Source: Anaeroplasma bactoclasticum (GTDB lineage: Bacteria; Bacillota_I; Bacilli_A; Acholeplasmatales; Anaeroplasmataceae). Taken from it: DNA of 64,000 nucleotides. Location of the stretch: the NCBI RefSeq assembly GCF_003550015.1, contig NZ_QXEV01000002.1, positions 124,001 to 188,000 of the forward strand, written 5' to 3'. The notes beneath the pieces are model-generated. The model worked only from the letters and a program-made list of their open reading frames with translations. It was not told the origin of the DNA and did no database searches. Both the position numbers and the translations under genes were made by a program. Positions 1 through 64,000 of this stretch are shown here, one piece after another; the first letter of the stretch is position 1, and each line of letters begins with the position of its first letter.

Positions 1-477
1 TAAGCAGCAAGAACCATTATAGGCAGCTGCACAAAGCTTTTCCTCAGTTAATATAACCGCTTTTGCTTTAGATGTTGTACCTGATGTAAAAAATAGGATT
101 TTACCTTGTGGAGGATTAGAAGAATCTGGAGGCATTCTAAAATTGTTTTTATAATCCTCTGGTCCAATAAGTAAATCAACGCCTACAGTAGATATTTCTT
201 CTTGAATTAAAGAAATATTATCAATTAAAGAAATAAGCACAACTGTAATTTTTTGATTTATATATGCCATCATTGCAATTAATGTATCTAGCTTTCCATC
301 ACAAATAATACCTACACATTTTTTATCTTTATTTACTGGATAGGCTAAGACTCTATTTTTTACATGCTTATAGGTTAGATCAAGAATTTCTCCATTATCA
401 TCATAAGAAAGTGCGACACTTCCCTCATATTGATTCTCAATCATTTGGAGTATTGTTTGATACTTCATTTTACTCAT
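1..477 (-). CDS. Adenylate-forming enzyme (AMP-binding family), C-terminus outside window
   Basis: This is a 159-codon open frame running off the left edge. It begins MSKMKYQTIL and holds an N-terminal segment of an acyl/aryl-AMP ligase. The decisive motif is FFTSGTTSKAKAV near residues 129-141, the P-loop (A3) motif of the AMP-binding superfamily. Such enzymes activate a carboxylic acid as an adenylate and often load it onto CoA or a carrier protein. The ATG at 477 is preceded by AAAGGGGTG about 6 bases upstream. The substrate cannot be told from this fragment. The Sfp-type phosphopantetheinyl transferase 6.6 kb away makes a carrier-protein pathway possible, but that link is inference. Confidence 0.85.
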   Translation of the reverse strand, partial: MSKMKYQTILQMIENQYEGSVALSYDDNGEILDLTYKHVKNRVLAYPVNKDKKCVGIICDGKLDTLIAMMAYINQKITVVLISLIDNISLIQEEISTVGVDLLIGPEDYKNNFRMPPDSSNPPQGKILFFTSGTTSKAKAVILTEEKLCAAAYNGSCCL

Positions 478-529
478 ATGAAACACCCCTTTATTCATTT
501 ATGTAATCGAAGAATACTCTATATATTTT

Positions 530-559
530 AGTATACCATTTTTTGAAGGATTTATTCAA
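530..559 (-). promoter_or_regulatory. Promoter for the adenylate-forming enzyme
   Basis: Read on the minus strand, TTGAAT (559-554) and TATACT (535-530) are 18 bp apart, and the -10 has an upstream TGG (extended -10). It lies about 50 bases upstream of the start at 477. Confidence 0.6.
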
Positions 560-587
560 TTATTTATGTATTAAAATGGTTACTTAA

Positions 588-616
588 TTGAAAAATAAAT
601 CAATATACGATATAAT
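588..616 (+). promoter_or_regulatory. Promoter for the diguanylate cyclase gene
   Basis: TTGAAA (588-593), a 17-bp spacer and TATAAT (611-616) form a near-consensus housekeeping promoter 38 bases upstream of the ATG at 655. It is divergent from the minus-strand promoter at 530-559. Confidence 0.7.
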
Positions 617-654
617 TCTAAATTGGATTATTGTTAATTGGTGGGTTTAGTATT

Positions 655-2451
655 ATGAAGGATATTTTGAGATATATTCCTAATTTTTATAATGATATTC
701 CTATTGCTTATGTGGTTTATAAAGTAGAATATAATGCCAAAAAAACAATGGTAAAGGATGCAATCATTTCTTATGTCAATGATGATGTTTGTAAAATTTT
801 AGGAAAAGAACAAGAGGAAATTGTAGGAAAATCATTTCAAGAGATATTTCCAAACGTAGATGATATTTGGAAGGATGACTTATATAAATGCCTATATAAA
901 AAGGAAAGAAGGCATAATTTTACTTATGCTCTAGACTTAGGATACTGGATTGCTTACGCAATAGCACCTAATGAAGAAGAAGGATATTGTAGCTGTGTAT
1001 TTTTTAATATTGATGAAGAAAATAAAAAATCAGAAGAATTAAAAAAAGCATTTATGACAGATAATATCATAATTCGTATTGCTAAATTATTAAATTCAGA
1101 TATTCCTTATAATACAGCTATGAATCAAGTAATGAAGGAGCTTGGTAAAGCGATTGATTCTGATCGTATATATGTTTTAGAAACAGATGGTATAAAAGTA
1201 GATAATGCCTTTGAATATACCAAAGATGGAGTATATCCATCCATAAATACTTTAAAAAATATCCCCTTATCCGCGTTTAGAACTTGGTTAGATATTCTAG
1301 AAGATAGACCATTCATTGAAATTAACGATGTAGAATCCTTAATTGGAAAAGATTTATATTTATATGATTTATTAAATAATTTAAATGTATCTCGCTTATT
1401 TGCTTATCCTTTATATAATGAAGGCAAATTAATTGGCTTTTTAGTTGTAGATAATTATATAGAAGATACAGAAATAGATGCAGAAAAGATTATTGAAGAT
1501 GCATCTCACTTCATCTCATCAAGAGTTGGAAATCATGTATTAGTTAAAAGATTAGAAAAAGCATCTAAGTATGATGCTTTAACAGGATTATTAAATCGCT
1601 TTGGATTTAATGAAAAATTAGCTGAATTTTATGAAAAGAATAAGGATTCTAATTTCATATATGCCGTTATGGACATTGATGATTTTAAAACAATTAATGA
1701 TTTATATGGCCATCCTGTTGGAGATATAGCTTTAAAGGCATTTGCAAAATCATTAACAAGAGAATTTGGTGCTAAAGCGATTATAGGTAGAACAGGTGGA
1801 GATGAATTCTGTTTAATTTTAAAGGATAATTCTAAAAAGAATGTTGAAGATATATTAAATTCTTTTGTCGCAAAGGAAAAAACATATAGTAATAATGGTT
1901 TAAAAACCCCATATACTATATCTTTAGGATATACAATATATCCATTTGATGGGAAAAAGCTTGTAGATTTATATTCTAAAGCGGATAGTGCTCTTTATTA
2001 TGTAAAATTCCATTCCAAGAATGGTTGCGATAGATATAACGCAACCATGATGCTAGGGGAAAGACAAAGAATAGGCTTTTCAATGAAAGAAATTACTGGA
2101 AATGTACCTGGCGTTATCTTTATATATGAAGCGAAAAGTGAAAGAATGCTATATGCGAATTTAGATTGTATTCGCATGTTTGATTGTAAAGACATCGATG
2201 AATTTATGGAATATGTAGATTATAAATTTAAGGGTGTTGTACATCCAAGTGATTATGAAAGAGTGGATAAAGAAATTTGGGAACAAATCCATTCTGGAAA
2301 AACAGAAAATAGGGATTATGTAAGATATAAGATTATAACTAAAACAGGTAGAATTAAGCATGTTAGAGATTTTGGTCGTTTAGTTCATGACGATAGATAT
2401 GGGGATATATTTTATGTTCTATTAGTTAATGAAGAAGGCAATGACCTATAA
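655..2451 (+). CDS. Diguanylate cyclase with PAS, GAF-like and GGDEF domains
   Basis: This 598-residue protein would make cyclic di-GMP. The N-terminus (about 1-110) looks like a PAS sensor, 120-295 like a GAF domain, and the GGDEF domain follows (DALTGLLNRFGF near 305). An intact GGDEF active-site motif (RTGGDEF) lies at residues 381-385. A second PAS-like domain occupies the C-terminus (about 485-598), an unusual position after the catalytic domain. The RxxD inhibitory site that normally sits five residues before GGDEF is absent, so product inhibition is probably weak. No membrane segments are evident, so it is likely cytosolic. An in-frame TTG at 631 is possible, but the ATG at 655 follows a GGTGG ribosome site and is preferred. 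The gene is probably cotranscribed with the small membrane protein 14 bases downstream. Confidence 0.88.
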   Translation: MKDILRYIPNFYNDIPIAYVVYKVEYNAKKTMVKDAIISYVNDDVCKILGKEQEEIVGKSFQEIFPNVDDIWKDDLYKCLYKKERRHNFTYALDLGYWIAYAIAPNEEEGYCSCVFFNIDEENKKSEELKKAFMTDNIIIRIAKLLNSDIPYNTAMNQVMKELGKAIDSDRIYVLETDGIKVDNAFEYTKDGVYPSINTLKNIPLSAFRTWLDILEDRPFIEINDVESLIGKDLYLYDLLNNLNVSRLFAYPLYNEGKLIGFLVVDNYIEDTEIDAEKIIEDASHFISSRVGNHVLVKRLEKASKYDALTGLLNRFGFNEKLAEFYEKNKDSNFIYAVMDIDDFKTINDLYGHPVGDIALKAFAKSLTREFGAKAIIGRTGGDEFCLILKDNSKKNVEDILNSFVAKEKTYSNNGLKTPYTISLGYTIYPFDGKKLVDLYSKADSALYYVKFHSKNGCDRYNATMMLGERQRIGFSMKEITGNVPGVIFIYEAKSERMLYANLDCIRMFDCKDIDEFMEYVDYKFKGVVHPSDYERVDKEIWEQIHSGKTENRDYVRYKIITKTGRIKHVRDFGRLVHDDRYGDIFYVLLVNEEGNDL

Positions 2452-2465
2452 AAAGAGAGGATTAT

Positions 2466-2852
2466 ATGTTTGAAGAAAAGAAATTACCACTAAGTGAAAA
2501 ATTAGAAATTAGTGATAATAAGAATTTTGGTTGGAAGGTTAAAGAAGAAATAGAAGAGGGTGGCGGAAAGAAAAAAATTAAATATGTAGTTTTAACAAGA
2601 GATAAAAACTTAAGAAACTATATTACTCTTTCTAATTTAGAAAAAAGATATTATGATGCTAAAAATCAAATAAAGCCTCTACCTAAAATTAATGAAATTG
2701 CTTTAATGTTTTTATTATTGTTAGGTATTATACCAGGAGTTATTTATATTTCTGTTAAGAAAAAGAATATAAAAATGGTAGAAGAAAACAATTCCAAAAT
2801 GAAAAAGGAAATGGCAAGTATTATCCAAGAAGGGGAACAATATAAAAGATAA
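2466..2852 (+). CDS. Small single-span membrane protein, unknown function
   Basis: This 128-residue protein begins 14 bases after the diguanylate cyclase stop, with an AGAGAGG ribosome site, so the two probably form an operon. Residues about 1-75 are charged and probably cytoplasmic. One hydrophobic segment (ALMFLLLLGIIPGVIYISV) spans residues about 79-97, and a lysine-rich tail with coiled-coil character follows. I do not recognise the family. Its position suggests a membrane partner or output component for the c-di-GMP enzyme, but nothing in the sequence proves that. Confidence 0.7.
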   Translation: MFEEKKLPLSEKLEISDNKNFGWKVKEEIEEGGGKKKIKYVVLTRDKNLRNYITLSNLEKRYYDAKNQIKPLPKINEIALMFLLLLGIIPGVIYISVKKKNIKMVEENNSKMKKEMASIIQEGEQYKR

Positions 2853-2855
2853 TTG

Positions 2856-2885
2856 AAAGGAACGCAAGTTCCTTTTTATTTTTAA
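2856..2885 (+). terminator. Rho-independent terminator after the 2466 gene
   Basis: The stem AAGGAAC/GTTCCTT with a GCAA tetraloop is followed by TTTATTTTT. It closes the diguanylate cyclase operon. Confidence 0.8.
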
Positions 2886-2959
2886 ATATACCTATTTAAA
2901 AAGAAACAACTTGTGGTATAATTCCCATTGTGGATTTGGAATAGAAAGGAATCAAAAGA

Positions 2960-4534
2960 ATGGGGTATTTTAAAGAAAAATATGATGCAATCATAATCGG
3001 TGGGGCTTTAGCGGGTATGAGCTGTGCATTATCCTTAGCGAAAAATGGGAAAGATGTTTTAATATTGGAAAGACATAATTTACCTGGCGGACTTACAACA
3101 TCCTTTGTAAGAGGCGGTATGGAAATGGAAGCCACCTTACATGAAATGATGTCCATAGGACCTAAGGAAATGCCACTTAAAATAAGACAATTTTTAGAAG
3201 AAATGAATGTTATGGTTGATTGGCTAAGAGTACCTGAGGCTTATAGAATAAGTGTACCTAAAGAAAATATAGATATTACACTTCATGCTGGATTTACTGG
3301 TTCTGTTAAAAATGATATTTTTATTCCTGGTGAGTTCACTATGGCCCATGAAATTGATGAAAAATATCCAAATACATTTAAAGAAGTAAATAGGTTTATG
3401 AATCTATGTGCTGAGGTTTATAATTCTGTAAATGTATTATCTGATTCGAGTATGTCCAAATTACAAATGCTACTTAAGCATCAAGGCTTAGTAAGAACTG
3501 CAGGCTATTCTACAGAGGAGGTTTTGAAAAGCTTTGATTTACCAAGTGAGGTTATAGATATATTAAAGGCCTATTGGATATATGTAGGAAGTCCATTTAG
3601 TGAATTACCATTCACTATATATGCATTTTTAATGGCTGATTATTTTATTGGTGGATCTTATGTATGTAAGGAATTCTCTCATGAATTATCCTTACGTATG
3701 CAAGAGGCATGCGAGGAAATGAATGTCCAGTATGAATATGGACAAGATGTAGATAAAATATTAGTTAGAGATGGTCATGTATATGGGGTTAAAACAAAAA
3801 GAGGAGATATAATTTATTCTAATTATGTTGCTTGTAGTGCATACCCTAATACTTGTTATGGACGTATGATTGAGCCTATAAATAGTGTTCCTAAGGAAGC
3901 ATATCAAAATACCAATGCTAGAAAGATGGGCGTATCTGTTGTAAGTGTTGTATTAATATTAGATAAGACTCCAGAGGAATTAAATATTCATGATTATTCT
4001 GTTTTTTCATCAGAATCTAATATGGATTTAGATAAATTCTTTGAGCAAGGTAAAACCTTAGGCCCATATGATTATTTAACTACCATTTGTCTTAATTATG
4101 CAAATCCTTCTTGTGTTAAGGAAGGATATACATCCTTATCGATTACATACCTACCAAGTCCTTTGGCATTTTTAGATATTACAGATTTAAATTATCATGA
4201 AATAAAAAGAAAAATGGCCTTTGATATGATAAAAACAATTTCTGATCATTTAGGTGTAAATTTATTTGATCATATTATAGAAATAGAAATTGAAATGCCT
4301 CATACAGTAGCTCATTATACTTCTAACTTTTTAGGTGGAATCTATGGATATCAGCATTCTATGGAAGACCATGTTGTAGCTAGACTAATGATGGCTGATG
4401 GTGAAAACTATATTAAGGGTTTAGCCTTCTGTGGTGCACACGCTATTAGTGGGGATGGTATGGCACCTGCAATTTCCAATGGCAGAAAAGCAGCAAAAAC
4501 GCTACTTGATCAAATGGATACGGAGGGTAAGTAA
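2960..4534 (+). CDS. FAD-dependent oxidoreductase of the phytoene desaturase / retinol saturase (CrtI-like) family
   Basis: This 524-residue flavoprotein has an N-terminal Rossmann dinucleotide motif (AIIIGGALAGMSCALSLA, residues about 10-27) followed by LERHNLPGGLTTSF, a pattern typical of CrtI-like amine oxidase/desaturase proteins. The C-terminus has the FAD-closing stretch GLAFCGAHAISGDGMAPAIS. The family oxidises or reduces C-C double bonds of lipids and polyenes; the substrate here is unknown. A ribosome site AAAGGAA precedes the ATG, and an extended -10 (TGGTATAAT, 2914-2922) lies upstream. One base separates its stop from the ATG of the next gene, a flavin/2Fe-2S reductase, so the two probably form an electron-transfer pair. 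A true carotenoid role is unlikely, since no phytoene synthase is present. Confidence 0.8.
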   Translation: MGYFKEKYDAIIIGGALAGMSCALSLAKNGKDVLILERHNLPGGLTTSFVRGGMEMEATLHEMMSIGPKEMPLKIRQFLEEMNVMVDWLRVPEAYRISVPKENIDITLHAGFTGSVKNDIFIPGEFTMAHEIDEKYPNTFKEVNRFMNLCAEVYNSVNVLSDSSMSKLQMLLKHQGLVRTAGYSTEEVLKSFDLPSEVIDILKAYWIYVGSPFSELPFTIYAFLMADYFIGGSYVCKEFSHELSLRMQEACEEMNVQYEYGQDVDKILVRDGHVYGVKTKRGDIIYSNYVACSAYPNTCYGRMIEPINSVPKEAYQNTNARKMGVSVVSVVLILDKTPEELNIHDYSVFSSESNMDLDKFFEQGKTLGPYDYLTTICLNYANPSCVKEGYTSLSITYLPSPLAFLDITDLNYHEIKRKMAFDMIKTISDHLGVNLFDHIIEIEIEMPHTVAHYTSNFLGGIYGYQHSMEDHVVARLMMADGENYIKGLAFCGAHAISGDGMAPAISNGRKAAKTLLDQMDTEGK

Positions 4535-4535
4535 T

Positions 4536-5744
4536 ATGACAAAGATTAATTGCTTTTTAAAGGATGTAAGTGGTGCATCTAGAGTAACTAAGAAAAGAGA
4601 AGAAGCATTTAAAAATGCGAGTGGGGATAATAATTATAAAGATCCAATCAATATGGTTTCAAGAATGCTTCACCCTGCTCCATTTTTAGTTACTGTATCA
4701 AAAATAAAGGATGTATCTAAAACTGCAAAGAAATATACCTTAGTTCCAATTGATGGCTTTTTACCAGTATTTCAAGCAGGAAATTACGTATCTATAAAGT
4801 ATCAAATAGGGAATACAATTACTACAAGACCTTATTCTATTTGTAGTGCACCATATCAAGCAAAGCTAGATAATCCATATTTTGAAATAACAGTAAGAAA
4901 TACTTTAGATGGTTTTATTTCTAATTATATGTATTCAAGTGTTAAAGAAGGAGATACATTAACCGTAGAAATGCCATTTGGACATTTCTATTATGAGCCA
5001 TTAAGAGATTCAAATAATATTGTAGGAATTGCGGGAGGGTCTGGAATTACACCTTTTTATTCTATGGCTCAAGAGATTTTAAATGGTACATTAGATATCA
5101 ATTTAACAATTCTATATGGCTCTATATCTCATAAGGATATTATTCTATACGATGAATTAAATGAGATTACAAAGAAAACAAATAAGGTTAAGGTAATCCA
5201 TGTAATATCTGGTATTGATGAAGAATTATATGATAATGATGAAAAAGGATATATATCTAAGGATATCATAAAGAAGTATTCTATAGATAATGCTCCCAAA
5301 AATGGTAAAACCACATATTTTATATGTGGCCCAGGAAGTATGTATTCTTATATTAAAGGGGAATTAGAAGCATTAAATGTACCCTTAAGAAGAATAAGAA
5401 TGGAAGCCTTAGGAAATCCTAAGGATATATCTAAGGAAGAAGGATATCCTATAGAGAAGGCTTCTAATATTTATAAATTAACTGTAGTAAGAGGAATAAA
5501 AGAAGATATTATTGATGCAAGGGCAGATGAAGCAATAGCAGTAGCCTTAGAGCGAGAGGGTATTTTAATTAAAACTTGTTGTAGAAGTGGTGAATGTGGA
5601 GCTTGTAGATGCAAGGTCATAGATGGAGAATACTTCATATTAAAGGGAGATTCTAGAAGAGCAACGGATAAGAGATTTAATTATATTTATACCTGCCATA
5701 CATATCCTTTATCGGATATGAAAATAAAAATAACCATTATTTAA
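4536..5744 (+). CDS. FAD/NAD(P)H ferredoxin-reductase-type protein with C-terminal 2Fe-2S ferredoxin domain
   Basis: This 402-residue electron-transfer protein has three parts. A ferredoxin-reductase FAD domain carries TRPYSICSAP near residue 100. A nucleotide-binding domain carries GIAGGSGITPFYSM near 164-177 and ICGPGSMY near 265. The C-terminal plant-type 2Fe-2S domain has the cysteine pattern CRSGECGACRCKV plus a distal Cys in TCHTYP. It should move electrons from NAD(P)H to a partner, most simply the adjacent CrtI-like flavoprotein. The start chosen (4536) follows GGAGGG; a longer frame from 4431 would overlap the previous gene and lacks support. About 45 residues precede the FAD domain and are not recognised. 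Confidence 0.87.
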   Translation: MTKINCFLKDVSGASRVTKKREEAFKNASGDNNYKDPINMVSRMLHPAPFLVTVSKIKDVSKTAKKYTLVPIDGFLPVFQAGNYVSIKYQIGNTITTRPYSICSAPYQAKLDNPYFEITVRNTLDGFISNYMYSSVKEGDTLTVEMPFGHFYYEPLRDSNNIVGIAGGSGITPFYSMAQEILNGTLDINLTILYGSISHKDIILYDELNEITKKTNKVKVIHVISGIDEELYDNDEKGYISKDIIKKYSIDNAPKNGKTTYFICGPGSMYSYIKGELEALNVPLRRIRMEALGNPKDISKEEGYPIEKASNIYKLTVVRGIKEDIIDARADEAIAVALEREGILIKTCCRSGECGACRCKVIDGEYFILKGDSRRATDKRFNYIYTCHTYPLSDMKIKITII

Positions 5745-5952
5745 TTTTTATGGTAAGAAAAATTGAAGATCTATGTAATTATGATTTAATACTAATTTAT
5801 ATTATGGAAAATGAGATTCCAACATATAAAACTATAGGTAATTAATAATGCTTTATTTTATATTTTTATAAGTTGCATAAAATGTTATAATGTTTTAGAA
5901 TTATTTTATATTTGAATTAAAATAAGATTCTTTATAATAAGAAGGTGTTATT

Positions 5953-6648
5953 TTGGATAAAAAAACATTATTGTTATGGATGTGTATATTAACTGCTTTA
6001 GCAGGAGCTATTAATGCTATATCTATTTTAGGATATAATGGGACAACTGTCTCCCATTTAACAGGTTTAGTATCTAAAGCGGCTATTGGTATTTCAGATG
6101 GTAGCTTTACTGCTTTTTGGGATGTTACTAGAGTAATATTAGCCTTTTTAGTAGGTGCTGTTATATCTGGTTTTATAACTGGAGAAAGAGCATTCTATAT
6201 GCATAAAAGATATGGTTTAATTATTGTATCTATTGGAATATTAATAATCATTTCATATTTCTTAAATGTAGAATATGGAGTATTATTATTCGCTTTAATA
6301 ATGGGCTTACAAAATGGTATGGTAGTATCGTTTAAAGGTGTAGTTGTAAGAATGACTCATATGTCTGGTAATATTACTGATTTAGGTGTATTTATAGGAT
6401 ATAAGCTAAGAGGAAATAAAAACGAAAAGGCTATTACAGGAATTATTCCTTTATTTGCTATTTTAAGCTTTATAGTAGGTGGAGTACTTGGTGTATTATT
6501 ATTTAGAGTAATAAATAATTATGTATTCTTTGTATTCTCAGGTATTTATATTGTCTTAGGAATCTTATATTTCATATTAAGATATCACTGTGATGATAGA
6601 AACTTTAATGGCATTAAAGATGAATTAGAAACAAAAGAAGAACAATAA
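5953..6648 (+). CDS. YoaK/DUF1275-family membrane protein
   Basis: This 231-residue integral membrane protein has about six hydrophobic segments. It matches the YoaK (DUF1275) family through GTTVSHLTGLVSKAAIG near residue 30 and MGLQNGMVVSF...VRMTHMSGNITDLG near 116-145; this Thr-His-Met-(S/T)-G pattern is the family hallmark. The molecular function of the family is not established. It starts with TTG at 5953 after an AAGAAGGTG ribosome site, with no better ATG nearby. The 209-base gap upstream holds AT-rich sequence and no convincing gene. Confidence 0.82.
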   Translation: MDKKTLLLWMCILTALAGAINAISILGYNGTTVSHLTGLVSKAAIGISDGSFTAFWDVTRVILAFLVGAVISGFITGERAFYMHKRYGLIIVSIGILIIISYFLNVEYGVLLFALIMGLQNGMVVSFKGVVVRMTHMSGNITDLGVFIGYKLRGNKNEKAITGIIPLFAILSFIVGGVLGVLLFRVINNYVFFVFSGIYIVLGILYFILRYHCDDRNFNGIKDELETKEEQ

Positions 6649-6719
6649 TTATAGTTGGGTTACCCAAACTAAAAATGGTGTACATCCTGCTTGTTATATT
6701 ACGTTATAGAATTTAAAAG

Positions 6720-6746
6720 AGGATACTGGGGTATCCTTTTTTATTT
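6720..6746 (+). terminator. Terminator after the YoaK-like gene
   Basis: AGGATAC, loop TGGG, GTATCCT, then TTTTTATTT. A second small inverted repeat (GTTGGGT/ACCCAAAC, about 6654-6669) lies just after the stop codon. Confidence 0.8.
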
Positions 6747-6924
6747 ACTAGGAAATTGTATTTCTGCATTTTGTTTTATTCTTTGATTTTGATAACAATA
6801 CAATTCAAAATACGCCATTTTCACTCTATTTTATATTGAATTTCTAAAACTCAAAAATGACTTACCTAATGGATTTTTTGCTATTTTTGAACTATAATAT
6901 TAATATAGAAATGGAGGCGAAAAA

Positions 6925-7032
6925 ATGAGATTCAAGACACTAAAATATCACTTTAAAGCATCCAAAAAAGAAACTTCAATGTTAAAGCTTTTATGTAAGT
7001 TAGCCCCTATTGGGACTTTTACTTTAACTTAA
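6925..7032 (+). CDS. 35-residue peptide with a strong ribosome site, unknown
   Basis: The ATG at 6925 is preceded by a perfect GGAGG (6913-6917, 7 bases away), and a TATAAT box sits at 6893-6898 with a weak -35. The peptide has a basic N-terminal half (MRFKTLKYHFKASKKE), a hydrophobic segment with one cysteine (LKLLCKLAPIG) and a Thr-rich end (TFTLT). It ends 28 bases before the phosphopantetheinyl transferase gene. The layout fits a leader peptide, a small secreted or signalling peptide, or a membrane-active peptide. I cannot assign a family. The ribosome site is much better than chance in such AT-rich DNA. Confidence 0.55.
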   Translation: MRFKTLKYHFKASKKETSMLKLLCKLAPIGTFTLT

Positions 7033-7060
7033 AATATGATTAAATAAAAATGGTGATAAC

Positions 7061-7654
7061 ATGAAGCAATATACAGTATATTATTTATCTTTATCTGAAA
7101 TTAAATTTTATAGAACATATCTTTTAAGTCAGGTTTCGGAGGAAAGAAAAAAAAGAGTTTTAGCTTATTTAAATGAAGAGGATCAATTATTATCCTTAGG
7201 TGCAGGCTATTTTGTACATAAGTATTTTAATGATGATGTGAAAAAAACATCCTCTGGTAAATTAGTATCTCCTAAAGGCTTTTTTAATATTTCTCATTGT
7301 AAAAATTATGTCGTATTTGTTATTTCAGATAATGAATGTGGTATTGATATAGAAGAAAAAAGAGAGGTTAAAGAATCCTTAATTAATTATGCTTTTTCTG
7401 AATCAGATAAGGAATTAATTAAAAAGCCTGAGGATTTCTTTTTAATGTGGACATTAAAGGAAGCTATCGCTAAGGCAGAGGGGTCTGGTTTATCTGGTGA
7501 AATTAAAAATATTCCTGTTGGTACAGGCTTAATTGAATATAAGGATAATTCTTATATGGTAAAATTTACAACTCTTGCAGATTATTATATTTCTGTAGCT
7601 GTTAAAACAAATAAGCCATTTGAAATAGTATTAAAAGAAGAAATCATTAAATAG
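7061..7654 (+). CDS. Sfp-type 4'-phosphopantetheinyl transferase
   Basis: This 197-residue enzyme would transfer the phosphopantetheine arm of CoA to a serine of carrier proteins. Family motifs are in order: GIDIEEKRE (Mg-binding Asp/Glu, residues about 99-107) and WTLKEAIAKAEGSGL (residues about 130-144), with the upstream conserved NISHCKNYV near 80. Its length is slightly below the usual 220-240 because the N-terminal part is short. Sfp-type enzymes usually serve peptide, polyketide or unusual lipid carrier proteins rather than only fatty acid ACP. No carrier protein is visible in the window; the truncated adenylating enzyme at the left edge is the nearest hint of a client pathway. Confidence 0.88.
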   Translation: MKQYTVYYLSLSEIKFYRTYLLSQVSEERKKRVLAYLNEEDQLLSLGAGYFVHKYFNDDVKKTSSGKLVSPKGFFNISHCKNYVVFVISDNECGIDIEEKREVKESLINYAFSESDKELIKKPEDFFLMWTLKEAIAKAEGSGLSGEIKNIPVGTGLIEYKDNSYMVKFTTLADYYISVAVKTNKPFEIVLKEEIIK

Positions 7655-7680
7655 AGCACTCTTTCGAGTGCTTTTAATTT
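7655..7680 (+). terminator. Terminator after phosphopantetheinyl transferase
   Basis: The stem AGCACTC/GAGTGCT with a TTTC loop is followed by TTTAATTTT directly after the stop codon. Confidence 0.8.
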
Positions 7681-7746
7681 TGTACAAGTGTTTTCTTTTT
7701 TTAAAAAATAGTTTAAAATTATAATAACTATAATTGGAGGTATCCT

Positions 7747-9579
7747 ATGGCAAAGAATAGTTTTTTTACAAAATTCAAGCATGATTTTTGTTATCTATGT
7801 GTTATTGCAATATTATTTTCTTTTGTAGGTTTTGTAATAGAAAATGTTGTTAAGGTAATAGCTACAGGTACTATAGATAATTGTAATTATATATTGCCAT
7901 TTAATGCAGCCTATGGCTTAATGGCATTCTTATTCTATATTATTGGTAAGCCAGATACTCCATCTATTTTTGGAATAGAGATTATTAAATCTCATTCCCT
8001 AAAAACAAAAATAATATCTAATATTATCTATTTTATTATCCTATTTGGATTAATCTTAGGTGGGGAAATCGCAATTGGTTATTTTTGGCACTTAGTAATT
8101 CATGTAGATATATTTGATTATAGCAAATGGGCGCTTCATATAACAAAATATGCAGAATTCTTTACAACCTTAGGTATATCAACATTATTCTATTTATTTT
8201 TAAAATTTGTATATCATCCAATATTAAATATGATGAGGGAAAAGCATAGACCAAGAGAAATGGTAGGAGGAGCTATATTCTATTTCATTTTAATTGGAGA
8301 TTTAACATATGGCTTTGTTAATATTTTAATGAGTGAGGATAAAAAAGGGCCTATCTATTGGAGCTTAAATTTAACAGATGGTGTTGTTGATGTTATAGCC
8401 TTAGTCAATATAATATTAATTGTTTTATTCTATGCCTTTATTACTATATTCATATTTGCAAATTTAAAATATTTTACAGTTAAGAAATATACAATTTCTA
8501 AAAAGAATTCTATAACTAAATTTGCAATATTCATTGCGGCAAGAAATGAATCCAAGGTAATTGCCTCAACCCTAAGAGCTCTTTATGATTCCTCTTATCC
8601 ACATAAGAAATATGATATTTATGTAATGGTACAAGAGCCTGATGATCCTACAATTGAAATATGCAAAGAATTTAGTAATGTATATTGTTATGTAAGAGAA
8701 ACAACGGATCAAGGAAAGGGCTATGTACTTGATGAGATAGTAAAGAAGATATTAAAAGAAAATAGAGTATATGATGCATATTTAGTTTTAGATGCAGATA
8801 ATATTGTTGAATATGAATATTTAGCTAGAATGAATGATGCATTTTTAGATGGGTTTGATATTGTTGTCGGAAATAGAAATAATAAGAATTGGAATTCTAG
8901 TGCAACCTCTGGAGCATCTGGATTAACATTTTCAATTATTAATTTCCAAAATGAATTAAAAACTAGATTTGGTGAAATGGTATTATTAACTGGTACAGGC
9001 TTTTGTATTAAGGCTAGTATTATCAATTCCCTTGGTGGATGGCCATTTCATTCTTTAACAGAGGATTATGAAATATCTAAATATGCAGAAGAGAATAAGC
9101 TTACATCCTGTTATGTATCGGATGCTATATTTTATGATGAGCAGCCAATTCATTTAAAGGATTCTATTAAGCAAAGAACTCGTTGGGTTAAAGGGTTTAT
9201 GGATAATCAAAAGGGCTTAAAAAAGATGAATCTTCAAGGATTCTCTGCCTTTGGTGCAGCTATAGCCTTTATCGCCTTTGTTTTATATAATTTAGTATTA
9301 TCCATTATTGAGCTTGTAACTGGCAAGGGTGATGTAAGACATATATATTTTGTAATAGCAAGTATTTCATTTTATTATATTGTTGTTTTTGTTATATCCT
9401 TGATTATATTCTTACTAGATAGAAAGAATAATGATATAAAGCCAATAAGAGCAATCTTAGTATCCTTATATCATCCAATATTTTTAGCTACTTATATTAT
9501 TTCATTCTTTAGAATGTTTAAGAAGAAAGGTAAAACCTGGGAGGTTATACCTCATTCTGTTACCGATAAAGAAAAATAA
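7747..9579 (+). CDS. Fusion of an N-terminal multi-span membrane domain with a C-terminal family-2 glycosyltransferase
   Basis: This 610-residue protein has two halves. Residues about 10-240 form five or six membrane spans whose layout (FSFVGFVIENV...LPFNAAYGLMAF) resembles the CmpB-type (putative ABC transporter type IV) membrane domain. From about residue 258 a processive GT2 begins: FIAARNESKVIASTLRAL, the nucleotide-sugar Asp in VLDADN (about 345), TGTGFCIKA, the acceptor-site TEDYE (about 438) and QRTRW (about 478) as the QxxRW motif. Three more membrane spans follow. All D,D,D,QxxRW hallmarks are present, so it is probably an active polysaccharide or glycolipid synthase. A GGAGG site precedes the ATG at 7747. 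The product sugar cannot be read from the sequence. Confidence 0.8.
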   Translation: MAKNSFFTKFKHDFCYLCVIAILFSFVGFVIENVVKVIATGTIDNCNYILPFNAAYGLMAFLFYIIGKPDTPSIFGIEIIKSHSLKTKIISNIIYFIILFGLILGGEIAIGYFWHLVIHVDIFDYSKWALHITKYAEFFTTLGISTLFYLFLKFVYHPILNMMREKHRPREMVGGAIFYFILIGDLTYGFVNILMSEDKKGPIYWSLNLTDGVVDVIALVNIILIVLFYAFITIFIFANLKYFTVKKYTISKKNSITKFAIFIAARNESKVIASTLRALYDSSYPHKKYDIYVMVQEPDDPTIEICKEFSNVYCYVRETTDQGKGYVLDEIVKKILKENRVYDAYLVLDADNIVEYEYLARMNDAFLDGFDIVVGNRNNKNWNSSATSGASGLTFSIINFQNELKTRFGEMVLLTGTGFCIKASIINSLGGWPFHSLTEDYEISKYAEENKLTSCYVSDAIFYDEQPIHLKDSIKQRTRWVKGFMDNQKGLKKMNLQGFSAFGAAIAFIAFVLYNLVLSIIELVTGKGDVRHIYFVIASISFYYIVVFVISLIIFLLDRKNNDIKPIRAILVSLYHPIFLATYIISFFRMFKKKGKTWEVIPHSVTDKEK

Positions 9580-9589
9580 ATTTATGGAT

Positions 9590-9617
9590 CCCACTTCAGA
9601 AGAAGTGGGGTTTTATT
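9590..9617 (+). terminator. Terminator after the glycosyltransferase fusion
   Basis: The stem CCCACTTC/GAAGTGGG with an AGAA loop is followed by GTTTTATTT. Confidence 0.85.
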
Positions 9618-9644
9618 TATGGCGTAAAGATTTATAAAATAATG

Positions 9645-9689
9645 TTGACTTATTGAAATACATTGTGTACAATATAATTGTGAACAATG
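9645..9689 (+). promoter_or_regulatory. Promoter and OhrR-type operator of the peroxide-defence operon
   Basis: TTGACT (9645-9650), a 17-bp spacer and TACAAT (9668-9673) form a strong promoter. Two copies of ATTGTGwACAAT, at 9662-9673 and 9677-9688 (15 bp centre to centre), cover the -10 and start region. Each is an imperfect palindrome of the kind bound by MarR/OhrR proteins. The outer arms CATTGT and ACAATG also form a larger inverted repeat. Since the last gene of the operon encodes OhrR, autorepression relieved by organic peroxide is the simplest reading. Confidence 0.75.
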
Positions 9690-9706
9690 AAAGAGAGGTA
9701 AACCTT

Positions 9707-10261
9707 ATGGCAAGCATATATGATAAGGAATATAAAGTAAAAAGAAGAGATGATAGTATATTTGATATTTCATCATTAAAAGGGAATGTATTAATTATTG
9801 TAAATACAGCTACAGGCTGTGGGTTTACACCACAGTATGAGGGATTAGAAAATCTATATAAGAAATATCATGATAAGGGACTTGAGATTTTAGATTTCCC
9901 TTGTAATCAGTTTGGTCACCAGGCTCCAGGTAGCGATGATGAGATTCATGAGTTTTGTACTGCGAAATATAAAACATCCTTTGATCAGTTTAAAAAGGTG
10001 GATGTGAATGGAGATAATGAGCTTGAATTATATACATTCTTAAAAGAAGAAATTAAAGAGGATGATATAAGAGGTGTATCTCATAAAATGAAAATGGGTA
10101 TGGTAAAGGGATTATCTAAAACCTATAAAAAGAAGGAAGATATCTTATGGAATTTTACAAAATTCTTAGTAGATAAGGCTGGTAATGTTATAATGAGATT
10201 ATCTCCTATTGAAGAGCCATCCTTAATGGAAGATAAAATTAAAGAATTATTAGGTGAATAA
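9707..10261 (+). CDS. gpx: Glutathione-peroxidase-family thiol peroxidase
   Basis: This 184-residue peroxidase has the family motifs NTATGCGFTPQYEGLE with catalytic Cys38 (cysteine, not selenocysteine), DFPCNQFGHQAPG with the conserved Gln near 80, and WNFTKFLV near 150 with the catalytic Trp and Asn. Bacterial members usually reduce hydroperoxides with thioredoxin, which fits the two thioredoxin-system genes downstream. The ATG at 9707 follows AGAGAGG; the longer frame starting at 9653 would begin inside the promoter and is rejected. It is the first gene of a four-gene operon (peroxidase, reductase, thioredoxin, OhrR) under an OhrR-like operator. Confidence 0.92.
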   Translation: MASIYDKEYKVKRRDDSIFDISSLKGNVLIIVNTATGCGFTPQYEGLENLYKKYHDKGLEILDFPCNQFGHQAPGSDDEIHEFCTAKYKTSFDQFKKVDVNGDNELELYTFLKEEIKEDDIRGVSHKMKMGMVKGLSKTYKKKEDILWNFTKFLVDKAGNVIMRLSPIEEPSLMEDKIKELLGE

Positions 10262-10262
10262 T

Positions 10263-11123
10263 ATGTATGATGCAATCATTATAGGTGCAGGTCCTGCAGG
10301 AATATCTGCAAGCTTATATTTAAAAAGAGCAAATAAAAATGTATTAGTTTTATATCATGGAGAATCCGAGCTTGAAAAAGCTCATAGGATTGAAAACTAT
10401 TATGGTTTTCCAAATGGTATTACTGGAGCTAATTTATACCAAAATGGTATTTCTCAAGCCAAGGCTTTAGGAGTAGATGTTTTAGATAGTGAAGTATTAT
10501 CCATTTTAATGAATGAAAAAATGGAATTTAATGTAAAAACTATAGGTCAAGAATATCAAGCGAAGGTTATTATTCTTGCAACAGGGAATAAGAAATTAAA
10601 GCCAAACATTAAAGGTGTAGAAGAATATGAAGGTAGGGGAATTTCTTATTGTGCTATATGTGATGGATTCTTTTATAGAAAAAAGCCTGTTGTAGTTATT
10701 GGTAGTGGTAATTATGCAATTAGTGAGGCAACAGAACTTCTAAATGTAACTTCTGATGTTAAAATTTTAACCAATGGATTAAAGATGGAGCAGGATACAG
10801 ATATTCCATTTGATGAAAGAAAAATAAAGGAAGTTTCAGGAGAAGATAGAATTTCTTATGTTTTATTTGAGGATGATGAAAAATTAGAATGTAAGGGTGT
10901 ATTTATCGCACTAGGAGAAGCAGGGGGCGCTGATTTTGCTAAAAAGCTTGGAATCTATATGGAGAAAGATTTAATTATTGTAGATGAGAATATGAAAACA
11001 ACAGTCCCTGGTGTATATGCTATAGGAAATGTTGTTGGTGGATTATTACAAATTAATAAGGCAGTATATGAAGGTGCAAAGGCTGCCTTAGATGCAATAA
11101 AATATATTAATGAGAAGAGGTAA
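10263..11123 (+). CDS. Thioredoxin-reductase-like flavoprotein
   Basis: This 286-residue flavoprotein has the FAD motif IIGAGPAGISASLYL at the N-terminus, the redox-active CAIC pair at Cys130/Cys133 and the C-terminal FAD motif YAIGNVVGGLLQINKAV. It is somewhat shorter than the usual 305-320 residues. The NADPH site reads IGSGNYAISEA, but the HRRxxxR motif that binds the NADPH 2'-phosphate is replaced by a stretch ending LTNGLKM. It may therefore use NADH or ferredoxin instead of NADPH; this is inference. It should reduce the thioredoxin encoded 3 bases downstream. The ATG at 10263 follows AGGTGA; a GTG at 10254 overlaps the preceding stop and is less likely. Confidence 0.82.
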   Translation: MYDAIIIGAGPAGISASLYLKRANKNVLVLYHGESELEKAHRIENYYGFPNGITGANLYQNGISQAKALGVDVLDSEVLSILMNEKMEFNVKTIGQEYQAKVIILATGNKKLKPNIKGVEEYEGRGISYCAICDGFFYRKKPVVVIGSGNYAISEATELLNVTSDVKILTNGLKMEQDTDIPFDERKIKEVSGEDRISYVLFEDDEKLECKGVFIALGEAGGADFAKKLGIYMEKDLIIVDENMKTTVPGVYAIGNVVGGLLQINKAVYEGAKAALDAIKYINEKR

Positions 11124-11126
11124 AAA

Positions 11127-11435
11127 ATGATGGTTGTATTAATTGAAAATGAAAAGCAGTTTGATGAATTAGTTAGAGGTGAAAAGCCACTATTAGTTGA
11201 CTTTTATGCAGATTGGTGTGGACCATGTAGAATGCAATCTCCAATTGTGGATGCTATTGCAGAGGAAAATAGTGATGTAGTTGTTGCAAAAGTAAATGTA
11301 GATGATGTTCCAGAAGTAGCAGAGCGCTTTGGAATTGTATCTATTCCAACATTATTGATTTTTAAGAATGGTTCAGTGGTAAAACAATTTGTAGGAGTAA
11401 CAATGAAGGCTACTATTTTGGCTTCATTAAAGTAA
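11127..11435 (+). CDS. trxA: Thioredoxin
   Basis: This 102-residue cytosolic thioredoxin has the classical active site DWCGPCRM (Cys31/Cys34) and cis-proline motif SIPTLLIFKNG. It would carry electrons from the reductase encoded just upstream to the Gpx-type peroxidase two genes upstream. A GAGG ribosome site precedes the ATG at 11127; the ATG at 11130 is an equally good start that would remove one residue. It is part of the OhrR-controlled operon, so this copy is probably stress-induced rather than the only thioredoxin of the cell. Confidence 0.93.
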   Translation: MMVVLIENEKQFDELVRGEKPLLVDFYADWCGPCRMQSPIVDAIAEENSDVVVAKVNVDDVPEVAERFGIVSIPTLLIFKNGSVVKQFVGVTMKATILASLK

Positions 11436-11439
11436 TATT

Positions 11440-11877
11440 ATGGATAAATATGATTGTTTAAAGCTTGAAAATCAGATATGCTTCCCACTATATGTTGCAG
11501 CAAAGGAAGTTGTAAGAAAATATAAGCCATTCTTAGATGAGCTGGATTTAACATATACACAGTATATTGCCATGATGGTAATTTGGCAGGAAAAAAAGCT
11601 TCATGTTACAGAGCTTGGTAAGAGGCTATATTTAGATACAGGAACAATTTCTCCATTAATAAGAAAGCTAAGAGAAAAGAATTATATTACCTTATCTAGA
11701 GATAAGGAAGATGAAAGAGTTCAGATTATAGAGATTACTAAAGATGGCGAAGAATTAAGGGATAGGGCAGTAAGTGTTCCTTTAGCTATGCAGAAGAATA
11801 ATTGCGTAAATTTAACTGTAGAAGAAGCTATCGCTTTAAAGAAAACTCTAGAAAAAATTATAGGTATAAAACAATAA
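11440..11877 (+). CDS. ohrR: Organic-peroxide-sensing repressor of the MarR/OhrR family
   Basis: This 145-residue winged-helix regulator has an N-terminus that matches one-Cys OhrR closely. LENQICF carries the reactive Cys14 (Cys15 in Bacillus subtilis OhrR), and the tyrosines that hydrogen-bond the cysteine are present as Tyr18, Tyr28 and Tyr39. The DNA-binding helix reads LDTGTISPLIRKLREK and the wing contains DKEDERVQ. It begins 2 bases after the thioredoxin stop with a weak ribosome site, consistent with translational coupling. It is expected to repress its own operon through the ATTGTGwACAAT sites at 9662-9688. No ohr peroxidase gene is present; the Gpx/thioredoxin system appears to take that place. 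Confidence 0.9.
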   Translation: MDKYDCLKLENQICFPLYVAAKEVVRKYKPFLDELDLTYTQYIAMMVIWQEKKLHVTELGKRLYLDTGTISPLIRKLREKNYITLSRDKEDERVQIIEITKDGEELRDRAVSVPLAMQKNNCVNLTVEEAIALKKTLEKIIGIKQ

Positions 11878-11888
11878 AATCGTTATAG

Positions 11889-11945
11889 AAAAGACACATG
11901 TTTGATGGGGCAAAATCTCATTTTATGTGTCTTTTCTTTTTGTTT
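11889..11945 (+). terminator. Terminator of the gpx-ohrR operon
   Basis: The arms AAAAGACACAT (11889-11899) and ATGTGTCTTTT (11925-11935) are followed by CTTTTTG. The 25-base loop is longer than usual. Confidence 0.7.
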
Positions 11946-11994
11946 TGTTATGTTATACTTTAAGTATGAGAGATAAAAAAAGGGGACGATTATT

Positions 11995-13701
11995 ATGGAG
12001 ATTTCTTCAGTACTACATGGGGCGAATAAAAGATATGCCTATGCCTTAGATAAGGATTTATTTTTAATTCGCATCACAACAAAAAAGAATGATATGAAAA
12101 GAATCATTCTGCATTACCAGGATAAATACATTCCAGTTTCTAGGTTTGATACAAGAAAAGTTATAGAAATGGAAAAGTATGCAAGTGATTCTATTAGAGA
12201 TTATTATCAGGTTAAAATTAATATTCATTTAGTATGCTTAAGATATTATTTTGAGCTTATTGGTAGTGATAGCTCTGTAATGTATTTTGGTAATGAAAGA
12301 TTTTTTAAAGAAAATATAGAAACTATTGATTATATGTTTGATTTACCACAAACATTAAGAGAAGAAGAAATGTTTATTGTACCAGCTTGGGCTAAGAATA
12401 AGGTTGTATATCAAATATTCCCATCTAGATTTGCATCATCTATCGATGTATCTGAAGAAATTTGGTATAAAGCACCAATTAACCATATGACCAATCTAGG
12501 TGGTAATTTAAAGGGTATTACTAAAAAATTAAATCATATCCATGAGCTTGGTGCGGATGTCATCTATTTGACTCCTATTTTTAGAAGCCCATCGATGCAT
12601 AAATATGATACAATTGATTATTATCAAATAGATCCTACTTTTGGATCTAAGGAGGATTTAATTGAATTAGTAGATAGTGCACATAAGCTTGGTATAAGAA
12701 TTATTTTAGATGGAGTATTTAATCATACATCCAGAGAATTCTTTGCATTTAAGGATATTATGGAGAATAAAGAAAAATCTAAATATTTGAATTGGTATTA
12801 TATTGATAGCTTCCCTCTTGTAATGGAATTTGGTAAAAAGCCTAATTTTAAATGCTTTTCCTACTTTGGTGGAATGCCTAAATTGAAAGAAAATAATAAA
12901 GAGGTAAGAAAATATTTTATCGACGTTGCAAAATATTGGATTAAAGAAGCCAAGATTGATGGATGGAGGCTTGATGTTGCAGATGAAATAGCTCATTCCT
13001 TCTTTAGAGATTTAAGAAATGAAATCAAAGAAGAATATCCAGATACCTTAATCATTGGAGAGGTATGGCATTATGCAGATGACTTTTTAGATGGTGATGA
13101 ATGGGATACAGTTATGAATTATGATTTCCTATTCGCAGTTAAGGGATTGTTAAGTGAGAATAGACTAACTGTATCTGAATTTTATAATGACTTATCTACA
13201 ATTAGGGGTAAGGTTCATTACAGAGTATACCCAATATTATGGAATCTATTAGATAGTCATGATACAGAAAGGTTCTATAATAGTGTTGGATATGATAAGG
13301 GGAAGATGATGCTTGCCTCAGCATTCCAATTATTATCCACTGGTATGCCACTTATATATTATGGTGATGAATATGGTATGGAGGGTGGACATGACCCAGA
13401 CTCCAGAAGAGGAATGTATTGGGATGAAAAATATCAGGATTTAGAAATGTATTCTTGGTATAGAGATTTAATTTCTGTAAGAAAGACATATCCATCTTTT
13501 TTAGAAGAAGAGGATTTATTTGTTACTTGTAATGATGATTTAGGTACTATTCGTATAGAAAAGGAGCATTATGTCATCATTTATAATGCTAGTGATAAGG
13601 AAGTATTCTTTGATGAATTAAAATTAAGAATGGATCTTATTAGTGGTGTTGTATCCGATGGATATGTTAAAGGATATGGTGTATTTATTTATAAGAAATA
13701 G
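11995..13701 (+). CDS. GH13 alpha-glucan hydrolase, neopullulanase/maltogenic-amylase-like (subfamily 20 type)
   Basis: This 568-residue enzyme has an N-terminal beta-domain (about 1-120, CBM34-like) followed by the GH13 barrel. Catalytic regions are in order: DGVFNHTS (region I, about 237), DGWRLDVADEI with the nucleophile Asp (about 323-330), IGEVWH with the acid/base Glu (about 354) and LDSHDTER (about 421). The stretch VYQIFPSRF and MPKLKENNKEV are typical of cyclomaltodextrinase/neopullulanase enzymes. No signal peptide is seen, so it probably degrades imported maltodextrins in the cytoplasm. It stands alone between the ohrR operon and the convergent pot operon, with a GGGGACG ribosome site before the ATG at 11995. 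Confidence 0.9.
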   Translation: MEISSVLHGANKRYAYALDKDLFLIRITTKKNDMKRIILHYQDKYIPVSRFDTRKVIEMEKYASDSIRDYYQVKINIHLVCLRYYFELIGSDSSVMYFGNERFFKENIETIDYMFDLPQTLREEEMFIVPAWAKNKVVYQIFPSRFASSIDVSEEIWYKAPINHMTNLGGNLKGITKKLNHIHELGADVIYLTPIFRSPSMHKYDTIDYYQIDPTFGSKEDLIELVDSAHKLGIRIILDGVFNHTSREFFAFKDIMENKEKSKYLNWYYIDSFPLVMEFGKKPNFKCFSYFGGMPKLKENNKEVRKYFIDVAKYWIKEAKIDGWRLDVADEIAHSFFRDLRNEIKEEYPDTLIIGEVWHYADDFLDGDEWDTVMNYDFLFAVKGLLSENRLTVSEFYNDLSTIRGKVHYRVYPILWNLLDSHDTERFYNSVGYDKGKMMLASAFQLLSTGMPLIYYGDEYGMEGGHDPDSRRGMYWDEKYQDLEMYSWYRDLISVRKTYPSFLEEEDLFVTCNDDLGTIRIEKEHYVIIYNASDKEVFFDELKLRMDLISGVVSDGYVKGYGVFIYKK

Positions 13702-13736
13702 AAAAAGGGCCTGCAAAAACAGGTCCTTTACTTTTT
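13702..13736. terminator. Bidirectional terminator between GH13 and potD
   Basis: AAAGGGCCTG (13704-13713) pairs with CAGGTCCTTT (13720-13729) around a CAAAAA-type loop. T-runs lie on both sides, so it can serve the plus-strand amylase gene and the minus-strand pot operon. Confidence 0.85.
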
Positions 13737-15057
13737 AGAATGCAGCTTTGAAATTTGACCACATTTGATTTAATGCGGCTGTTTGATCTCCAAAATCCTT
13801 CATAATACAGCATCTTACTAATGTTTCTTCATCTGGATACTGGGCATCAAATTGTCTTCCACGCTCTTCTTGATCTACATATATTTTTGCCTCATAGCCG
13901 AAGTAGAAGGATAAATCAACTAAATCACAATCAACTTCCTCTGGGTCTTCTTCATACCAATCTAATACTAAGTCCCAAATAGCATCTCCAACAATAGGAG
14001 AAGTGTAGCCTGTGTATTCCATGCATTCGGCTGCAATTTCAGGATCACAAATGAAATTAACAAATTCCTGTGCTAAATCCTTATTTGCACCCTTAGGCAT
14101 ACACCAACCATCAAACCAAACATTAGAGCCTTCCTCTGGAATAATGTAGTTTAGTGTCTTTCCAAGCTCATCAGCTTGATCCATTGCATATACTGCATCA
14201 CCACTCCATGCAGTATTAATCCAATATGTACCCTTAACCATTTCGTTTTTACCATCATCGGTTTCAAGTCCATAAATGTTTTTCTTTAATCCGATTAAGG
14301 CAGCCTCAGCCTTAGCTAATGTTTCATTATCGCATCTGTTAAAGATTAAGGATAGCTGTTCATTATATTCTGTATCGGATAAGATACCATTATCATGATT
14401 AGTCTTTAATTCTAATACTTCATCTTGGTATACATGTAAGATTACAGTTGCGTAAGTATCTCTTATAGAATCCTTTAATGCAATTTTACCTTTATAGTTG
14501 GTATTAAACTGTAATTCCCAAGTAGATGCATCGTCCATATCTACATTTTCTGGGTCATATAAATATCCCATTGTTCCCCAAAAGTAAGGAACTGCGAAGG
14601 TAGAAAAGCCTTGTTCATAGAATAAGTCTTTAATATATGGAGAGCCATAATCTCTAAAATTAGAAAGCTTATCTCCATATTCCTTTGTTTCCATATCAAA
14701 GTCAAATTTTTCAAGCATTCCTTCAGCTTCCATTTTTTGAATCATATAATCGGATGGGCAAATTAAATCTGGTTGAATAGAACCTGCCTTCATCTGGTTA
14801 TACATATCCTCTGGAGTTGAGAATGTTTCATAGCTTACATAAACAGTTTTACCGTAAGTTTCATAATAATAATCGGAAAATTTATCGACAGTTGATTTTG
14901 CTTCAATATTTCCATATTCATCTGTACCCTCAAATATATAATCCTCCCAGTTATAAACAACTAAGGTTAAATCATAATGAGTACAAGAGGATAAGGAGAT
15001 GGTTCCTAAGATTAGGGAAGAAGTAGCACAAAGTGTCTGAATTAATCTTTTTTTCAT
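13735..15057 (-). CDS. potD: Spermidine/putrescine-binding lipoprotein
   Basis: This 440-residue extracytoplasmic substrate-binding protein has a basic N-terminus, a hydrophobic segment and the lipobox LSSC (Cys25), so it is anchored to the outer face of the membrane. The mature start LVVYNWEDYIFEG is the PotD/PotF hallmark, and VNFICDPEIAAE near 335 is also typical. It is about 90 residues longer than E. coli PotD, mainly through insertions in the central part. It is the last gene of the potABCD operon, and its start overlaps the potC stop by one base. Confidence 0.9.
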   Translation of the reverse strand: MKKRLIQTLCATSSLILGTISLSSCTHYDLTLVVYNWEDYIFEGTDEYGNIEAKSTVDKFSDYYYETYGKTVYVSYETFSTPEDMYNQMKAGSIQPDLICPSDYMIQKMEAEGMLEKFDFDMETKEYGDKLSNFRDYGSPYIKDLFYEQGFSTFAVPYFWGTMGYLYDPENVDMDDASTWELQFNTNYKGKIALKDSIRDTYATVILHVYQDEVLELKTNHDNGILSDTEYNEQLSLIFNRCDNETLAKAEAALIGLKKNIYGLETDDGKNEMVKGTYWINTAWSGDAVYAMDQADELGKTLNYIIPEEGSNVWFDGWCMPKGANKDLAQEFVNFICDPEIAAECMEYTGYTSPIVGDAIWDLVLDWYEEDPEEVDCDLVDLSFYFGYEAKIYVDQEERGRQFDAQYPDEETLVRCCIMKDFGDQTAALNQMWSNFKAAF

Positions 15058-15917
15058 TAGCGTTGTTCCTTCTTTCTTAGTCTCATAGAAATTGCAAACA
15101 TTACAAGCATTACTACAATAAATAATACAGTAGTAAACGCTCTAAGCTGAATAGGTAGGGATTCCTTTTTTGTTACTGCCTCAACATATGTTGAAATAGT
15201 TTCAAAGCCCTGACCTGGCTTAGTAAATGCAGTTACAATATAATCATCTAAGGATAGAGTAACAGAAAGTAAGAAGCCTGAAATAATACCAGGTAGGATA
15301 TCAGGAATCATTACCTTAAAGATTGCTTGAGGCTGAGTTGCACCTAAGTCTAGAGCTGCCTCATATAAGGAATTATCCATCTGTTCAAGCTTTGGCTCAA
15401 CAGATAATACAACAAATGGAACAGTTAATACCATATGTCCTATGACTAGTGTTAAGAAAGTTCTTGGCCACTGCATAGAAACAAATAGAATACATAGGGA
15501 AATTGCCATAACGATTTCGGCATTAACTACTGGGATTTGGTTAACAAAGCTAAATGTTCTTTTTAACCATTTTCTTTTCATATAATGGGTACCAATAGCT
15601 CCTGCAGTACCAACTATGGTTGCAAGACCACCTGCACATAACGCAACAAGGATTGTATTTCCTGCAGCATTCCAAATCTTTTGAGCATATTTATTTCCTG
15701 CATAATTAAATAATGTTTGGTATGGAATGAAGGAAAATCCATTCCATGTACCTGTAATTCTAGCTGTAGTAAAGGAATTAACAATTAAATAGAAAATTGG
15801 TAAATCCATAAGAATTAATATAAAAAATATAAATATTTTAACAAGTATCTTTTGAAGCTTTTCCGCTTTTCTTTTTCTTGCTAATAATTCATCTGTTGAA
15901 AGAGTTTTGGTATTCAT
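15057..15917 (-). CDS. potC: Polyamine ABC transporter permease PotC
   Basis: This 286-residue integral membrane permease has six predicted spans. The EAA-type coupling loop ALDLGATQPQAIFKVMIPDILPGI lies near residues 185-210, with SLDDYIVTAF shortly after. Both features are typical of PotC. It pairs with PotB to form the channel and couples to PotA. Its ATG overlaps the potB stop by one base (TAATG), showing translational coupling. Confidence 0.92.
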   Translation of the reverse strand: MNTKTLSTDELLARKRKAEKLQKILVKIFIFFILILMDLPIFYLIVNSFTTARITGTWNGFSFIPYQTLFNYAGNKYAQKIWNAAGNTILVALCAGGLATIVGTAGAIGTHYMKRKWLKRTFSFVNQIPVVNAEIVMAISLCILFVSMQWPRTFLTLVIGHMVLTVPFVVLSVEPKLEQMDNSLYEAALDLGATQPQAIFKVMIPDILPGIISGFLLSVTLSLDDYIVTAFTKPGQGFETISTYVEAVTKKESLPIQLRAFTTVLFIVVMLVMFAISMRLRKKEQR

Positions 15918-16753
15918 TAGAATAATCCTCCTCTCTTAACAGGCTTTTTGTCATTTGCAATGCTTGAAATTAATGTAGTTAAACCAATCATTAATAGCAT
16001 AATAATTGCTAAAACAGAACCTACATTATAAGAGTTTTGAGCAGTAGAGGAGAATTGGTTTGCAATTAAATTACCAATTAATGTAACCTTACCTCCACCT
16101 AGCTTATCTGCAATGACATAGCTTGACATTGTAGGCATGAAAGTCATTAAAATTGCGGAAATGATTCCAGGAACTGTCATAGGTAGTATTGTTTTAAAGA
16201 ATACCTGAGGAGGGTTAGCTCCTAAATCCTTGGCAGCCTCAATTTGACTTTGGTCAAGCTTTAGCATTTGGTTATATAAAGGTAGTATCGCAAATGGCAA
16301 ATAGTTATATACCATACCAATAACTGTAGATAATAATGCATGGTTTTCAGCAGAAATTCCAATCCACGCAAGCATATCTCTTGTTGCGATAGTTCGAATT
16401 ACGAAGTTGATCCACATAGGGATTAAGAATAAATATACTAAAATCTTATTTTTGTTATACTTGCTATTCGCTAAAAAGTATGCGATAGGATAACCAATAA
16501 GTAAGCATACTAAGGTATTTAATACACCAACAATAATGGACATTCCAATAACCTTGAAGTTAGAAGAATTTGAAAATATAGTTTGGAAATTTTCAAATGT
16601 GAACTGTCCACTAGAATTCGTAAATGCATAGAATAAGATTAATACAATTGGGGCTAAAATGAATAGAATCATAAATAATGCATAAGGAATGCAAAGGCTA
16701 GCCTTAAAATTCATATGTCTTATTCCATATCCGATTCTTTTTAGGAAGCCCAT
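15917..16753 (-). CDS. potB: Polyamine ABC transporter permease PotB
   Basis: This 278-residue permease has about six spans and the coupling loop EAAKDLGANPPQVFFKTILPMT near residues 176-198. The motif VIRTIATRDMLAW near 122 is also PotB-like. It is translated from an ATG that shares its A with the last base of the potA stop codon, so the transporter subunits are made together. Confidence 0.92.
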   Translation of the reverse strand: MGFLKRIGYGIRHMNFKASLCIPYALFMILFILAPIVLILFYAFTNSSGQFTFENFQTIFSNSSNFKVIGMSIIVGVLNTLVCLLIGYPIAYFLANSKYNKNKILVYLFLIPMWINFVIRTIATRDMLAWIGISAENHALLSTVIGMVYNYLPFAILPLYNQMLKLDQSQIEAAKDLGANPPQVFFKTILPMTVPGIISAILMTFMPTMSSYVIADKLGGGKVTLIGNLIANQFSSTAQNSYNVGSVLAIIMLLMIGLTTLISSIANDKKPVKRGGLF

Positions 16754-18297
16754 TATTTGTTACCTCCCTTTAAGGAAACCTTAATTTGGGATTTATCAAT
16801 AATAACAGAAACAGTATCCTCTTCGTTCCATAGCCATTCACTATTTAACATGAAATCCTCCTCCTCAGGAGTTCTTACGATGATTTCGTAGTGATCACCT
16901 AAGTAAATCATAGAAATGATATTACCTTTGATTTCACTTGCATCTAAATCATCTGAAATTTGAATTGCTTCAAATGGAACTTCAACATTAATTGCCATAT
17001 TTTCATAATGGATAACACGACCATTTTCATCCACTAATTCATCATTTTCATTGAAAGAAGAATTAGGGAATAGGGATGTAATATCAAAATCGAAGTCTGC
17101 GTTTGCAAATTCAATTTGATGATTCTTAGTAATAAAGCCATCATAGAAATTAGAAGTATATGGCTTTTTCATGATTTGAATATTAACTGGATCTACAGAT
17201 AAACCAACAGTGATGCCTTCCTCTAAATATTTTGTAGATTGTACGATTAGCTCATTTTTACCAATCATTACAATATATTCATAATGCATACCCTTAAAAA
17301 TTCTTGATGCGATAACACCATCAATTGTGCCTTTTCCTCCTTCGGATAAAATAACATCCTCAGGACGAATAACCACATCTACCTTTTCGTTTACCTGAAA
17401 TTTACCAAAATCTACTGGGTCTGCATCAAAATATGCACCTAAGAAACGTACCTTGTTATCCTTAGCCATAGTTCCTGTATAAATAGAGGATTCACCTATG
17501 AAGTCTGCAACAAAGGAATTGATTGGTTCATCATAAATTCCCTTAGGGTCTCCAATTTGCTGAATGTTACCATCGTTCATAACAACAATAGTATCACTCA
17601 TAGTTAATGCTTCCTCTTGGTCATGAGTTACATAAATGAAGGTAATGCCTAATTGCTTATGCATAGCTTTAAGCTCAAGCTGCATTTCCTTTCTCATTTT
17701 TAAATCTAGTGCGCCAAGTGGTTCATCAAGAAGAAGAATTTCTGGTTCGTTAACGATAGCTCTTGCGATAGCGATTCTTTGCTGCTGTCCACCAGATAAT
17801 GTAGAGATAGGTCTTTTTTCAAAGCCTTCTAGATCTACAATCTTTAATGCATTAGATACCTTTTCGTGAATGACTTGCTTATCTAAATGCTTATATTTGA
17901 TTTTTGGATTACCATTCTTATCTAATACCTTATTACCATCCTTATCTAAAACCTCACAAGGGATTTTCTTAAGCTTTAATCCAAAGGCAATGTTGTCATA
18001 AACATTTAAATGCTGGAATAATGCATATCTTTGAAATACTGTATTAATAGGTCTTTTATGTGGTGGAAGAAGAGAAATATCCCTTCCATTTAATAAAATT
18101 TCACCTGATGTAGGTAATTCAAAGCCTGCAATCATTCTTAATGTTGTGGTTTTACCACATCCTGAAGGTCCAAGAAAAGTAACAAATTCTCCTTTCTTGA
18201 CCTTTAGGTTAAAGTTCTCAACAGCGTAAAATTCGCTGTTTTCATACATCTTAAAGACGTTATTTAATTCAATTATGTAATTTGTTTCCTTTTCCAT
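16753..18297 (-). CDS. potA: Polyamine ABC transporter ATP-binding protein PotA, enlarged
   Basis: This 514-residue ATPase energises the PotBC channel. Walker A is GPSGCGKTTT near residue 43, the signature is LSGGQQQRIAIARA, and Walker B ILLLDEPLGALD and the switch THDQEEALT follow. It is about 140 residues longer than usual. One extra segment lies between the Q-loop region and the signature and contains an 8-residue tandem repeat (VLDKDGNK then VLDKNGNP). The rest is an insertion in the C-terminal TOBE-type regulatory domain (NENDELVDENGRV). An AAGGAGG site precedes the ATG. It is the first gene of the operon, behind a promoter at 18396-18424 and a leader hairpin. Confidence 0.92.
   Translation of the reverse strand: MEKETNYIIELNNVFKMYENSEFYAVENFNLKVKKGEFVTFLGPSGCGKTTTLRMIAGFELPTSGEILLNGRDISLLPPHKRPINTVFQRYALFQHLNVYDNIAFGLKLKKIPCEVLDKDGNKVLDKNGNPKIKYKHLDKQVIHEKVSNALKIVDLEGFEKRPISTLSGGQQQRIAIARAIVNEPEILLLDEPLGALDLKMRKEMQLELKAMHKQLGITFIYVTHDQEEALTMSDTIVVMNDGNIQQIGDPKGIYDEPINSFVADFIGESSIYTGTMAKDNKVRFLGAYFDADPVDFGKFQVNEKVDVVIRPEDVILSEGGKGTIDGVIASRIFKGMHYEYIVMIGKNELIVQSTKYLEEGITVGLSVDPVNIQIMKKPYTSNFYDGFITKNHQIEFANADFDFDITSLFPNSSFNENDELVDENGRVIHYENMAINVEVPFEAIQISDDLDASEIKGNIISMIYLGDHYEIIVRTPEEEDFMLNSEWLWNEEDTVSVIIDKSQIKVSLKGGNK
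17905..17952 (-). repeat. 24-bp tandem duplication inside potA
   Basis: Two adjacent 24-base units (17905-17928 and 17929-17952) differ at a few positions and encode VLDKNGNP and VLDKDGNK. It looks like a slippage duplication within the extra loop of PotA. Confidence 0.8.
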
Positions 18298-18323
18298 GTT
18301 TACCTCCTTGTAAAAAAGAAAAT

Positions 18324-18363
18324 CTTAACACGAAATAAAAATTTGCTTTCCCTTCATGTTAAG
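18324..18363 (-). promoter_or_regulatory. Hairpin/palindrome in the pot leader
   Basis: On the minus strand CTTAACATGAA and TTCGTGTTAAG form an 11-bp stem with one G-U pair and an 18-base loop. It lies about 20 bases before the potA ribosome site. It has no U-tract, so it is not a terminator. It could be a repressor operator or an RNA control element for polyamine uptake. Confidence 0.5.
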
Positions 18364-18395
18364 ACAATCAGTTTTGCCAGTTTATTAAATAAAAT

Positions 18396-18424
18396 TTAAT
18401 ACATAACTAGTCTTATTTTATCAA
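18396..18424 (-). promoter_or_regulatory. Promoter of potABCD
   Basis: On the minus strand TTGATA (18424-18419), a 17-bp spacer and TATTAA (18401-18396) lie about 100 bases upstream of potA, placing the hairpin at 18324-18363 in the untranslated leader. The stretch 18425-18617 beyond holds no gene; its only marked feature is the palindrome GCGATAGTATCGC at 18584-18596. Confidence 0.6.
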
Positions 18425-18617
18425 ATTCAGTTTGAAATGCAATGAAAAAATAAAAATAATCCCTAGAAATAAAATTTTAAAATGCAATGTTATTCTCAAA
18501 TTATATTTAGTGACACCGTGTTTCATTTCTAATAATAACGTTTGTTTTTGTTGTTTTTGCAATATATGTGTCATTATAGGCTGGCGATAGTATCGCAAAA
18601 TTTAAATTAGTAGATAA

Positions 18618-18734
18618 GAATATAGAAAAAAATTTTTAAGAGTTAGTGCTTTTGCTGGCTTAGCAGTTTTTGTTGTTGTATTAGCTTCTTGTGGTGAGAA
18701 TATTGATTTAACTACTAGAGCTATAGTATTATAA
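18618..18734 (+). pseudogene. Decayed lipoprotein gene, relic of the downstream family
   Basis: From 18627 the frame reads KKFLRVSAFAGLAVF, then VVVLASCGENIDL, and stops at 18734. This is the lipoprotein signal peptide and lipobox of the 18888 gene. The start codon is destroyed: where the intact paralogue has ATGAAAAAAATG, this copy has ATAGAAAAAAAT, so there is no ATG and an in-frame stop lies just upstream. Everything after the first residues of the mature protein is missing. A terminator still follows (18741-18772), which suggests an internal deletion of a once complete gene. Confidence 0.75.
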
Positions 18735-18740
18735 GTATTA

Positions 18741-18772
18741 GATGTTATGACAAACTATAACATCTTTTTTTC
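18741..18772 (+). terminator. Terminator retained after the lipoprotein relic
   Basis: GATGTTAT (18741-18748) pairs with ATAACATC (18757-18764) and is followed by TTTTTTTCTT. Confidence 0.7.
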
Positions 18773-18812
18773 TTGTTATAAAAAGCACAAAAACTGGTAG
18801 AGTGTCCATAAT

Positions 18813-18840
18813 TTGATTAAATGTGAAAATGTAGTATAAT
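18813..18840 (+). promoter_or_regulatory. Promoter of the first lipoprotein gene
   Basis: TTGATT (18813-18818), a 16-bp spacer and TATAAT (18835-18840). A strong AAAAGGAG ribosome site stands before the ATG at 18888. Confidence 0.7.
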
Positions 18841-18887
18841 ATAATATGCAATAAAGCAAAAACAAAACAAAAAAAGGAGACAAAAAA

Positions 18888-20222
18888 ATGAAAAAAATGT
18901 TTTTAAGAGCTAGTGCTTTCGCTGGCTTAGCTTTTAGTGCTTTAGCTTTAGCATCCTGTGGTGGATCTAGCGAAGTTGAAGTAAAGGATGCACAAGGCAA
19001 TACTGTTAAGATTAGCCAGACAGAGGATTCTGAGGCTGTAACAAAGGCTTTAGTAGTAGTTGCTCAGAATGGTATGACAAAGACAGAGAAGAATTATGCA
19101 TTCTCTGTTGATGCAAAGGTTGATGCAAATATTAATGTATCTCTTCAGGGAATTACAGGTAATATTGCTGCTAATGCTAGTGCATATGTAGGTGCAACTT
19201 TAGGTAATAAGACTTATAAGGCTTATACTCCAACAGAAGAAGGTTATGCTGAGGCAGATAATACTGAAGCAGCTGCATTCTTAAAGCAGAATTTAGGTCT
19301 ATTAGCATCTTTAGATGGTTCTGTTAAGTTCTCTAATGTTACTGTAGATGAAAAGTATGAAGGTTTTGCAAATTATTCTAAAGAAATGCTTGATGCTGTT
19401 AAGGAATCAGTTTCAGGATACAATAACAAGACTGCAACTGCAAAGGCAAGAGCATTCTTATATGATGGTGCATTCTATGTTGAATTAGATGCAAATGCTC
19501 CAAAGGAAATGGCAAATGCAAAAGAAGATTTAGCTTTAAATTATTATGGTAAGATGGCATTACCTTTAGATGATATGGCTGCTATGGTTTCTACAGCTTT
19601 ATCTGATTACCAGACATTAAGCTATGATGAATTTATCGAGAAGTATTCTTCTATGTTAGAAATGTTTAATATTTCTTTACCTACAATGCCAATGGGAAGC
19701 TTATCTATTCCTGATGATTTCTTCACAAGTGAAGATTATACTAAGGTAGTAAATGCTGTTAAGGCTTTAGGTGTTAAGATTTCTTCTGTTAATAACAATA
19801 ATGTTACATTCAGTGTAGATTTAACTGTTAACAAGTTATTAGAGGCTGCTAAGTCTTATCTAGGTGAAGAAGCAGTTACTGCTATGGTTTCTACTTTAGG
19901 TTTAGATAATGTTAATAAGGATACTACATTCTTATCTTTATCTATTTCATATGATGTTGTAAAGAACGTAGTAACTCAAGTTAAGGCTTCTTCACAGGCA
20001 GTAGATGTTATTGCTACATTAGTAAATGTAGTTGCAAATGTTATCTCTATGATGCAGGGCTCAACTGGTGGTACAGCTTTAATTCCTGAAGGTGCTTTAA
20101 CTGGTAATTTCTCATTTGAGGCTAACTTCAAGGTTGATGGCGATGTAAGCTTCACAGCTGCTCCAAACAGCTCTTATGAATATGCTGATTTAGATTTAGG
20201 CGAATTACCATTTGCTGCTTAA
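18888..20222 (+). CDS. Surface lipoprotein, tandem family copy 1, function unknown
   Basis: This 444-residue protein has a lipoprotein signal ending LALASC (Cys24). The mature start carries the family block EVKDAQGNTVKISQTEDSEAV (only slightly varied in copies 2 and 3). The remainder is Ala/Ser/Val-rich with alternating hydrophobic patterns suggesting beta structure, and it ends with YEYADLDLGELPF. I do not recognise a known domain. Codon use is strongly biased (AAG, CAG, GCT, TCT preferred over the AAA and CAA of ordinary neighbours), as in the PFOR gene, so it is probably an abundant surface protein. It has its own promoter and terminator, so the three copies are separately expressed units. 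Confidence 0.85.
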   Translation: MKKMFLRASAFAGLAFSALALASCGGSSEVEVKDAQGNTVKISQTEDSEAVTKALVVVAQNGMTKTEKNYAFSVDAKVDANINVSLQGITGNIAANASAYVGATLGNKTYKAYTPTEEGYAEADNTEAAAFLKQNLGLLASLDGSVKFSNVTVDEKYEGFANYSKEMLDAVKESVSGYNNKTATAKARAFLYDGAFYVELDANAPKEMANAKEDLALNYYGKMALPLDDMAAMVSTALSDYQTLSYDEFIEKYSSMLEMFNISLPTMPMGSLSIPDDFFTSEDYTKVVNAVKALGVKISSVNNNNVTFSVDLTVNKLLEAAKSYLGEEAVTAMVSTLGLDNVNKDTTFLSLSISYDVVKNVVTQVKASSQAVDVIATLVNVVANVISMMQGSTGGTALIPEGALTGNFSFEANFKVDGDVSFTAAPNSSYEYADLDLGELPFAA

Positions 20223-20231
20223 TTAAATAGT

Positions 20232-20263
20232 ATAGGGTCAGCCGCATGGCTGGCCTTTTTTTT
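20232..20263 (+). terminator. Terminator after lipoprotein copy 1
   Basis: GGTCAGCC (20236-20243), loop GCAT, GGCTGGCC (20248-20255), then eight T. Confidence 0.9.
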
Positions 20264-20289
20264 GACTTTTTTAAAAAAAAGAGTATTAT
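20262..20289 (+). promoter_or_regulatory. Promoter of lipoprotein copy 2
   Basis: TTGACT (20262-20267), a 16-bp spacer and TATTAT (20284-20289). It starts inside the T-run of the preceding terminator. Confidence 0.55.
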
Positions 20290-20329
20290 ATAAGTACTTA
20301 AAACAAAAACAAAAAGGAGATTTAAAATT

Positions 20330-21664
20330 ATGAAAAAAGCGTTTATGAGCGTTTTTGCTTTTTCAGGCTTAGCACTAAGTGCATTTGCTCTTGCATCTTG
20401 TGGTGAAGCTAAAGAAGTAGAAATTAAGGATTTAAATGGAGAGACTTATAAGATTAGCCAAACAGAGGATGCACAATCTGTATCTAAGGCTATGGTTTTA
20501 GCAGTAAATCAGGTAGTATCTTCCAATACAGATAAGATTTATGCAATTGGCTTAGATGCATCTATTAATGGAGATATTACTGCATCATCTTATGGTATTA
20601 CTGGTTCTGTAAAGTCAAATAATACTATTTCTGCAGGTGTATCAATTGGTACTAAAACATATAGAGATTGGACTGAAGAAGGAGTTGGAGATTATGATTA
20701 TAATCAAGAATTAAAAGATAATTTATCCTTCTATTTAAGTGCTAGTTCCAATAGTCATTGTACAAGCATGACAATAGATAAGAATGATGATAGTTTTAAG
20801 AATTTCACAGAAGAAGAATTAGAAAGTGCAAATAAAGTAATTTCTGCCTTAAATGGAAAGGATTTAACCGCAAACTATCGTATGTATTCCAATGGTGGAT
20901 ATATTTATGGTGAAATGGATGCAGAAATCCCACAAGAGTTTGCTAATGTATTCACACAAGTAGGTAACGAGCTTGAAGCAATCAATCATACATATGTTAA
21001 GGCTCCATATGATTTTGGAGATTCTGCTATACAAGTTTGCCAGGTATTAAATGATTATCAAACTAAGAGCTTAACTGAATTCTATGATACATATGGCACT
21101 TTAATTACAGGCTCCATGGGAGTATCTATTCCTTCTTTAAAGTTTGATGAGAACTATTTTGAATCAAAGGATTATCAGACTTTAGTTGATATGGTTTCAG
21201 CTATTGGGGTTAAAGTATCTAATGTTTCTAATGGTAATGTTACTTTTGAAGTAAATGTTACAGAAAAGGAAGTTGTTGAATTTGTAAAGAAGCTAGATGA
21301 TAGTGATGCATTACTTATTGCAAAGGCAATCTTCTCTGGTGAAAAATCCTTATTAGATGCATCTATTACTATTAATGTTGAAAATGGTAGATTAATATCT
21401 TTTAAGCTTTCTAGTGGTGCATTAGATATCGTTCCTCAAATGATTAATGTTTTAGTAAATGTAATTATTGGTGGCGCATTTAATAAAGATAAATCTGTTG
21501 AAGAAATTTTAGCCAATATGTCTCCAATTCCATTTGAATTATCTGGTTCTATTTCTTTTGAAGTTAACTTTAAATATAATGGTGATGTTAAAGTAGCAGA
21601 AAATCCAAAGAGTGATAAGACTTATCAAGAAGTAGAATCTATTGGTGATATCTTTAAATCCTAA
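20330..21664 (+). CDS. Surface lipoprotein, tandem family copy 2, function unknown
   Basis: This 444-residue paralogue of the neighbouring lipoproteins has signal MKKAFMSVFAFSGLALS with lipobox LASC (Cys24). The mature block EVEIKDLNGETYKISQTED is identical to copy 3 and similar to copy 1. The middle keeps the family pattern (QTxxLTEFYDTYG, VSNGNVTFEVNV). The DNA over the block is almost identical to that of copy 3 (around 20418-20468 and 21860-21911), evidence of recent duplication or gene conversion, whereas the rest has diverged. Codon bias is weaker than in copy 1. Function unknown. Confidence 0.85.
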   Translation: MKKAFMSVFAFSGLALSAFALASCGEAKEVEIKDLNGETYKISQTEDAQSVSKAMVLAVNQVVSSNTDKIYAIGLDASINGDITASSYGITGSVKSNNTISAGVSIGTKTYRDWTEEGVGDYDYNQELKDNLSFYLSASSNSHCTSMTIDKNDDSFKNFTEEELESANKVISALNGKDLTANYRMYSNGGYIYGEMDAEIPQEFANVFTQVGNELEAINHTYVKAPYDFGDSAIQVCQVLNDYQTKSLTEFYDTYGTLITGSMGVSIPSLKFDENYFESKDYQTLVDMVSAIGVKVSNVSNGNVTFEVNVTEKEVVEFVKKLDDSDALLIAKAIFSGEKSLLDASITINVENGRLISFKLSSGALDIVPQMINVLVNVIIGGAFNKDKSVEEILANMSPIPFELSGSISFEVNFKYNGDVKVAENPKSDKTYQEVESIGDIFKS

Positions 21665-21680
21665 TTAAATAAATTTAATT

Positions 21681-21703
21681 AACCAGCCTAGTGCTGGTTT
21701 TTC
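21681..21703 (+). terminator. Terminator after lipoprotein copy 2
   Basis: AACCAGC, loop CTAGT, GCTGGTT, then TTTC and further T-rich sequence. Confidence 0.8.
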
Positions 21704-21774
21704 TTTACTTTTTTTAATAACGGTAGTATTATGAAAAAGGCAGTAAAAAATTTAAATTATGAGGAGAGAAAAAA

Positions 21775-23124
21775 ATGAAAAAAATTATTTTAAGCTGTGG
21801 TGCAATCGCCACTTTAGCTTTAAGCAGCATTGCTTTAGCAAGTTGTGGTGGAGCTAGTGAAGTAGAGATTAAGGATTTAAATGGAGAGACTTATAAGATT
21901 AGCCAAACAGAGGATACAGAGGCTGTATCTAAGGCTTTAGTTTTAGCTTCCAAAAATGCATTAAGCGAGGATCAAGAAAAGCTTTATGCAATTGAAGCTG
22001 ATTTAGCACTTGATGGTAAAATCAATGTATCAGGCTTTAATGGATTAAATTTTAATATAGAATTAAATGCGAACGGAAAAGCTGGAGTATCTATTGGTAC
22101 TCACCAGTATCAGGGCCATTCTATGCAAGTGGAACCATCAGAAGAAGATATGTTAAGAGCTGAAGAAGAATTACTTAATAATTTAAAATTCTTAGCAGAA
22201 GGATCTGCTTCTTTAAAGTTTACAGATATTTCTTTAGATGAAAAATCTTCATTATATGATGGATTATCCGATGAAATTATGCAAAAGGATAGAGAGGCAG
22301 TTCAAAAGATTAAGGGAAAGTCTTTAACTGCTAATGCTAGAGTATTTATGTATGAAGGATATGGCTATACTGAAGTAGATTCAGCTACGCCAAAGGAATT
22401 GCTATTTAGCCCAACTTCAGGTGAATATCTTGAAAATCTTCAAAATGAATTCCATATGCATGAAAAAGCAGATATGCATAATATGGGTTATTCTAGTGTA
22501 GTTGCAACTTCATTACTTCATGATTATCAAACAATGACTTTAACTGAATTATTAGAAGCAGATGGCTCCTATATTCCAAATTATTTAAAATACCTAGGAA
22601 TTCCATTTAATATGGAAGATGCAAAATCTTTACTTTCTATGGGGAATATTGACGAGTCTTTCTATGAAAGTGATTCATATAAAATGATTAAGGCAGTTGT
22701 TGAGACAATAGGTATTAGCATTTCTAAGGTAGAAAATGATAATATTACCTTTGCTTTAGATTTAAATGAAAAGGAAATCCCAGCACTTGCAAAGAAATTA
22801 GGCTTAAAAGAAAGCCTAGGAATTTCAAATTTAGATTCCTTATTATCATTAATGTTTAATAATGATAATTCATTATTGAATCTATCTTTCTCTATGAATG
22901 CTAAAACTGGTAGATTAACAAATGTTACATTAAATTTAGAAAGAGTAGATAGAATCATTACAGCAGTAAAGCTAGCTGTTCCAACATCTTATTTCCCACT
23001 ACCTGATGAAGCAAGTGGAAATATTCATTTAACACTAGATGTTAAATATAATAATGATGTAAAATTAGATGCAGTACCTAATGCTTCATATGTATATGAA
23101 GAGCCTAATAAATATTTGCAGTAA
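21775..23124 (+). CDS. Surface lipoprotein, tandem family copy 3, function unknown
   Basis: This 449-residue third paralogue has signal MKKIILSCGAIATLALSSIA with lipobox LASC (Cys24; an earlier Cys8 is not in a lipobox). It has the EVEIKDLNGETYKISQTED block and the family motifs HDYQTMTLTELLEADG and ENDNITFALDLNEKEI. It is preceded by GAGGAGAG and followed by its own terminator. It is more charged and less strongly codon-biased than copy 1. Together with the relic at 18618, at least four copies once stood here, so the locus looks like an expanding surface-protein array. No enzymatic motif was recognised. Confidence 0.85.
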   Translation: MKKIILSCGAIATLALSSIALASCGGASEVEIKDLNGETYKISQTEDTEAVSKALVLASKNALSEDQEKLYAIEADLALDGKINVSGFNGLNFNIELNANGKAGVSIGTHQYQGHSMQVEPSEEDMLRAEEELLNNLKFLAEGSASLKFTDISLDEKSSLYDGLSDEIMQKDREAVQKIKGKSLTANARVFMYEGYGYTEVDSATPKELLFSPTSGEYLENLQNEFHMHEKADMHNMGYSSVVATSLLHDYQTMTLTELLEADGSYIPNYLKYLGIPFNMEDAKSLLSMGNIDESFYESDSYKMIKAVVETIGISISKVENDNITFALDLNEKEIPALAKKLGLKESLGISNLDSLLSLMFNNDNSLLNLSFSMNAKTGRLTNVTLNLERVDRIITAVKLAVPTSYFPLPDEASGNIHLTLDVKYNNDVKLDAVPNASYVYEEPNKYLQ

Positions 23125-23137
23125 TAAATAAAATAGA

Positions 23138-23167
23138 AATCAGCCAACAAAATGGCTGATTTTTTGA
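23138..23167 (+). terminator. Terminator after lipoprotein copy 3
   Basis: AATCAGCCA and TGGCTGATT form a 9-bp stem, followed by TTTTTG. Confidence 0.85.
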
Positions 23168-23185
23168 CCCCAAAGGAGAATAAAA

Positions 23186-23512
23186 ATGGACTCATTAAAG
23201 GAATTAAAATTAAAGATAGACGAGTTTACAGAAGAAAGAAATTGGAATCAATTTCATACACCATCTAACTTGGCTAAAAGTATTTCTATAGAAGCAGGAG
23301 AATTACTTGAGTGCTTCCAATGGAGTGATACAGATTATGATTTAAATCAAGTAGAAGAGGAGCTTGCGGATGTATTTAATTATTGTATCCAGCTTGCATC
23401 TGTACTAAATTTAGATGTTAAAGAAATAATATTAAAGAAAATGGAGAAGAATGCTAAGAAGTACCCTAAGGATAAGGCTTATGGTAATAGCGCTAAGTAT
23501 GATAAGCTATGA
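23186..23512 (+). CDS. MazG-like nucleotide pyrophosphohydrolase
   Basis: This 108-residue all-alpha NTP pyrophosphohydrolase is of the short MazG-like (RS21-C6 type) class. It shows ERNWNQFHTPSNLAKSI, the first metal-binding helix IEAGELLECFQW (ExxE motif) and the second EELADVFNYCIQLA (ExxD motif). Such enzymes hydrolyse non-canonical or excess nucleoside triphosphates to the monophosphate and sanitise the nucleotide pool. The stop codon TGA overlaps the ATG of the next gene (ATGA), so the two are coupled. Confidence 0.9.
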   Translation: MDSLKELKLKIDEFTEERNWNQFHTPSNLAKSISIEAGELLECFQWSDTDYDLNQVEEELADVFNYCIQLASVLNLDVKEIILKKMEKNAKKYPKDKAYGNSAKYDKL

Positions 23513-24201
23513 GAATAAATAATAATGGTAATAATATAAATTATATCCATGATAAAGCTGGTAATGATACATTAGTTGTAATGTTTCATGGACTTACAAT
23601 GTCTTCTATAATATATCCTTTTAATGAGTTAGCTAAAGATATATTAAAAATGGGCTATGATGTATTAAGATTCGATTTTATTGGTCATGGAGAATCCTAT
23701 GGAGATTCTAAGGATATGACATTGGAAAAAGAAATCCAAGATGCTAGCTTTATGATTGAAAGATTTAGGAAAGGATATAAAAAGCTTATTCTACTAGGCC
23801 ATTCTCAAGGTGGGCTTGTTGCAAATTACTTATCTACTTTATTTTGCCCAACTAAAGTCATTTTACTTGCTCCTGCATTTAATATATATGATTGTGTGAA
23901 AAATAAAATGTTTTTTGGAAAACCAATTAAAGAGGGAAAAGACCTTCATTTATGGAATATGACATTTACCAAGGAATATTTTCTTGATATTTCTGATGAA
24001 TCATATTATAATCTTAATCCATTCACTAAAGTTATAATCATTCATGGAAGCGAAGATATATTAGTTCCAATTTCTTATAGTATAAACCTTAAGGAAAAGT
24101 ATTCTAATGTATCTTTAAGAATTATTCCAAACAGTGACCATGAATTTATAGGCTTTTATGATGAATTGATTAAGGAAGTCGGTGAAGCTTTAAATGAATA
24201 A
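23509..24201 (+). CDS. Alpha/beta hydrolase (serine esterase/lipase-like)
   Basis: This 230-residue alpha/beta-hydrolase has the oxyanion region FHGLTMSS near 28, the nucleophile elbow GHSQGG with Ser near residue 103, the acid Asp in HGSEDILVP near 184 and the catalytic His in NSDHEF near 213. It has no signal peptide, so it is cytosolic. The substrate is unknown; the size and motifs fit carboxylesterases and acyl-thioesterase-like enzymes. Its 3' end overlaps the start of the barnase-like lipoprotein gene by 8 bases. Confidence 0.85.
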   Translation: MRINNNGNNINYIHDKAGNDTLVVMFHGLTMSSIIYPFNELAKDILKMGYDVLRFDFIGHGESYGDSKDMTLEKEIQDASFMIERFRKGYKKLILLGHSQGGLVANYLSTLFCPTKVILLAPAFNIYDCVKNKMFFGKPIKEGKDLHLWNMTFTKEYFLDISDESYYNLNPFTKVIIIHGSEDILVPISYSINLKEKYSNVSLRIIPNSDHEFIGFYDELIKEVGEALNE

Positions 24202-25387
24202 AAAATATTTAATACCATTTGTATTTACTATCTTTGTTTTAACAAGCTGTGGAGTAGATGCTAATAAAACAGCTACTTTAACAGAAACAACTACAAATAT
24301 AGAAACAACTACAACTAGTAGTACTATGGAGACTACAACAGAAACTCTAGAAACTACTACAACTACAGTTACTCCTACTACAACGAAGGAGAAAAAGGAA
24401 TTCTATACATATTCTAGCTTTATAGAAGAAGCCTTTGGTATAGATACTATTATTTATAATGTAGATGATACAAATCCATATGGTATTGATTTAACTATTT
24501 ATGGATCTAACATTTCTGCAATATTTTATGAGCCTAAAAATGTATCTAATCCATATACAAATTTATCCTTTGATGAATTTTATAATGATTATGAAATTGC
24601 AATAACTTATGAGGATGCTAAAAATAGAAGTGAATGTGGCTTTATTGCAGGAGATATTACACCACAGGGCTATTTACCTTTAGATAATGGAATAAAAGAA
24701 GAAGATACTTATATAAGAGTATCTACAGGAACTTATATTTTAGCTACTAATGGTAATTATATTGGTTATATTCCAAATACCTTTGGCTCTTATCATGCAA
24801 TATATTATGGATGTGGTTATGTATCAATGGAGGATGTAGCAGCATATTTACTCGCATTTGGTGAATTACCACCAAATAGTAATTATGGTACAAGTTCATA
24901 CGATAGAAACGAATGTATTGAAACATGGGGAATTTATGGAAGAGTAAATAAAGCAAACTTTTCTGGTGATGTAAATAGATACCCTTATGAGCCATTATTA
25001 CCTAATATTATGGGTGAAGATAGTATATATTATACTGAAACAGATTTTGGTACAACAGGTAGCTATAAATATAAATTCTATAGTAGAAAAGAACAAACAG
25101 TTAATTCTTATAATAATGGAGAATATATTGAAAGAAACATTTGTAGATTTGTATTTGTAAGTGATTATGATGTTAAAAGTATTGATGAAAGATATGTCTT
25201 CTATACTTATAATCATTATAATGATTTCCAAGAATATTTAAATTATGAAGGTGGATGGGGTTTAAGATTTGGCTGTGAGAGTGCTGGAAACCTTCCTTGT
25301 AGCTCAAGAAACGATTATGACGAATCTTTTACGCCTTCAACACAGTACCCTTCGACAATTATTAGACGTTTTAGTGAAATTGTCTAA
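24194..25387 (+). CDS. Lipoprotein with a C-terminal barnase-like ribonuclease domain
   Basis: This 397-residue protein has a signal peptide ending VLTSC (Cys19), then a Thr-rich stalk (about 25-70), an unrecognised middle domain and a C-terminal region (about 205-385) that follows barnase in order. VSMEDVAAYLLAFGELPPN corresponds to barnase helix 1 and its LPDN motif; FSGDVNRYPYEPLLP to GGDIFSNREGKLP; YTETDFGT to the strand with catalytic Glu73; CRFVFVSDYD to RILYSSD with Arg87; and YTYNHYNDF to the segment with His102. All three catalytic positions appear filled. It would act outside the cell, anchored to the membrane. No barstar-like inhibitor is next to it. The alignment was made by eye. 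Confidence 0.7.
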   Translation: MNKKYLIPFVFTIFVLTSCGVDANKTATLTETTTNIETTTTSSTMETTTETLETTTTTVTPTTTKEKKEFYTYSSFIEEAFGIDTIIYNVDDTNPYGIDLTIYGSNISAIFYEPKNVSNPYTNLSFDEFYNDYEIAITYEDAKNRSECGFIAGDITPQGYLPLDNGIKEEDTYIRVSTGTYILATNGNYIGYIPNTFGSYHAIYYGCGYVSMEDVAAYLLAFGELPPNSNYGTSSYDRNECIETWGIYGRVNKANFSGDVNRYPYEPLLPNIMGEDSIYYTETDFGTTGSYKYKFYSRKEQTVNSYNNGEYIERNICRFVFVSDYDVKSIDERYVFYTYNHYNDFQEYLNYEGGWGLRFGCESAGNLPCSSRNDYDESFTPSTQYPSTIIRRFSEIV

Positions 25388-25411
25388 AAAAATATAATTT
25401 CACATAATTTT

Positions 25412-25440
25412 TTGACAATTTATGTCGATTTATGTAATAT
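25412..25440 (+). promoter_or_regulatory. Promoter of the candidate small RNA
   Basis: Consensus TTGACA (25412-25417), exactly 17 bp, then TAATAT (25435-25440), with an alternative TATAAT at 25438. No open frame with a ribosome site follows before the terminator 90 bases on. Confidence 0.7.
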
Positions 25441-25446
25441 AATGTA

Positions 25447-25567
25447 ATTGCTTAAGAAATAAGTTATCATATAAACTCCCTAAAATATGATGACTGTCAT
25501 AAGCAAACTATAACTCTCCCAATTTAAGGAATAAGGAACAGCTCCCACTGTTCCTTATTTCTTTTTT
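25447..25567 (+). ncRNA. Candidate small RNA with three exposed CUCCC motifs
   Basis: This is about 120 nt between a near-consensus promoter and a very strong terminator. The first domain is closed by UUGCUUA (25448-25454) with UAAGCAA (25500-25506). It contains a hairpin UUAUCAUAU/AUAUGAUGA (25464-25472 with 25485-25493) whose 12-base loop centres on CUCCC (25476-25480). A single-stranded linker holds CUCUCCC (25514-25520). The terminator has a 12-bp stem (25530-25541 with 25548-25559), loop CUCCCA (25542-25547) and seven U. Small RNAs of Gram-positive bacteria commonly use C-rich loops to pair with Shine-Dalgarno sequences. An attenuator leader of yggS is the main alternative. Confidence 0.7.
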
Positions 25568-25604
25568 TAACAATATAATTTATAATTAACATGAGGCGAT
25601 AATT

Positions 25605-26243
25605 ATGCATTTAAGAGAAGATATAAAAGAATTCTTAGAAACTATTCCAAATAATGTTACTATAGTTGCAGCAACGAAATATGTTTCGGATATAGAAATG
25701 AGAGATTTATATAATGCCAATATTACAAATTTTGGTGAAAATAGAGTAGAAGCATTCCTAGATAAATATGAAAAGCTTAAGGATATAAATCCTACATGGC
25801 ATTTTATAGGACATTTACAAAGAAATAAAGCGAAGAAGATTATTAATAAAATAGATTACTTGCATTCCTTAGATTCTATAGAACTAGCTAAAATAATCAA
25901 TAAGGAAAGAGAAAAACCACTAAACTGCTTTATTGAGGTATCGATTAATTTAGAGGAATCTAAAGATGGTGTACCATATATGGAAATTGATGATTTCATG
26001 AATCAGGTATTACAATTCGATAAGGTTAAAATTGTAGGATTCATGATGATGGCTATTAAGGGTGATAGTATCGAGGATTTAAAGAATCAATTTGAAAGAT
26101 TAAGAGATTTAAGGGATTTAGTTTCTAAAAAATATAAAATAGATATTCCATATTTATCTATGGGTATGAGTGATGATTATAAAGAAGCTATAGAGGCATC
26201 AGCCACTCATATAAGATTAGGTAGGATTTTATGGAAGGATTAG
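25605..26243 (+). CDS. yggS: YggS/PLPBP family pyridoxal-phosphate homeostasis protein
   Basis: This 212-residue PLP-binding barrel protein has the Schiff-base lysine in VAATKYVSD (near residue 26). FGENRVEAFLDKYE, WHFIGHLQRNKAKKI near 65 and the phosphate-binding end LSMGMSDDY...SATHIRLGRILW are all family hallmarks. It buffers free pyridoxal phosphate and affects amino acid metabolism. It is slightly short because the N-terminal helix is reduced. The next gene, YlmH, overlaps by 13 bases; this pair (ylmE-ylmH) is conserved next to division genes in Firmicutes. GAGGCG precedes the ATG. Confidence 0.93.
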   Translation: MHLREDIKEFLETIPNNVTIVAATKYVSDIEMRDLYNANITNFGENRVEAFLDKYEKLKDINPTWHFIGHLQRNKAKKIINKIDYLHSLDSIELAKIINKEREKPLNCFIEVSINLEESKDGVPYMEIDDFMNQVLQFDKVKIVGFMMMAIKGDSIEDLKNQFERLRDLRDLVSKKYKIDIPYLSMGMSDDYKEAIEASATHIRLGRILWKD

Positions 26244-26971
26244 AAAGCTTTAAAAGAAGGATAGAATCTTCTATTAAAAGGGTAATAGAAGGTGGAGTAG
26301 TATTACTACCATTTTTAGATGATGCGGAAGAAGGTATTGTACTTTCCTTAACAAAATATGAGAATAATATAAATGTATATTTTGATGGAGGAATCATTAA
26401 TTCGGATCGTAAGAGATGTATTATAACTACTTATGATATAGAAAAGGAAGATTTTAAAATTCGTGTATTTGAAATAATTTATAATAAAAAATATTATGAA
26501 TTATATCATAGAAGTATTTTAGGGGCTTTAATGGGCCTTGGAATTAAAAGAGAATGTGTTGGAGATATTGTAATTACTTTAGATAAAAGATGCTATGTAG
26601 CAGTTACAGAGGAGATATCTAGCTTTTTATTAGCTGAATTTAAAAGTGTTGGTAAGGCTCCAATTGAATTAAAAGAGGTAGATTACCCTATAGAAAATGA
26701 AATTAGATATCAAGATAAGGTTTATTTTTTATCTAGCTTAAGATTAGATGTTGTAATCGCAAATGCATATTCCTTATCTAGAAGCGAAGCGTTAGAATAC
26801 TTAGAAAGAGGAGATGTATCTATTAATCATTTTCCAAATCAAAACCCATCACATATTTGTAAATTAGATGATGAAATTAGTGTTAGACATAAAGGAAGAG
26901 TTAAGGTTTCTTCTATTGGCGGAACATCAAAAAGTGGAAGATTAGCTATTACTTTATCTAAAAGAGTGTAG
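26231..26971 (+). CDS. ylmH: S4-domain RNA-binding protein YlmH
   Basis: This 246-residue protein has a C-terminal S4 RNA-binding domain (about 170-246) recognisable by SSLRLDVVIANAYSLSRSEA, LERGDVSINH and KLDDEISVRHKGRVKV. The N-terminal part matches the YlmH fold, with GALMGLGIKRECVGDI near 98. YlmH has been linked to ribosome rescue and to cell division gene clusters in Gram-positive bacteria. The ATG lies within the 3' end of yggS, showing coupled translation. No other dcw genes follow here, so the pair has been separated from the division cluster. Confidence 0.9.
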   Translation: MEGLESFKRRIESSIKRVIEGGVVLLPFLDDAEEGIVLSLTKYENNINVYFDGGIINSDRKRCIITTYDIEKEDFKIRVFEIIYNKKYYELYHRSILGALMGLGIKRECVGDIVITLDKRCYVAVTEEISSFLLAEFKSVGKAPIELKEVDYPIENEIRYQDKVYFLSSLRLDVVIANAYSLSRSEALEYLERGDVSINHFPNQNPSHICKLDDEISVRHKGRVKVSSIGGTSKSGRLAITLSKRV

Positions 26972-26980
26972 GAGGTAGCA

Positions 26981-28462
26981 ATGGAGGCTATAACAAAGGA
27001 AGTAATGAAAAAAATTGATAGCTATACCTGTCAAAATATAACAAAATCCATTGATTTAATGGAAGAAGCAGGAGCCTCTTTTGCTAAGGTTACTTTAAAG
27101 TATTATAATCCTAAAAGGGTATTACTCTTAGTAGGCTCTAGTGGTAATGGTGGAGATGCGCTTGTATTAGGTAGATACCTTTTAAAGATGGGTATTCATG
27201 TAGATGCTTATTTAGTTTCTAAAAATTTATCTATCGATTGTAAAACAAATAAGGATTTATTTTTAGGTGATTTTTATTATGAATTACCTAAGCTAGATTA
27301 TGATTTAATTATTGATGGTTTAATTGGCTTTGGATTAAATAGTAAATTAAAAGATAATTATATAGATGTAATTGAGAAGGTAAATCATTCTAAGCTACCT
27401 ATAGTAGCACTGGATATCCCAACAGGTATTGATGCTACTAGTGGTATTTCTTATGGTGCATTTATAAAGGCAGATTTATTAATCACTATAGAATATCCTA
27501 AGACTGGTTTATTTTTAAATGATGGATTAGATTCTTATAAGAAATTAGAAATTATATCTATAGGTATAACACCTACAAATGAATTCGTTCATATCAATGA
27601 AATAAATGATTTTAAAGGAGTTTTACCTAAAAGAAATAGAAATACCAATAAGGGAAGCTATGGAAAAGCTTTAATTATTGGTGGTTCTTATAAATACCCT
27701 GGGGCATCTATGCTAGCGTATAGTAGCTTAAATCAATTTAAAATGGGGGTTGGCTATTCTTATTTATATGTACCAAAGGAGGTATATGAGCTATATGCTT
27801 TAAGACATCCTGAGGTAATAGTTTCATCCTTACCATCTATAGATGGTCATATTAAATATGATGAAGAGGCTTTAAAGCCACTTTTAAAAATGGATTCTAT
27901 AGCTATAGGTATGGGTATGGATATATCAATAGATTTATATGAGGTTATATTATATTTTTTAGTAAATTATGATAAAACATTAGTATTAGATGCAGATGCA
28001 TTAAATACTATTGCAAAATATGGTATGTCTCCACTTAAGAATAAAAAATGTAAGGTTATTATGACTCCTCATATTAAAGAGATGGAAAGATTATCCTTAA
28101 GAGGAACAAATGAGATATTAAATAACCCTATAGATATTGCAAAGGAATTTGCAAATATGTATGATGTAACTATAATTTTAAAGAGTGCATCATCTATTAT
28201 TAGCGATGGAAAGAGTATTTCTATATCTAATTTTGGGAATCCAAGTTTAGCTAAGGGTGGAAGTGGAGATACCTTAAGTGGTATATTATCTGGAGTTTTA
28301 GCTTATTTAGATATTACACCCTTTGAAGCAGCTAATCTTTCTTGTTATATACTTGGTAGAGCCAGTGAATTTGCGAGTATGGAAATAGAAGAGGAATGTA
28401 TGAGTCCTTTAGATATTTCTAAATATATAAATAAAGTTTTTAAGGAGATAAAAAATGAATAA
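26981..28462 (+). CDS. nnr: Bifunctional NAD(P)H-hydrate epimerase / ADP-dependent NAD(P)H-hydrate dehydratase
   Basis: This 493-residue fused repair enzyme recovers hydrated NAD(P)H. The N-terminal epimerase (about 1-205) shows VGSSGNGGDALVLGRYL, DGLIGFGL and ALDIPTGIDATSG. The C-terminal dehydratase (about 220-490) shows RNTNKGSYGKALIIGGS, GMGMD, VLDADALN, MTPHIKEMERL and the nucleotide-binding NPSLAKGGSGDTLSG. It is preceded by AGGAGG and ends inside the start of the mtnN gene (8-base overlap). Confidence 0.95.
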   Translation: MEAITKEVMKKIDSYTCQNITKSIDLMEEAGASFAKVTLKYYNPKRVLLLVGSSGNGGDALVLGRYLLKMGIHVDAYLVSKNLSIDCKTNKDLFLGDFYYELPKLDYDLIIDGLIGFGLNSKLKDNYIDVIEKVNHSKLPIVALDIPTGIDATSGISYGAFIKADLLITIEYPKTGLFLNDGLDSYKKLEIISIGITPTNEFVHINEINDFKGVLPKRNRNTNKGSYGKALIIGGSYKYPGASMLAYSSLNQFKMGVGYSYLYVPKEVYELYALRHPEVIVSSLPSIDGHIKYDEEALKPLLKMDSIAIGMGMDISIDLYEVILYFLVNYDKTLVLDADALNTIAKYGMSPLKNKKCKVIMTPHIKEMERLSLRGTNEILNNPIDIAKEFANMYDVTIILKSASSIISDGKSISISNFGNPSLAKGGSGDTLSGILSGVLAYLDITPFEAANLSCYILGRASEFASMEIEEECMSPLDISKYINKVFKEIKNE

Positions 28463-29144
28463 AATAGGTATTATTTGTGCAATGAAATCCGAAATGGACA
28501 TTTTATTAAATGCCATTGGAGAAGGAAGAAAGGTTAAAATGCTAGGCTGTACCTTCTATGAAGGAAGTATTAATAACCATGAGGTAGTTTTATCCTTATG
28601 TGGAGTTGGCAAGGTAAATTCAGCTATTGCAGCTACATTATTAATTAGTGAATTCCAGTGTAGCTTAATTATTAATTCAGGTATTGCTGGTGGTGTTAGT
28701 CCATTAAAGAAAAGAGATTCTGTCATCGCATCAAGTCTTTTATACTATGATGTAGATGTTACACCATTTGGATATGAAAAAGGACAAGTACCAGGACTTC
28801 CAAAAGAGTTTATGGTTAATCCAGATTTATTAATTTTTGTTAAGAGTATTTTTAATCGATTAGAATTACCATATAAGTGTACAAAGATTTATTCTGGAGA
28901 CCAATTTGTTGTATCCTTTGATCAGCTAAATGGTATTAAAGCTGGAGATGGCTTTGCTATTGAAATGGAGGGTGCATCTATTGCCCAGGTATGTATTAGA
29001 GCAGGAATTGATTTTATTGTTTTAAGATATATTTCTGATATTATTGGAGAAGAAAATCAAGAAGAAGAGTATTTTAAATTTGAAAAAGATATGGCAGAAA
29101 GAAGTGCATCTGTTACCTTAACTTTGTTAAAAAATATGGAATAA
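28455..29144 (+). CDS. mtnN: 5'-methylthioadenosine/S-adenosylhomocysteine nucleosidase
   Basis: This 229-residue enzyme splits adenine from MTA and SAH, recycling methyl-cycle products. Motifs: GIICAMKSEMDILL at the start, CGVGKVNSAIAATLLI near 50, NSGIAGGV near 78, DVDVTPFGY near 103, EMEGASIAQVC near 171 and RYISDII near 193. All catalytic positions (Glu in AMKSEM, Glu in EMEG and Asp in YISD) are present. It is the last gene of the yggS-ylmH-nnr-mtnN operon and is closed by a terminator. Confidence 0.95.
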   Translation: MNKIGIICAMKSEMDILLNAIGEGRKVKMLGCTFYEGSINNHEVVLSLCGVGKVNSAIAATLLISEFQCSLIINSGIAGGVSPLKKRDSVIASSLLYYDVDVTPFGYEKGQVPGLPKEFMVNPDLLIFVKSIFNRLELPYKCTKIYSGDQFVVSFDQLNGIKAGDGFAIEMEGASIAQVCIRAGIDFIVLRYISDIIGEENQEEEYFKFEKDMAERSASVTLTLLKNME

Positions 29145-29152
29145 ATACTATT

Positions 29153-29180
29153 AGCCGGACGTTTGTTCGGCTTTTTCTTT
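29153..29180 (+). terminator. Terminator of the yggS-mtnN operon
   Basis: AGCCGGAC (29153-29160), loop GTTT, GTTCGGCT (29165-29172), then TTTTCTTTT. Confidence 0.85.
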
Positions 29181-29305
29181 TAATTTTGATGTTTTTATTC
29201 AAAATAAATACGCTTTCATTGATAAAAATTTTAATTTTGTTATTGAAATTAAACAAAAACGTTATAGAATATTACTTACATAAAAGAAAATGGAGGGTAT
29301 TGTTT

Positions 29306-31624
29306 ATGAAGAAAAAATTTATCGCTCTTGGTATGACTTTTTTTGCAGGATTAGCTTTAGCTTCTTGTGGAGATGATACTAAGACAACAACTGGTGAAAC
29401 TACAACAGTAGAAACAACTACAGCCACTGGTGAGACAACAACAGAAACTACAACTGAAACAGGCACTGGTGAGACTACAACTGAAACCACAACTGAAACT
29501 ACAACAGAGAGTACTACAGAAACTGTTACTTACAAATTCTATGAAGCTACTCCTGCTACATATGTCAGCAAGGGTCTTAAGGCTTTTTATTATGGTTCTG
29601 ATGGTAAGGTTTATGATGAGGATATGAATGAAGTATCTGCAGCAGACTTATACATTGATTACCTAGAATTTGAAGTTAGTGTTGCAGAGGTTAAGGAAGA
29701 TGGTTCCGTAAAGCTTGATGTTACTCCTGAAGAATTCCGTGCTGCCTATAAGTATGAATTCATGCTTGACTTAACAAATGGTGAAGATGTTAAGGAAGTA
29801 GGTTATGTTAAGTGGGCTGAAGAATTAAAGGAAGGCGATGTTGCAATCGTAGCAGAAGACGAAGTATTAATCGTTGGTAATGGCGTAAACGCTGCTGAAA
29901 CTTTAGGTCTTGCTAAGGATGATGAGCTTAAGCTTAAGACTATTGATGATGAATTATTTAAGTCTAAGATTGAAGCTATGAATTATATTTATGAGGAAGG
30001 TCCAGTAGATGTTAGTGGTAAAGAATTAGCTACTACATATGAGCTTGGTACTGAAGATACTTATTTAGCTTATGGTCAGGCTGTACTTGATGCAATTGCA
30101 GCTGAAGAACTAGAACCACAGGCAGTTATTGATTTATATAATGCTTTCTGCGACAAGTATTATTATATCGTTGATGAATATAAGGCAGCTAAGATTTTAT
30201 CTGATAAGGATAATACTCCTGAGTCTTATGATTTAGCTGATGAGCTTGAAGCATTAATGGATGACTTTGGGGCAATGGATGAGGAAATTGACCTTGCTGC
30301 GTATAATTCTAATAAGTATATGGAATTCTACTATTCTCAGTATGATGAGTACTTAGATGAAAACGGTGATTTAGATGTAGAGGCTGTTAAAGCTTATGCT
30401 GAAGGCTTAAATCCAGAAGCAACTACTCAGTTAAATGAAATCAGCCAGACTATGAATGGTGCACTATCAAGCTACTATAAGGGTGAAAAGACAGCTGCAG
30501 AGGCATTAACTACATACTTTACAGCTGCTAAGGAATATGCTGATTTTGTAAATTATGATAACTATTTAGAGTACGCTTATACTGAAAACTTTGGTAGAGA
30601 ATACACTGTTGCAGATACTGATGCATTAGCAGACTATATTGCAGAATATATCGTACCAGTTAATGATTATGCATATAGTGTATTTATGGAGTTTGATGCA
30701 GCTTCAGAAGCAGATGCTAAGACTACTCGTGTTTATGCAAACGCATGGAACGAATTCCTTGGCTTATACAGAGATTACTATGGAAACTATTTCGAGTATT
30801 TTGCTGATTATGCAGAAAATGAAATTGGCGATGAAATGGCTGAAAACTTCAAGTATTATTTCACAAGTGGAAATTATTGGTATTCTGCAACTCCAAATGA
30901 TAATGTAACAGGTTATGTATGGTCATTCAGTGATGGTACACCACTTATGTTCTTAGGACCAGATTGTCAGGATATTTCTACATTCATTCATGAATTTGGT
31001 CATTATAATGAGCACATTACTGCTAAAGATTCTGAATTCTATTCTATGGATTTAAATGAAGTTCATTCTCAGGGTAATGAAATGCTATTCTATCTATATT
31101 TAACAACTACTGATGCAGCAAGTGATATTGCTACAGCAGAGTTCTTAAATTATAAGATTTATTCTATGTCTAATACAGTTATTGAAGGCTTCTTAATCAA
31201 TGAGCTTGAAAAGTGGGCATATACACAGGATATGACAAAGTATGCTGTTGATGGTGGTGCTCTACAGTTTGAAAAGGATTTAAGAAAAGCTTGGTCTGAT
31301 GTATGTACTGAAAGAAATCTTAAGAGCTATGATACTGATAAGATTTTCAATAGCTGGGTTGAATTAGTTTTATTAAATTACCAGGGTTACTATATCAGCT
31401 ATAGTACATCTGCAATTGCTGCACTTGAGGTTTATGCAAAGGCAGTAGAAGACTGGGCTTTAGGTGTTGAAGATTATAAGAAGTTATATGCTCCACATGA
31501 AGCTACAGATACATTCTCAAGCGTATTAGTTGATTCTGGCTACTATAGCATTTTCGATGAGAATGCATATAAGGCAATTGCTGCTGCTTGCGGTGTACTT
31601 TCTGACTCTGGATTAGAAGAATAA
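29306..31624 (+). CDS. Lipoprotein zinc metallopeptidase, M3 (oligoendopeptidase F)-like
   Basis: This 772-residue surface protein has a signal MKKKFIALG with lipobox LASC (Cys22), then a Thr/Glu-rich stalk (about 26-70). A long helical domain carries the zinc motif HEFGH at residues 562-566, with the third ligand region DLNEVHSQGNEM about 25 residues on. Thimet oligopeptidases show the same layout. It probably degrades peptides at the cell surface for uptake. Part of the stalk is a low-complexity run of ACA/ACT and GAA codons. Codon use is biased as in highly expressed genes. An in-frame start 40 codons upstream is rejected because GGAGGG precedes 29306 directly. Confidence 0.85.
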   Translation: MKKKFIALGMTFFAGLALASCGDDTKTTTGETTTVETTTATGETTTETTTETGTGETTTETTTETTTESTTETVTYKFYEATPATYVSKGLKAFYYGSDGKVYDEDMNEVSAADLYIDYLEFEVSVAEVKEDGSVKLDVTPEEFRAAYKYEFMLDLTNGEDVKEVGYVKWAEELKEGDVAIVAEDEVLIVGNGVNAAETLGLAKDDELKLKTIDDELFKSKIEAMNYIYEEGPVDVSGKELATTYELGTEDTYLAYGQAVLDAIAAEELEPQAVIDLYNAFCDKYYYIVDEYKAAKILSDKDNTPESYDLADELEALMDDFGAMDEEIDLAAYNSNKYMEFYYSQYDEYLDENGDLDVEAVKAYAEGLNPEATTQLNEISQTMNGALSSYYKGEKTAAEALTTYFTAAKEYADFVNYDNYLEYAYTENFGREYTVADTDALADYIAEYIVPVNDYAYSVFMEFDAASEADAKTTRVYANAWNEFLGLYRDYYGNYFEYFADYAENEIGDEMAENFKYYFTSGNYWYSATPNDNVTGYVWSFSDGTPLMFLGPDCQDISTFIHEFGHYNEHITAKDSEFYSMDLNEVHSQGNEMLFYLYLTTTDAASDIATAEFLNYKIYSMSNTVIEGFLINELEKWAYTQDMTKYAVDGGALQFEKDLRKAWSDVCTERNLKSYDTDKIFNSWVELVLLNYQGYYISYSTSAIAALEVYAKAVEDWALGVEDYKKLYAPHEATDTFSSVLVDSGYYSIFDENAYKAIAAACGVLSDSGLEE
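29382..29521 (+). repeat. Thr/Glu-codon low-complexity stalk
   Basis: Imperfect repeats of ACA/ACT with GAA encode a Thr-rich linker (TTTGETTTVETTT-like). The lipoprotein at 24194 has a similar stalk at 24276-24393. Such stalks lift a domain away from the membrane and are prone to slippage. Confidence 0.75.
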
Positions 31625-31631
31625 AAAAATT

Positions 31632-31657
31632 AGAGGTTGCTCGTGCAACCTCTTTTC
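31632..31657 (+). terminator. Terminator after the metallopeptidase
   Basis: AGAGGTTGC, loop TCGT, GCAACCTCT, then TTTC. Confidence 0.85.
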
Positions 31658-31721
31658 GTATACTAAAACTAGGAGTTAATCTCTTGGTTTTTTTATTTCT
31701 AATATTAATGTATAATAATAG

Positions 31722-31865
31722 TGATGGAAAGTTATTTAATCATTGAGACACACATGCGATCTCGTTAAAACCATTTAGAGCTTTGACTCTTTATTCAATG
31801 GTCTTTCCATCGTTATCGAAATAAGCTGGCTGAGAGAATATTTGACTCTCAGCTTTTCTTTTTAT
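31722..31865 (+). ncRNA. Structured RNA upstream of the IS110 transposase
   Basis: A TATAAT box at 31711-31716 is followed at the right distance by GATGGAAAG (31723-31731), which pairs perfectly with CTTTCCATC (31803-31811). Inside are a GAGA/TCTC hairpin (31745-31748 with 31760-31763) and a second hairpin, ACCATT/AATGGT (31770-31775 with 31797-31802) extended by AGAG/CTCT, making a three-way junction. A terminator-like stem GCTGAGAG/CTCTCAGC (31829-31836 with 31846-31853) followed by TTTTCTTTTT ends it. The total is about 140 nt. I do not recognise the family. It may be an independent RNA or part of the IS110 left end. Confidence 0.6.
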
Positions 31866-32012
31866 CTAGGCATAGATTTAAAGAAAGGTTTTTGAAACTA
31901 TGGGCGTGACCTCTTTTGAGAATAGCGATGTATCTCGTACAAAAAAATGTCCAAATTTCAATTTATTATTTTAATCTGCTTAAATCTAATGGAGAGTTTC
32001 ATCTCGTATAAA
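31759..32012 (+). repeat. Three copies of ATCTCGTwnAAA before the transposase
   Basis: Copies at 31759-31770, 31932-31943 and 32001-32012 share ATCTCGT followed by A/T-rich bases. Short shared sequences containing a CT core are expected where an IS110 bridge RNA carries guides matching its own element ends. The repeat could also be chance in AT-rich DNA. Confidence 0.4.
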
Positions 32013-32048
32013 GCAAACGAAAATAGGTATAAATATTAAATTGAAATT
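31954..32048 (+). ncRNA. Possible bridge-RNA region of the IS110 element
   Basis: AATTTCAATTTA (31954-31965) and TAAATTGAAATT (32037-32048) are a perfect 12-bp inverted repeat enclosing about 70 bases that include one ATCTCGTATAAA copy. IS110-group elements encode a bridge RNA in exactly this position. Assignment of the target and donor loops needs several copies of the element. Confidence 0.4.
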
Positions 32049-32092
32049 AAAACTAGCTTTCAAAGTAATAAAAAATATTGGAGGTAATGAAA

Positions 32093-33286
32093 ATGAAAGG
32101 ATTTTGTATTTCCTTAGATGTTTCTAAGGGCTCAAGCTTCTATCAAGGTTTTAAAGGTTTTGATGAACCAATAACAAAGCCTAAAAAGATAGAACACAAT
32201 TTAGAAGGCTTTAAAGAATTATTAAAGCTTAAAGATTCAATAAAAAAAGAATATGATTCAGACTGTATTGTAATATTTGAGTCAACAGGTGTTTATCACA
32301 AAGCATTACAAACTTATTTGGATGAGCATGATTTCAAATATACAATCATTAGTCCACTACTATCAGCTAAGGTTAGGAAAAGTGATATTAGAGGAACTAA
32401 AACAGACGCGAAAGATTGTTCATCAATAGCTAAAGTATTTTATCTTAAAGAATTAAGAATTTATTCTAAAATGGATGAAATATATAGTGATTTGAAAGAA
32501 AAATGCAGATATTATGACTTTTTAGTTGGTGAAATGAAACGCTGGAAGATTGAATTTAGAAGATTGTTAGATATTATTTATCCAGGTTTCGATAAGATTT
32601 TTGAGAATTTATATATTGATTATGTTCAAGCATTACTACTTGAGTATCCTCATCCAGAAATCATCCGTAAAAAGAGATTAGATACAATAGCAAAATTTAT
32701 TGAAAAGCATACATGCCATAAAGAATCATTTTCTTTAAAGCAAGCACAAGCATTAAAGGATTATGCCGAAAACTGTGCCTCAGGATGTTCATATAAATCA
32801 TATTTAGTTTCTCAATTTGATACGGTAATTCATACTCTAAATTCTCAAATAAAGCATTTAGAAACAACTTTAGATGAAATAATTGAAATAGCAAAGAAAT
32901 TACCAAATTATGAAATTATAAGAAGTATACCTGGTATAGCAGATAATTTGGCATCTAGAATATTAGCAGAAATTGGTGACATAGATAGATTTGATAATGC
33001 AAGTCAATTAGTAGCTTATGCAGGAATAGATCCTCAAATATATCAATCTGGTCAAATATCTGGATTACATTTAAAGATATCCAAAAAAGGTAACAAGAAA
33101 TTAAGATGTTTATTATATTTGGCAATCACATGTATGATTAGAACAAATAGAGATACTAAGATAGTTGAATTCTATAAAAGAAAAAAGGCAGATGGATTGG
33201 CGTCCCCTGCTGCCTTAGTCGCTTCTATGAATAAACTATTGAGAATAATTCATTCACTATGTAAAAATGGTTGTTTGTTTAAATAA
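32093..33286 (+). CDS. IS110-family transposase (RuvC-like DEDD recombinase)
   Basis: This 397-residue transposase has an N-terminal RuvC-like domain with the acidic residues in ISLDVSKG (Asp9), FESTGVYH (Glu near 64) and KTDAKDCSSIA (Asp near 103 and 106). The C-terminal Transposase_20 domain has RSIPGIADNLASRILAEIGD, YAGIDPQIYQSGQ with the conserved serine region, and KKGNKKLRCLLYLA. It appears intact. The ATG at 32093 lies 8 bases after GGAGG; starts at 32078 or 32087 are too close to that site. The family recombines DNA under the direction of a non-coding bridge RNA encoded in the element. Confidence 0.93.
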   Translation: MKGFCISLDVSKGSSFYQGFKGFDEPITKPKKIEHNLEGFKELLKLKDSIKKEYDSDCIVIFESTGVYHKALQTYLDEHDFKYTIISPLLSAKVRKSDIRGTKTDAKDCSSIAKVFYLKELRIYSKMDEIYSDLKEKCRYYDFLVGEMKRWKIEFRRLLDIIYPGFDKIFENLYIDYVQALLLEYPHPEIIRKKRLDTIAKFIEKHTCHKESFSLKQAQALKDYAENCASGCSYKSYLVSQFDTVIHTLNSQIKHLETTLDEIIEIAKKLPNYEIIRSIPGIADNLASRILAEIGDIDRFDNASQLVAYAGIDPQIYQSGQISGLHLKISKKGNKKLRCLLYLAITCMIRTNRDTKIVEFYKRKKADGLASPAALVASMNKLLRIIHSLCKNGCLFK

Positions 33287-33320
33287 CCATCTACATTATA
33301 CCATATAGTTTTTAAAAATG

Positions 33321-33340
33321 CCTCTTTTTGAGGTTTTTTG
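33321..33340. terminator. Hairpin with T-run between the transposase and the pyridoxal kinase
   Basis: CCTC, loop TTTTT, GAGG, then TTTTTT; flanking A-run on the left makes it usable in both directions. The rest of 33287-33420 is AT-rich and featureless. Confidence 0.6.
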
Positions 33341-33420
33341 GTCTTGGTTTAAATAATATACGTTAATTCACATGGAAAATTATTAAATTAATACTTGATT
33401 TTCCTTATCTAATTTTTTGT

Positions 33421-34239
33421 TTATTTTATGTTTCTTTTTAGGATTTCTTCATACTTTGTAGAATAATCATGGTCTGGATCATCAAGTGTAATATCAATTG
33501 CATCCATGACGAAGTCTGTTGCAAAATCTAGGTTTTCCTTAATTGGCTTACCATTTAATATTCCTGCAACAACTAAGGAGGAGAATATATCTCCTGTGCC
33601 ATGATAGCTTTTATCGATGAGCTCCTTCATGATTGTTGTTTTAGTAATTCCATCATAAGAAATCACTCCAAGAGAATCATAATCGTCAGCAACACTTGTT
33701 AAAATAATGTTTTTAGCTCCAAGCTGATATAAATCAGCTAATAGACGATTGATATAATCATCATCTTGTACCTCTTCATAGGTGTTTCCAGTTAAAAAGC
33801 AAGCTTCAGATATATTTGGTAATATATAATCCGCAACGCTTACTAAATCCTTCATACCAATAATGGTGAATTCATCAAAGCCTGTATAAAGCTTTCCATG
33901 GTCTGCCATTGCAGGGTCTACAATGAATAATCCATCTTCCTTTAACAATTTTTCTTTAGCATCTAATATGATATTGAATTGCTTAGGGTTTCCAATATAG
34001 CCTGTATAGATAGCATCAAATTTAATACCCTCATGCCACCAGTGGTCAATGATTTTTGGCATTTCATCTGTTAAATCTAGGAATGTAAAATCCTTAAATC
34101 CACCTGTGTGGGTAGATAGTATTGCAGATGGAAGAATTGCTGTTTCAATTCCAAATCTAGCTAAAATTGGTAATGCAACTGTAGTAGAACAATTTCCATA
34201 ACAGGAAATATCTTGAATCGTTAATATTTTTTTGCTCAT
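33421..34239 (-). CDS. pdxY: Pyridoxal/pyridoxamine kinase
   Basis: This 272-residue ribokinase-fold enzyme phosphorylates B6 vitamers to make pyridoxal phosphate. TIQDISCYGNCSTTVALPIL at the N-terminus, STHTGGF near 45, YTGYIGN near 80, VDPAMADHG near 109 and the active-site YHGTGDIFSS near 225 match the Firmicutes pyridoxamine kinase class. The ATG at 34239 lies 5 bases after AGGAGG; a GTG at 34245 overlaps that site and is rejected. The window also holds YggS, the PLP reservoir protein, which suggests reliance on B6 salvage. The symbol is by similarity. Confidence 0.88.
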   Translation of the reverse strand: MSKKILTIQDISCYGNCSTTVALPILARFGIETAILPSAILSTHTGGFKDFTFLDLTDEMPKIIDHWWHEGIKFDAIYTGYIGNPKQFNIILDAKEKLLKEDGLFIVDPAMADHGKLYTGFDEFTIIGMKDLVSVADYILPNISEACFLTGNTYEEVQDDDYINRLLADLYQLGAKNIILTSVADDYDSLGVISYDGITKTTIMKELIDKSYHGTGDIFSSLVVAGILNGKPIKENLDFATDFVMDAIDITLDDPDHDYSTKYEEILKRNIK

Positions 34240-34319
34240 AGGCACCTCCTTAAATATTATTATATATGAATAAAAATAATTTAAAAATAACCAAAAGTAT
34301 ATAAATAGAAAGAACCAGA

Positions 34320-35525
34320 TTATTCTTTTGCAATTTCAATTAAAATATGGCATACATTTTCCATTTCCTCTAAGCATGCACATTCATATGGGCCATGGCA
34401 ATTATATCCACCTGTACCTAAATTTGGAGTATTTAATCCTCTTTTTGTTAAATTCGCTCCATCTGTTCCTCCTCTTATTGGAGTAGAAGATGGAACAAAG
34501 CCTGCCCTTTTAATTGCTTCATAGGCTCTATTTAAGCATCTAGGGTCTTCCATAATTTTTTCTGCCATATTGGAATAAGAATCAGTAATTGTAACTAAAC
34601 AAGTATTATTTCCATATTTCTTATTGATGAAATCCATTGCATTATAAAAATCATTCTTTTGACGATTAAGAATATCTTTATTATGATTTCTTAGGATGTA
34701 TACTAGGCTTGCACTTCCAACCTCACCTTCCATAGAGCATAGGTGATTAAAGCCGTCATAGCCATCTGTAAATTCAGGGCGTTCATTTATTGGTAATAGC
34801 TGATTGAATTCCATAGCGATCAATGCTGCATTTTTCATCTGTCCTTTGGCAGAGCCTGGATGAATATCTAGTCCCTTAAATGTAACTTTAGCAGAAGAAG
34901 CATTAAAGCATTCATATTCTACATCCTTATAATCTCCACCATCTACAGTGTAGGCAAAATCACAGCCGAAGCCTTCAATATCAAATGCGCTAATACCTCC
35001 ACCAATTTCTTCATCTGGTGTAAATGCTACATGAATATTCACATGAGGAATGCTTGGGTTATTTACGAAATAATAAAGCATAGTCATAATGTTTGCAACA
35101 CCAGCCTTATCATCTGCTCCAAGTACTGTAGTTCCATCGGTTGTAATTAATGTTTTTCCTTTTAAGTTTTTTAAGAATGGAAATTGAATAGGGTTAAGCT
35201 CTATTCCTTTTAGCTTAACTGTATTACCATCATAATTTTCTATTACATTAGGTTTAACATTAGTACCTGAAAATCCAGGTATTGTATCCATATGGGCTAT
35301 AAAGCCAATATGAAGATTAGAATTGCAGTTACTTTTAAGCAAAGCAGTTACAAAGCAGTTATCGGTTAGTTTAATATCCAGAAGTCCTAATTCCTTTAAA
35401 TCATTAACTAAAACCTTAGCTAAATCAAATTGCTTCTTTGTAGATGGAATAGTATCTTGATCTTCCATAGACATCGTATCAATTTTTACATATTTTATAA
35501 AATAATCTAATAATTTCTTTTTCAT
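34320..35525 (-). CDS. pepT: Peptidase T (tripeptide aminopeptidase)
   Basis: This 401-residue M20B zinc aminopeptidase removes the N-terminal residue of tripeptides. Metal-site motifs are in order: GFIAHMDTIPGF (His near 80), TTVLGADDKAGVANIM (bridging Asp near 142), FTPDEEIGGG (catalytic Glu near 175), AYTVDGGDYKDVEYECFNA (Asp near 197) and NLGTGGYNCHGPYE (His near 379). It is cytosolic and lies 80 bases upstream of the pyridoxal kinase on the same strand, possibly cotranscribed. It works naturally downstream of peptide uptake in a fermentative organism. Confidence 0.95.
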   Translation of the reverse strand: MKKKLLDYFIKYVKIDTMSMEDQDTIPSTKKQFDLAKVLVNDLKELGLLDIKLTDNCFVTALLKSNCNSNLHIGFIAHMDTIPGFSGTNVKPNVIENYDGNTVKLKGIELNPIQFPFLKNLKGKTLITTDGTTVLGADDKAGVANIMTMLYYFVNNPSIPHVNIHVAFTPDEEIGGGISAFDIEGFGCDFAYTVDGGDYKDVEYECFNASSAKVTFKGLDIHPGSAKGQMKNAALIAMEFNQLLPINERPEFTDGYDGFNHLCSMEGEVGSASLVYILRNHNKDILNRQKNDFYNAMDFINKKYGNNTCLVTITDSYSNMAEKIMEDPRCLNRAYEAIKRAGFVPSSTPIRGGTDGANLTKRGLNTPNLGTGGYNCHGPYECACLEEMENVCHILIEIAKE

Positions 35526-35688
35526 TTTTCTAAACTCCTATGAGTTTATTATAGTAAAAATAAGGCATATCTTCAATTAGAGAAAGACTTATTCGTTTAA
35601 GATAATTCACAAAAAGAGAAAGTTTGTTATTTATCATATGAAAACAACCAAAATAATGTAAAATGTCTAAAAAAGTACGACAATAATC

Positions 35689-35717
35689 TTGTTATTTAAT
35701 AAGGTTTGATATATAAT
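35689..35717 (+). promoter_or_regulatory. Promoter of the cold-shock gene
   Basis: TTGTTA (35689-35694), a 17-bp spacer and TATAAT (35712-35717). The leader to the ATG is about 50 bases. Confidence 0.65.
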
Positions 35718-35772
35718 TAAATATAGAATTTATTTAAAATTCGATGGTTAGGTTTTGAAAGGAGTACTCTCT

Positions 35773-35976
35773 ATGAAGGGAAAAGTAAAATGGTTCAATG
35801 CTGAAAAAGGCTATGGATTCATTCTATCTGAGGAAGGTAAGGATGTATTTGTTCACTTCAGTGCAATTGAAGGCGAAGGCTACAAGACACTAGAAGAAGG
35901 ACAAGAAGTAGAATTTGATGCTGAAGTTGGCGAGAAGGGTCAATTAGCAAAGCACGTAGTAAAGGTTCAAGCATAA
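35773..35976 (+). CDS. cspA: Cold-shock protein (CspA family)
   Basis: This 67-residue single OB-fold RNA chaperone has RNP1 KGYGFI and RNP2 [24 protein letters not shown] at the start is the classical cold-shock signature. It keeps mRNA single-stranded and is probably abundant; codon use is biased accordingly. The ATG at 35773 follows AAAGGAG; an in-frame TTG at 35755 lies before that site and is rejected. It is a single-gene unit with its own promoter and terminator. Confidence 0.95.
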
Positions 35977-35983
35977 AAAACCG

Positions 35984-36012
35984 AGGCTGGAATTGTTTCC
36001 AGCCTTTAATTT
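35984..36012 (+). terminator. Terminator after the cold-shock gene
   Basis: AGGCTGGAA, loop TTGT, TTCCAGCCT, then TTAATTTTG. Confidence 0.85.
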
Positions 36013-36027
36013 TGAAAGGACGTAATT

Positions 36028-36867
36028 ATGGTAGAGATATATACAAGTGGTGCATCATTTACAGATATTGTAAAGGAAGCATCTGTAATTAAAGGATTTA
36101 ATAGAGAATCCTATGCAATTAGATATATAGAAAAAGATAAGAGCTTATATGTTATTGCACCTTATGGTGGAATGATGAATTTTTCTGGTGATTTGGAATT
36201 GCTAGAGAATGCCATAAAGGCAGTATGGGATTTTAATTTAAAGCTTGGTGGAGTACATGGTACTTTAGAGGTTTGTAAAAGTGTATCCGATATATTTATA
36301 AATCTATTTGGTGGTAAGGCATCTTTTGTATCTAGTGATGATACTGGAAGTATTTATTCCTTTGAAGAGGGTAAATTAAAAAGAGCATTATTTGCGGGTG
36401 GTTGCTTTTGGTGTATTGCAGGGCCTTTTTATGACCAAGATGGTGTATTAAGAGTATTAAGTGGATATGCTGGAGGTAGTGAAATTAATCCAACATATAA
36501 AGAGGTAAAAGCACAGCTTACACATCATAGAGAATCTATATTAATAGAATATGATTCTACTAAAACAGATTATACAAGAATGGTAGATATCTATTTTGAA
36601 AATATTGATCCATTTGATGATGGAGGACAGTATATAGATAGAGGAGATTCTTATAGCCCTGCAGTATTTAATTCAGATAAGGAAGAAAAGAAGGCAGTTA
36701 TTGAATATAAGTATCATTTATCCTTAGAATGTGGAATGGAATGTAAGGTTCCTATACTTGATAATACTCCATTTTTCACGGCAGAAGAGGAACATCAAAA
36801 TTATGCGATTAAAAACCCTAAGGAATATGAAGAGGAATTAATTGCGTCAGGCAGAAAAAAAGTCTAA
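36028..36867 (+). CDS. msrA: Peptide methionine sulfoxide reductase A with an N-terminal extra domain
   Basis: The C-terminal part (about 118-279) is MsrA: AGGCFWCIAGPF with the catalytic cysteine, SGYAGG, and then NPTYKEVKAQLTHHRESILIEYD. FENIDPFDDGGQYIDRGDSYSPAVF is equally typical. It reduces oxidised methionine using thioredoxin. The first about 117 residues (VEIYTSGASFTDIVKEASV...) form an additional domain that I do not recognise and that is absent from ordinary MsrA of about 160-210 residues. The start at 36028 follows GAAAGGACG. Cysteines later in the sequence (LECGMEC) could act as resolving residues. Confidence 0.88.
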   Translation: MVEIYTSGASFTDIVKEASVIKGFNRESYAIRYIEKDKSLYVIAPYGGMMNFSGDLELLENAIKAVWDFNLKLGGVHGTLEVCKSVSDIFINLFGGKASFVSSDDTGSIYSFEEGKLKRALFAGGCFWCIAGPFYDQDGVLRVLSGYAGGSEINPTYKEVKAQLTHHRESILIEYDSTKTDYTRMVDIYFENIDPFDDGGQYIDRGDSYSPAVFNSDKEEKKAVIEYKYHLSLECGMECKVPILDNTPFFTAEEEHQNYAIKNPKEYEEELIASGRKKV

Positions 36868-36880
36868 AATTCACGAAAAT

Positions 36881-36906
36881 AGTTGGCAAAAAATGCCAAC
36901 TTTTTC
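36881..36906 (+). terminator. Terminator after the MsrA fusion
   Basis: AGTTGGCA, loop AAAAA, TGCCAACT, then TTTTC. Confidence 0.85.
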
Positions 36907-36967
36907 TTTATAATTTTCGATAACATTATACTTATGTATAAAATGGGATTTTTTTCCTTTGGTGGTA

Positions 36968-36996
36968 TTGAATAAATAACGAAATCGTTTTATAAT
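36968..36996 (+). promoter_or_regulatory. Promoter of PFOR with a palindrome in the spacer
   Basis: TTGAAT (36968-36973), a 17-bp spacer and TATAAT (36991-36996). The spacer contains AACGAAATCGTT (36978-36989), a palindrome with 5-bp arms, ideally placed as a repressor operator. Confidence 0.65.
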
Positions 36997-37034
36997 ATCC
37001 TATGGAAATTTATTAACTCATCAGGAGGAAAAAA

Positions 37035-40000
37035 ATGAGCAAACAAGTTAAAAGAATGGCAATTGATGGTAACTATGCTGCCGCATATTCATCTTATGCC
37101 TTCACTGAAGTAGCTGGTATTTATCCTATCACTCCGTCATCTCCAATGGCTGAGTATACAGATGAATGGGCTTCTCAGGGAAAGAAAAATTTATTCGGTA
37201 TGCCTGTTAAGGTTGTAGAAATGCAATCTGAAGGTGGAGCTGCTGGTACAGTACACGGTTCTTTACAGGCAGGTGCATTAACTACAACATATACTGCATC
37301 ACAGGGTCTTTTATTAAAGATTCCTAACATGTATAAGATTGCTGGTGAATGCTTACCAGGCGTTATTCATGTTTCTGCACGTACATTAGCTGCACAATCC
37401 TTAGCAATCTTTGGTGATCATATGGACGTTATGGCTTGCCGTCAGACAGGATTCGCATTATTATGTTCAAATTCCGTTCAGGAAGTTATGGATTTAGCAG
37501 GTGTTGCACACTTATCTGCAATTAAGTCTTCTATTCCATTCTTACATTTCTTTGATGGTTTCAGAACATCACATGAGGTTAACACAATCGAACCTATTGA
37601 TTACAAGGTATTCGATAAATTATTAGACAGAGAGGCTGTAGCTAAGTTCCGTGAGGAAGCTTTAAACCCAGGTCATCCAAAGACTCGTGGTACAGCACAA
37701 AACGACGATGTATACTTCCAGACTAGAGAGCTTCAGGCTCAGCAGTATGAGGGTGTATATCCAGTTGTTGAAAAGTATATGAAGGCTATTTCTAAGGCTA
37801 CTGGTCGTACATATAGACCATACCAGTACTATGGTGATCCTAAGGCAACTAGAGTAATCGTTGCTATGGGTTCTGTATGTCAGTGTGCTGAGGAAGTAAT
37901 TGACTTATTAACTAAGCAGGGTGAAAAGGTTGGTATCCTAGAGGTTCATCTATATCGTCCATTCGTTGTAGATAAGTTCTTAAAGGCTATCCCTGAAACT
38001 GCTAAGAAGATTGCAGTATTAGACCGTACAATTGAGCAGGGTGCTTTATATGAGCCACTTGCATTAGATGTACAGGCTGCATTCTATGGCAAGGCAAATG
38101 CTCCAAAGATCGTTGCTGGTCGTTATGGTTTATCTTCTAAAGATACAACTCCAGAACAGATCGTTGCAGTATTTGATAACTTAAAGGCAAGAAATCCAAA
38201 GGATCATTTCACTATTGGTATTAATGATGATATCAAGTACACAAGCTTACCTCTTGGCAAGCCAGTTGACGTTGCAGATCCTTCTACAACAGAATTATTA
38301 TTCTTTGGTTTAGGTTCTGATGGTACAGTAGGTGCTTGTAAGAACATCGCTAAGATTGTTGGTGACTATACTGATTTCTATTCTCAGTCTTATGCTGCAT
38401 ATGACTCTAAGAAGTCTGGTGGTTCTACAAGATTACATTTACGTTTCTCTAAGAAGCCAATTCGTTCTACATACCTAGTTAACCAGCCACATTTCGTATC
38501 TTGCTCACTAGATGCATATCTTGACAAGTTCGATATGATTGATGGTTTACGTGAGGGTGGTACATTCTTATTAAATACAGTTGTTGATAAGGACCACATT
38601 GCAGATCGTTTACCTAACAAGTATAAGAGATTATTAGCTGAGAAGCATGCTAAGTTCTATATCATTGCTGCAAATGCTGCAGCTAGAGAGTGCGGTTTCC
38701 GTGCTGGTCTAGGTGTTAACACAATTATGCAGTCAGCATTCTTCAAGCTAAATGAACAGATTATGGATTATGAAGAAGCTAAGGTTCATATGAAGGAATT
38801 TGCTACTAAGACTTACTTAAAGAAGGGTCAGGATGTAGTAGATCAGAACCATAAGGCTATCGACATGGGTGGTTCAAGATTAGTTGAGGTTGCAGTTGAT
38901 CCAGCTTGGGCTAACCTTTCTGATGATGTTAAGGTTGTTGATAATACACGTCCAGCATTCGTTCGTGAGATTGCTGATGTAATTAACTCTATTAAGGGTG
39001 ATTCCTTACCTCTATCTGCATTTGCTAAGTATGGTAAGGATTGTCATATGCCACAGGGTACTGCAGCATATGAAAAGCGTGGTGTAGCTACAGATGTTCC
39101 TGTTTGGGATGCTAAGCAGTGTATCCAGTGTAACCAGTGTGCATTCGTATGTCCACATGCATGTATCCGTCCATTCTTATTAGATGAGGCTGAAGCTAAG
39201 GCAGCTGAAGAACATGGTGTTCAGTTACTTGAAGCTACAGGATTCAAGGGCTATAAGTATACTCTTGCATTATCTACATTAGATTGTACAGGCTGCGGTG
39301 TCTGCTTAACAGTTTGTCCTGGTAAGCCAGTTAAGGCTGAAGATGGAACAGTTACAAAGGTTCCTGCATTAAAGCCTCATACAATGGCTGCTTCTCGTGA
39401 AGCTAAGGAAGAAGTAATCTATGATTGGACAGTTAAGAATGTAACATACAAGGGTGATGTTGCAGGTACAAATAACGCTAAGAACGTACAGTTCTCTAAG
39501 CCATTATTCGAGTTCTCTGGAGCTTGTGGTGGATGTGGTGAAACTCCATACGTTAAGGCTGTTGCTCAGTTATTCGGTGATCGTATGATGGTTGCTAACG
39601 CAACAGGTTGTACATCTATTTATTCTGGTTCTTATCCATCCAGCCCATATACAACTAATGCTGAGGGCCGTGGTCCAGCTTGGGCTAACTCATTATTCGA
39701 GGACAATGCTGAATTCGGTTTCGGTATGAGAATGGGTGTTGAAACATTAAGAGATCGTATCCAGACTGTTATGGCTTTAAATGAAGAAGCTATGCCTGCT
39801 GATGCTCAAGCATTATGCAAGGAATGGAGAGAAAATAGAGCTGATGGCGCTAAGACTAAGGAATTAGCTCCAAAGATCGTTGCTGCTATGGAAGCTATTG
39901 ATGCTCCATATGCTAAGGAAATCTTAAGCTTAAAGGATTACCTAGTTAAGGTATCTCAGTGGATCATCGGTGGTGATGGTTGGGCTTACGATATCGGTTA

Positions 40001-40625
40001 TGGTGGACTTGACCATGTTATCGCAAACAACGAAGATGTTAATATCTTAGTTGTAGATACAGAGGTTTACTCTAACACTGGTGGACAGGCTTCTAAGTCT
40101 AGCCGTACAGGTGCTATTGCTAAGTTCGCTGCTGCTGGTAAGCCAACATTCAAGAAGGATTTAGCATCTATCGCTATGTCTTATGGACATGTATATGTTG
40201 CTACAATTTCTCATGGTGCTAACCAGAACCAGGTAATTAAGGCATTAAAGGAAGCAGAAGCTTACCATGGACCATCTATCGTAATTGCTTATGCTCCATG
40301 TATTGCTCATAACATTAAGAAGGGTCTATTCATGTCTCAGATGGAAGCTAAGAAGGCTACAGAGTGTGGTTATTGGCCAACATTCCGTTTCAACCCTGAT
40401 CTAGTTAAGGAAGGCAAGAACCCAATGCAGTTAGATAATGTTAAGGAACCAAATAAGGATCTTTACATGCAGTTCTTAATGAACGAAGGTCGTTATGCTC
40501 AGTTAACTAAGGTTAACCCTGCAAGGGCTCAGGAGTTATTCGATCTTAACTTTGCAGATGCAGTTAAGCGTTATAACAACTACGTTTATCTTGCAGCAAA
40601 GGATTACTCTAACAAGGCTGAATAA
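37035..40625 (+). CDS. nifJ: Pyruvate:ferredoxin (flavodoxin) oxidoreductase
   Basis: This 1196-residue single-chain enzyme oxidises pyruvate to acetyl-CoA and CO2 with reduction of ferredoxin, the central step of anaerobic fermentation. It runs from the pyruvate-binding start (YPITPSSPMAEYTDEW, about 30-45) through two 4Fe-4S motifs (CIQCNQCAFVCPHAC near 695 and CTGCGVCLTVCPG near 755) and the proximal cluster cysteines (GACGGCGETPYV near 830). The thiamine diphosphate motif GGDGWAYDIGYGGLDHV lies near 980, with DTEVYSNTGGQASKS shortly after. Length is typical. Codon use is the most strongly biased in the window (AAG, CAG, GGT, CGT), marking very high expression. AGGAGG precedes the ATG. Confidence 0.97.
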   Translation: MSKQVKRMAIDGNYAAAYSSYAFTEVAGIYPITPSSPMAEYTDEWASQGKKNLFGMPVKVVEMQSEGGAAGTVHGSLQAGALTTTYTASQGLLLKIPNMYKIAGECLPGVIHVSARTLAAQSLAIFGDHMDVMACRQTGFALLCSNSVQEVMDLAGVAHLSAIKSSIPFLHFFDGFRTSHEVNTIEPIDYKVFDKLLDREAVAKFREEALNPGHPKTRGTAQNDDVYFQTRELQAQQYEGVYPVVEKYMKAISKATGRTYRPYQYYGDPKATRVIVAMGSVCQCAEEVIDLLTKQGEKVGILEVHLYRPFVVDKFLKAIPETAKKIAVLDRTIEQGALYEPLALDVQAAFYGKANAPKIVAGRYGLSSKDTTPEQIVAVFDNLKARNPKDHFTIGINDDIKYTSLPLGKPVDVADPSTTELLFFGLGSDGTVGACKNIAKIVGDYTDFYSQSYAAYDSKKSGGSTRLHLRFSKKPIRSTYLVNQPHFVSCSLDAYLDKFDMIDGLREGGTFLLNTVVDKDHIADRLPNKYKRLLAEKHAKFYIIAANAAARECGFRAGLGVNTIMQSAFFKLNEQIMDYEEAKVHMKEFATKTYLKKGQDVVDQNHKAIDMGGSRLVEVAVDPAWANLSDDVKVVDNTRPAFVREIADVINSIKGDSLPLSAFAKYGKDCHMPQGTAAYEKRGVATDVPVWDAKQCIQCNQCAFVCPHACIRPFLLDEAEAKAAEEHGVQLLEATGFKGYKYTLALSTLDCTGCGVCLTVCPGKPVKAEDGTVTKVPALKPHTMAASREAKEEVIYDWTVKNVTYKGDVAGTNNAKNVQFSKPLFEFSGACGGCGETPYVKAVAQLFGDRMMVANATGCTSIYSGSYPSSPYTTNAEGRGPAWANSLFEDNAEFGFGMRMGVETLRDRIQTVMALNEEAMPADAQALCKEWRENRADGAKTKELAPKIVAAMEAIDAPYAKEILSLKDYLVKVSQWIIGGDGWAYDIGYGGLDHVIANNEDVNILVVDTEVYSNTGGQASKSSRTGAIAKFAAAGKPTFKKDLASIAMSYGHVYVATISHGANQNQVIKALKEAEAYHGPSIVIAYAPCIAHNIKKGLFMSQMEAKKATECGYWPTFRFNPDLVKEGKNPMQLDNVKEPNKDLYMQFLMNEGRYAQLTKVNPARAQELFDLNFADAVKRYNNYVYLAAKDYSNKAE

Positions 40626-40632
40626 GAATTAT

Positions 40633-40658
40633 AAGCGGTGATTTTCACCGCTTTTTTT
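40633..40658 (+). terminator. Terminator after PFOR
   Basis: AAGCGGTGA, loop TTT, TCACCGCTT, then TTTTTTC. Confidence 0.9.
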
Positions 40659-40685
40659 CTTGCATTTTTCAATAATACATCGATA

Positions 40686-40729
40686 TTGACATAAATACCC
40701 TTGAAAAATTATGTCAACAGTGATAAATT
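40686..40729 (+). promoter_or_regulatory. Promoter and inverted-repeat operator before the MarR gene
   Basis: TTGACATAA (40686-40694) and TTATGTCAA (40709-40717) are perfect 9-bp arms with a 14-bp spacer. TTGAAA (40701-40706), a 17-bp spacer and TAAATT (40724-40729, with upstream TGA as extended -10) form the promoter that the right arm occupies. Autoregulation by the encoded MarR protein is likely. Confidence 0.65.
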
Positions 40730-40763
40730 TATTATAAATTTATAATTTAATTTGAGGTGGCAT

Positions 40764-41207
40764 ATGGCATACGAGAATACAATAGAAAATAGAAGAGAAA
40801 TCATTGAAATGATTAAAGACTTATCTAACTACTTTACAAATATTCGAGATGAATTATGTGAGCCCTATGGATTATCTAGTATTCAAGCAGTAATTATTCT
40901 AGATGTATATCATCATCCTGAGGCAAGAAGAGTTACAGATATTTGTAAAAGATTACATAAATCTACTAATACAATTTCTCCACTTATTAATCGTTTAGTT
41001 GAAAAAGGATATTTAAAGAAAAAGGTATCCAAAGAGGATGCTAGATCTACTCATGTATTTCTAACAGATAAAACAAAGGAAATGGCTAGCAATATTTTAG
41101 TAGATGTATCGGATTATACATGGCCATTCTTTGATTCTGTAAATGATGAAGAGTTTAATAAGGTTTATGAAGCATTAAAGCTATTACTTGAGGTTACAAG
41201 TGAATGA
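40764..41207 (+). CDS. MarR-family transcriptional regulator
   Basis: This 147-residue winged-helix regulator has the DNA-binding helix CKRLHKSTNTISPLINRLVEKGYL near residues 65-90 and the wing SKEDARSTHVFLTDK. The ligand is unknown; there is one cysteine near residue 32 (RDELCEPYG) but not in the OhrR position. The ATG at 40764 follows GAGGTGG; an in-frame TTG at 40752 overlaps that site and is rejected. The perfect inverted repeat at 40686-40717 over its promoter is its probable operator. It is coupled to the phosphodiesterase gene by an ATGA overlap. Confidence 0.88.
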   Translation: MAYENTIENRREIIEMIKDLSNYFTNIRDELCEPYGLSSIQAVIILDVYHHPEARRVTDICKRLHKSTNTISPLINRLVEKGYLKKKVSKEDARSTHVFLTDKTKEMASNILVDVSDYTWPFFDSVNDEEFNKVYEALKLLLEVTSE

Positions 41208-41734
41208 AATATTTAATTGTATCGGATATTCATGGGGCTTTTGATTCAGCAGAATTCATTATTAATGAATTTAATAAAGAAAAATGTGACTACATTTTAC
41301 TTTTAGGGGATGTTTTATATCACGGTCCTAGAAATGATTTACCAGCATTTTATAACCCTAAAAAGGTTATATCTATATTAAATCCATATAAGGATAAAAT
41401 TATTTGTGTAAAAGGAAACTGTGAGGCTGAGGTAGACCAAATGGTTTTAGATTTCAAAATTCTAGATTCCTTTGATGGAATAATAAATGATATCAAATGT
41501 CATCTAGAACATGGCCATCATCTAGATTTATATAAAGGGGATTCTAAGCTAGTATTATATGGTCATACCCATATTCCAGATAATAGTTATGATATAAGAG
41601 GCTTTCATTTAATTAATCCAGGTTCTATAACGATTCCTAAGAATAATTCGAAAAGAGGCTATGCAATATGGGATAACCATAAGATAACCTTATTATCCAT
41701 GGATAAAGAAATAGTAAGTGAATATATTTATTAA
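41204..41734 (+). CDS. yfcE: YfcE-type metallophosphodiesterase
   Basis: This 176-residue calcineurin-fold phosphoesterase has the two-metal motifs in order: SDIHGAFDSAE, LLLGDVLYHGP, VKGNCEAEVD, then LEHGHH and YGHTHIPD. YfcE proteins are small cytosolic phosphodiesterases active on model phosphodiesters; the physiological substrate is not settled. The ATG overlaps the MarR stop by 4 bases, so the two are translated together, and the regulator may control this enzyme. Confidence 0.92.
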   Translation: MKYLIVSDIHGAFDSAEFIINEFNKEKCDYILLLGDVLYHGPRNDLPAFYNPKKVISILNPYKDKIICVKGNCEAEVDQMVLDFKILDSFDGIINDIKCHLEHGHHLDLYKGDSKLVLYGHTHIPDNSYDIRGFHLINPGSITIPKNNSKRGYAIWDNHKITLLSMDKEIVSEYIY

Positions 41735-41762
41735 ATAGCGGATTTTTCCGCTATTTTTTAAT
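41734..41762 (+). terminator. Terminator after yfcE
   Basis: AATAGCGGA and TCCGCTATT around a TTTT loop, then TTTTAATTTTTT; the stem begins at the stop codon. Confidence 0.85.
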
Positions 41763-41805
41763 TTTTTAATTCTTTCTTCCTAGTATTTATATGAGGAGGA
41801 AGAAT

Positions 41806-42372
41806 ATGTATAAAAAGAAAGAAATCATTATTATCATAATTATTTTAATTACAACGATTGCACTGGCATTCTTGCCATCTTTAATTTCTAATTTAAATTC
41901 CAATATTGAAGAAGAAATTAAAGAAGATATAGCTATAACCACTACGAAGAATAAGAATACTATAGAAATTAAAATAGAAGGAGAAATAAAGGAGGATCAA
42001 ATAATTATAACTGTACCTTATGGTTCATCCTATGGATATATCCTATCTAAGGTAAGAGTATATTTTAATAGCTATAGTAATCCAGATAAGGATTTAGGGA
42101 AAAGATATTATGAGGATACGACGATCTTTATTGAATCCTTAGATAATGAGTGCTTCATAGAAGAGGAAATAGATTTAGATATAGGTAAAATAAAAATATC
42201 TACAGCATCAAAGGATGAGCTTATGATGCTATATGGTATAGGAGAAAAAAGAGCGGATAAGATAATGGAATATAGAAAGACAAATGAAATTGATTCATGG
42301 GATACTTTAAAAAAAATATTAGGAGTTTCAAATGAGGTTATTGAAGCTATTAAGGAAAAAGCCGTTTTGTAA
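41806..42372 (+). CDS. comEA: Competence protein ComEA (DNA receptor)
   Basis: This 188-residue membrane-anchored DNA-binding protein has an N-terminal signal anchor (EIIIIIIILITTIALAFLPSL), then a SLBB-like linker (about 60-125) with IITVPYGSSYGYILSKV. A C-terminal helix-hairpin-helix DNA-binding domain (about 130-185) has STASKDELMMLYGIGEKRADKI. It binds incoming DNA and passes it to ComEC. The ATG at 41806 follows AGGAGGA; the ATG at 41791 overlaps that site. The ComEC start lies inside its 3' end. Confidence 0.92.
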   Translation: MYKKKEIIIIIIILITTIALAFLPSLISNLNSNIEEEIKEDIAITTTKNKNTIEIKIEGEIKEDQIIITVPYGSSYGYILSKVRVYFNSYSNPDKDLGKRYYEDTTIFIESLDNECFIEEEIDLDIGKIKISTASKDELMMLYGIGEKRADKIMEYRKTNEIDSWDTLKKILGVSNEVIEAIKEKAVL

Positions 42373-44434
42373 TGATTTCCATTTCATTTTGATATCTATA
42401 TTACTTTTCTTATTATCTTTAAAATATTGGCCATTTTTTATTGTTTTAGGATTATATTTAATATTCATTTTTAAAAAGACTCATCTATTATTACCAATAT
42501 TAATATTTATACTTGTTTTTCTTGTAGAGTGGTTAATACCTTCTTATATGAAAAATATAAAAATAGATAATCATATTGAATCTTATGTATATGATATTGA
42601 TAGTGATTCATCCTATATTCTTTTCTATAAAGGTGTAAAGATTAAAGTAAATGAATATAATCATAAGAATGAAGTAGGAGATTATATAGAAGTAGATTTA
42701 CTATTCCAAGAAATAGAAGATAAAAGCTATGATACAGATTTTGATTATAAGGAATACCTATATTCAAAAGGAATATATTATTTAGCTAAAGGTAAAACTA
42801 TAGAAAAAAAGGGGAAATATTTTTCCCCATATAGCATTAAATATTCTTATATGAATTATTTAAAGGAGCATTTAAGTAGTGAATCCTTCTCTTATGTATC
42901 AGAGCTAGTCTTTGGAGAGGATTCACTAGATTCAAATATTAAAGATTCCTATTCCATACTTGGTATTTCTCATATTTTAGCGATAAGTGGTTTACATATT
43001 TTATTTTTATATAAGGTATTAGCCTTTATATTATTAAAGGTATTTAAATATTATAAAAAGGCAATACCCTTAACTTTACTCATTTCTTATACCATTATTA
43101 TAGGTGCTCCACCTAGTGCCCTAAGAGCATTACTCTTTTTAGTTATAGGCGCATTGAATAAAAAAGGAGAGGTATCCTATACAAGGCTAGATATATTATC
43201 TATATCTATGATATTTATGCTACTTTTAAATCCAAACCAATTATTTAATACAGGCTTTTTATTATCTTATTTAGTTTCCTTTGTATTAATATTTATGGAT
43301 AAAGGAGAAAAAAGATTAAAAGGATTATATAAATCCTATTATCTAATTTATTTATCCACATTCCCCTTAGTTATAAACATGACCAATAAGATATCCTTTT
43401 TATCCTTATTATTATCTCCTATATTTGCCTTATGCTTACCATTTGTTTTATTACCTTCTACCTATATACTTTCTATATTTCCTATATTAGATTATGGATT
43501 AAAATATATATTTATATTGATTAATTCCTATTTAGAAAATATAACATCCTATAATTTAGCTATAGCTGTTCCATCATTCAATATATTTGGTATACTCTTT
43601 TATTATATTTTCTTTATATTTTTGGTTATAGCTATAGAAAAAAAGAAGAAGATATATTTTCCTATAGCTATTCTATCTATTTATTTAATATCTTTTATTA
43701 ATTTAAGATATGTATATCCCTTTTATAAAATAACCTATATAGACTGTGGACAAGGAGATTCTTGCTTAATAGAATTACCCTATGGGAAAGGGGTAATGCT
43801 AATAGATGCATATAATTCTTATGATTATCTTAAATCCTTAGGAATAAATAATATTGATATATTATTATTTACACATTCGGATTCTGATCATATAGGTGAT
43901 TATAAGGATTATTTAGAGAATATGAATGTGAAAAAGATATATGCACCTAAAACCGATAAGGTATTTGATGATATTATGCCAAATATTAACCTAACGAAAA
44001 TAGAATCAGGAAATATTATTTATTTTGATTCTATTAAAATAGATATATTAGGTCCAATAAATTCTTATGATGATCCAAATTCTAATTCGATAGTATTAAC
44101 ATTTAAAATAGAGGATACAAAATATATGTTTACAGGAGATATGACAGAGGATGAAGAGAATGATTTAGTTAATAAATATGGAGTATCCTTAGATAGTGAT
44201 ATCTTGAAAGTTGCTCACCATGGATCAGATACTTCATCCTCTAAAGCATTTTTAGATATGGTAAGCCCTAAAATATCTATAATAAGTGTTGCTAAAAATA
44301 ATAAATATGGTCTACCTAAGGATTTAACCCTAAAAAGAATAGAAGAATATTCTAAGGTTTATATTACATATAATAGAGGAAATATAACGATTAGCCAAGG
44401 ATTTGGCAAAGTTCATATTTCCACTTATAGATAG
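42332..44434 (+). CDS. comEC: Competence DNA channel ComEC/Rec2
   Basis: This 700-residue protein carries transforming DNA across the membrane. N-terminal spans and an OB-like domain (about 65-160) precede the Competence domain with the hallmark ILAISGLHILFLYKVL near 210. Many spans follow, then a C-terminal metallo-beta-lactamase-like domain from about 465 (ITYIDCGQGDSCLIELP), with the metal motif THSDSDHIGD and TGDMTEDEE plus HHGSDTSSS. All three ComEC domains are present, so it looks functional. It overlaps comEA by 41 bases and its ATG has AGGAG 7 bases upstream. Confidence 0.93.
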   Translation: MRLLKLLRKKPFCNDFHFILISILLFLLSLKYWPFFIVLGLYLIFIFKKTHLLLPILIFILVFLVEWLIPSYMKNIKIDNHIESYVYDIDSDSSYILFYKGVKIKVNEYNHKNEVGDYIEVDLLFQEIEDKSYDTDFDYKEYLYSKGIYYLAKGKTIEKKGKYFSPYSIKYSYMNYLKEHLSSESFSYVSELVFGEDSLDSNIKDSYSILGISHILAISGLHILFLYKVLAFILLKVFKYYKKAIPLTLLISYTIIIGAPPSALRALLFLVIGALNKKGEVSYTRLDILSISMIFMLLLNPNQLFNTGFLLSYLVSFVLIFMDKGEKRLKGLYKSYYLIYLSTFPLVINMTNKISFLSLLLSPIFALCLPFVLLPSTYILSIFPILDYGLKYIFILINSYLENITSYNLAIAVPSFNIFGILFYYIFFIFLVIAIEKKKKIYFPIAILSIYLISFINLRYVYPFYKITYIDCGQGDSCLIELPYGKGVMLIDAYNSYDYLKSLGINNIDILLFTHSDSDHIGDYKDYLENMNVKKIYAPKTDKVFDDIMPNINLTKIESGNIIYFDSIKIDILGPINSYDDPNSNSIVLTFKIEDTKYMFTGDMTEDEENDLVNKYGVSLDSDILKVAHHGSDTSSSKAFLDMVSPKISIISVAKNNKYGLPKDLTLKRIEEYSKVYITYNRGNITISQGFGKVHISTYR

Positions 44435-44472
44435 AATATGATAAAATTGTAATATAAGAGGGGGGTATTTCT

Positions 44473-45684
44473 ATGATTTATAAGCTTAAGGTAGATGATA
44501 AGGTTATAAATGGTGTATTTATAGCTGATCCTGACTTCGGTTACTTTTTTGTAACAGAATGGAAGGATGTTGAATTAAAGTTTAAAAGTATGGATACATT
44601 TAAGATGGAAAATGATGAAATATATCCTATTATAAATGAGAATGTTCATTACAAGGTTTATTCCATAAATCAAGAAAACAGGTTTATGTATTTATTTGTA
44701 AATCAGGAGAATAAAAAAGAAGATTTAGCCTTCTATTATAGCTTTGATGATTTAGCTTTTAAATTAGATTTTTTAGATAATGTAGGCTTTAAAGCATTAC
44801 TAGCGTCTGTTACATTACTTCCTAATGGAAATTATGTAATAGGTAATGTTGGAGATTATATTTCTGCAGTAGAGGAATTAAAAAGAAAAAATAAAGAGGA
44901 TGAAGCATTCTATAGAGGACATTATTCTTATAAATATACTTTAGTTCCATCTTTATATAGAAAAAAGAAATATTATGATAATGAATCCTATATGTATATG
45001 GATTTTAAAATACAATTTTATAATGAGCTTTCAAGTAAAAAATATATTGAAATATTAACTACAATGCAGCATTATAAAATGCCTACAAGATTATTAGATA
45101 CAACCTCTAATCCTTTAGTTGCCTTATATATGGCCTGTGATAAGCCACAAGGCTATAAGAATAAGGGATTAGTCATTGGAGAGGTTGTTGTAATGAATGA
45201 GGCAATTAGAAATGTGAAATATTCTGATTCTAATGCTGTTACATTATTATCCTCCTTAGCGGTATTAGAAACCAATTATAAGCAAGAATTATATGAAAAA
45301 ATAATGGAATCTAAAGAGAAAAATGATCCATCTATATATAAGAATTCTATTGCTTATAAAAGATTTGTTGCGGAAGTATATAATGAGCTTCCATATTTTG
45401 ATCAGGATTTCTTTAATCCAGATGTATTACTTAGACCAAGGCATGTCAAGGTTGGTATGATTAATGAAAGAATTATAGCTCAAAGTGGTTCCTTCATTTT
45501 ATTTGGTTTATGTAATTATGTAACTGGAGAATACCAGCATTTAAATACTGTTTCTAAACAAAGAATATTCATTGTTCATAGAGAATATATTCAAGAACAA
45601 TTGAATTTATTAAATATTAACGCAGGTACAATGTATCCAGATAAGGATCATGTTTCTGTATCGATTATGAAAAGCTACGAATAA
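44473..45684 (+). CDS. FRG-domain protein
   Basis: This 403-residue protein holds an FRG domain at about residues 145-260, with FYRGHYSYKYTLVPSLYR, a helix with QHYKMPTRLLDTTSNPLVALYMAC and a C-terminal region ending RIFIVHREYIQEQL. FRG domains are named for the conserved Phe/Tyr-Arg-Gly motif; their biochemical function is not established, and they occur often near phage-defence and mobile genes. The first 140 residues are unrecognised and probably beta-rich. A GGGGGG ribosome site precedes the ATG. It stands alone between comEC and the puuD-surE operon. Confidence 0.82.
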   Translation: MIYKLKVDDKVINGVFIADPDFGYFFVTEWKDVELKFKSMDTFKMENDEIYPIINENVHYKVYSINQENRFMYLFVNQENKKEDLAFYYSFDDLAFKLDFLDNVGFKALLASVTLLPNGNYVIGNVGDYISAVEELKRKNKEDEAFYRGHYSYKYTLVPSLYRKKKYYDNESYMYMDFKIQFYNELSSKKYIEILTTMQHYKMPTRLLDTTSNPLVALYMACDKPQGYKNKGLVIGEVVVMNEAIRNVKYSDSNAVTLLSSLAVLETNYKQELYEKIMESKEKNDPSIYKNSIAYKRFVAEVYNELPYFDQDFFNPDVLLRPRHVKVGMINERIIAQSGSFILFGLCNYVTGEYQHLNTVSKQRIFIVHREYIQEQLNLLNINAGTMYPDKDHVSVSIMKSYE

Positions 45685-45697
45685 TGTAGCTTTTTCT
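45671..45697 (+). terminator. Terminator overlapping the FRG gene stop
   Basis: AAAGCTAC (45671-45678) and GTAGCTTT (45686-45693) enclose the stop codon; TTC and T-rich sequence follow. Confidence 0.75.
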
Positions 45698-45747
45698 TTA
45701 TTATAAAGAAAGAGTATGTTAAAATTTAACATATTGGAGATGATTAT

Positions 45748-46452
45748 ATGAAGCCTATTATTGGTGTTTTACCTTTGTACGATAAAGAAAAAGAATCTAT
45801 TTGGATGTTACCAGGGTATTTAGATGGAATAAAGAATGCTGGTGGTATTCCTATAATATTACCCTATGGAGCAACAAAAGAGGAATTAGAAAAATTAAAT
45901 AAGGGAATTGATGGGTATTTATTTACTGGTGGAAATGATGTAAACCCTGAGTTTTATAAAGCCAAAAGAAAGCATGAATGTGGACCTATTGATTCTTTAA
46001 GAGATAATTCAGAAAAGATATTATATCAAATAGCTAAAAGAGATGATAAGCCAATTTTAGGTATATGTAGGGGAATACAGCTAATTAATGTATTAGAGGG
46101 TGGTTCCTTATACCAGGATTTACCTACGGATCATCCATCTAAGGTTATTCATCATATGGAATATCCATATGATAGAAAATCTCATTCGGTTTATGTTTTT
46201 TCTAATTCTCCACTTGGAGAATTAATTAAAACAGATTCCCTAGAGGTAAATAGCTTACATCATCAGGCCTTAAGAAGAATTGCCTCATCCTTAAGGAGTA
46301 TGGCAGTATCCGAAGATGGCTTAGTTGAAGCTATTTATCACCCTAAAATGAAATTTATGTGGGCAGTTCAGTGGCATCCAGAATATATGCTTGAAAATGA
46401 AAATGCCTCTAAAAAGATTTTTAAGGCTTTTATAGATTCTATAAAGGAGTGA
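45748..46452 (+). CDS. Class I glutamine-amidotransferase-like gamma-glutamyl hydrolase (PuuD/C26 type)
   Basis: This 234-residue hydrolase has the nucleophile Cys in ILGICRGIQLINV (near residue 107), VLEGGSLYQDLPTDH and the His-Glu pair in QWHPEYM (near 211). The N-terminal LFTGGNDVNPEFY near 57 is typical of gamma-glutamyl-gamma-aminobutyrate hydrolases, which act in putrescine breakdown. A link to the imported polyamines (potABCD) is possible, but other substrates are known in the family. It begins the puuD-like, surE, dehydrogenase, aldo/keto reductase run of closely spaced genes. Confidence 0.88.
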   Translation: MKPIIGVLPLYDKEKESIWMLPGYLDGIKNAGGIPIILPYGATKEELEKLNKGIDGYLFTGGNDVNPEFYKAKRKHECGPIDSLRDNSEKILYQIAKRDDKPILGICRGIQLINVLEGGSLYQDLPTDHPSKVIHHMEYPYDRKSHSVYVFSNSPLGELIKTDSLEVNSLHHQALRRIASSLRSMAVSEDGLVEAIYHPKMKFMWAVQWHPEYMLENENASKKIFKAFIDSIKE

Positions 46453-46456
46453 GGTT

Positions 46457-47185
46457 ATGGAAATATTAATTGTAAATGATGATGGAGTATATGCAGAGGG
46501 GATAAAAATTTTAGCGAATGCGATGATTCCTTATGGTAATGTTACTGTTGTAGCGCCAGACCAAGGTAGAAGCGCAGCATCTCACTCCATTAATATGGGA
46601 ACAATTTGCTTTGAAGAAGCCAATGCCATCCCAGGTATTTCATGCTTTGCATGTAGTGGTATGCCTGTAGATTGTGTAAGGCTTGCAACAAGCGTATTAA
46701 AAAAAGAATTTGATATTGTATTTTCTGGCATCAATAATGGCTTAAACTGTGGTACAGATATAGTTTATTCTGGTACTGTTGGGGCTGCAAAGGAAGCTAT
46801 TATTGAGGGGATTCCTGGGGTTGCTATATCTGCAGACCATGGCTCCTTTGATTTAGCAAAAAAAGAAATAGATCAAGTAATTAAATATATTATGGATAAT
46901 AAATTATATTCCTTAGATTATGTTTTAAATGTAAATTTCCCTATTAATTCATTTGATAAATCCAAAGGCTATCGTTTTACAAAACAAGGTATTAAAAGCT
47001 ATAAAACAGAATTTATGAAGAATAATATAGGATCTTATGATGTATTAAAGGATAGTATTACCTTTGATACAGATTTGGATACGGATGTATCCTTAGGAAG
47101 ATTAGGCTATATTACCTTTGTTCCTGTTGGAGTAGATCAAACAAATCATAAATATGTTAATAAATTAAAGGAATATGATTTATGA
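46457..47185 (+). CDS. surE: 5'-nucleotidase SurE
   Basis: This 242-residue metal-dependent nucleoside monophosphate phosphatase has the signature MEILIVNDDGVYAEGIKIL at the N-terminus. VVAPDQGRSAASHSI follows, then GMPVDCVRLA and VFSGINNGLNCGTDIVYSGT near 93-112. The Asp pair of NDDG and the Asn of SGINNG are the metal ligands and are intact. It starts 4 bases after the preceding stop, with AGGAGTGAGG as ribosome site, and overlaps the next gene by 4 bases. Confidence 0.95.
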   Translation: MEILIVNDDGVYAEGIKILANAMIPYGNVTVVAPDQGRSAASHSINMGTICFEEANAIPGISCFACSGMPVDCVRLATSVLKKEFDIVFSGINNGLNCGTDIVYSGTVGAAKEAIIEGIPGVAISADHGSFDLAKKEIDQVIKYIMDNKLYSLDYVLNVNFPINSFDKSKGYRFTKQGIKSYKTEFMKNNIGSYDVLKDSITFDTDLDTDVSLGRLGYITFVPVGVDQTNHKYVNKLKEYDL

Positions 47186-47988
47186 AAATATATTTTATAG
47201 AATTGATGGATAGCTATTATTTAGATGAATTAAAAAAGGATAATGAAATTATAAATAATATTGAAGAAGCAGATATAGTTATTACTAGAAATCTAACTAT
47301 AGATAAAGCTTTTATTGATAAGGCAGTTCATTTAAAATGTATTGCCATTCATGGAACAGGTATATCAGAGGTGGATATCAATTATGCTAAAACTAAGGGC
47401 ATAGTTGTATTTAACTGTCCATATCAAAATTATGAAAGTGTTGCTGAGTATTCCCTATATTTCGCACTTATGGCTGCAAGGCAAAACAAAATGGAATTAT
47501 ATAAGAAAAAGGCTTTAGTTTTAGGTAATGGTCATATTGGAAAAAGATTAAAGGATATCTTAAGTGATGGACTATTAATGGATGTAGATATATATAAAAG
47601 AAATGATGATATAAAAGATAAACTAAAGGATAAGGATTTTGTTTTCATCTGTATGTCTTTAAATGATTCTACATATCATTTTATAAATAAAGAAACTATT
47701 TCTTATATGAAAAAGGGTGTAATTTTAATTAATACCGCAAGAGGTAAAATAGTCTCTGAGGCAGATATTATTGATGCATTAAGAGATAATCATATTTTAT
47801 GTTATCTAACAGATGTATTTGAAGAAGAACCACTTAAGGAGGATAATCCACTTATAAAGGAGAAAAATGTAATATATTCTCCTCATATTGCATCAAATAC
47901 AAAAGAGGCACTTGCAAATATTGGTAAATTATTAGTAGAGCAGATTAATGATTTTAAATTAGGTAATAATCCAAAGCATGAATTATAA
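47182..47988 (+). CDS. D-2-hydroxyacid dehydrogenase, short form
   Basis: This 268-residue protein has the D-isomer 2-hydroxyacid dehydrogenase fold. VITRNLTIDKAFIDKAVHLK marks the N-terminus, and NAD binding is by VLGNGHIGKRLKDIL near 113. The catalytic Arg is in INTARGKIV, the Glu in TDVFEEEPL and the His in SPHIASNTKEA. It is about 50 residues shorter than the usual 310-330, chiefly between the first domain and the Rossmann motif, but all catalytic residues are present. The substrate cannot be told. ATGA overlap with surE. Confidence 0.85.
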   Translation: MKIYFIELMDSYYLDELKKDNEIINNIEEADIVITRNLTIDKAFIDKAVHLKCIAIHGTGISEVDINYAKTKGIVVFNCPYQNYESVAEYSLYFALMAARQNKMELYKKKALVLGNGHIGKRLKDILSDGLLMDVDIYKRNDDIKDKLKDKDFVFICMSLNDSTYHFINKETISYMKKGVILINTARGKIVSEADIIDALRDNHILCYLTDVFEEEPLKEDNPLIKEKNVIYSPHIASNTKEALANIGKLLVEQINDFKLGNNPKHEL

Positions 47989-48002
47989 AAAGGGGTGTGG
48001 CT

Positions 48003-49106
48003 ATGGAAGTAAAAAGCTTTAAGGATGGAATTAAATTATCTCGCTTAGGTATGGGTAATATGAGACTTCCTGTAATTGAAAATACAGAAACTATTGATTT
48101 TTTAAAAAGCCAAGAGATTATTGATTATGCCATGAGCCATGGCATTAATTATTATGATACTGCGTATGTATATTCTAAAGGAGACTCTGAAAGGTTTTTA
48201 GGTCAAGCAATGAAAAAATATAAAAGGGATTCCTTTTATCTTGCAACAAAATGGAATTATGGTGCTAACCCGGACTTTAAGGCTGTATTTCAAGAACAGC
48301 TTGAAAGATTAAATACAGACTATATAGATTTTTATTTAATTCATTGCTTAACAGATGATAATATTGATTCTTATATTCAAAGTGGTGGAATTGAATATTT
48401 CTTAGAAATGAAAAGAATTGGTAAGATTAAATATTTAGGATTTTCATCTCACGCATCAGTTGAAACCTTAAGAAGATTTGCTGACTATACGAATTGGGAT
48501 TTTGCCCAGCTTCAAATTAATTATTTGGATTGGAATTATAGTAAAACTAAAGAAGAATACCAAATATTAAAGGATAGAAATATTCCTACAATGGTAATGG
48601 AGCCTGTAAGAGGTGGAAGGCTTGCAAAGCTTTCTCACCCTGCAGAGGCACTACTTAAGCATGCTCATAAAGATTGGTCTATTGCTTCATGGGCATTAAG
48701 ATTTGTAAGAACATTAGATAATGTTTTAGTTATCCTATCTGGTATGTCAAGCCTAGAACAAATAAAAGATAATATTGAAACATTTAATGATGATACGAAA
48801 TTAACAAAAGAGGATATAGATATTCTATTTAAGGCTTGTAAGATCTTCCATGAGGATATTTATATTCCTTGTACAGGCTGTAGATATTGTGTAGATGATT
48901 GTCCAAGTAGTATTAATATTCCAGAATATTTAAAGCTTTTAAATGATTATAAAATAGAAGGAATGGATACCTTTGAAGATAGAGAAGAAATTAAAAGCAT
49001 TGGTACACCAAAGGATTGTATTAAGTGTGAAACTTGTATGGGACATTGCCCACAAAATATCAAAATTCCTTCTTTCTTAGAAGAATTAGCTAAAGTCTTA
49101 AAGTAA
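48003..49106 (+). CDS. Aldo/keto reductase with C-terminal 4Fe-4S domain
   Basis: This 367-residue protein has the AKR barrel, with FKDGIKLSRLGMGNMRLP at the N-terminus and the catalytic YDTAYVYSKGDSE (Asp, Tyr) near 50. KWNYG and FYLIHCL supply Lys and His. The C-terminal ferredoxin-like extension (about 290-345) has CTGCRYCVDDCPSSI and CIKCETCMGHCP, eight cysteines for two 4Fe-4S clusters. Anaerobes carry many such AKR-ferredoxin fusions of unknown substrate. The ATG at 48003 lies 7 bases after AGGGG; the GTG at 47997 is rejected. Confidence 0.9.
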   Translation: MEVKSFKDGIKLSRLGMGNMRLPVIENTETIDFLKSQEIIDYAMSHGINYYDTAYVYSKGDSERFLGQAMKKYKRDSFYLATKWNYGANPDFKAVFQEQLERLNTDYIDFYLIHCLTDDNIDSYIQSGGIEYFLEMKRIGKIKYLGFSSHASVETLRRFADYTNWDFAQLQINYLDWNYSKTKEEYQILKDRNIPTMVMEPVRGGRLAKLSHPAEALLKHAHKDWSIASWALRFVRTLDNVLVILSGMSSLEQIKDNIETFNDDTKLTKEDIDILFKACKIFHEDIYIPCTGCRYCVDDCPSSINIPEYLKLLNDYKIEGMDTFEDREEIKSIGTPKDCIKCETCMGHCPQNIKIPSFLEELAKVLK

Positions 49107-49115
49107 GAGGATTTT

Positions 49116-49202
49116 ATGGATATAGTATTTGAAAGTGATGATATATTATTCACTAAAGTATCTAAAAATTCTAATCATTTGTATATGGAATTTTTTAAAT
49201 AA
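49116..49202 (+). pseudogene. 28-codon frame, possible remnant of a GNAT acetyltransferase gene
   Basis: The ATG at 49116 has AGAGG 5 bases upstream and the frame ends after 28 codons. The start MDIVFESDDILFTKVS looks like the first strand of GNAT acetyltransferases of related bacteria (pattern FES-x(1-3)-L/I-x-F-x-K-V/I-S). The remaining fold is missing. Either a deletion truncated the gene or this is a chance peptide. Similarity is by eye only. Confidence 0.3.
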
Positions 49203-49219
49203 ATATATGGTATCTATAA

Positions 49220-49254
49220 TTGGTAAAAAATCTAACTATTTATTTTTTTACCAA
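49220..49254. terminator. Inverted repeat after the AKR gene, terminator in both directions
   Basis: TTGGTAAAAAA (49220-49230) and TTTTTTACCAA (49244-49254) form an 11-bp stem with an AT-rich loop; T-runs lie in the stem. Confidence 0.55.
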
Positions 49255-49349
49255 AATAAGGTAAAATAAAGACAAATAGAGCGATTCTATATTGTTGTAT
49301 GTGTAGTATTTCAATTCGATTGGAAGCTTATTTATAGATATTCAAAAAT

Positions 49350-49382
49350 AAAAATGAGCTTACCATGCTCATTTTTGTTTTT
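49350..49382 (+). terminator. Terminator in the gap before the NifX-like gene
   Basis: AAAAATGAGC (49350-49359), loop TTACCAT, GCTCATTTTT (49367-49376), then GTTTTTT. The 49255-49349 stretch before it holds no gene, so it ends either read-through from the AKR operon or an unseen short RNA. Confidence 0.75.
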
Positions 49383-49397
49383 TAAAGGAGTGGTAAT

Positions 49398-49763
49398 ATG
49401 AGAATAGCAGTACCTTATGATAGAGGAAGAATAGATCCACACTTTGGACATTGTGCCTCTATGGTTGTATTCGATACAGATGATGAAAAGATTTTAGGAA
49501 AAATGACAATTCCTTGTCAGGGGTCTGGCCATGAATATATGACTTCCCTTTTAAAAAAGCTAAAGGTTGAGGTTGTGATTTGTGGCAATATGGGCAAGCC
49601 TGCTATCCAAAGATTAAGAGAAGCAAATATAAGAATTTATATGGGCTTATCTGGAAGCCCAGAAAATTCTATTATTGCATTCTTAGAGGGAAGCTTAGAA
49701 AGCTTCAATACAGCAAAGCTAGATCTTTCTTTAATGGAAGATGATTGTAATTGTGGCCACTAG
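49398..49763 (+). CDS. NifX/NafY-type dinitrogenase iron-molybdenum cofactor family protein
   Basis: This 121-residue protein starts MRIAVPYDRGRIDPHFGHCASMVVFD and continues with EYMTSLLKKLKVEVVICGNMGKPAIQRL. This is the NifX/NafY/VnfX fold (COG1433 type). It ends DDCNCGH, a Cys/His tail that could bind a metal. Such proteins occur in many non-nitrogen-fixing anaerobes and probably carry or buffer metal clusters. No nitrogenase genes are present. AAAGGAG precedes the ATG. Confidence 0.85.
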   Translation: MRIAVPYDRGRIDPHFGHCASMVVFDTDDEKILGKMTIPCQGSGHEYMTSLLKKLKVEVVICGNMGKPAIQRLREANIRIYMGLSGSPENSIIAFLEGSLESFNTAKLDLSLMEDDCNCGH

Positions 49764-49774
49764 GGGGTGTATTT

Positions 49775-52201
49775 ATGGATAAATATGATTTATTTAATTT
49801 AACAGATAAGGGAATATCTTCTGCAGTAATTAATAATATTATTCTGTCTGGATTAGATTTATCTAATGTAGTAGATTTGGGCTTTGATGAATTTGTTCAT
49901 CAAACAGGAATAAAAAAGGAAGATGTTTATAATAGCCTTTGTGAGCTATCAAAGGAAGAGCATGATGTTTATAACATATTTGCCCTAACTAGTGTTGGAG
50001 TATCCGATAAGGTATGTCAATCCTTAAAGAAAAAGGGAATTACTTCCCTATTTATGATAAGACTTTATCCTGAAATCCTATTAAAACAAAAATATAATCT
50101 AACGGAGGCAAATATTCGTAAGATTCAAGATGCAATCTTAACCATTAATGAGCCTTTTGATAAGCAAAAGGAAGAGATTAAGGCTTATTTAGAATCCTTA
50201 TATAAGGATCAAGAATATATGACTCTTTTAAAAAAGAACATATTAAAGAATTTAGGCGAAGACTATATTATGGAGGATGAGCTTGAAATCAAGCTTGAGG
50301 AATGCTACCGCTATGGCTATTTAATGGATAAGGCTTTAGAGGAGCTATCTAATTTAGAATTTATTGAAAATTCTTTATTTGGTATAAAGAAGCTTCAAGC
50401 AAATCTAAAGGAATTTATGTTTAGCCTATCGGATGATAAGAACTCTGGTTTATTAAAGGATTATTTAGAGGGCTTACCACTAGATAAGCTTGCCTTAGAT
50501 TATGGTATTCAAAAGGATAAGATTAAAGGAACTCTATCCAAATATCCATTCCCAATTTTAAGTGAGGATGAATATTTAGATTTATATTATTCTTATCATT
50601 TAAATATTGATGAATTCTCTAAAATATTCCAGCTAGATAAATCTGTATTCCGCTATCTAGAATTAAAGGCTTCTAAGCCTATGGGTAAAAGAAATATTTT
50701 AGAAATGCTAGAAGATGAAAGAGTAAGCTCTGATGTTCGAGTAAATATTCAGAATACATTAGGAAAATATGCCAAAATTCATGGTATTAGTGTTTTAAAA
50801 ACACCACAGGATGTATTAGATATTTATGCTAGATTTGATTTAAAGGATACCTTATCAGAAAAAGATATTTATGATGATTTTAAAAAGTATTGGTTTAATT
50901 TATTTCATGAGGAATTAGCTGTAAGTGAGAAGCAGTTTATTCAAATACTTGATGCATCAAAACAAATACTTGAGGGAAAGAATGGATTCAGATATTATAA
51001 TTCCTTAGTTATTGATTCAGGATTCTATCATTCCTTATCCCTAGCTCAATATGTAGATATTGAAATATCAGCTAAGGTTATTTTTGATGCAAATATTTCT
51101 TTAATGGAAGCATATGATATTAAAGATGAATATGAATTATATTTCATCTTAAAGAAGACTGCAAAGAAGTTTGATATTGAATTCATTAGAAAGCCTATTA
51201 TTGTCTTTGGTGCAGGAAATAGAAATAATCAAATTAAATCTATTTTATTTGAATTATCTCCTGTATCTATGGCGGAATTTACTAAGGCTTATTCTAAGGT
51301 ATTTGGTGTTAATGAAAAATCCTTCTCTAACTATGCTGCAAAGCAGTTTAGCCCATATTATTCGAATGCGACATTTACAGTTACAACACCAAAATTAAGA
51401 GATGAAATCTTAAATATGTATAAGGAATTATTAAAAGAAGATTTCTATTTCATCTCTGATATTGGTCCTTTAGCGAATAAGGCTGGTATTCCATTCCAGG
51501 AATATTATATTAATAAACAAACCTTAAATGCTTTAGGATACCAAGATGGAGTAAGATGTATTTATAAGGATAAATATTTATCCTTAGAGGATTATGTTAA
51601 TACATTATTTACAGATGATTTATTCTTAAAGAGAATGGATCCAAAGCTTATAAGCCTACCAGAATTCCAAGCAGGCTTAAAGGCAAGAGTGATGAATTAT
51701 GAATATATTGAGGTAGAACCATCTCACTATGTATCTATCAAGAAATTAAATGAAGAAGGAATTACTATTGATTTAATTAATGATTTTGTAGATACAGTTA
51801 AGAATTCTGTATATGAGGATGAGGTATTTACCATTACCTCATTAAAGAATAAGGGATTTACTCATCCAATATTAGAGCATAATTATTCGGACTTTTTCTA
51901 TTCTAGCTTATTCTTACCATCTAAGGATGTAATATATCAAAGATGCTATAGCGCAGATTCTGTTATATTAAAGATAAGAGTACAAAAGGAAGAAACAGGT
52001 ATTTGTTCTTTAATTGAACAAATTGTTGAATCTAAATATTATATGTATTTACCAGATATTGTAAGAGATTTACAAATGGTATATGGTATTAATTTAAGTG
52101 AAACACAAACAAAGCTTTACATATCTTTAACAGATATTTATTGTAATCCAGATACAATGCTATATTATTTGAATTACGAAACCTATAAACGTATGAGATA
52201 G
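49775..52201 (+). CDS. Large protein of unknown function, probably repeated winged-helix modules
   Basis: This 808-residue soluble protein starts 11 bases after the NifX-like gene, with AGGGGG before the ATG. It is almost entirely helical. The N-terminus has short helical repeats reminiscent of helix-hairpin-helix or RNA polymerase alpha-CTD modules (LTDKGISSAVINNI; TSVGVSDKVCQSLKKKGI). Later blocks have winged-helix character (KLALDYGIQKDKIKGTLSKYP; SDIGPLANKAGIPFQEYYI; LPDIVRDLQMVYGINLSETQ). Repeated DNA-binding-like modules in one chain would suit a nucleic-acid scaffold. No enzymatic motif was found and I do not recognise a family. Confidence 0.75.
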   Translation: MDKYDLFNLTDKGISSAVINNIILSGLDLSNVVDLGFDEFVHQTGIKKEDVYNSLCELSKEEHDVYNIFALTSVGVSDKVCQSLKKKGITSLFMIRLYPEILLKQKYNLTEANIRKIQDAILTINEPFDKQKEEIKAYLESLYKDQEYMTLLKKNILKNLGEDYIMEDELEIKLEECYRYGYLMDKALEELSNLEFIENSLFGIKKLQANLKEFMFSLSDDKNSGLLKDYLEGLPLDKLALDYGIQKDKIKGTLSKYPFPILSEDEYLDLYYSYHLNIDEFSKIFQLDKSVFRYLELKASKPMGKRNILEMLEDERVSSDVRVNIQNTLGKYAKIHGISVLKTPQDVLDIYARFDLKDTLSEKDIYDDFKKYWFNLFHEELAVSEKQFIQILDASKQILEGKNGFRYYNSLVIDSGFYHSLSLAQYVDIEISAKVIFDANISLMEAYDIKDEYELYFILKKTAKKFDIEFIRKPIIVFGAGNRNNQIKSILFELSPVSMAEFTKAYSKVFGVNEKSFSNYAAKQFSPYYSNATFTVTTPKLRDEILNMYKELLKEDFYFISDIGPLANKAGIPFQEYYINKQTLNALGYQDGVRCIYKDKYLSLEDYVNTLFTDDLFLKRMDPKLISLPEFQAGLKARVMNYEYIEVEPSHYVSIKKLNEEGITIDLINDFVDTVKNSVYEDEVFTITSLKNKGFTHPILEHNYSDFFYSSLFLPSKDVIYQRCYSADSVILKIRVQKEETGICSLIEQIVESKYYMYLPDIVRDLQMVYGINLSETQTKLYISLTDIYCNPDTMLYYLNYETYKRMR

Positions 52202-52222
52202 CCAACATTAGTTGGCTTTTTC
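52200..52222 (+). terminator. Terminator after the 808-residue protein gene
   Basis: AGCCAAC, loop ATTA, GTTGGCT, then TTTTC. Confidence 0.85.
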
Positions 52223-52288
52223 TATTTTATTATCGAGACTACGGTAAAGATATTAAATTGAAGTATCTTTTTTTAAATGTTTTATATA

Positions 52289-52351
52289 AACTTGTTGGTG
52301 ACATGTGTCACTTAAATAATTATTGAACTTGTTGGTGACATGTGTTACAAT
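52289..52351 (+). promoter_or_regulatory. Twin operators and promoter of the HTH-ART module
   Basis: Two 23-bp direct repeats (52289-52311 and 52326-52348, 37 bp apart) share the start AACTTGTTGGTGACATGTGT and differ at one base near the end. Each contains the palindrome GTGACA-TG-TGTCAC (last arm TGTTAC in copy 2). The second covers the promoter TTGAAC (52323-52328), 17 bp, TACAAT (52346-52351, extended by TGT). This is a textbook autorepression layout. Confidence 0.75.
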
Positions 52352-52375
52352 GTAGTTGAAAGAGAGTGATGTTTT

Positions 52376-53227
52376 ATGAATTATAAGATTAATGATGATT
52401 TGAAACTTGTTCGAGAAATGATTAATATGTCTCAAGAAGAAATGGCAAATAATATAGGGGTTCAAAAAAGAACTATTATAAGAATAGAGCGTGGAGAAAA
52501 CTATCCTTCAGAAGACACTTTAGAAAAGTTTTATAATTTTACTTATAAAAAAGGAATAAAACTGAATAGTATAAAAGAAATGTTCTACAAAGAAGAAAAC
52601 CCTAGTTTTAAGATTATATTTCATGGAGCTAGAAATACAATAGAAGGAAATATTTCTCCTTTTTATGGTAGAGAAAACAATGATTTTGGGAAGGGCTTTT
52701 ATTGCGGTGAAACAAGCGAACAGGCATCATCTTTTATTTCAAGATTTCCTAATTCATCTATTTATATGATTAAATTTAATGGTACAGGTTTAAAAAAAGT
52801 TGATTTTGATGTTAATCAAGAATGGATGCTAGCTATTGCCTATTATCGCGGTACTCTTAATGAATATGAAAATCATCCAATTATAAAAAAAATAGTTGAT
52901 AAAGTTAAAAATGCCGATTACATCTATGCTCCAATAGCTGATAATAGAATGTATCGTATAATTGAGCAATTTATTGATGGATATATTACCGATGAGCAAT
53001 GTAAGCATTGTTTGGCTGCTACAAATCTTGGTAAACAGTTTGTTTTTTTAACCGAGAAGGCAACTTCCAATCTAGAAATAATTGAAAGATGCTATCTTTC
53101 TGCATCTGAAAGGGACTATTATCACCAAATAAAACAAGCTGATATTAACGATTCTGATAATAAAGTAAAATTATCAATGATTAAATATAAAAATCAAGGA
53201 AAATATATTGAGGAGATACTAGGATGA
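52376..53227 (+). CDS. HTH-XRE protein fused to a DUF3990-type (ADP-ribosyltransferase-like) domain
   Basis: This 283-residue protein has an N-terminal XRE helix-turn-helix (about 8-62: VREMINMSQEEMANNIGVQKRTIIRIERGENYPSE). From about 75 a DUF3990-like domain follows: FKIIFHGARNTIEG with a conserved His, NDFGKGFYCGETSEQASSF with the family Phe-Gly-x-Gly-Phe-Tyr pattern and IEQFIDGYITDEQC. DUF3990 is related to PARP-type ADP-ribosyltransferases and is found in toxin-antitoxin-like pairs. The fused HTH would make it its own repressor through the twin operators upstream. ATGA overlap with the next gene. Confidence 0.75.
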   Translation: MNYKINDDLKLVREMINMSQEEMANNIGVQKRTIIRIERGENYPSEDTLEKFYNFTYKKGIKLNSIKEMFYKEENPSFKIIFHGARNTIEGNISPFYGRENNDFGKGFYCGETSEQASSFISRFPNSSIYMIKFNGTGLKKVDFDVNQEWMLAIAYYRGTLNEYENHPIIKKIVDKVKNADYIYAPIADNRMYRIIEQFIDGYITDEQCKHCLAATNLGKQFVFLTEKATSNLEIIERCYLSASERDYYHQIKQADINDSDNKVKLSMIKYKNQGKYIEEILG

Positions 53228-54267
53228 AAACTATAGATAAAGAAGGAAAAAGGCTATGTGATATTCAAGCGGATTTATTTGAAAAATCCGTTTCTGTTTT
53301 AGATATGAGTTCTGAGGTTTTCGTTCGAAGATTCATGAACTCAAAAATCGCTATTGAATTGGATAACAAAGCTTTTTTAGATGACAGCAAGACAATTAAT
53401 AATATTTTTGAAGAATTAGACTTGCAATATGGTAAGACTACATATGGTTCTTTAAAGTATAATAAGGATATAATGTATTGGGTTGGTTATTTGTATAGAT
53501 ACTTTTGTTATACATATAATTTATCTTCAAAACAGGCGTATAAATATTTGCCTTTAAAATATGTTGCTTCTACATTTATTTCATATCATTCCCTAGATGT
53601 TTCACAAGCTATTGAAAGATTGCTTGAAGCTAGAAATATTTCTTATAAAGAAGAAGACATTTTAAGAAAAGGTGTGGATATTCTTAGAGTAATAAGAAAT
53701 GTTGAAGATCCTTATGTGAAATTCCCTGTTTTAGGAAATGAAAGATTCTTGCTAAGAAAAGTTGAAGATAGTGATGTGAAAGATTTATTGAATGTTTATT
53801 CTGATAAAAAGGCGGTTAAATATTTCAATAGTGATAATTGTAATGGTGATGATTTCCATTACACAACAATTAAACGCATGAAAGAAGCTATAAGATTTTG
53901 GAATTATTCATATGAAAATGGTTTTTTTGTAAGATGGGCGATAGTTGATAAAGCAAATGGGATTGTTGTCGGTACTCTAGAGCAATTTCATCGAGATTCC
54001 AATGATTACTTTAATAATTGTTCTTTATTAAGGCTTGATTTAAAAAGTGAATACGAAAAGAAAAATATCATTATTAATATTTTAAAATTAGTTATTCCAT
54101 CCTCTTTTAATTTGTTTAATTGCGAGAGGATTATAACAAAATCTTTTGATGATGATGTTGAAAGAGAAAATGCTCTTTATGAATTAGGCTTTAAGAATCC
54201 AAATAAACATCTTATAGGTCATAATGGAGAAAGTTATTATAATTACTACGAGTTATTTAAAAAATAA
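53224..54267 (+). CDS. Partner protein with N-terminal antitoxin-like region and C-terminal GNAT acetyltransferase
   Basis: This 347-residue protein is cotranslated with the HTH-ART gene (4-base overlap). Residues about 75-155 (MYWVGYLYRYFCYTYNLSSKQAYKYLP...FISYHSLDVSQAIERL) resemble the small partners usually encoded beside DUF3990 proteins (DUF3791-like). The C-terminal half (about 175-347: GNERFLLRKVEDSDVKDLLNVYSD, FVRWAIVDKANGIVVGTLEQF, ENALYELGFKN) is a GNAT acetyltransferase of the ribosomal-protein-alanine type. The fusion could neutralise the partner and also acetylate a target. Domain naming is by eye. Confidence 0.65.
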   Translation: MKTIDKEGKRLCDIQADLFEKSVSVLDMSSEVFVRRFMNSKIAIELDNKAFLDDSKTINNIFEELDLQYGKTTYGSLKYNKDIMYWVGYLYRYFCYTYNLSSKQAYKYLPLKYVASTFISYHSLDVSQAIERLLEARNISYKEEDILRKGVDILRVIRNVEDPYVKFPVLGNERFLLRKVEDSDVKDLLNVYSDKKAVKYFNSDNCNGDDFHYTTIKRMKEAIRFWNYSYENGFFVRWAIVDKANGIVVGTLEQFHRDSNDYFNNCSLLRLDLKSEYEKKNIIINILKLVIPSSFNLFNCERIITKSFDDDVERENALYELGFKNPNKHLIGHNGESYYNYYELFKK

Positions 54268-54354
54268 TCTTCTTTTTTTCTAAAAAAGTGTGGTTGACAT
54301 CATGATAGAAACTTAAGACATTTTCTTTATAAAATAAAGAAATAAAATATATGT

Positions 54355-54409
54355 ATATGTGAAATCACATATTTTCACATTGCACATATCTTAAATTTTA
54401 TAGTATACT
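54355..54409 (+). promoter_or_regulatory. Promoter and palindrome before the 54438 membrane protein
   Basis: TTGCAC (54380-54385), an 18-bp spacer and TATACT (54404-54409) lie 29 bases before the start codon. A palindrome ATATGTG-AAAT-CACATAT (54355-54372) sits just upstream. Another near-perfect inverted repeat, TTTCTTTAT/ATAAAGAAA (54322-54342), lies further upstream. Confidence 0.5.
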
Positions 54410-54437
54410 TTATATTAAACGAGGAGACTTATTTTAT

Positions 54438-55025
54438 ATGAAAAATTTAATTGATAAGAACAACCTAGTTGTTGCGATATCTCATATGATTGCAGGCATT
54501 GTAATAATGGTAGGTAGTATTAATCTAGTTATTGCAAATCATTACTTAGAAATTGCAGTAGCTACATTTGGCTTTTTAATTATAGTACTTGGAGTATTTG
54601 TTTTATTTAAGTGCGATAATTTTGTTAAATTTGGAATGCCTATATTATATTTAGCTATTGGTATTTTGTATTTAATTGGTTTAATACTAGATGCAACAAA
54701 GGGATATTTTACATTCGGCTTTGTAACAGAAATCATTACTATGATTTTGTTTATTGCATTTAGTGTTGTAACTATATTAAAGAATGTTTTAGGAATGAAA
54801 AATATTTGGATTCATTTTACGGAAGTAGTATTATCCTTCCTAATGGCATCAACAATATTCTTTACATTATTTAGTGATGCATTCTTTGGATATAGATTTA
54901 CTAAAATGAATCAAACAGTCGCATTACAAATTTTCTATTTATTACTTATCTTTGGTGGATATACAATACTTGCAATTTCAACATCCTTATATCCAATTGA
55001 AGAAGAAAAGAAAAAATCAAAATAA
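54438..55025 (+). CDS. Six-span membrane protein, unknown function
   Basis: This 195-residue protein is very hydrophobic, with about six membrane spans and short loops. Examples are HMIAGIVIMVGSINLVIA near 15, LIIVLGVFVLFKC near 50 and IAFSVVTILKN near 110. The first half resembles small stress- or acid-resistance membrane families (HdeD-like) in having paired spans with repeated layout, but no motif is convincing. It has its own promoter and terminator. GAGGAG precedes the ATG. Confidence 0.65.
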   Translation: MKNLIDKNNLVVAISHMIAGIVIMVGSINLVIANHYLEIAVATFGFLIIVLGVFVLFKCDNFVKFGMPILYLAIGILYLIGLILDATKGYFTFGFVTEIITMILFIAFSVVTILKNVLGMKNIWIHFTEVVLSFLMASTIFFTLFSDAFFGYRFTKMNQTVALQIFYLLLIFGGYTILAISTSLYPIEEEKKKSK

Positions 55026-55027
55026 TT

Positions 55028-55052
55028 CCACCTTTAAGGTGGGGTTTTCTTT
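55028..55052 (+). terminator. Terminator after the membrane protein
   Basis: CCACC, loop TTTAA, GGTGG, then GGTTTTCTTTC. Confidence 0.7.
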
Positions 55053-55135
55053 CTTATTAAAACTACACTTTTTTATAAATTAGTAGTTTTATTTAAAGAA
55101 AATTAGAAATGATAAATTATTATAATTTATCCACT

Positions 55136-55164
55136 TTGTCCAAATAGATTATCTATGGTATAAT
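55136..55164 (+). promoter_or_regulatory. Promoter of the giant helicase gene
   Basis: TTGTCC (55136-55141), a 17-bp spacer and TATAAT (55159-55164) with TGG as extended -10. Confidence 0.65.
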
Positions 55165-55197
55165 AAAATATATATGTGTGTATACTGAGGTGTTACT

Positions 55198-58100
55198 ATG
55201 ACTAGAAAAGAACTGGAAGACCGCTTAGCTGCGGTAACCAACCAGCTGTTAGATTTAGGTAAGAGAAACAGACTACTAAATTATACAGATAAGGGTTTGA
55301 AAACACTGGCAATTTTAAATAAGAATGTAGAAGAAGTATTCCGTGGTGTAAAGCAGTATAGGGATTATACGTTCTTCCCAACAGATGAGAAGCTTTTAGA
55401 GGTTTCTAATAATCCAGAGCAGGAATTATTAAAGCCTGGTATGGATTTATTAAATCTTGAGGATGATATTGTTTATGAATCTGTAAGAAAGCTTCAGGAG
55501 AATAAGGATGAGCTTATTTGTTATAAGCAGCAGCATGGCCTTTTAAAAGCTTTAAAGGCTTTAAAAAAGGAATTTACATTCTCTATTGTTGAAAAGGGTA
55601 TGAACTCCTTATATTTATCTGTATGCTTCTTACATTATAAGGAAGAGGATATAGAGTATAAGGCTCCTCTTTTATTAATTCCAGTAGAAATTAATAATGA
55701 TTCTGGCGCTTTTATTATTCGTCAGTACGAGGATGAAATTATTTTAAATCCAACCCTAAGATATTATTTTACATCCGTTTTTAATACGGACTTAATTCCA
55801 TATAATAATGAAGCCTTAAGTACATATTTAGAGAAGGCTAGAGCAGCCTTACCTGAAGGAGTAATACTAGAAGAGGGTCTATCCTTAGGTATTTATTCCT
55901 TCTATAAGATGAATATGTATAATGACTTAATTTATAATCGTGATTTCGTTTTGGAAAATTCCAATATTCGTGCACTACTTGGTGAAGAGCATGGTTCATG
56001 GGATGCAAACTTCAATGAACCATTATACCCAGTAGTTAACTGTGACTCCTCACAGTTAAAAGCAATCCAATATGCAGCCAACGGTAAATCCTTCTGTTTA
56101 CAAGGACCTCCGGGGTCTGGTAAGAGCCAAACCATTACGAATATGATTTCCTCTATGCTTGGTGTTGGAAAGAAGATATTATTCGTATCGGAAAAGATCG
56201 CAGCATTAAATGTCGTATATGAAAACCTAAGAAGAGTAAGATTATCAGAATTCGCTTTAGAGCTTCATTCGAATAAAGCAAATAAAAAGGAATTCATTGA
56301 AAATATGTACCGTACGGCTACTCTTCCAAGATATGATATTGAGCTTAAAACAAGATTTTTAGGTACAAAATATGAATATTTTAGAAATAACTTACATAAT
56401 TATGAGAGCTACTTACATGAAATAATTCCTTCTTTAGGTGTTTCTTTATTTGATTTATATTCTATATATCTAGATACTAAGAGTGAACCAGTGCCATATG
56501 AATTAAAATTCATGGATACATTTAATTTAATGGATATGGATAGAATCTCTAAAACTTTAAGAGATTATGCTGGATATTCTAAAATTATTGGATTTAGTGA
56601 TTATAGAGAATCTCCATTATATGGCTTAAATCAAATCTCTGAAGAATATATTAAATCAGGCTTAAGAGCTGATATTGAAGCTTCCTTAGATTTATTAAAG
56701 AAAATCGAAGGAGTGCGTAAGGAATTACATGCGATAGGGCTTGATGCATCGAATATCATCGATGCGATGAAGTCTTTAGAGGTTGCAGATAAGATTGTTC
56801 AGATTAAGCAATATAAGCCTATTTATATGTTTAAAAAGAATCGTTTATTAATCAATGATATGATTAAGAAATACTTATCTTATTCTAAAGAGATTAAAAC
56901 CGATATTTTAAATGTTTATAAAGAAGAGGTGTTAACCCTAGATTTAGCTAAGATTCGTCAGGATTATGCAAGAATGATGAAGGAAACTAAGGGTATCTTT
57001 AAATCTCAAACAAAGGAATTTAAGGAACTAGATTCTAAGGTACAATCCTATAGAGTTGCTAAAGCCAAGCCTGAGGTTGTAGTAGAGGAATTAAATGACT
57101 TAGCTAAGCTTAAGGCTTATAAGGCTCAAGCCGATAATGCAGCTATAAGCATTAATAAGGCTTTAGGTAGTGATGCAATTACTAATTTAAGACAAATATT
57201 ATTAGATATTAAGGTTGTTGATCAATTACCAGATATGTCTATATCTACTCAAGCATTTAATAATTTAAAGGCTGCTTGGGAGAATTGTGATTTATACTTT
57301 TCTGAACAACAAGCAGAATATAAGAATTTATTGAATTTATCTCGTATATTTAAGATTAAGCAATTTAATATTACAAGCTGTACAATTAAAGAGGCTTATG
57401 ATAGAGTAGCTGAGGTAAATCAAGAAAGAAATCATATTTCTAATTATAGAAGAACTCTAGAGATTATTGATGAGCTTAAGGAAAAGAATGCAGAAGAATT
57501 CTTATATTATTATCTAGATAATAATTATAATCTAGATGAAATCTCTCAAAGATTTAAAAAGACTTTCTTAAAGAATAAGATTGATGCAGTTCACCATAGT
57601 GGTGATTTCTTACAGAACTTTGAAGCAGAAAGTGTTGATGAAATCATTGAAGGCTTCCGTGATTTAGATGAAAAGACATTAACAATTAATAGAGATATCA
57701 TTATTGCGAAAAACAGCCAAAAGCGCCAAAATGGTATGGCTGTTGAAGGATCTATGTTTAAGCTACTTGAGCGTGAGCATGAAAAGAAGACAAGACAAAA
57801 GCCAATAAGACAGCTACTTGAACAAATCTTTGAGCTTGCCTTAGAAATTAAGCCAGTATTCTTAATGTCTCCTTTATCTGTTTCTACATATTTAGCCAAT
57901 AAGCCAAATATGTTTGACTGTGTCATCTTTGATGAGGCAAGTCAAATATTTGCCTGTGATGCCTTAGGCTCTATTTATAGAGGTAAGCAGTGTATCATCA
58001 TTGGTGATGATAAGCAAATGCCACCATCGAATTTCTTCATGGCTCAGTTAGATGATAATTCTGGTACAGATGAGGAATTAGAATATGATATGGAATCTAT

Positions 58101-59691
58101 TTTGGATAAGGCCATGGCAACATTTGAAACAATTGCGTTAAAGTGGCATTATAGAAGTAGAAGCGAAGAATTAATTACCTTCTCCAATAATGCATTCTAT
58201 GCCGATAAGCTTATTACTGTACCTACTCCAAGAATTCATGAGGCAGGCTTTGGTGTTGACTTCTATTATGATCCTGAGGGTAGATATAATACAGTAACTA
58301 GAACGAATGTATTTGAGGCTGCCAAGGTTGCAAGAATGGTAATTGAGCATTATAAGAATTCGGATAAATCCTTAGGAGTTGTTGCCTTCTCTAGTAGCCA
58401 AGCTGATGAAATTCAGCGTGAGCTTGATAAGCTTATAAAGGATGATCCATCCTTAAAGAAATATTTCCAAGAGGATATTGATGAACCATTCTTTATTAAA
58501 AACCTTGAAACAGTTCAAGGCGATGAAAGAGATAGAATTATCTTCTCTATATGCTATGCATATAATGAGGATGGTAAATTCATGCAAAGATTCGGTCCTT
58601 TAAATGTTAAGGGTGGCGAAAGAAGATTAAATGTAGCTGTAACTAGAGCGAAGTATAATGTATCTATTGTATCCTCTATAAGATATACAGATATTAAAAC
58701 AAATACTTCATCTAAGGGTGCGTTATTATTAAGAGATTATTTGCAGTTTGCAGAAAACGTAGTTGCTGCAAAGAATTATACAGAAGAGTCTAATGGTATT
58801 ATTAGATCTGTACAGGAGTATTTAGAATCCCTAGGCTATACCGTATTACCACAGTATGGCTCATCCGCATTCAAGGTTGACCTTGCGGTAAAGAAGGATG
58901 AGGATTTCATAATGGCAATTATGATTGATGGTAAGAGTGAATACTCCGATAATGTAACAGATACCTATAGACTTGAAAAGCTACTTCTTGAGCGTCAGGG
59001 CTGGAAATATTTTAAGCTATTCGCTACAGCTTGGGTAAATAATCAGGAATCAGAAAAGCAAAGATTATTTGATGCCTTAACTCATGATGAGGATGAGGCA
59101 GTAGATGCAATCCAAATTAAAAAGCATGATTCTGATGAAGAAATTGATACATACCTACGTGAGGATAATACGGTAGATGTAGATGATTTCAACTTTGAAA
59201 GCTATAGAAGATTAGATTTATTCACCTCAAGGAAATCCTTACAAAAGGGAATTGGTACATTGGTTGAGGCATTAATTCAAGCAGAAGGACCAATTCATAG
59301 AGAATATCTATATAAGAGAGTTGCAAACATCATGGAGAAAGAAAAGCCTAATAAGGAAATTAAAACCGATGTTGATGATAATATTCCTGCAAAGGTTTTA
59401 CGTATGGGCGATTTCTTTATGAATTTTGATCAGATGAGTAAAATCAAATTAAGATTGAATTCCGATAGAGAAGCTACTCAAATATATGTAGATGAATATG
59501 TGGATGGTATTGTCGGTGTTGTTGCAAAGCAAAACGGTATTACTGTCCAAGGATGCTATAAAACATTAGTACAAATCTTAGGATTTGATAAGGTTGCAGC
59601 ATCCACAAGAAAGATACTAGATGAAGCCTTAGAGCATTTAATTCATAATAAGAGAATTGAAAGAAGAGGCGACAACCTATATCTATTGTAA
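55198..59691 (+). CDS. Giant DUF4011-type SF1 helicase with Vsr-like nuclease and DUF3320-like domains
   Basis: This 1497-residue protein has several domains. The N-terminus LLDLGKRNRLLNYTDKG (about 17-33) is the DUF4011 hallmark. The SF1 helicase core has Walker A GPPGSGKSQT near 303, Walker B VIFDEASQ near 910, GDDKQMPPS, and motifs ETVQGDERD and NVAVTRAK near 1145. A Vsr/MTES_1575-like nuclease domain (about 1200-1300) has YGSSAFKVDLAVKK and MIDGKSEYSD, but the usual acidic residue before DG appears as Met, so nuclease activity is doubtful. A DUF3320-like winged region follows (about 1390-1450). Such proteins are common in defence islands. It has its own promoter and terminator. Confidence 0.85.
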   Translation: MTRKELEDRLAAVTNQLLDLGKRNRLLNYTDKGLKTLAILNKNVEEVFRGVKQYRDYTFFPTDEKLLEVSNNPEQELLKPGMDLLNLEDDIVYESVRKLQENKDELICYKQQHGLLKALKALKKEFTFSIVEKGMNSLYLSVCFLHYKEEDIEYKAPLLLIPVEINNDSGAFIIRQYEDEIILNPTLRYYFTSVFNTDLIPYNNEALSTYLEKARAALPEGVILEEGLSLGIYSFYKMNMYNDLIYNRDFVLENSNIRALLGEEHGSWDANFNEPLYPVVNCDSSQLKAIQYAANGKSFCLQGPPGSGKSQTITNMISSMLGVGKKILFVSEKIAALNVVYENLRRVRLSEFALELHSNKANKKEFIENMYRTATLPRYDIELKTRFLGTKYEYFRNNLHNYESYLHEIIPSLGVSLFDLYSIYLDTKSEPVPYELKFMDTFNLMDMDRISKTLRDYAGYSKIIGFSDYRESPLYGLNQISEEYIKSGLRADIEASLDLLKKIEGVRKELHAIGLDASNIIDAMKSLEVADKIVQIKQYKPIYMFKKNRLLINDMIKKYLSYSKEIKTDILNVYKEEVLTLDLAKIRQDYARMMKETKGIFKSQTKEFKELDSKVQSYRVAKAKPEVVVEELNDLAKLKAYKAQADNAAISINKALGSDAITNLRQILLDIKVVDQLPDMSISTQAFNNLKAAWENCDLYFSEQQAEYKNLLNLSRIFKIKQFNITSCTIKEAYDRVAEVNQERNHISNYRRTLEIIDELKEKNAEEFLYYYLDNNYNLDEISQRFKKTFLKNKIDAVHHSGDFLQNFEAESVDEIIEGFRDLDEKTLTINRDIIIAKNSQKRQNGMAVEGSMFKLLEREHEKKTRQKPIRQLLEQIFELALEIKPVFLMSPLSVSTYLANKPNMFDCVIFDEASQIFACDALGSIYRGKQCIIIGDDKQMPPSNFFMAQLDDNSGTDEELEYDMESILDKAMATFETIALKWHYRSRSEELITFSNNAFYADKLITVPTPRIHEAGFGVDFYYDPEGRYNTVTRTNVFEAAKVARMVIEHYKNSDKSLGVVAFSSSQADEIQRELDKLIKDDPSLKKYFQEDIDEPFFIKNLETVQGDERDRIIFSICYAYNEDGKFMQRFGPLNVKGGERRLNVAVTRAKYNVSIVSSIRYTDIKTNTSSKGALLLRDYLQFAENVVAAKNYTEESNGIIRSVQEYLESLGYTVLPQYGSSAFKVDLAVKKDEDFIMAIMIDGKSEYSDNVTDTYRLEKLLLERQGWKYFKLFATAWVNNQESEKQRLFDALTHDEDEAVDAIQIKKHDSDEEIDTYLREDNTVDVDDFNFESYRRLDLFTSRKSLQKGIGTLVEALIQAEGPIHREYLYKRVANIMEKEKPNKEIKTDVDDNIPAKVLRMGDFFMNFDQMSKIKLRLNSDREATQIYVDEYVDGIVGVVAKQNGITVQGCYKTLVQILGFDKVAASTRKILDEALEHLIHNKRIERRGDNLYLL

Positions 59692-59697
59692 GGCTTA

Positions 59698-59730
59698 AGC
59701 ATCACGAACGGGTTCGTGGTGCTTTTTTTA
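59698..59730 (+). terminator. Terminator after the giant helicase
   Basis: AGCATCACGAAC and GTTCGTGGTGCT, with one G-T pair and a very short GG turn, then TTTTTT. Confidence 0.85.
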
Positions 59731-59821
59731 AAATTTTTAGTTTTCTTTTAATTTTTTTTATTTTTCTTCCTATTTATTTATATGGAGGATAGTTCAAATA
59801 AATATTTAGGAGGAAATTAAA

Positions 59822-60733
59822 ATGTGTAACAAATTACAATCTATTGGACTTACTGATTTTTACTTTAAGGAGCTGTGTCAAAGGAGGAAGGATTATTTAG
59901 TATTCATATTAAATGGTATTTGTAATCTAAATTTAAAGGAATCAGATATTGAGTTTTCTAATACGGAAGAAAGAGATATTTGTACTTTAAAAACCATTAA
60001 TTATGATATTAAGGTTATATCTAGTAATCTTAAAATTGATATTGAGGCTCAAATTAAACTTAATTCAAACGAAAAGAATGAAAATGGAGAATATGTTTAT
60101 GATGTATCTAGATCATTCTATTATTTAGCTGTATTACATTCTAGAGGATATGATTATAAGGAAAAGGGATATGAAAAAAGAAGATCTATAGTAGTATTTT
60201 TATATAAGTATGATATTGCAGGAGATGATTCTATACAAAAGATTGGAATGCATAATTATTCAACCAAAGTAGATTATGATGATATGTTAGTATATGCTGT
60301 ATCCCTTGAAAAAATACCTGAAAATAGTAAAATAGAACTGGATAGGGCATTAAAGCTTTTATCTTCACTAGATATGACACCATATCTAGATGATAATTCC
60401 AGTGTAATAAGGAGGGCTGCCGACATGTTATGTGATTATGATAAGAGCGAAAAAGCACAAATGGAAAGAGATGCAAGAAATAAACAAGAACTAGAGCAGT
60501 ATACTCTTTTAAATGCAGCTAAAAAAGAAGGCCATGAAGAAGGTAAGGCAGAAGGAATTGAAGAAGGCATCGAAAAAGGCATAGTAATTGGAGAAGAAAA
60601 AGGCATCGAAAAGGGAAAAAAGGAAAACCAATTAGAAACTATTAAAATTTTATTTGAAACTGGCTTATCAAAAGAAGATATTGCTAAGCACTTAAGGCTG
60701 GACTTAGAGTATGTAAAGGAAGTATTGAAGTAA
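59822..60733 (+). CDS. Rpn-family PD-(D/E)XK nuclease
   Basis: This 303-residue protein has the N-terminal nuclease of the Rpn/PDDEXK_2 family: LTDFYFKELCQRRKDYLVFILNGI, then YDIKVISSNLKIDIEAQIKL with the Asp-(x)n-Glu-x-Gln catalytic pattern (about 62-82), and FYYLAVLHSRGY. The C-terminus is a charged helix with Gly-Lys/Glu repeats (EGIEEGIEKG, GEEKGIEKGKKE), then a small helical end domain (LSKEDIAKHLRLDLEYVKEVLK). Rpn proteins promote recA-independent recombination and can act in phage defence and be toxic. GGAGG precedes the ATG. An internal start at 60425 could make the C-terminal domain alone. Confidence 0.85.
   Translation: MCNKLQSIGLTDFYFKELCQRRKDYLVFILNGICNLNLKESDIEFSNTEERDICTLKTINYDIKVISSNLKIDIEAQIKLNSNEKNENGEYVYDVSRSFYYLAVLHSRGYDYKEKGYEKRRSIVVFLYKYDIAGDDSIQKIGMHNYSTKVDYDDMLVYAVSLEKIPENSKIELDRALKLLSSLDMTPYLDDNSSVIRRAADMLCDYDKSEKAQMERDARNKQELEQYTLLNAAKKEGHEEGKAEGIEEGIEKGIVIGEEKGIEKGKKENQLETIKILFETGLSKEDIAKHLRLDLEYVKEVLK
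60409..60427 (+). promoter_or_regulatory. Internal Shine-Dalgarno and in-frame ATG within the Rpn gene
   Basis: AAGGAGGG (60409-60416) lies 8 bases before ATG (60425-60427), codon 202 of the Rpn frame. Initiation here would give a 102-residue product (MLCDYDKSEK...) containing only the repeat helix and end domain. This is as good a ribosome site as any true start in the window. It mirrors the intragenic small product known from E. coli Rpn genes. Confidence 0.7.
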
Positions 60734-61127
60734 GTATTAGAATTTCTAGTGATATAAGTAGCTATTGGAGGATTATATATAATGGTTCAATATACAGAAG
60801 AAGAAAGAAAAATGCTTGAAAGATACGAATTGGAAAGAGATGCTAAAAATAAACAAGAACTAGAGCAGTATACTCTTTTAAATGCAGCTAAAGCCGAAGG
60901 AAAAAAAGAAAACCAATTAGAAACTATTAAAACTATGTTTGAAAAGGGTGCATCTATAGAAAATATAGCATACCTCTTAGATCTTGATTTAGAGTATGTA
61001 AAAGAAGTATTGAAGTAAGTATTAGAATTTCTAGTGATATAAGTAGCTATTGGAGGATTACATATAATGGTTCAATATACAGAAGAAGAAAGAAAAATGC
61101 TTGAAAGATACGAATTGGAAAGAGATG
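60721..61127 (+). repeat. Tandem duplication, about 122-bp near-identical blocks 285 bp apart
   Basis: 60721-60842 and 61006-61127 differ at only one or two positions and cover the end of one frame, the spacer with its GGAGG site, and the first about 20 codons of the next. The period is 285 bp. The remaining half of each unit has diverged. Confidence 0.9.
60782..61018 (+). CDS. Stand-alone Rpn C-terminal domain, copy 1
   Basis: This 78-residue protein begins MVQYTEEERKMLERYELERD and then matches the C-terminal part of the preceding Rpn protein (NKQELEQYTLLNAA, KENQLETIK, LDLEYVKEVLK). The nuclease domain and the Gly-Lys repeats are absent. A GGAGG site precedes the ATG, so it is a real gene rather than a remnant. 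In Rpn systems the separate C-terminal domain can bind and inhibit the full-length nuclease, so an antitoxin-like role is likely (inference). Confidence 0.8.
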   Translation: MVQYTEEERKMLERYELERDAKNKQELEQYTLLNAAKAEGKKENQLETIKTMFEKGASIENIAYLLDLDLEYVKEVLK

Positions 61128-61303
61128 CCAGAAATAAGGCAGAATTAGAATACTATACTCTTTTAAATGCAGCCAAAAAGGAAGGCCATGAAGAAGGTAA
61201 GGCAGAGATTATTAAGTCTATGCATGACTTTGGAATGTCCATAGAGGAAATTGCAAAAGTATGTAAGTTAGATATAGATTATATAAAAGAAGTATTGAAA
61301 TAG
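61067..61303 (+). CDS. Stand-alone Rpn C-terminal domain, copy 2
   Basis: This 78-residue tandem copy of the previous gene shares the first 20 residues exactly (MVQYTEEERKMLERYELERD). It then diverges (ARNKAELEYYTLLNAAKKEGHEEGKAE) and ends CKLDIDYIKEVLK. The middle is closer to the full-length Rpn in keeping EGHEEGKAE. It has the same GGAGG ribosome site. Divergence of the specificity-like part while the head stays constant suggests selection for different partners, or simple decay of one copy. Confidence 0.8.
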   Translation: MVQYTEEERKMLERYELERDARNKAELEYYTLLNAAKKEGHEEGKAEIIKSMHDFGMSIEEIAKVCKLDIDYIKEVLK

Positions 61304-61315
61304 TTATTATAGAAT

Positions 61316-61346
61316 TGGTATGATGATGAGTCATACCATTTTTTAT
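61316..61346 (+). terminator. Terminator after the Rpn cluster
   Basis: TGGTATGA (61316-61323) and TCATACCA (61331-61338) with loop TGATGAG, then TTTTTTAT. Confidence 0.85.
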
Positions 61347-61502
61347 ATAACAAAAGTATACTTTTGTTTTTATATAATAAAATGTTTTCATAGTATTTAG
61401 TGAAATAGTGTTATGTTGTTTTTTCAATATAGTTATGCTAAAATTAACAATGGATATTTATTCTATTTATAAATAAATAGATAGAAGAAAGGAGTGATTG
61501 AA

Positions 61503-62003
61503 ATGTTAAATTATATACTACAATTCATAATTAATAATATATTTTACATTCTTCCTATTTTAGGTATTTTCACTATTTCTGCTATCTATAGTACAAAAGC
61601 AAGAAGCTTTGCTTTATTTACTTTAAGCTTCATTTTATTAGTTGGTCTTATTTTCATTATCAATCATTATAGTAATAATAATGATACATTAAGAAGCATA
61701 TTAGTAACTATCATTACATTATTCTGTAATGTATTCCAAGTATTAGTTTATGCATTCTTATTAAATGTTTCTGTATTCCAAATTGTATACTCTGCTGGAG
61801 TATACGATATGTGCTACAATTTAGCCTTTGATATTGTTGTTGCTATCGTTGTTGGATTAATTCATTTAACATTCTCTATTAAGGGATTCTTTAAAAAGAC
61901 TTATTTACAATTAAGTAATTATATAATTGCTTCATTTCAATATGCAAAGAAAATAATTTTAGATTCTATTTTTGGCTCTTTCTATCAGGTTATGAGAGAT
62001 TAA
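61503..62003 (+). CDS. Four-span membrane protein at the head of the polysaccharide locus
   Basis: This 166-residue protein has about four hydrophobic segments (LNYILQFIINNIFYILPILGIF at the start; ALFTLSFILLVGLIFII near 35; SILVTIITLFCNVFQVLVYAFLL near 65; FDIVVAIVVGLIHLTF near 108) and a basic tail. The ATG at 61503 follows AAAGGAG; the in-frame GTG at 61494 overlaps that site. No family is recognised. It precedes the sugar transferase by 60 bases and may be a membrane component of the same locus. Confidence 0.65.
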   Translation: MLNYILQFIINNIFYILPILGIFTISAIYSTKARSFALFTLSFILLVGLIFIINHYSNNNDTLRSILVTIITLFCNVFQVLVYAFLLNVSVFQIVYSAGVYDMCYNLAFDIVVAIVVGLIHLTFSIKGFFKKTYLQLSNYIIASFQYAKKIILDSIFGSFYQVMRD

Positions 62004-62065
62004 TTTCTAATATTTTTAGAAATATTTTTTGTGTTGTCTAAACTATGATAAGGGGGCTTTTTATT

Positions 62066-62725
62066 ATGGAAAAAGAAAATAATACAATTAAAGAATATAA
62101 ATATAAGAAAAAACCAATTTTTGCATTCTGTAAAAGAACATTTGATATATTATCATCAGGAATCTTTTTATTACTATTTGGATGGTTTATCTTACTGATG
62201 GTATTAATTAAATGGCTAGAGGATTTTCATAATCCAATATATACATCTATAAGAGTTGGAAAAAATGGAAAGCTAATTAAGTTCCATAAAATTAGAAGTA
62301 TGTGTCCAAACGCAGATAAAATGAAGGATGAACTAATTGCTAAAGGATTAAATGAAGCAGATGGTCCTGCATTCAAAATGAAAAATGATCCAAGAATTAC
62401 TAAATTTGGTAAATTCTTAAGAAAAACTTCTATAGATGAGTTACCTCAAATTTGGGATATCTTCATAGGAAGAATTTCTGTAGTAGGACCTAGAAGTCCA
62501 CTACCTAATGAAGTGAATGAATATACCCCATATCAATTACATAGATTAGATGTAAAGGGTGGACTTTTATGCTTATGGCAAATACAGCATAATAGAAATG
62601 ATTTATCCTTTGATGAATGGATTGACCTAGATTTAGAATATATTCAAAAAAGAAGTATCTTATTAGATTTAAAAATAATATTTAAAGGAGCTTGGATGGT
62701 TCTATTTGACCGTTCAGGTGAGTAA
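62066..62725 (+). CDS. Initiating sugar-phosphate transferase for exopolysaccharide (WcaJ/bacterial sugar transferase family)
   Basis: This 219-residue enzyme transfers a sugar-1-phosphate to undecaprenyl phosphate, the first step of repeat-unit assembly. KRTFDILSSGIFLLLFGWFILLMVLI gives the membrane-inserted hairpin, followed by KFHKIRSM, the catalytic LRKTSIDELPQIWDIFIG (Asp-Glu) and VVGPRSPLPNEV near 150. The tail LKGGLLCLWQIQHNRNDL-like region is typical. The ATG at 62066 follows AGGGGG; an upstream ATG at 62045 lies before that site. The nature of the sugar (often galactose, glucose or N-acetyl sugar) is not determinable here. Confidence 0.9.
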   Translation: MEKENNTIKEYKYKKKPIFAFCKRTFDILSSGIFLLLFGWFILLMVLIKWLEDFHNPIYTSIRVGKNGKLIKFHKIRSMCPNADKMKDELIAKGLNEADGPAFKMKNDPRITKFGKFLRKTSIDELPQIWDIFIGRISVVGPRSPLPNEVNEYTPYQLHRLDVKGGLLCLWQIQHNRNDLSFDEWIDLDLEYIQKRSILLDLKIIFKGAWMVLFDRSGE

Positions 62726-62744
62726 ATATATAGGTGTAAAAAAC

Positions 62745-63878
62745 ATGGAGAAAGTATTACATATTTCGAAATACTATTATCCTTTTATTGGCGGAGTGGA
62801 ACAAGTAGCGAGAGACTGCGTTGATTCACTTAAAGGCAAATATGAACAAAAGGTAATTTGCTTTAATCATGATAAAGGAGATAGTGTTGATAATGTTGAT
62901 GGAGTAGAGGTAGTGAGAGCCTCTTGCTTCGCTAAAATTGCATCCCAATCATTAAGCATAGACTATAATAAATTATTCAAAAAGGTAATAGAAGAATTTA
63001 AACCAGATTATGTTATTTTCCACTATCCAAATCCATTTGTAGCATCAATACTTACAAAGTATTTAAAGAAGAAAACATTTAAGTTTATTCTTTGGTGGCA
63101 TTTGGATATTGTGAAACAAAAGGTATTAAAGGTATTCTTTGAAGGTCAAAATAAAGAATTATTAAAGTATGCAGATAGAATTGTAGCTACTTCACCAAAT
63201 TATATTGAAGGGAGCCCATACTTATCTAAAAACAAGAAAAAATGCTCAATTATTCCTTGTTGCTTTAATGAAGAAAGAATTGCATATACAGATGATAATG
63301 TAAAAGAAGCATTAAAAATTAAAGAAAAATATGAAGGCAAAACAATTTTATTTGCCTTTGGTAGACATGTACCATATAAAGGATTAACATATTTAATTCA
63401 AGCATCTAAATTATTAGATGAATCCTATAAAGTATTAATTGGTGGAAAAGGTCCTTTAACAGAGGAATTAGAGCATGAGGCAAAGGGAGATTCAAAAGTA
63501 GAATTCTTAGGTAAGATTTCTGATGAAGAATTGAAGAATTATTTCCTTGCTTCTGATATATTTTGTTTTCCATCCATTACCAAAAACGAAGCATTTGGTA
63601 TTGGCCTTGCGGAAGCAATGTATTTTGCAAAGCCTGCAGTTACATTCCATATTGAATGCAGCGGTGTAAACTGGGTTTCCATTAAAGATGAAACAGGTTT
63701 AGAATGTGAAAATGGTAATGTAAAATCTTATGCAGAAGCTATAAAGAAGCTTGCTTCATCAAAGGAATTAAGAGAAAAGCTTGGTAATGCTGCAAGATTA
63801 AGAACATTAAATAATTTTACATTTACTAAATTTAAGGAAAATACAATCGAATTATTAGAATCCTTAAAGGAGGAATAA
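62745..63878 (+). CDS. Glycosyltransferase family 4
   Basis: This 377-residue GT-B glycosyltransferase has the acceptor-domain start [22 protein letters not shown], then [21 protein letters not shown] near 205 and the donor-site [20 protein letters not shown] (ExF-GxGxxE type) near 285. It probably adds a sugar (mannose-like donors are common) to the lipid-linked intermediate made by the preceding transferase. The ATG at 62745 follows AGGTG; an in-frame TTG at 62706 overlaps the previous gene and is less likely. The GDP-mannose-forming gene begins right after it. Confidence 0.9.
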
Positions 63879-63879
63879 T

Positions 63880-64000
63880 ATGGCTCTTACATTTTTGATT
63901 ATGGCTGGTGGATCTGGTGAAAGATTTTGGCCATTATCCACAAGAGAAAAGCCAAAGCAATTACTAAAAATATTTTCAGATAAATCCTTAATTCGTTTAG
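63880..64000 (+). CDS. manC: Mannose-1-phosphate guanylyltransferase, N-terminus only
   Basis: Forty codons are visible to the right edge: [20 protein letters not shown] followed by [20 protein letters not shown]. The motif [22 protein letters not shown] is the nucleotide-binding signature of GDP-mannose pyrophosphorylase (ManC/XanB type). It supplies GDP-mannose, consistent with a mannose-containing exopolysaccharide and with the GT4 upstream. AGGAGG stands at the end of the preceding gene and its stop is one base before the ATG. Confidence 0.9.

Follow-up and report, generated by a model that had tools for sequence, protein, structure and literature searches.

Why is an rpn gene that appears to encode its own antidote followed by two free-standing versions of the same antidote-like domain? 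The genes in question lie on the forward strand of the 64,000 nt stretch of DNA analyzed here (the window), which belongs to a 2.2-Mb draft assembly of 58 contigs. Gene rpnL (59822–60733), preceded by a Shine-Dalgarno sequence AGGAGG (59808–59813), is predicted to encode a 303-aa nuclease of the Rpn family, of the PD-(D/E)XK type. It is followed by a 48-nt intergenic leader (60734–60781, with GGAGG at 60767–60771) and ORF S1 (60782–61018), and then by a second 48-nt leader (61019–61066, with GGAGG at 61052–61056) and ORF S2 (61067–61303), with S1 and S2 each specifying a free-standing RpnS-like protein of 78 aa. This arrangement, an Rpn gene with an internal start and two small downstream genes with GGAGG sites, was described in the initial annotation and is borne out by the sequence and its ORFs. 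Only two terminator-like hairpins were predicted in the region, at 59697–59724, for the preceding DUF4011-helicase gene, and at 61316–61338; they flank rpnL, S1 and S2, which are thus predicted to be a single transcription unit bounded by terminators.

The gene directly upstream of this unit (55198–59691) encodes a 1497-aa protein with DUF4011, helicase and MTES_1575 REase domains that is assigned to PDC-S37, a candidate defence family of PADLOC (E = 5e-304), an observation from this single locus. Further upstream, next to a gene with a GNAT domain (53224–54267), there is a gene (52376–53227) for a protein with HTH_3 and DUF3990 domains that may belong to a toxin-antitoxin module. A T-rich leader is found in common upstream of rpnL in three loci of this genome, designated A (window, 59730–59821), B (L021) and C (L023), and includes just 5′ of the rpnL start a stretch resembling CTTCCTATTTATTTA, likely a common promoter or operator. 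Locus C (G000:C2:28500–31500, approximately 740–1465 within it) is a decayed rpn paralogue with an N-terminal domain close to that of the window gene; it is without the catalytic EAQ stretch and a stop severs its tail.

Several comparisons support the assignment of RpnL to the Rpn nucleases, as first proposed from the sequence. The whole of RpnL aligned with TIGR01784, though with a score below the curated cut-off (E = 9.9e-7), and it is 54% identical to the product of another rpn gene of this genome, locus B on contig C13, which in a profile search scored above the PF12784 cut-off. Likewise, hhalign aligned RpnL with RpnA, RpnC and Rpn proteins from Bacillota (Prob 97, E = 9e-11, 15% identity). 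The active-site residues of RpnA are D11, D63, E82, Q84 and R94 (PMC5350276); residues D12, E75, Q77 and R97 of RpnL correspond to D11, E82, Q84 and R94 and are invariant in the alignment, and D62 corresponds to D63 by a by-eye placement beside an alignment gap. As read from this alignment, RpnL carries every known active-site residue of Rpn nucleases. The AlphaFold model of RpnL is uncertain (pLDDT 53) and a fold search with it returned nothing usable. Relatives retrieved by a scan of genome contigs were from the genus only, with Acholeplasmatales and Anaeroplasma MAGs in public records.

Within rpnL, a Shine-Dalgarno sequence AAGGAGG (60409–60415) is followed, after 9 nt, by an in-frame ATG at 60425, which is codon 202. 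ORFs of 200 aa or longer in the window contain 400 internal in-frame ATGs, of which 4 are preceded by GGAGG at a distance of no more than 16 nt, and the chance of finding it before a single internal ATG in the window is therefore about 1%. The GGAGG is kept in eight related rpn genes of the genus, every one of which also has the ATG, although the codons that overlap it vary (AGG AGG, RR; AGG GAG, RE; AAG GAG, KE). In the window, AGG makes up 9% of Arg codons and GAG 26% of Glu codons. Since the GGAGG and ATG are maintained while the residues change, and are written with rare codons, their conservation bears the mark of selection for an internal start, in agreement with the intragenic antitoxin-like start initially proposed. 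The predicted product, RpnS, would span codons 202–303 (60425–60733; 102 aa), for which there is precedent in E. coli (PMC10327210). It is very likely, from the conservation of this signal, that rpnL encodes its own antidote from 60425 and, with a repeat number that is by construction in register with that of RpnL, the intragenic product is most likely the antitoxin of the local RpnL.

In E. coli, internal starts yield an RpnS antitoxin that binds RpnL (Zhong et al. 2023, PMC10327210); an RpnS product was also seen from a C. difficile gene, and Rpn systems, some of which defend against phages, are known from 34 bacterial phyla (PMC10327210). Free second copies are also described there, namely ypaA downstream of rpnE, whose product YpaA is a second copy of RpnE-S made in E. 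coli, and, in certain strains, rpnC-S located 3′ of rpnC (PMC10327210). The window therefore resembles the systems described by Zhong et al. in the PD-(D/E)XK nuclease, the internal start before a C-terminal three-helix domain, the 4-aa repeats in the first helix and the separate small-gene copy downstream. It differs in having two free copies in tandem where those systems have one, in its AT-rich, Acholeplasmatales-type host, in its distant sequence and in a difference of seven repeats. The co-occurrence of both forms, an internal start and free copies, which the initial annotation singled out, is indeed seen here but is not new: it is the architecture published for rpnE/ypaA and rpnC/rpnC-S (PMC10327210), here with two tandem copies. 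What the window adds is a register mismatch between the free copies and the adjacent RpnL, together with an exchange of tails between loci.

The C-terminal part of the RpnL locus specifies a helical domain with variable 4-aa repeats. In RpnL, a block of 28 residues (about 7 × 4; 60533–60616, with approximate borders, from comparison with S1 and S2) precedes a tail (60623–60730) that is HTH-like in similarity searches, and a sequence search of the PDB with the RpnL profile gave only weak matches to helical or resolvase HTH chains. The predicted structure of S1 consists of one long and two short helices (pLDDT 74). The two free copies have the constant head and diverging tail noted at the outset: their leaders are identical in 47/48 nt and the first 30-nt windows of the genes in 30/30, decreasing to 16–18/30 in the tail windows, and their tails are approximately 55% identical.

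From a shared AAK to a shared IK there are 44 residues in RpnL vs 16 in both S1 and S2, a difference of 28 residues, or 7 × 4. Locus B shows the reverse situation, with a free copy upstream of its rpnL that is 28 aa longer than its own RpnL, the two tails being otherwise nearly identical, including the downstream sequence. A cross-locus pairing of loci A and B, suggested by the reciprocal repeat differences (+7/0 and 0/+7), was discarded and the pattern given no weight because the tails are only about 40% identical. No RpnL in this genome was found to combine the repeat number and the tail of either S1 or S2; the copy resembling S1 on contig C5 ends at the contig border just before the repeats.

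This difference is relevant because the addition of one repeat to either RpnC-S or RpnC-L abolished inhibition, which was restored when the repeat was added to both (PMC10327210, Fig. 4D). A free copy acting as cognate antitoxin would have the repeat number of its toxin, and in the window the two differ by 28 aa. Being seven tetrads shorter than RpnL, when a single tetrad was enough to abolish inhibition in RpnC, S1 and S2 probably do not serve the local RpnL as antitoxins. As a counterpoint, this repeat-number rule was established with a single E. coli pair, RpnC, by means of one added repeat and an SOS reporter; this is the only published test known to us, and the rule may not hold in the group studied here.

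The mismatch extends to other loci. A survey of rpn loci in the phylum and class gave 29 alignable pairs of a free copy and RpnL from 24 loci, a tally that excludes pairs with no alignable repeat blocks (L185, the second pair of L075 and the first of L104). Length was unequal in 25/29 pairs, and in 23 of these 25 the difference is a multiple of four (binomial P of approximately 2e-12 vs 1/4). The two others, L195 and L104b, have heptad-like repeats, and the four pairs of equal length (L063, L098, L147 and one of L149) have few or no 4-aa repeats. Loci L104 and L195 have Rpn tails with heptad-like instead of tetrad repeats, and their free copies differ from RpnL by 15 and by 35 or more residues. 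Two pairs are otherwise nearly identical, those of L188 (90/92 aa, apart from 8 missing aa) and L191 (70/71 aa, apart from 4 missing aa).

In E. coli, RpnL and the free copy had the same repeat number in 0/18 haplotypes (10 of rpnE and 8 distinct of rpnC, with L201 read by eye as having 6 tetrads), a mismatch on which the main text of PMC10327210 makes no remark. The repeat numbers of rpnE (RpnL, free copy) were (0,1), (1,4), (2,4), (5,0), (5,1), (5,2), (6,2), (6,4), (8,4) and (8,6), and showed no correlation (rho 0.08, first eight haplotypes). If a free copy were the cognate antitoxin, its repeat number would be expected to follow that of its toxin, and here the two do not covary. An active avoidance of matching was considered but is not claimed: shuffling predicts about 0.6–0.7 matches for rpnE, vs 0 observed, and 0 for rpnC, where the lengths of RpnL and of the free copy have no value in common. 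Independence fits these numbers as well as avoidance, and we therefore claim only a lack of tracking. Collapse of repeats during assembly was likewise dismissed as the cause of the mismatch, because complete E. coli genomes behave alike and the repeat units within the window RpnL are not identical to one another. Some E. coli free copies have the repeat block of an RpnL from other strains, such as KLEGLQEG, present in the free copies of L123 and L129 and in the RpnL of L124, or the absence of repeats, shared by the free copy of L127 and the RpnL of K-12. Such coincidences would be expected both if free copies were non-cognate antitoxins and if they were tail donors.

Comparison of the small copies with distant Rpn tails, as suggested in the initial annotation, identified the S1 tail at the end of contig C5 (L022), where it is identical in 109/111 nt and is closer to S1 than the tails of RpnL or S2 are. 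This locus, a further rpn or free copy, runs past the contig border. In the related genome G097 there are two classes of heads and several of tails, freely combined among RpnL and free-copy genes. For example, 84L and 81L have unrelated heads (56/114) and tails identical in 78/87 positions (90%), whereas 84L and 83L share the head (109/114) and not the tail (56/87). The junction between head and tail is the repeat block. Judging from these incongruences, HTH tails are swapped between loci and between genes for RpnL and for free copies.

Three explanations other than non-cognate immunity were considered. A first possibility, in which S1 and S2 supply additional antitoxin for the local RpnL and the gene dosage adds safety, would agree with the common operon, their own Shine-Dalgarno sites and the shared head and helical domain, as well as with the production of YpaA in E. 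coli (PMC10327210). This reading is nevertheless unlikely in view of the 28-aa register mismatch in the window, of the mismatches in 25/29 surveyed pairs and 18/18 E. coli haplotypes, and of the single repeat that suffices to abolish RpnC inhibition (PMC10327210). It appears equally improbable that the free copies are functionless leftovers, drifting after tandem duplication of rpn. Arrays of rpn do arise by tandem duplication (PMC10327210), there is a decayed rpn in the same genome (G000:C2:29237), the rpnE free copy is missing from many E. coli strains, and hypervariable repeats drift. However, the window and almost every locus read have intact ORFs with Shine-Dalgarno sites, the repeat changes preserve the frame, and the free rpnE tails show a pN/pS of 0.29 (few sites), all of which argues against pure debris.

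Alternatively, the free copies could be a pool of cassettes from which a repeat block and tail are copied into rpnL; the antitoxin is the same DNA as the toxin tail, so that toxin specificity and matched antitoxin would switch in one step. The head/tail incongruence between loci and between RpnL and free-copy genes, the mosaic structure of S1 and S2, the presence of the S1 tail at another locus and the crossover at the repeat block are all as such a pool would predict. Conversely, the free copies keep Shine-Dalgarno sites and intact frames and, in rpnE, tails that look constrained, which suggests that their proteins probably matter, and the tails of RpnL and of free copies remain distinct in E. 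coli rpnE; on balance, we regard the pool as possible but rather doubtful.

We favour, with roughly even confidence, that the locus is a gene-within-gene toxin–antitoxin operon in which S1 and S2 would act as antitoxins against RpnL variants of other repeat length or tail. Full-length RpnL would be a DNA nuclease toxin, restrained by the RpnS started at 60425, whose long helix, of equal repeat length, would pair with that of RpnL. S1 and S2, intact and transcribed with rpnL but each translated on its own, would provide versions of the RpnS domain with seven fewer repeats and different HTH tails, and their targets may be RpnL variants encoded elsewhere in the genome or by relatives, or those of an earlier state of rpnL. 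The sequences show the anatomy, the conservation of the internal start, the register mismatch and the tail mosaics; we infer the toxicity of RpnL, its inhibition and the RpnL targets of the free copies. Recombination in the repeat block would swap tails between loci and between both types of genes, diversifying the set. Since RpnA-S and RpnB-S do not cross-inhibit (Zhong et al., PMC10327210), action across loci would need close tails. An equal mismatch could also arise by independent drift of a hypervariable repeat, with no role in non-self immunity. Still, inhibition of other Rpn proteins by the free copies appears to fit the data better than service to the local RpnL. The idea of an expanding antitoxin set is partly supported, with the copies probably aimed at targets other than the local RpnL.

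The CDI and Rhs polymorphic toxin systems contain orphan toxin/immunity cassettes. The window recalls them in its shared head, exchangeable tails and spare modules unmatched to the main gene; unlike in those systems, the spare module here comprises no more than the antitoxin-like domain, and within the main gene this domain doubles as the C-terminus of the toxin. Similarly, in the type I restriction systems EcoR124I/II specificity depends on how many 4-aa repeats a helix contains (cited in PMC10327210), although there the repeat number sets the spacing of the DNA target and not the pairing of toxin and antitoxin.

More generally, and as a tentative proposal to which we lend somewhat less than even confidence, free RpnS proteins may as a class provide immunity against non-self Rpn nucleases or form an archive for tail switching, their genes being retained in operons whose RpnL they would be unable to inhibit. 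The repeat block would then act as a recognition ruler and also as a joint for recombination, through which toxin and antitoxin change at once. Should a register mismatch prove systematic among free RpnS proteins, the simple picture of a toxin plus a spare antitoxin would be wrong for such copies, and the cause of the fast variation of the antitoxin domain would become testable, including in E. coli.
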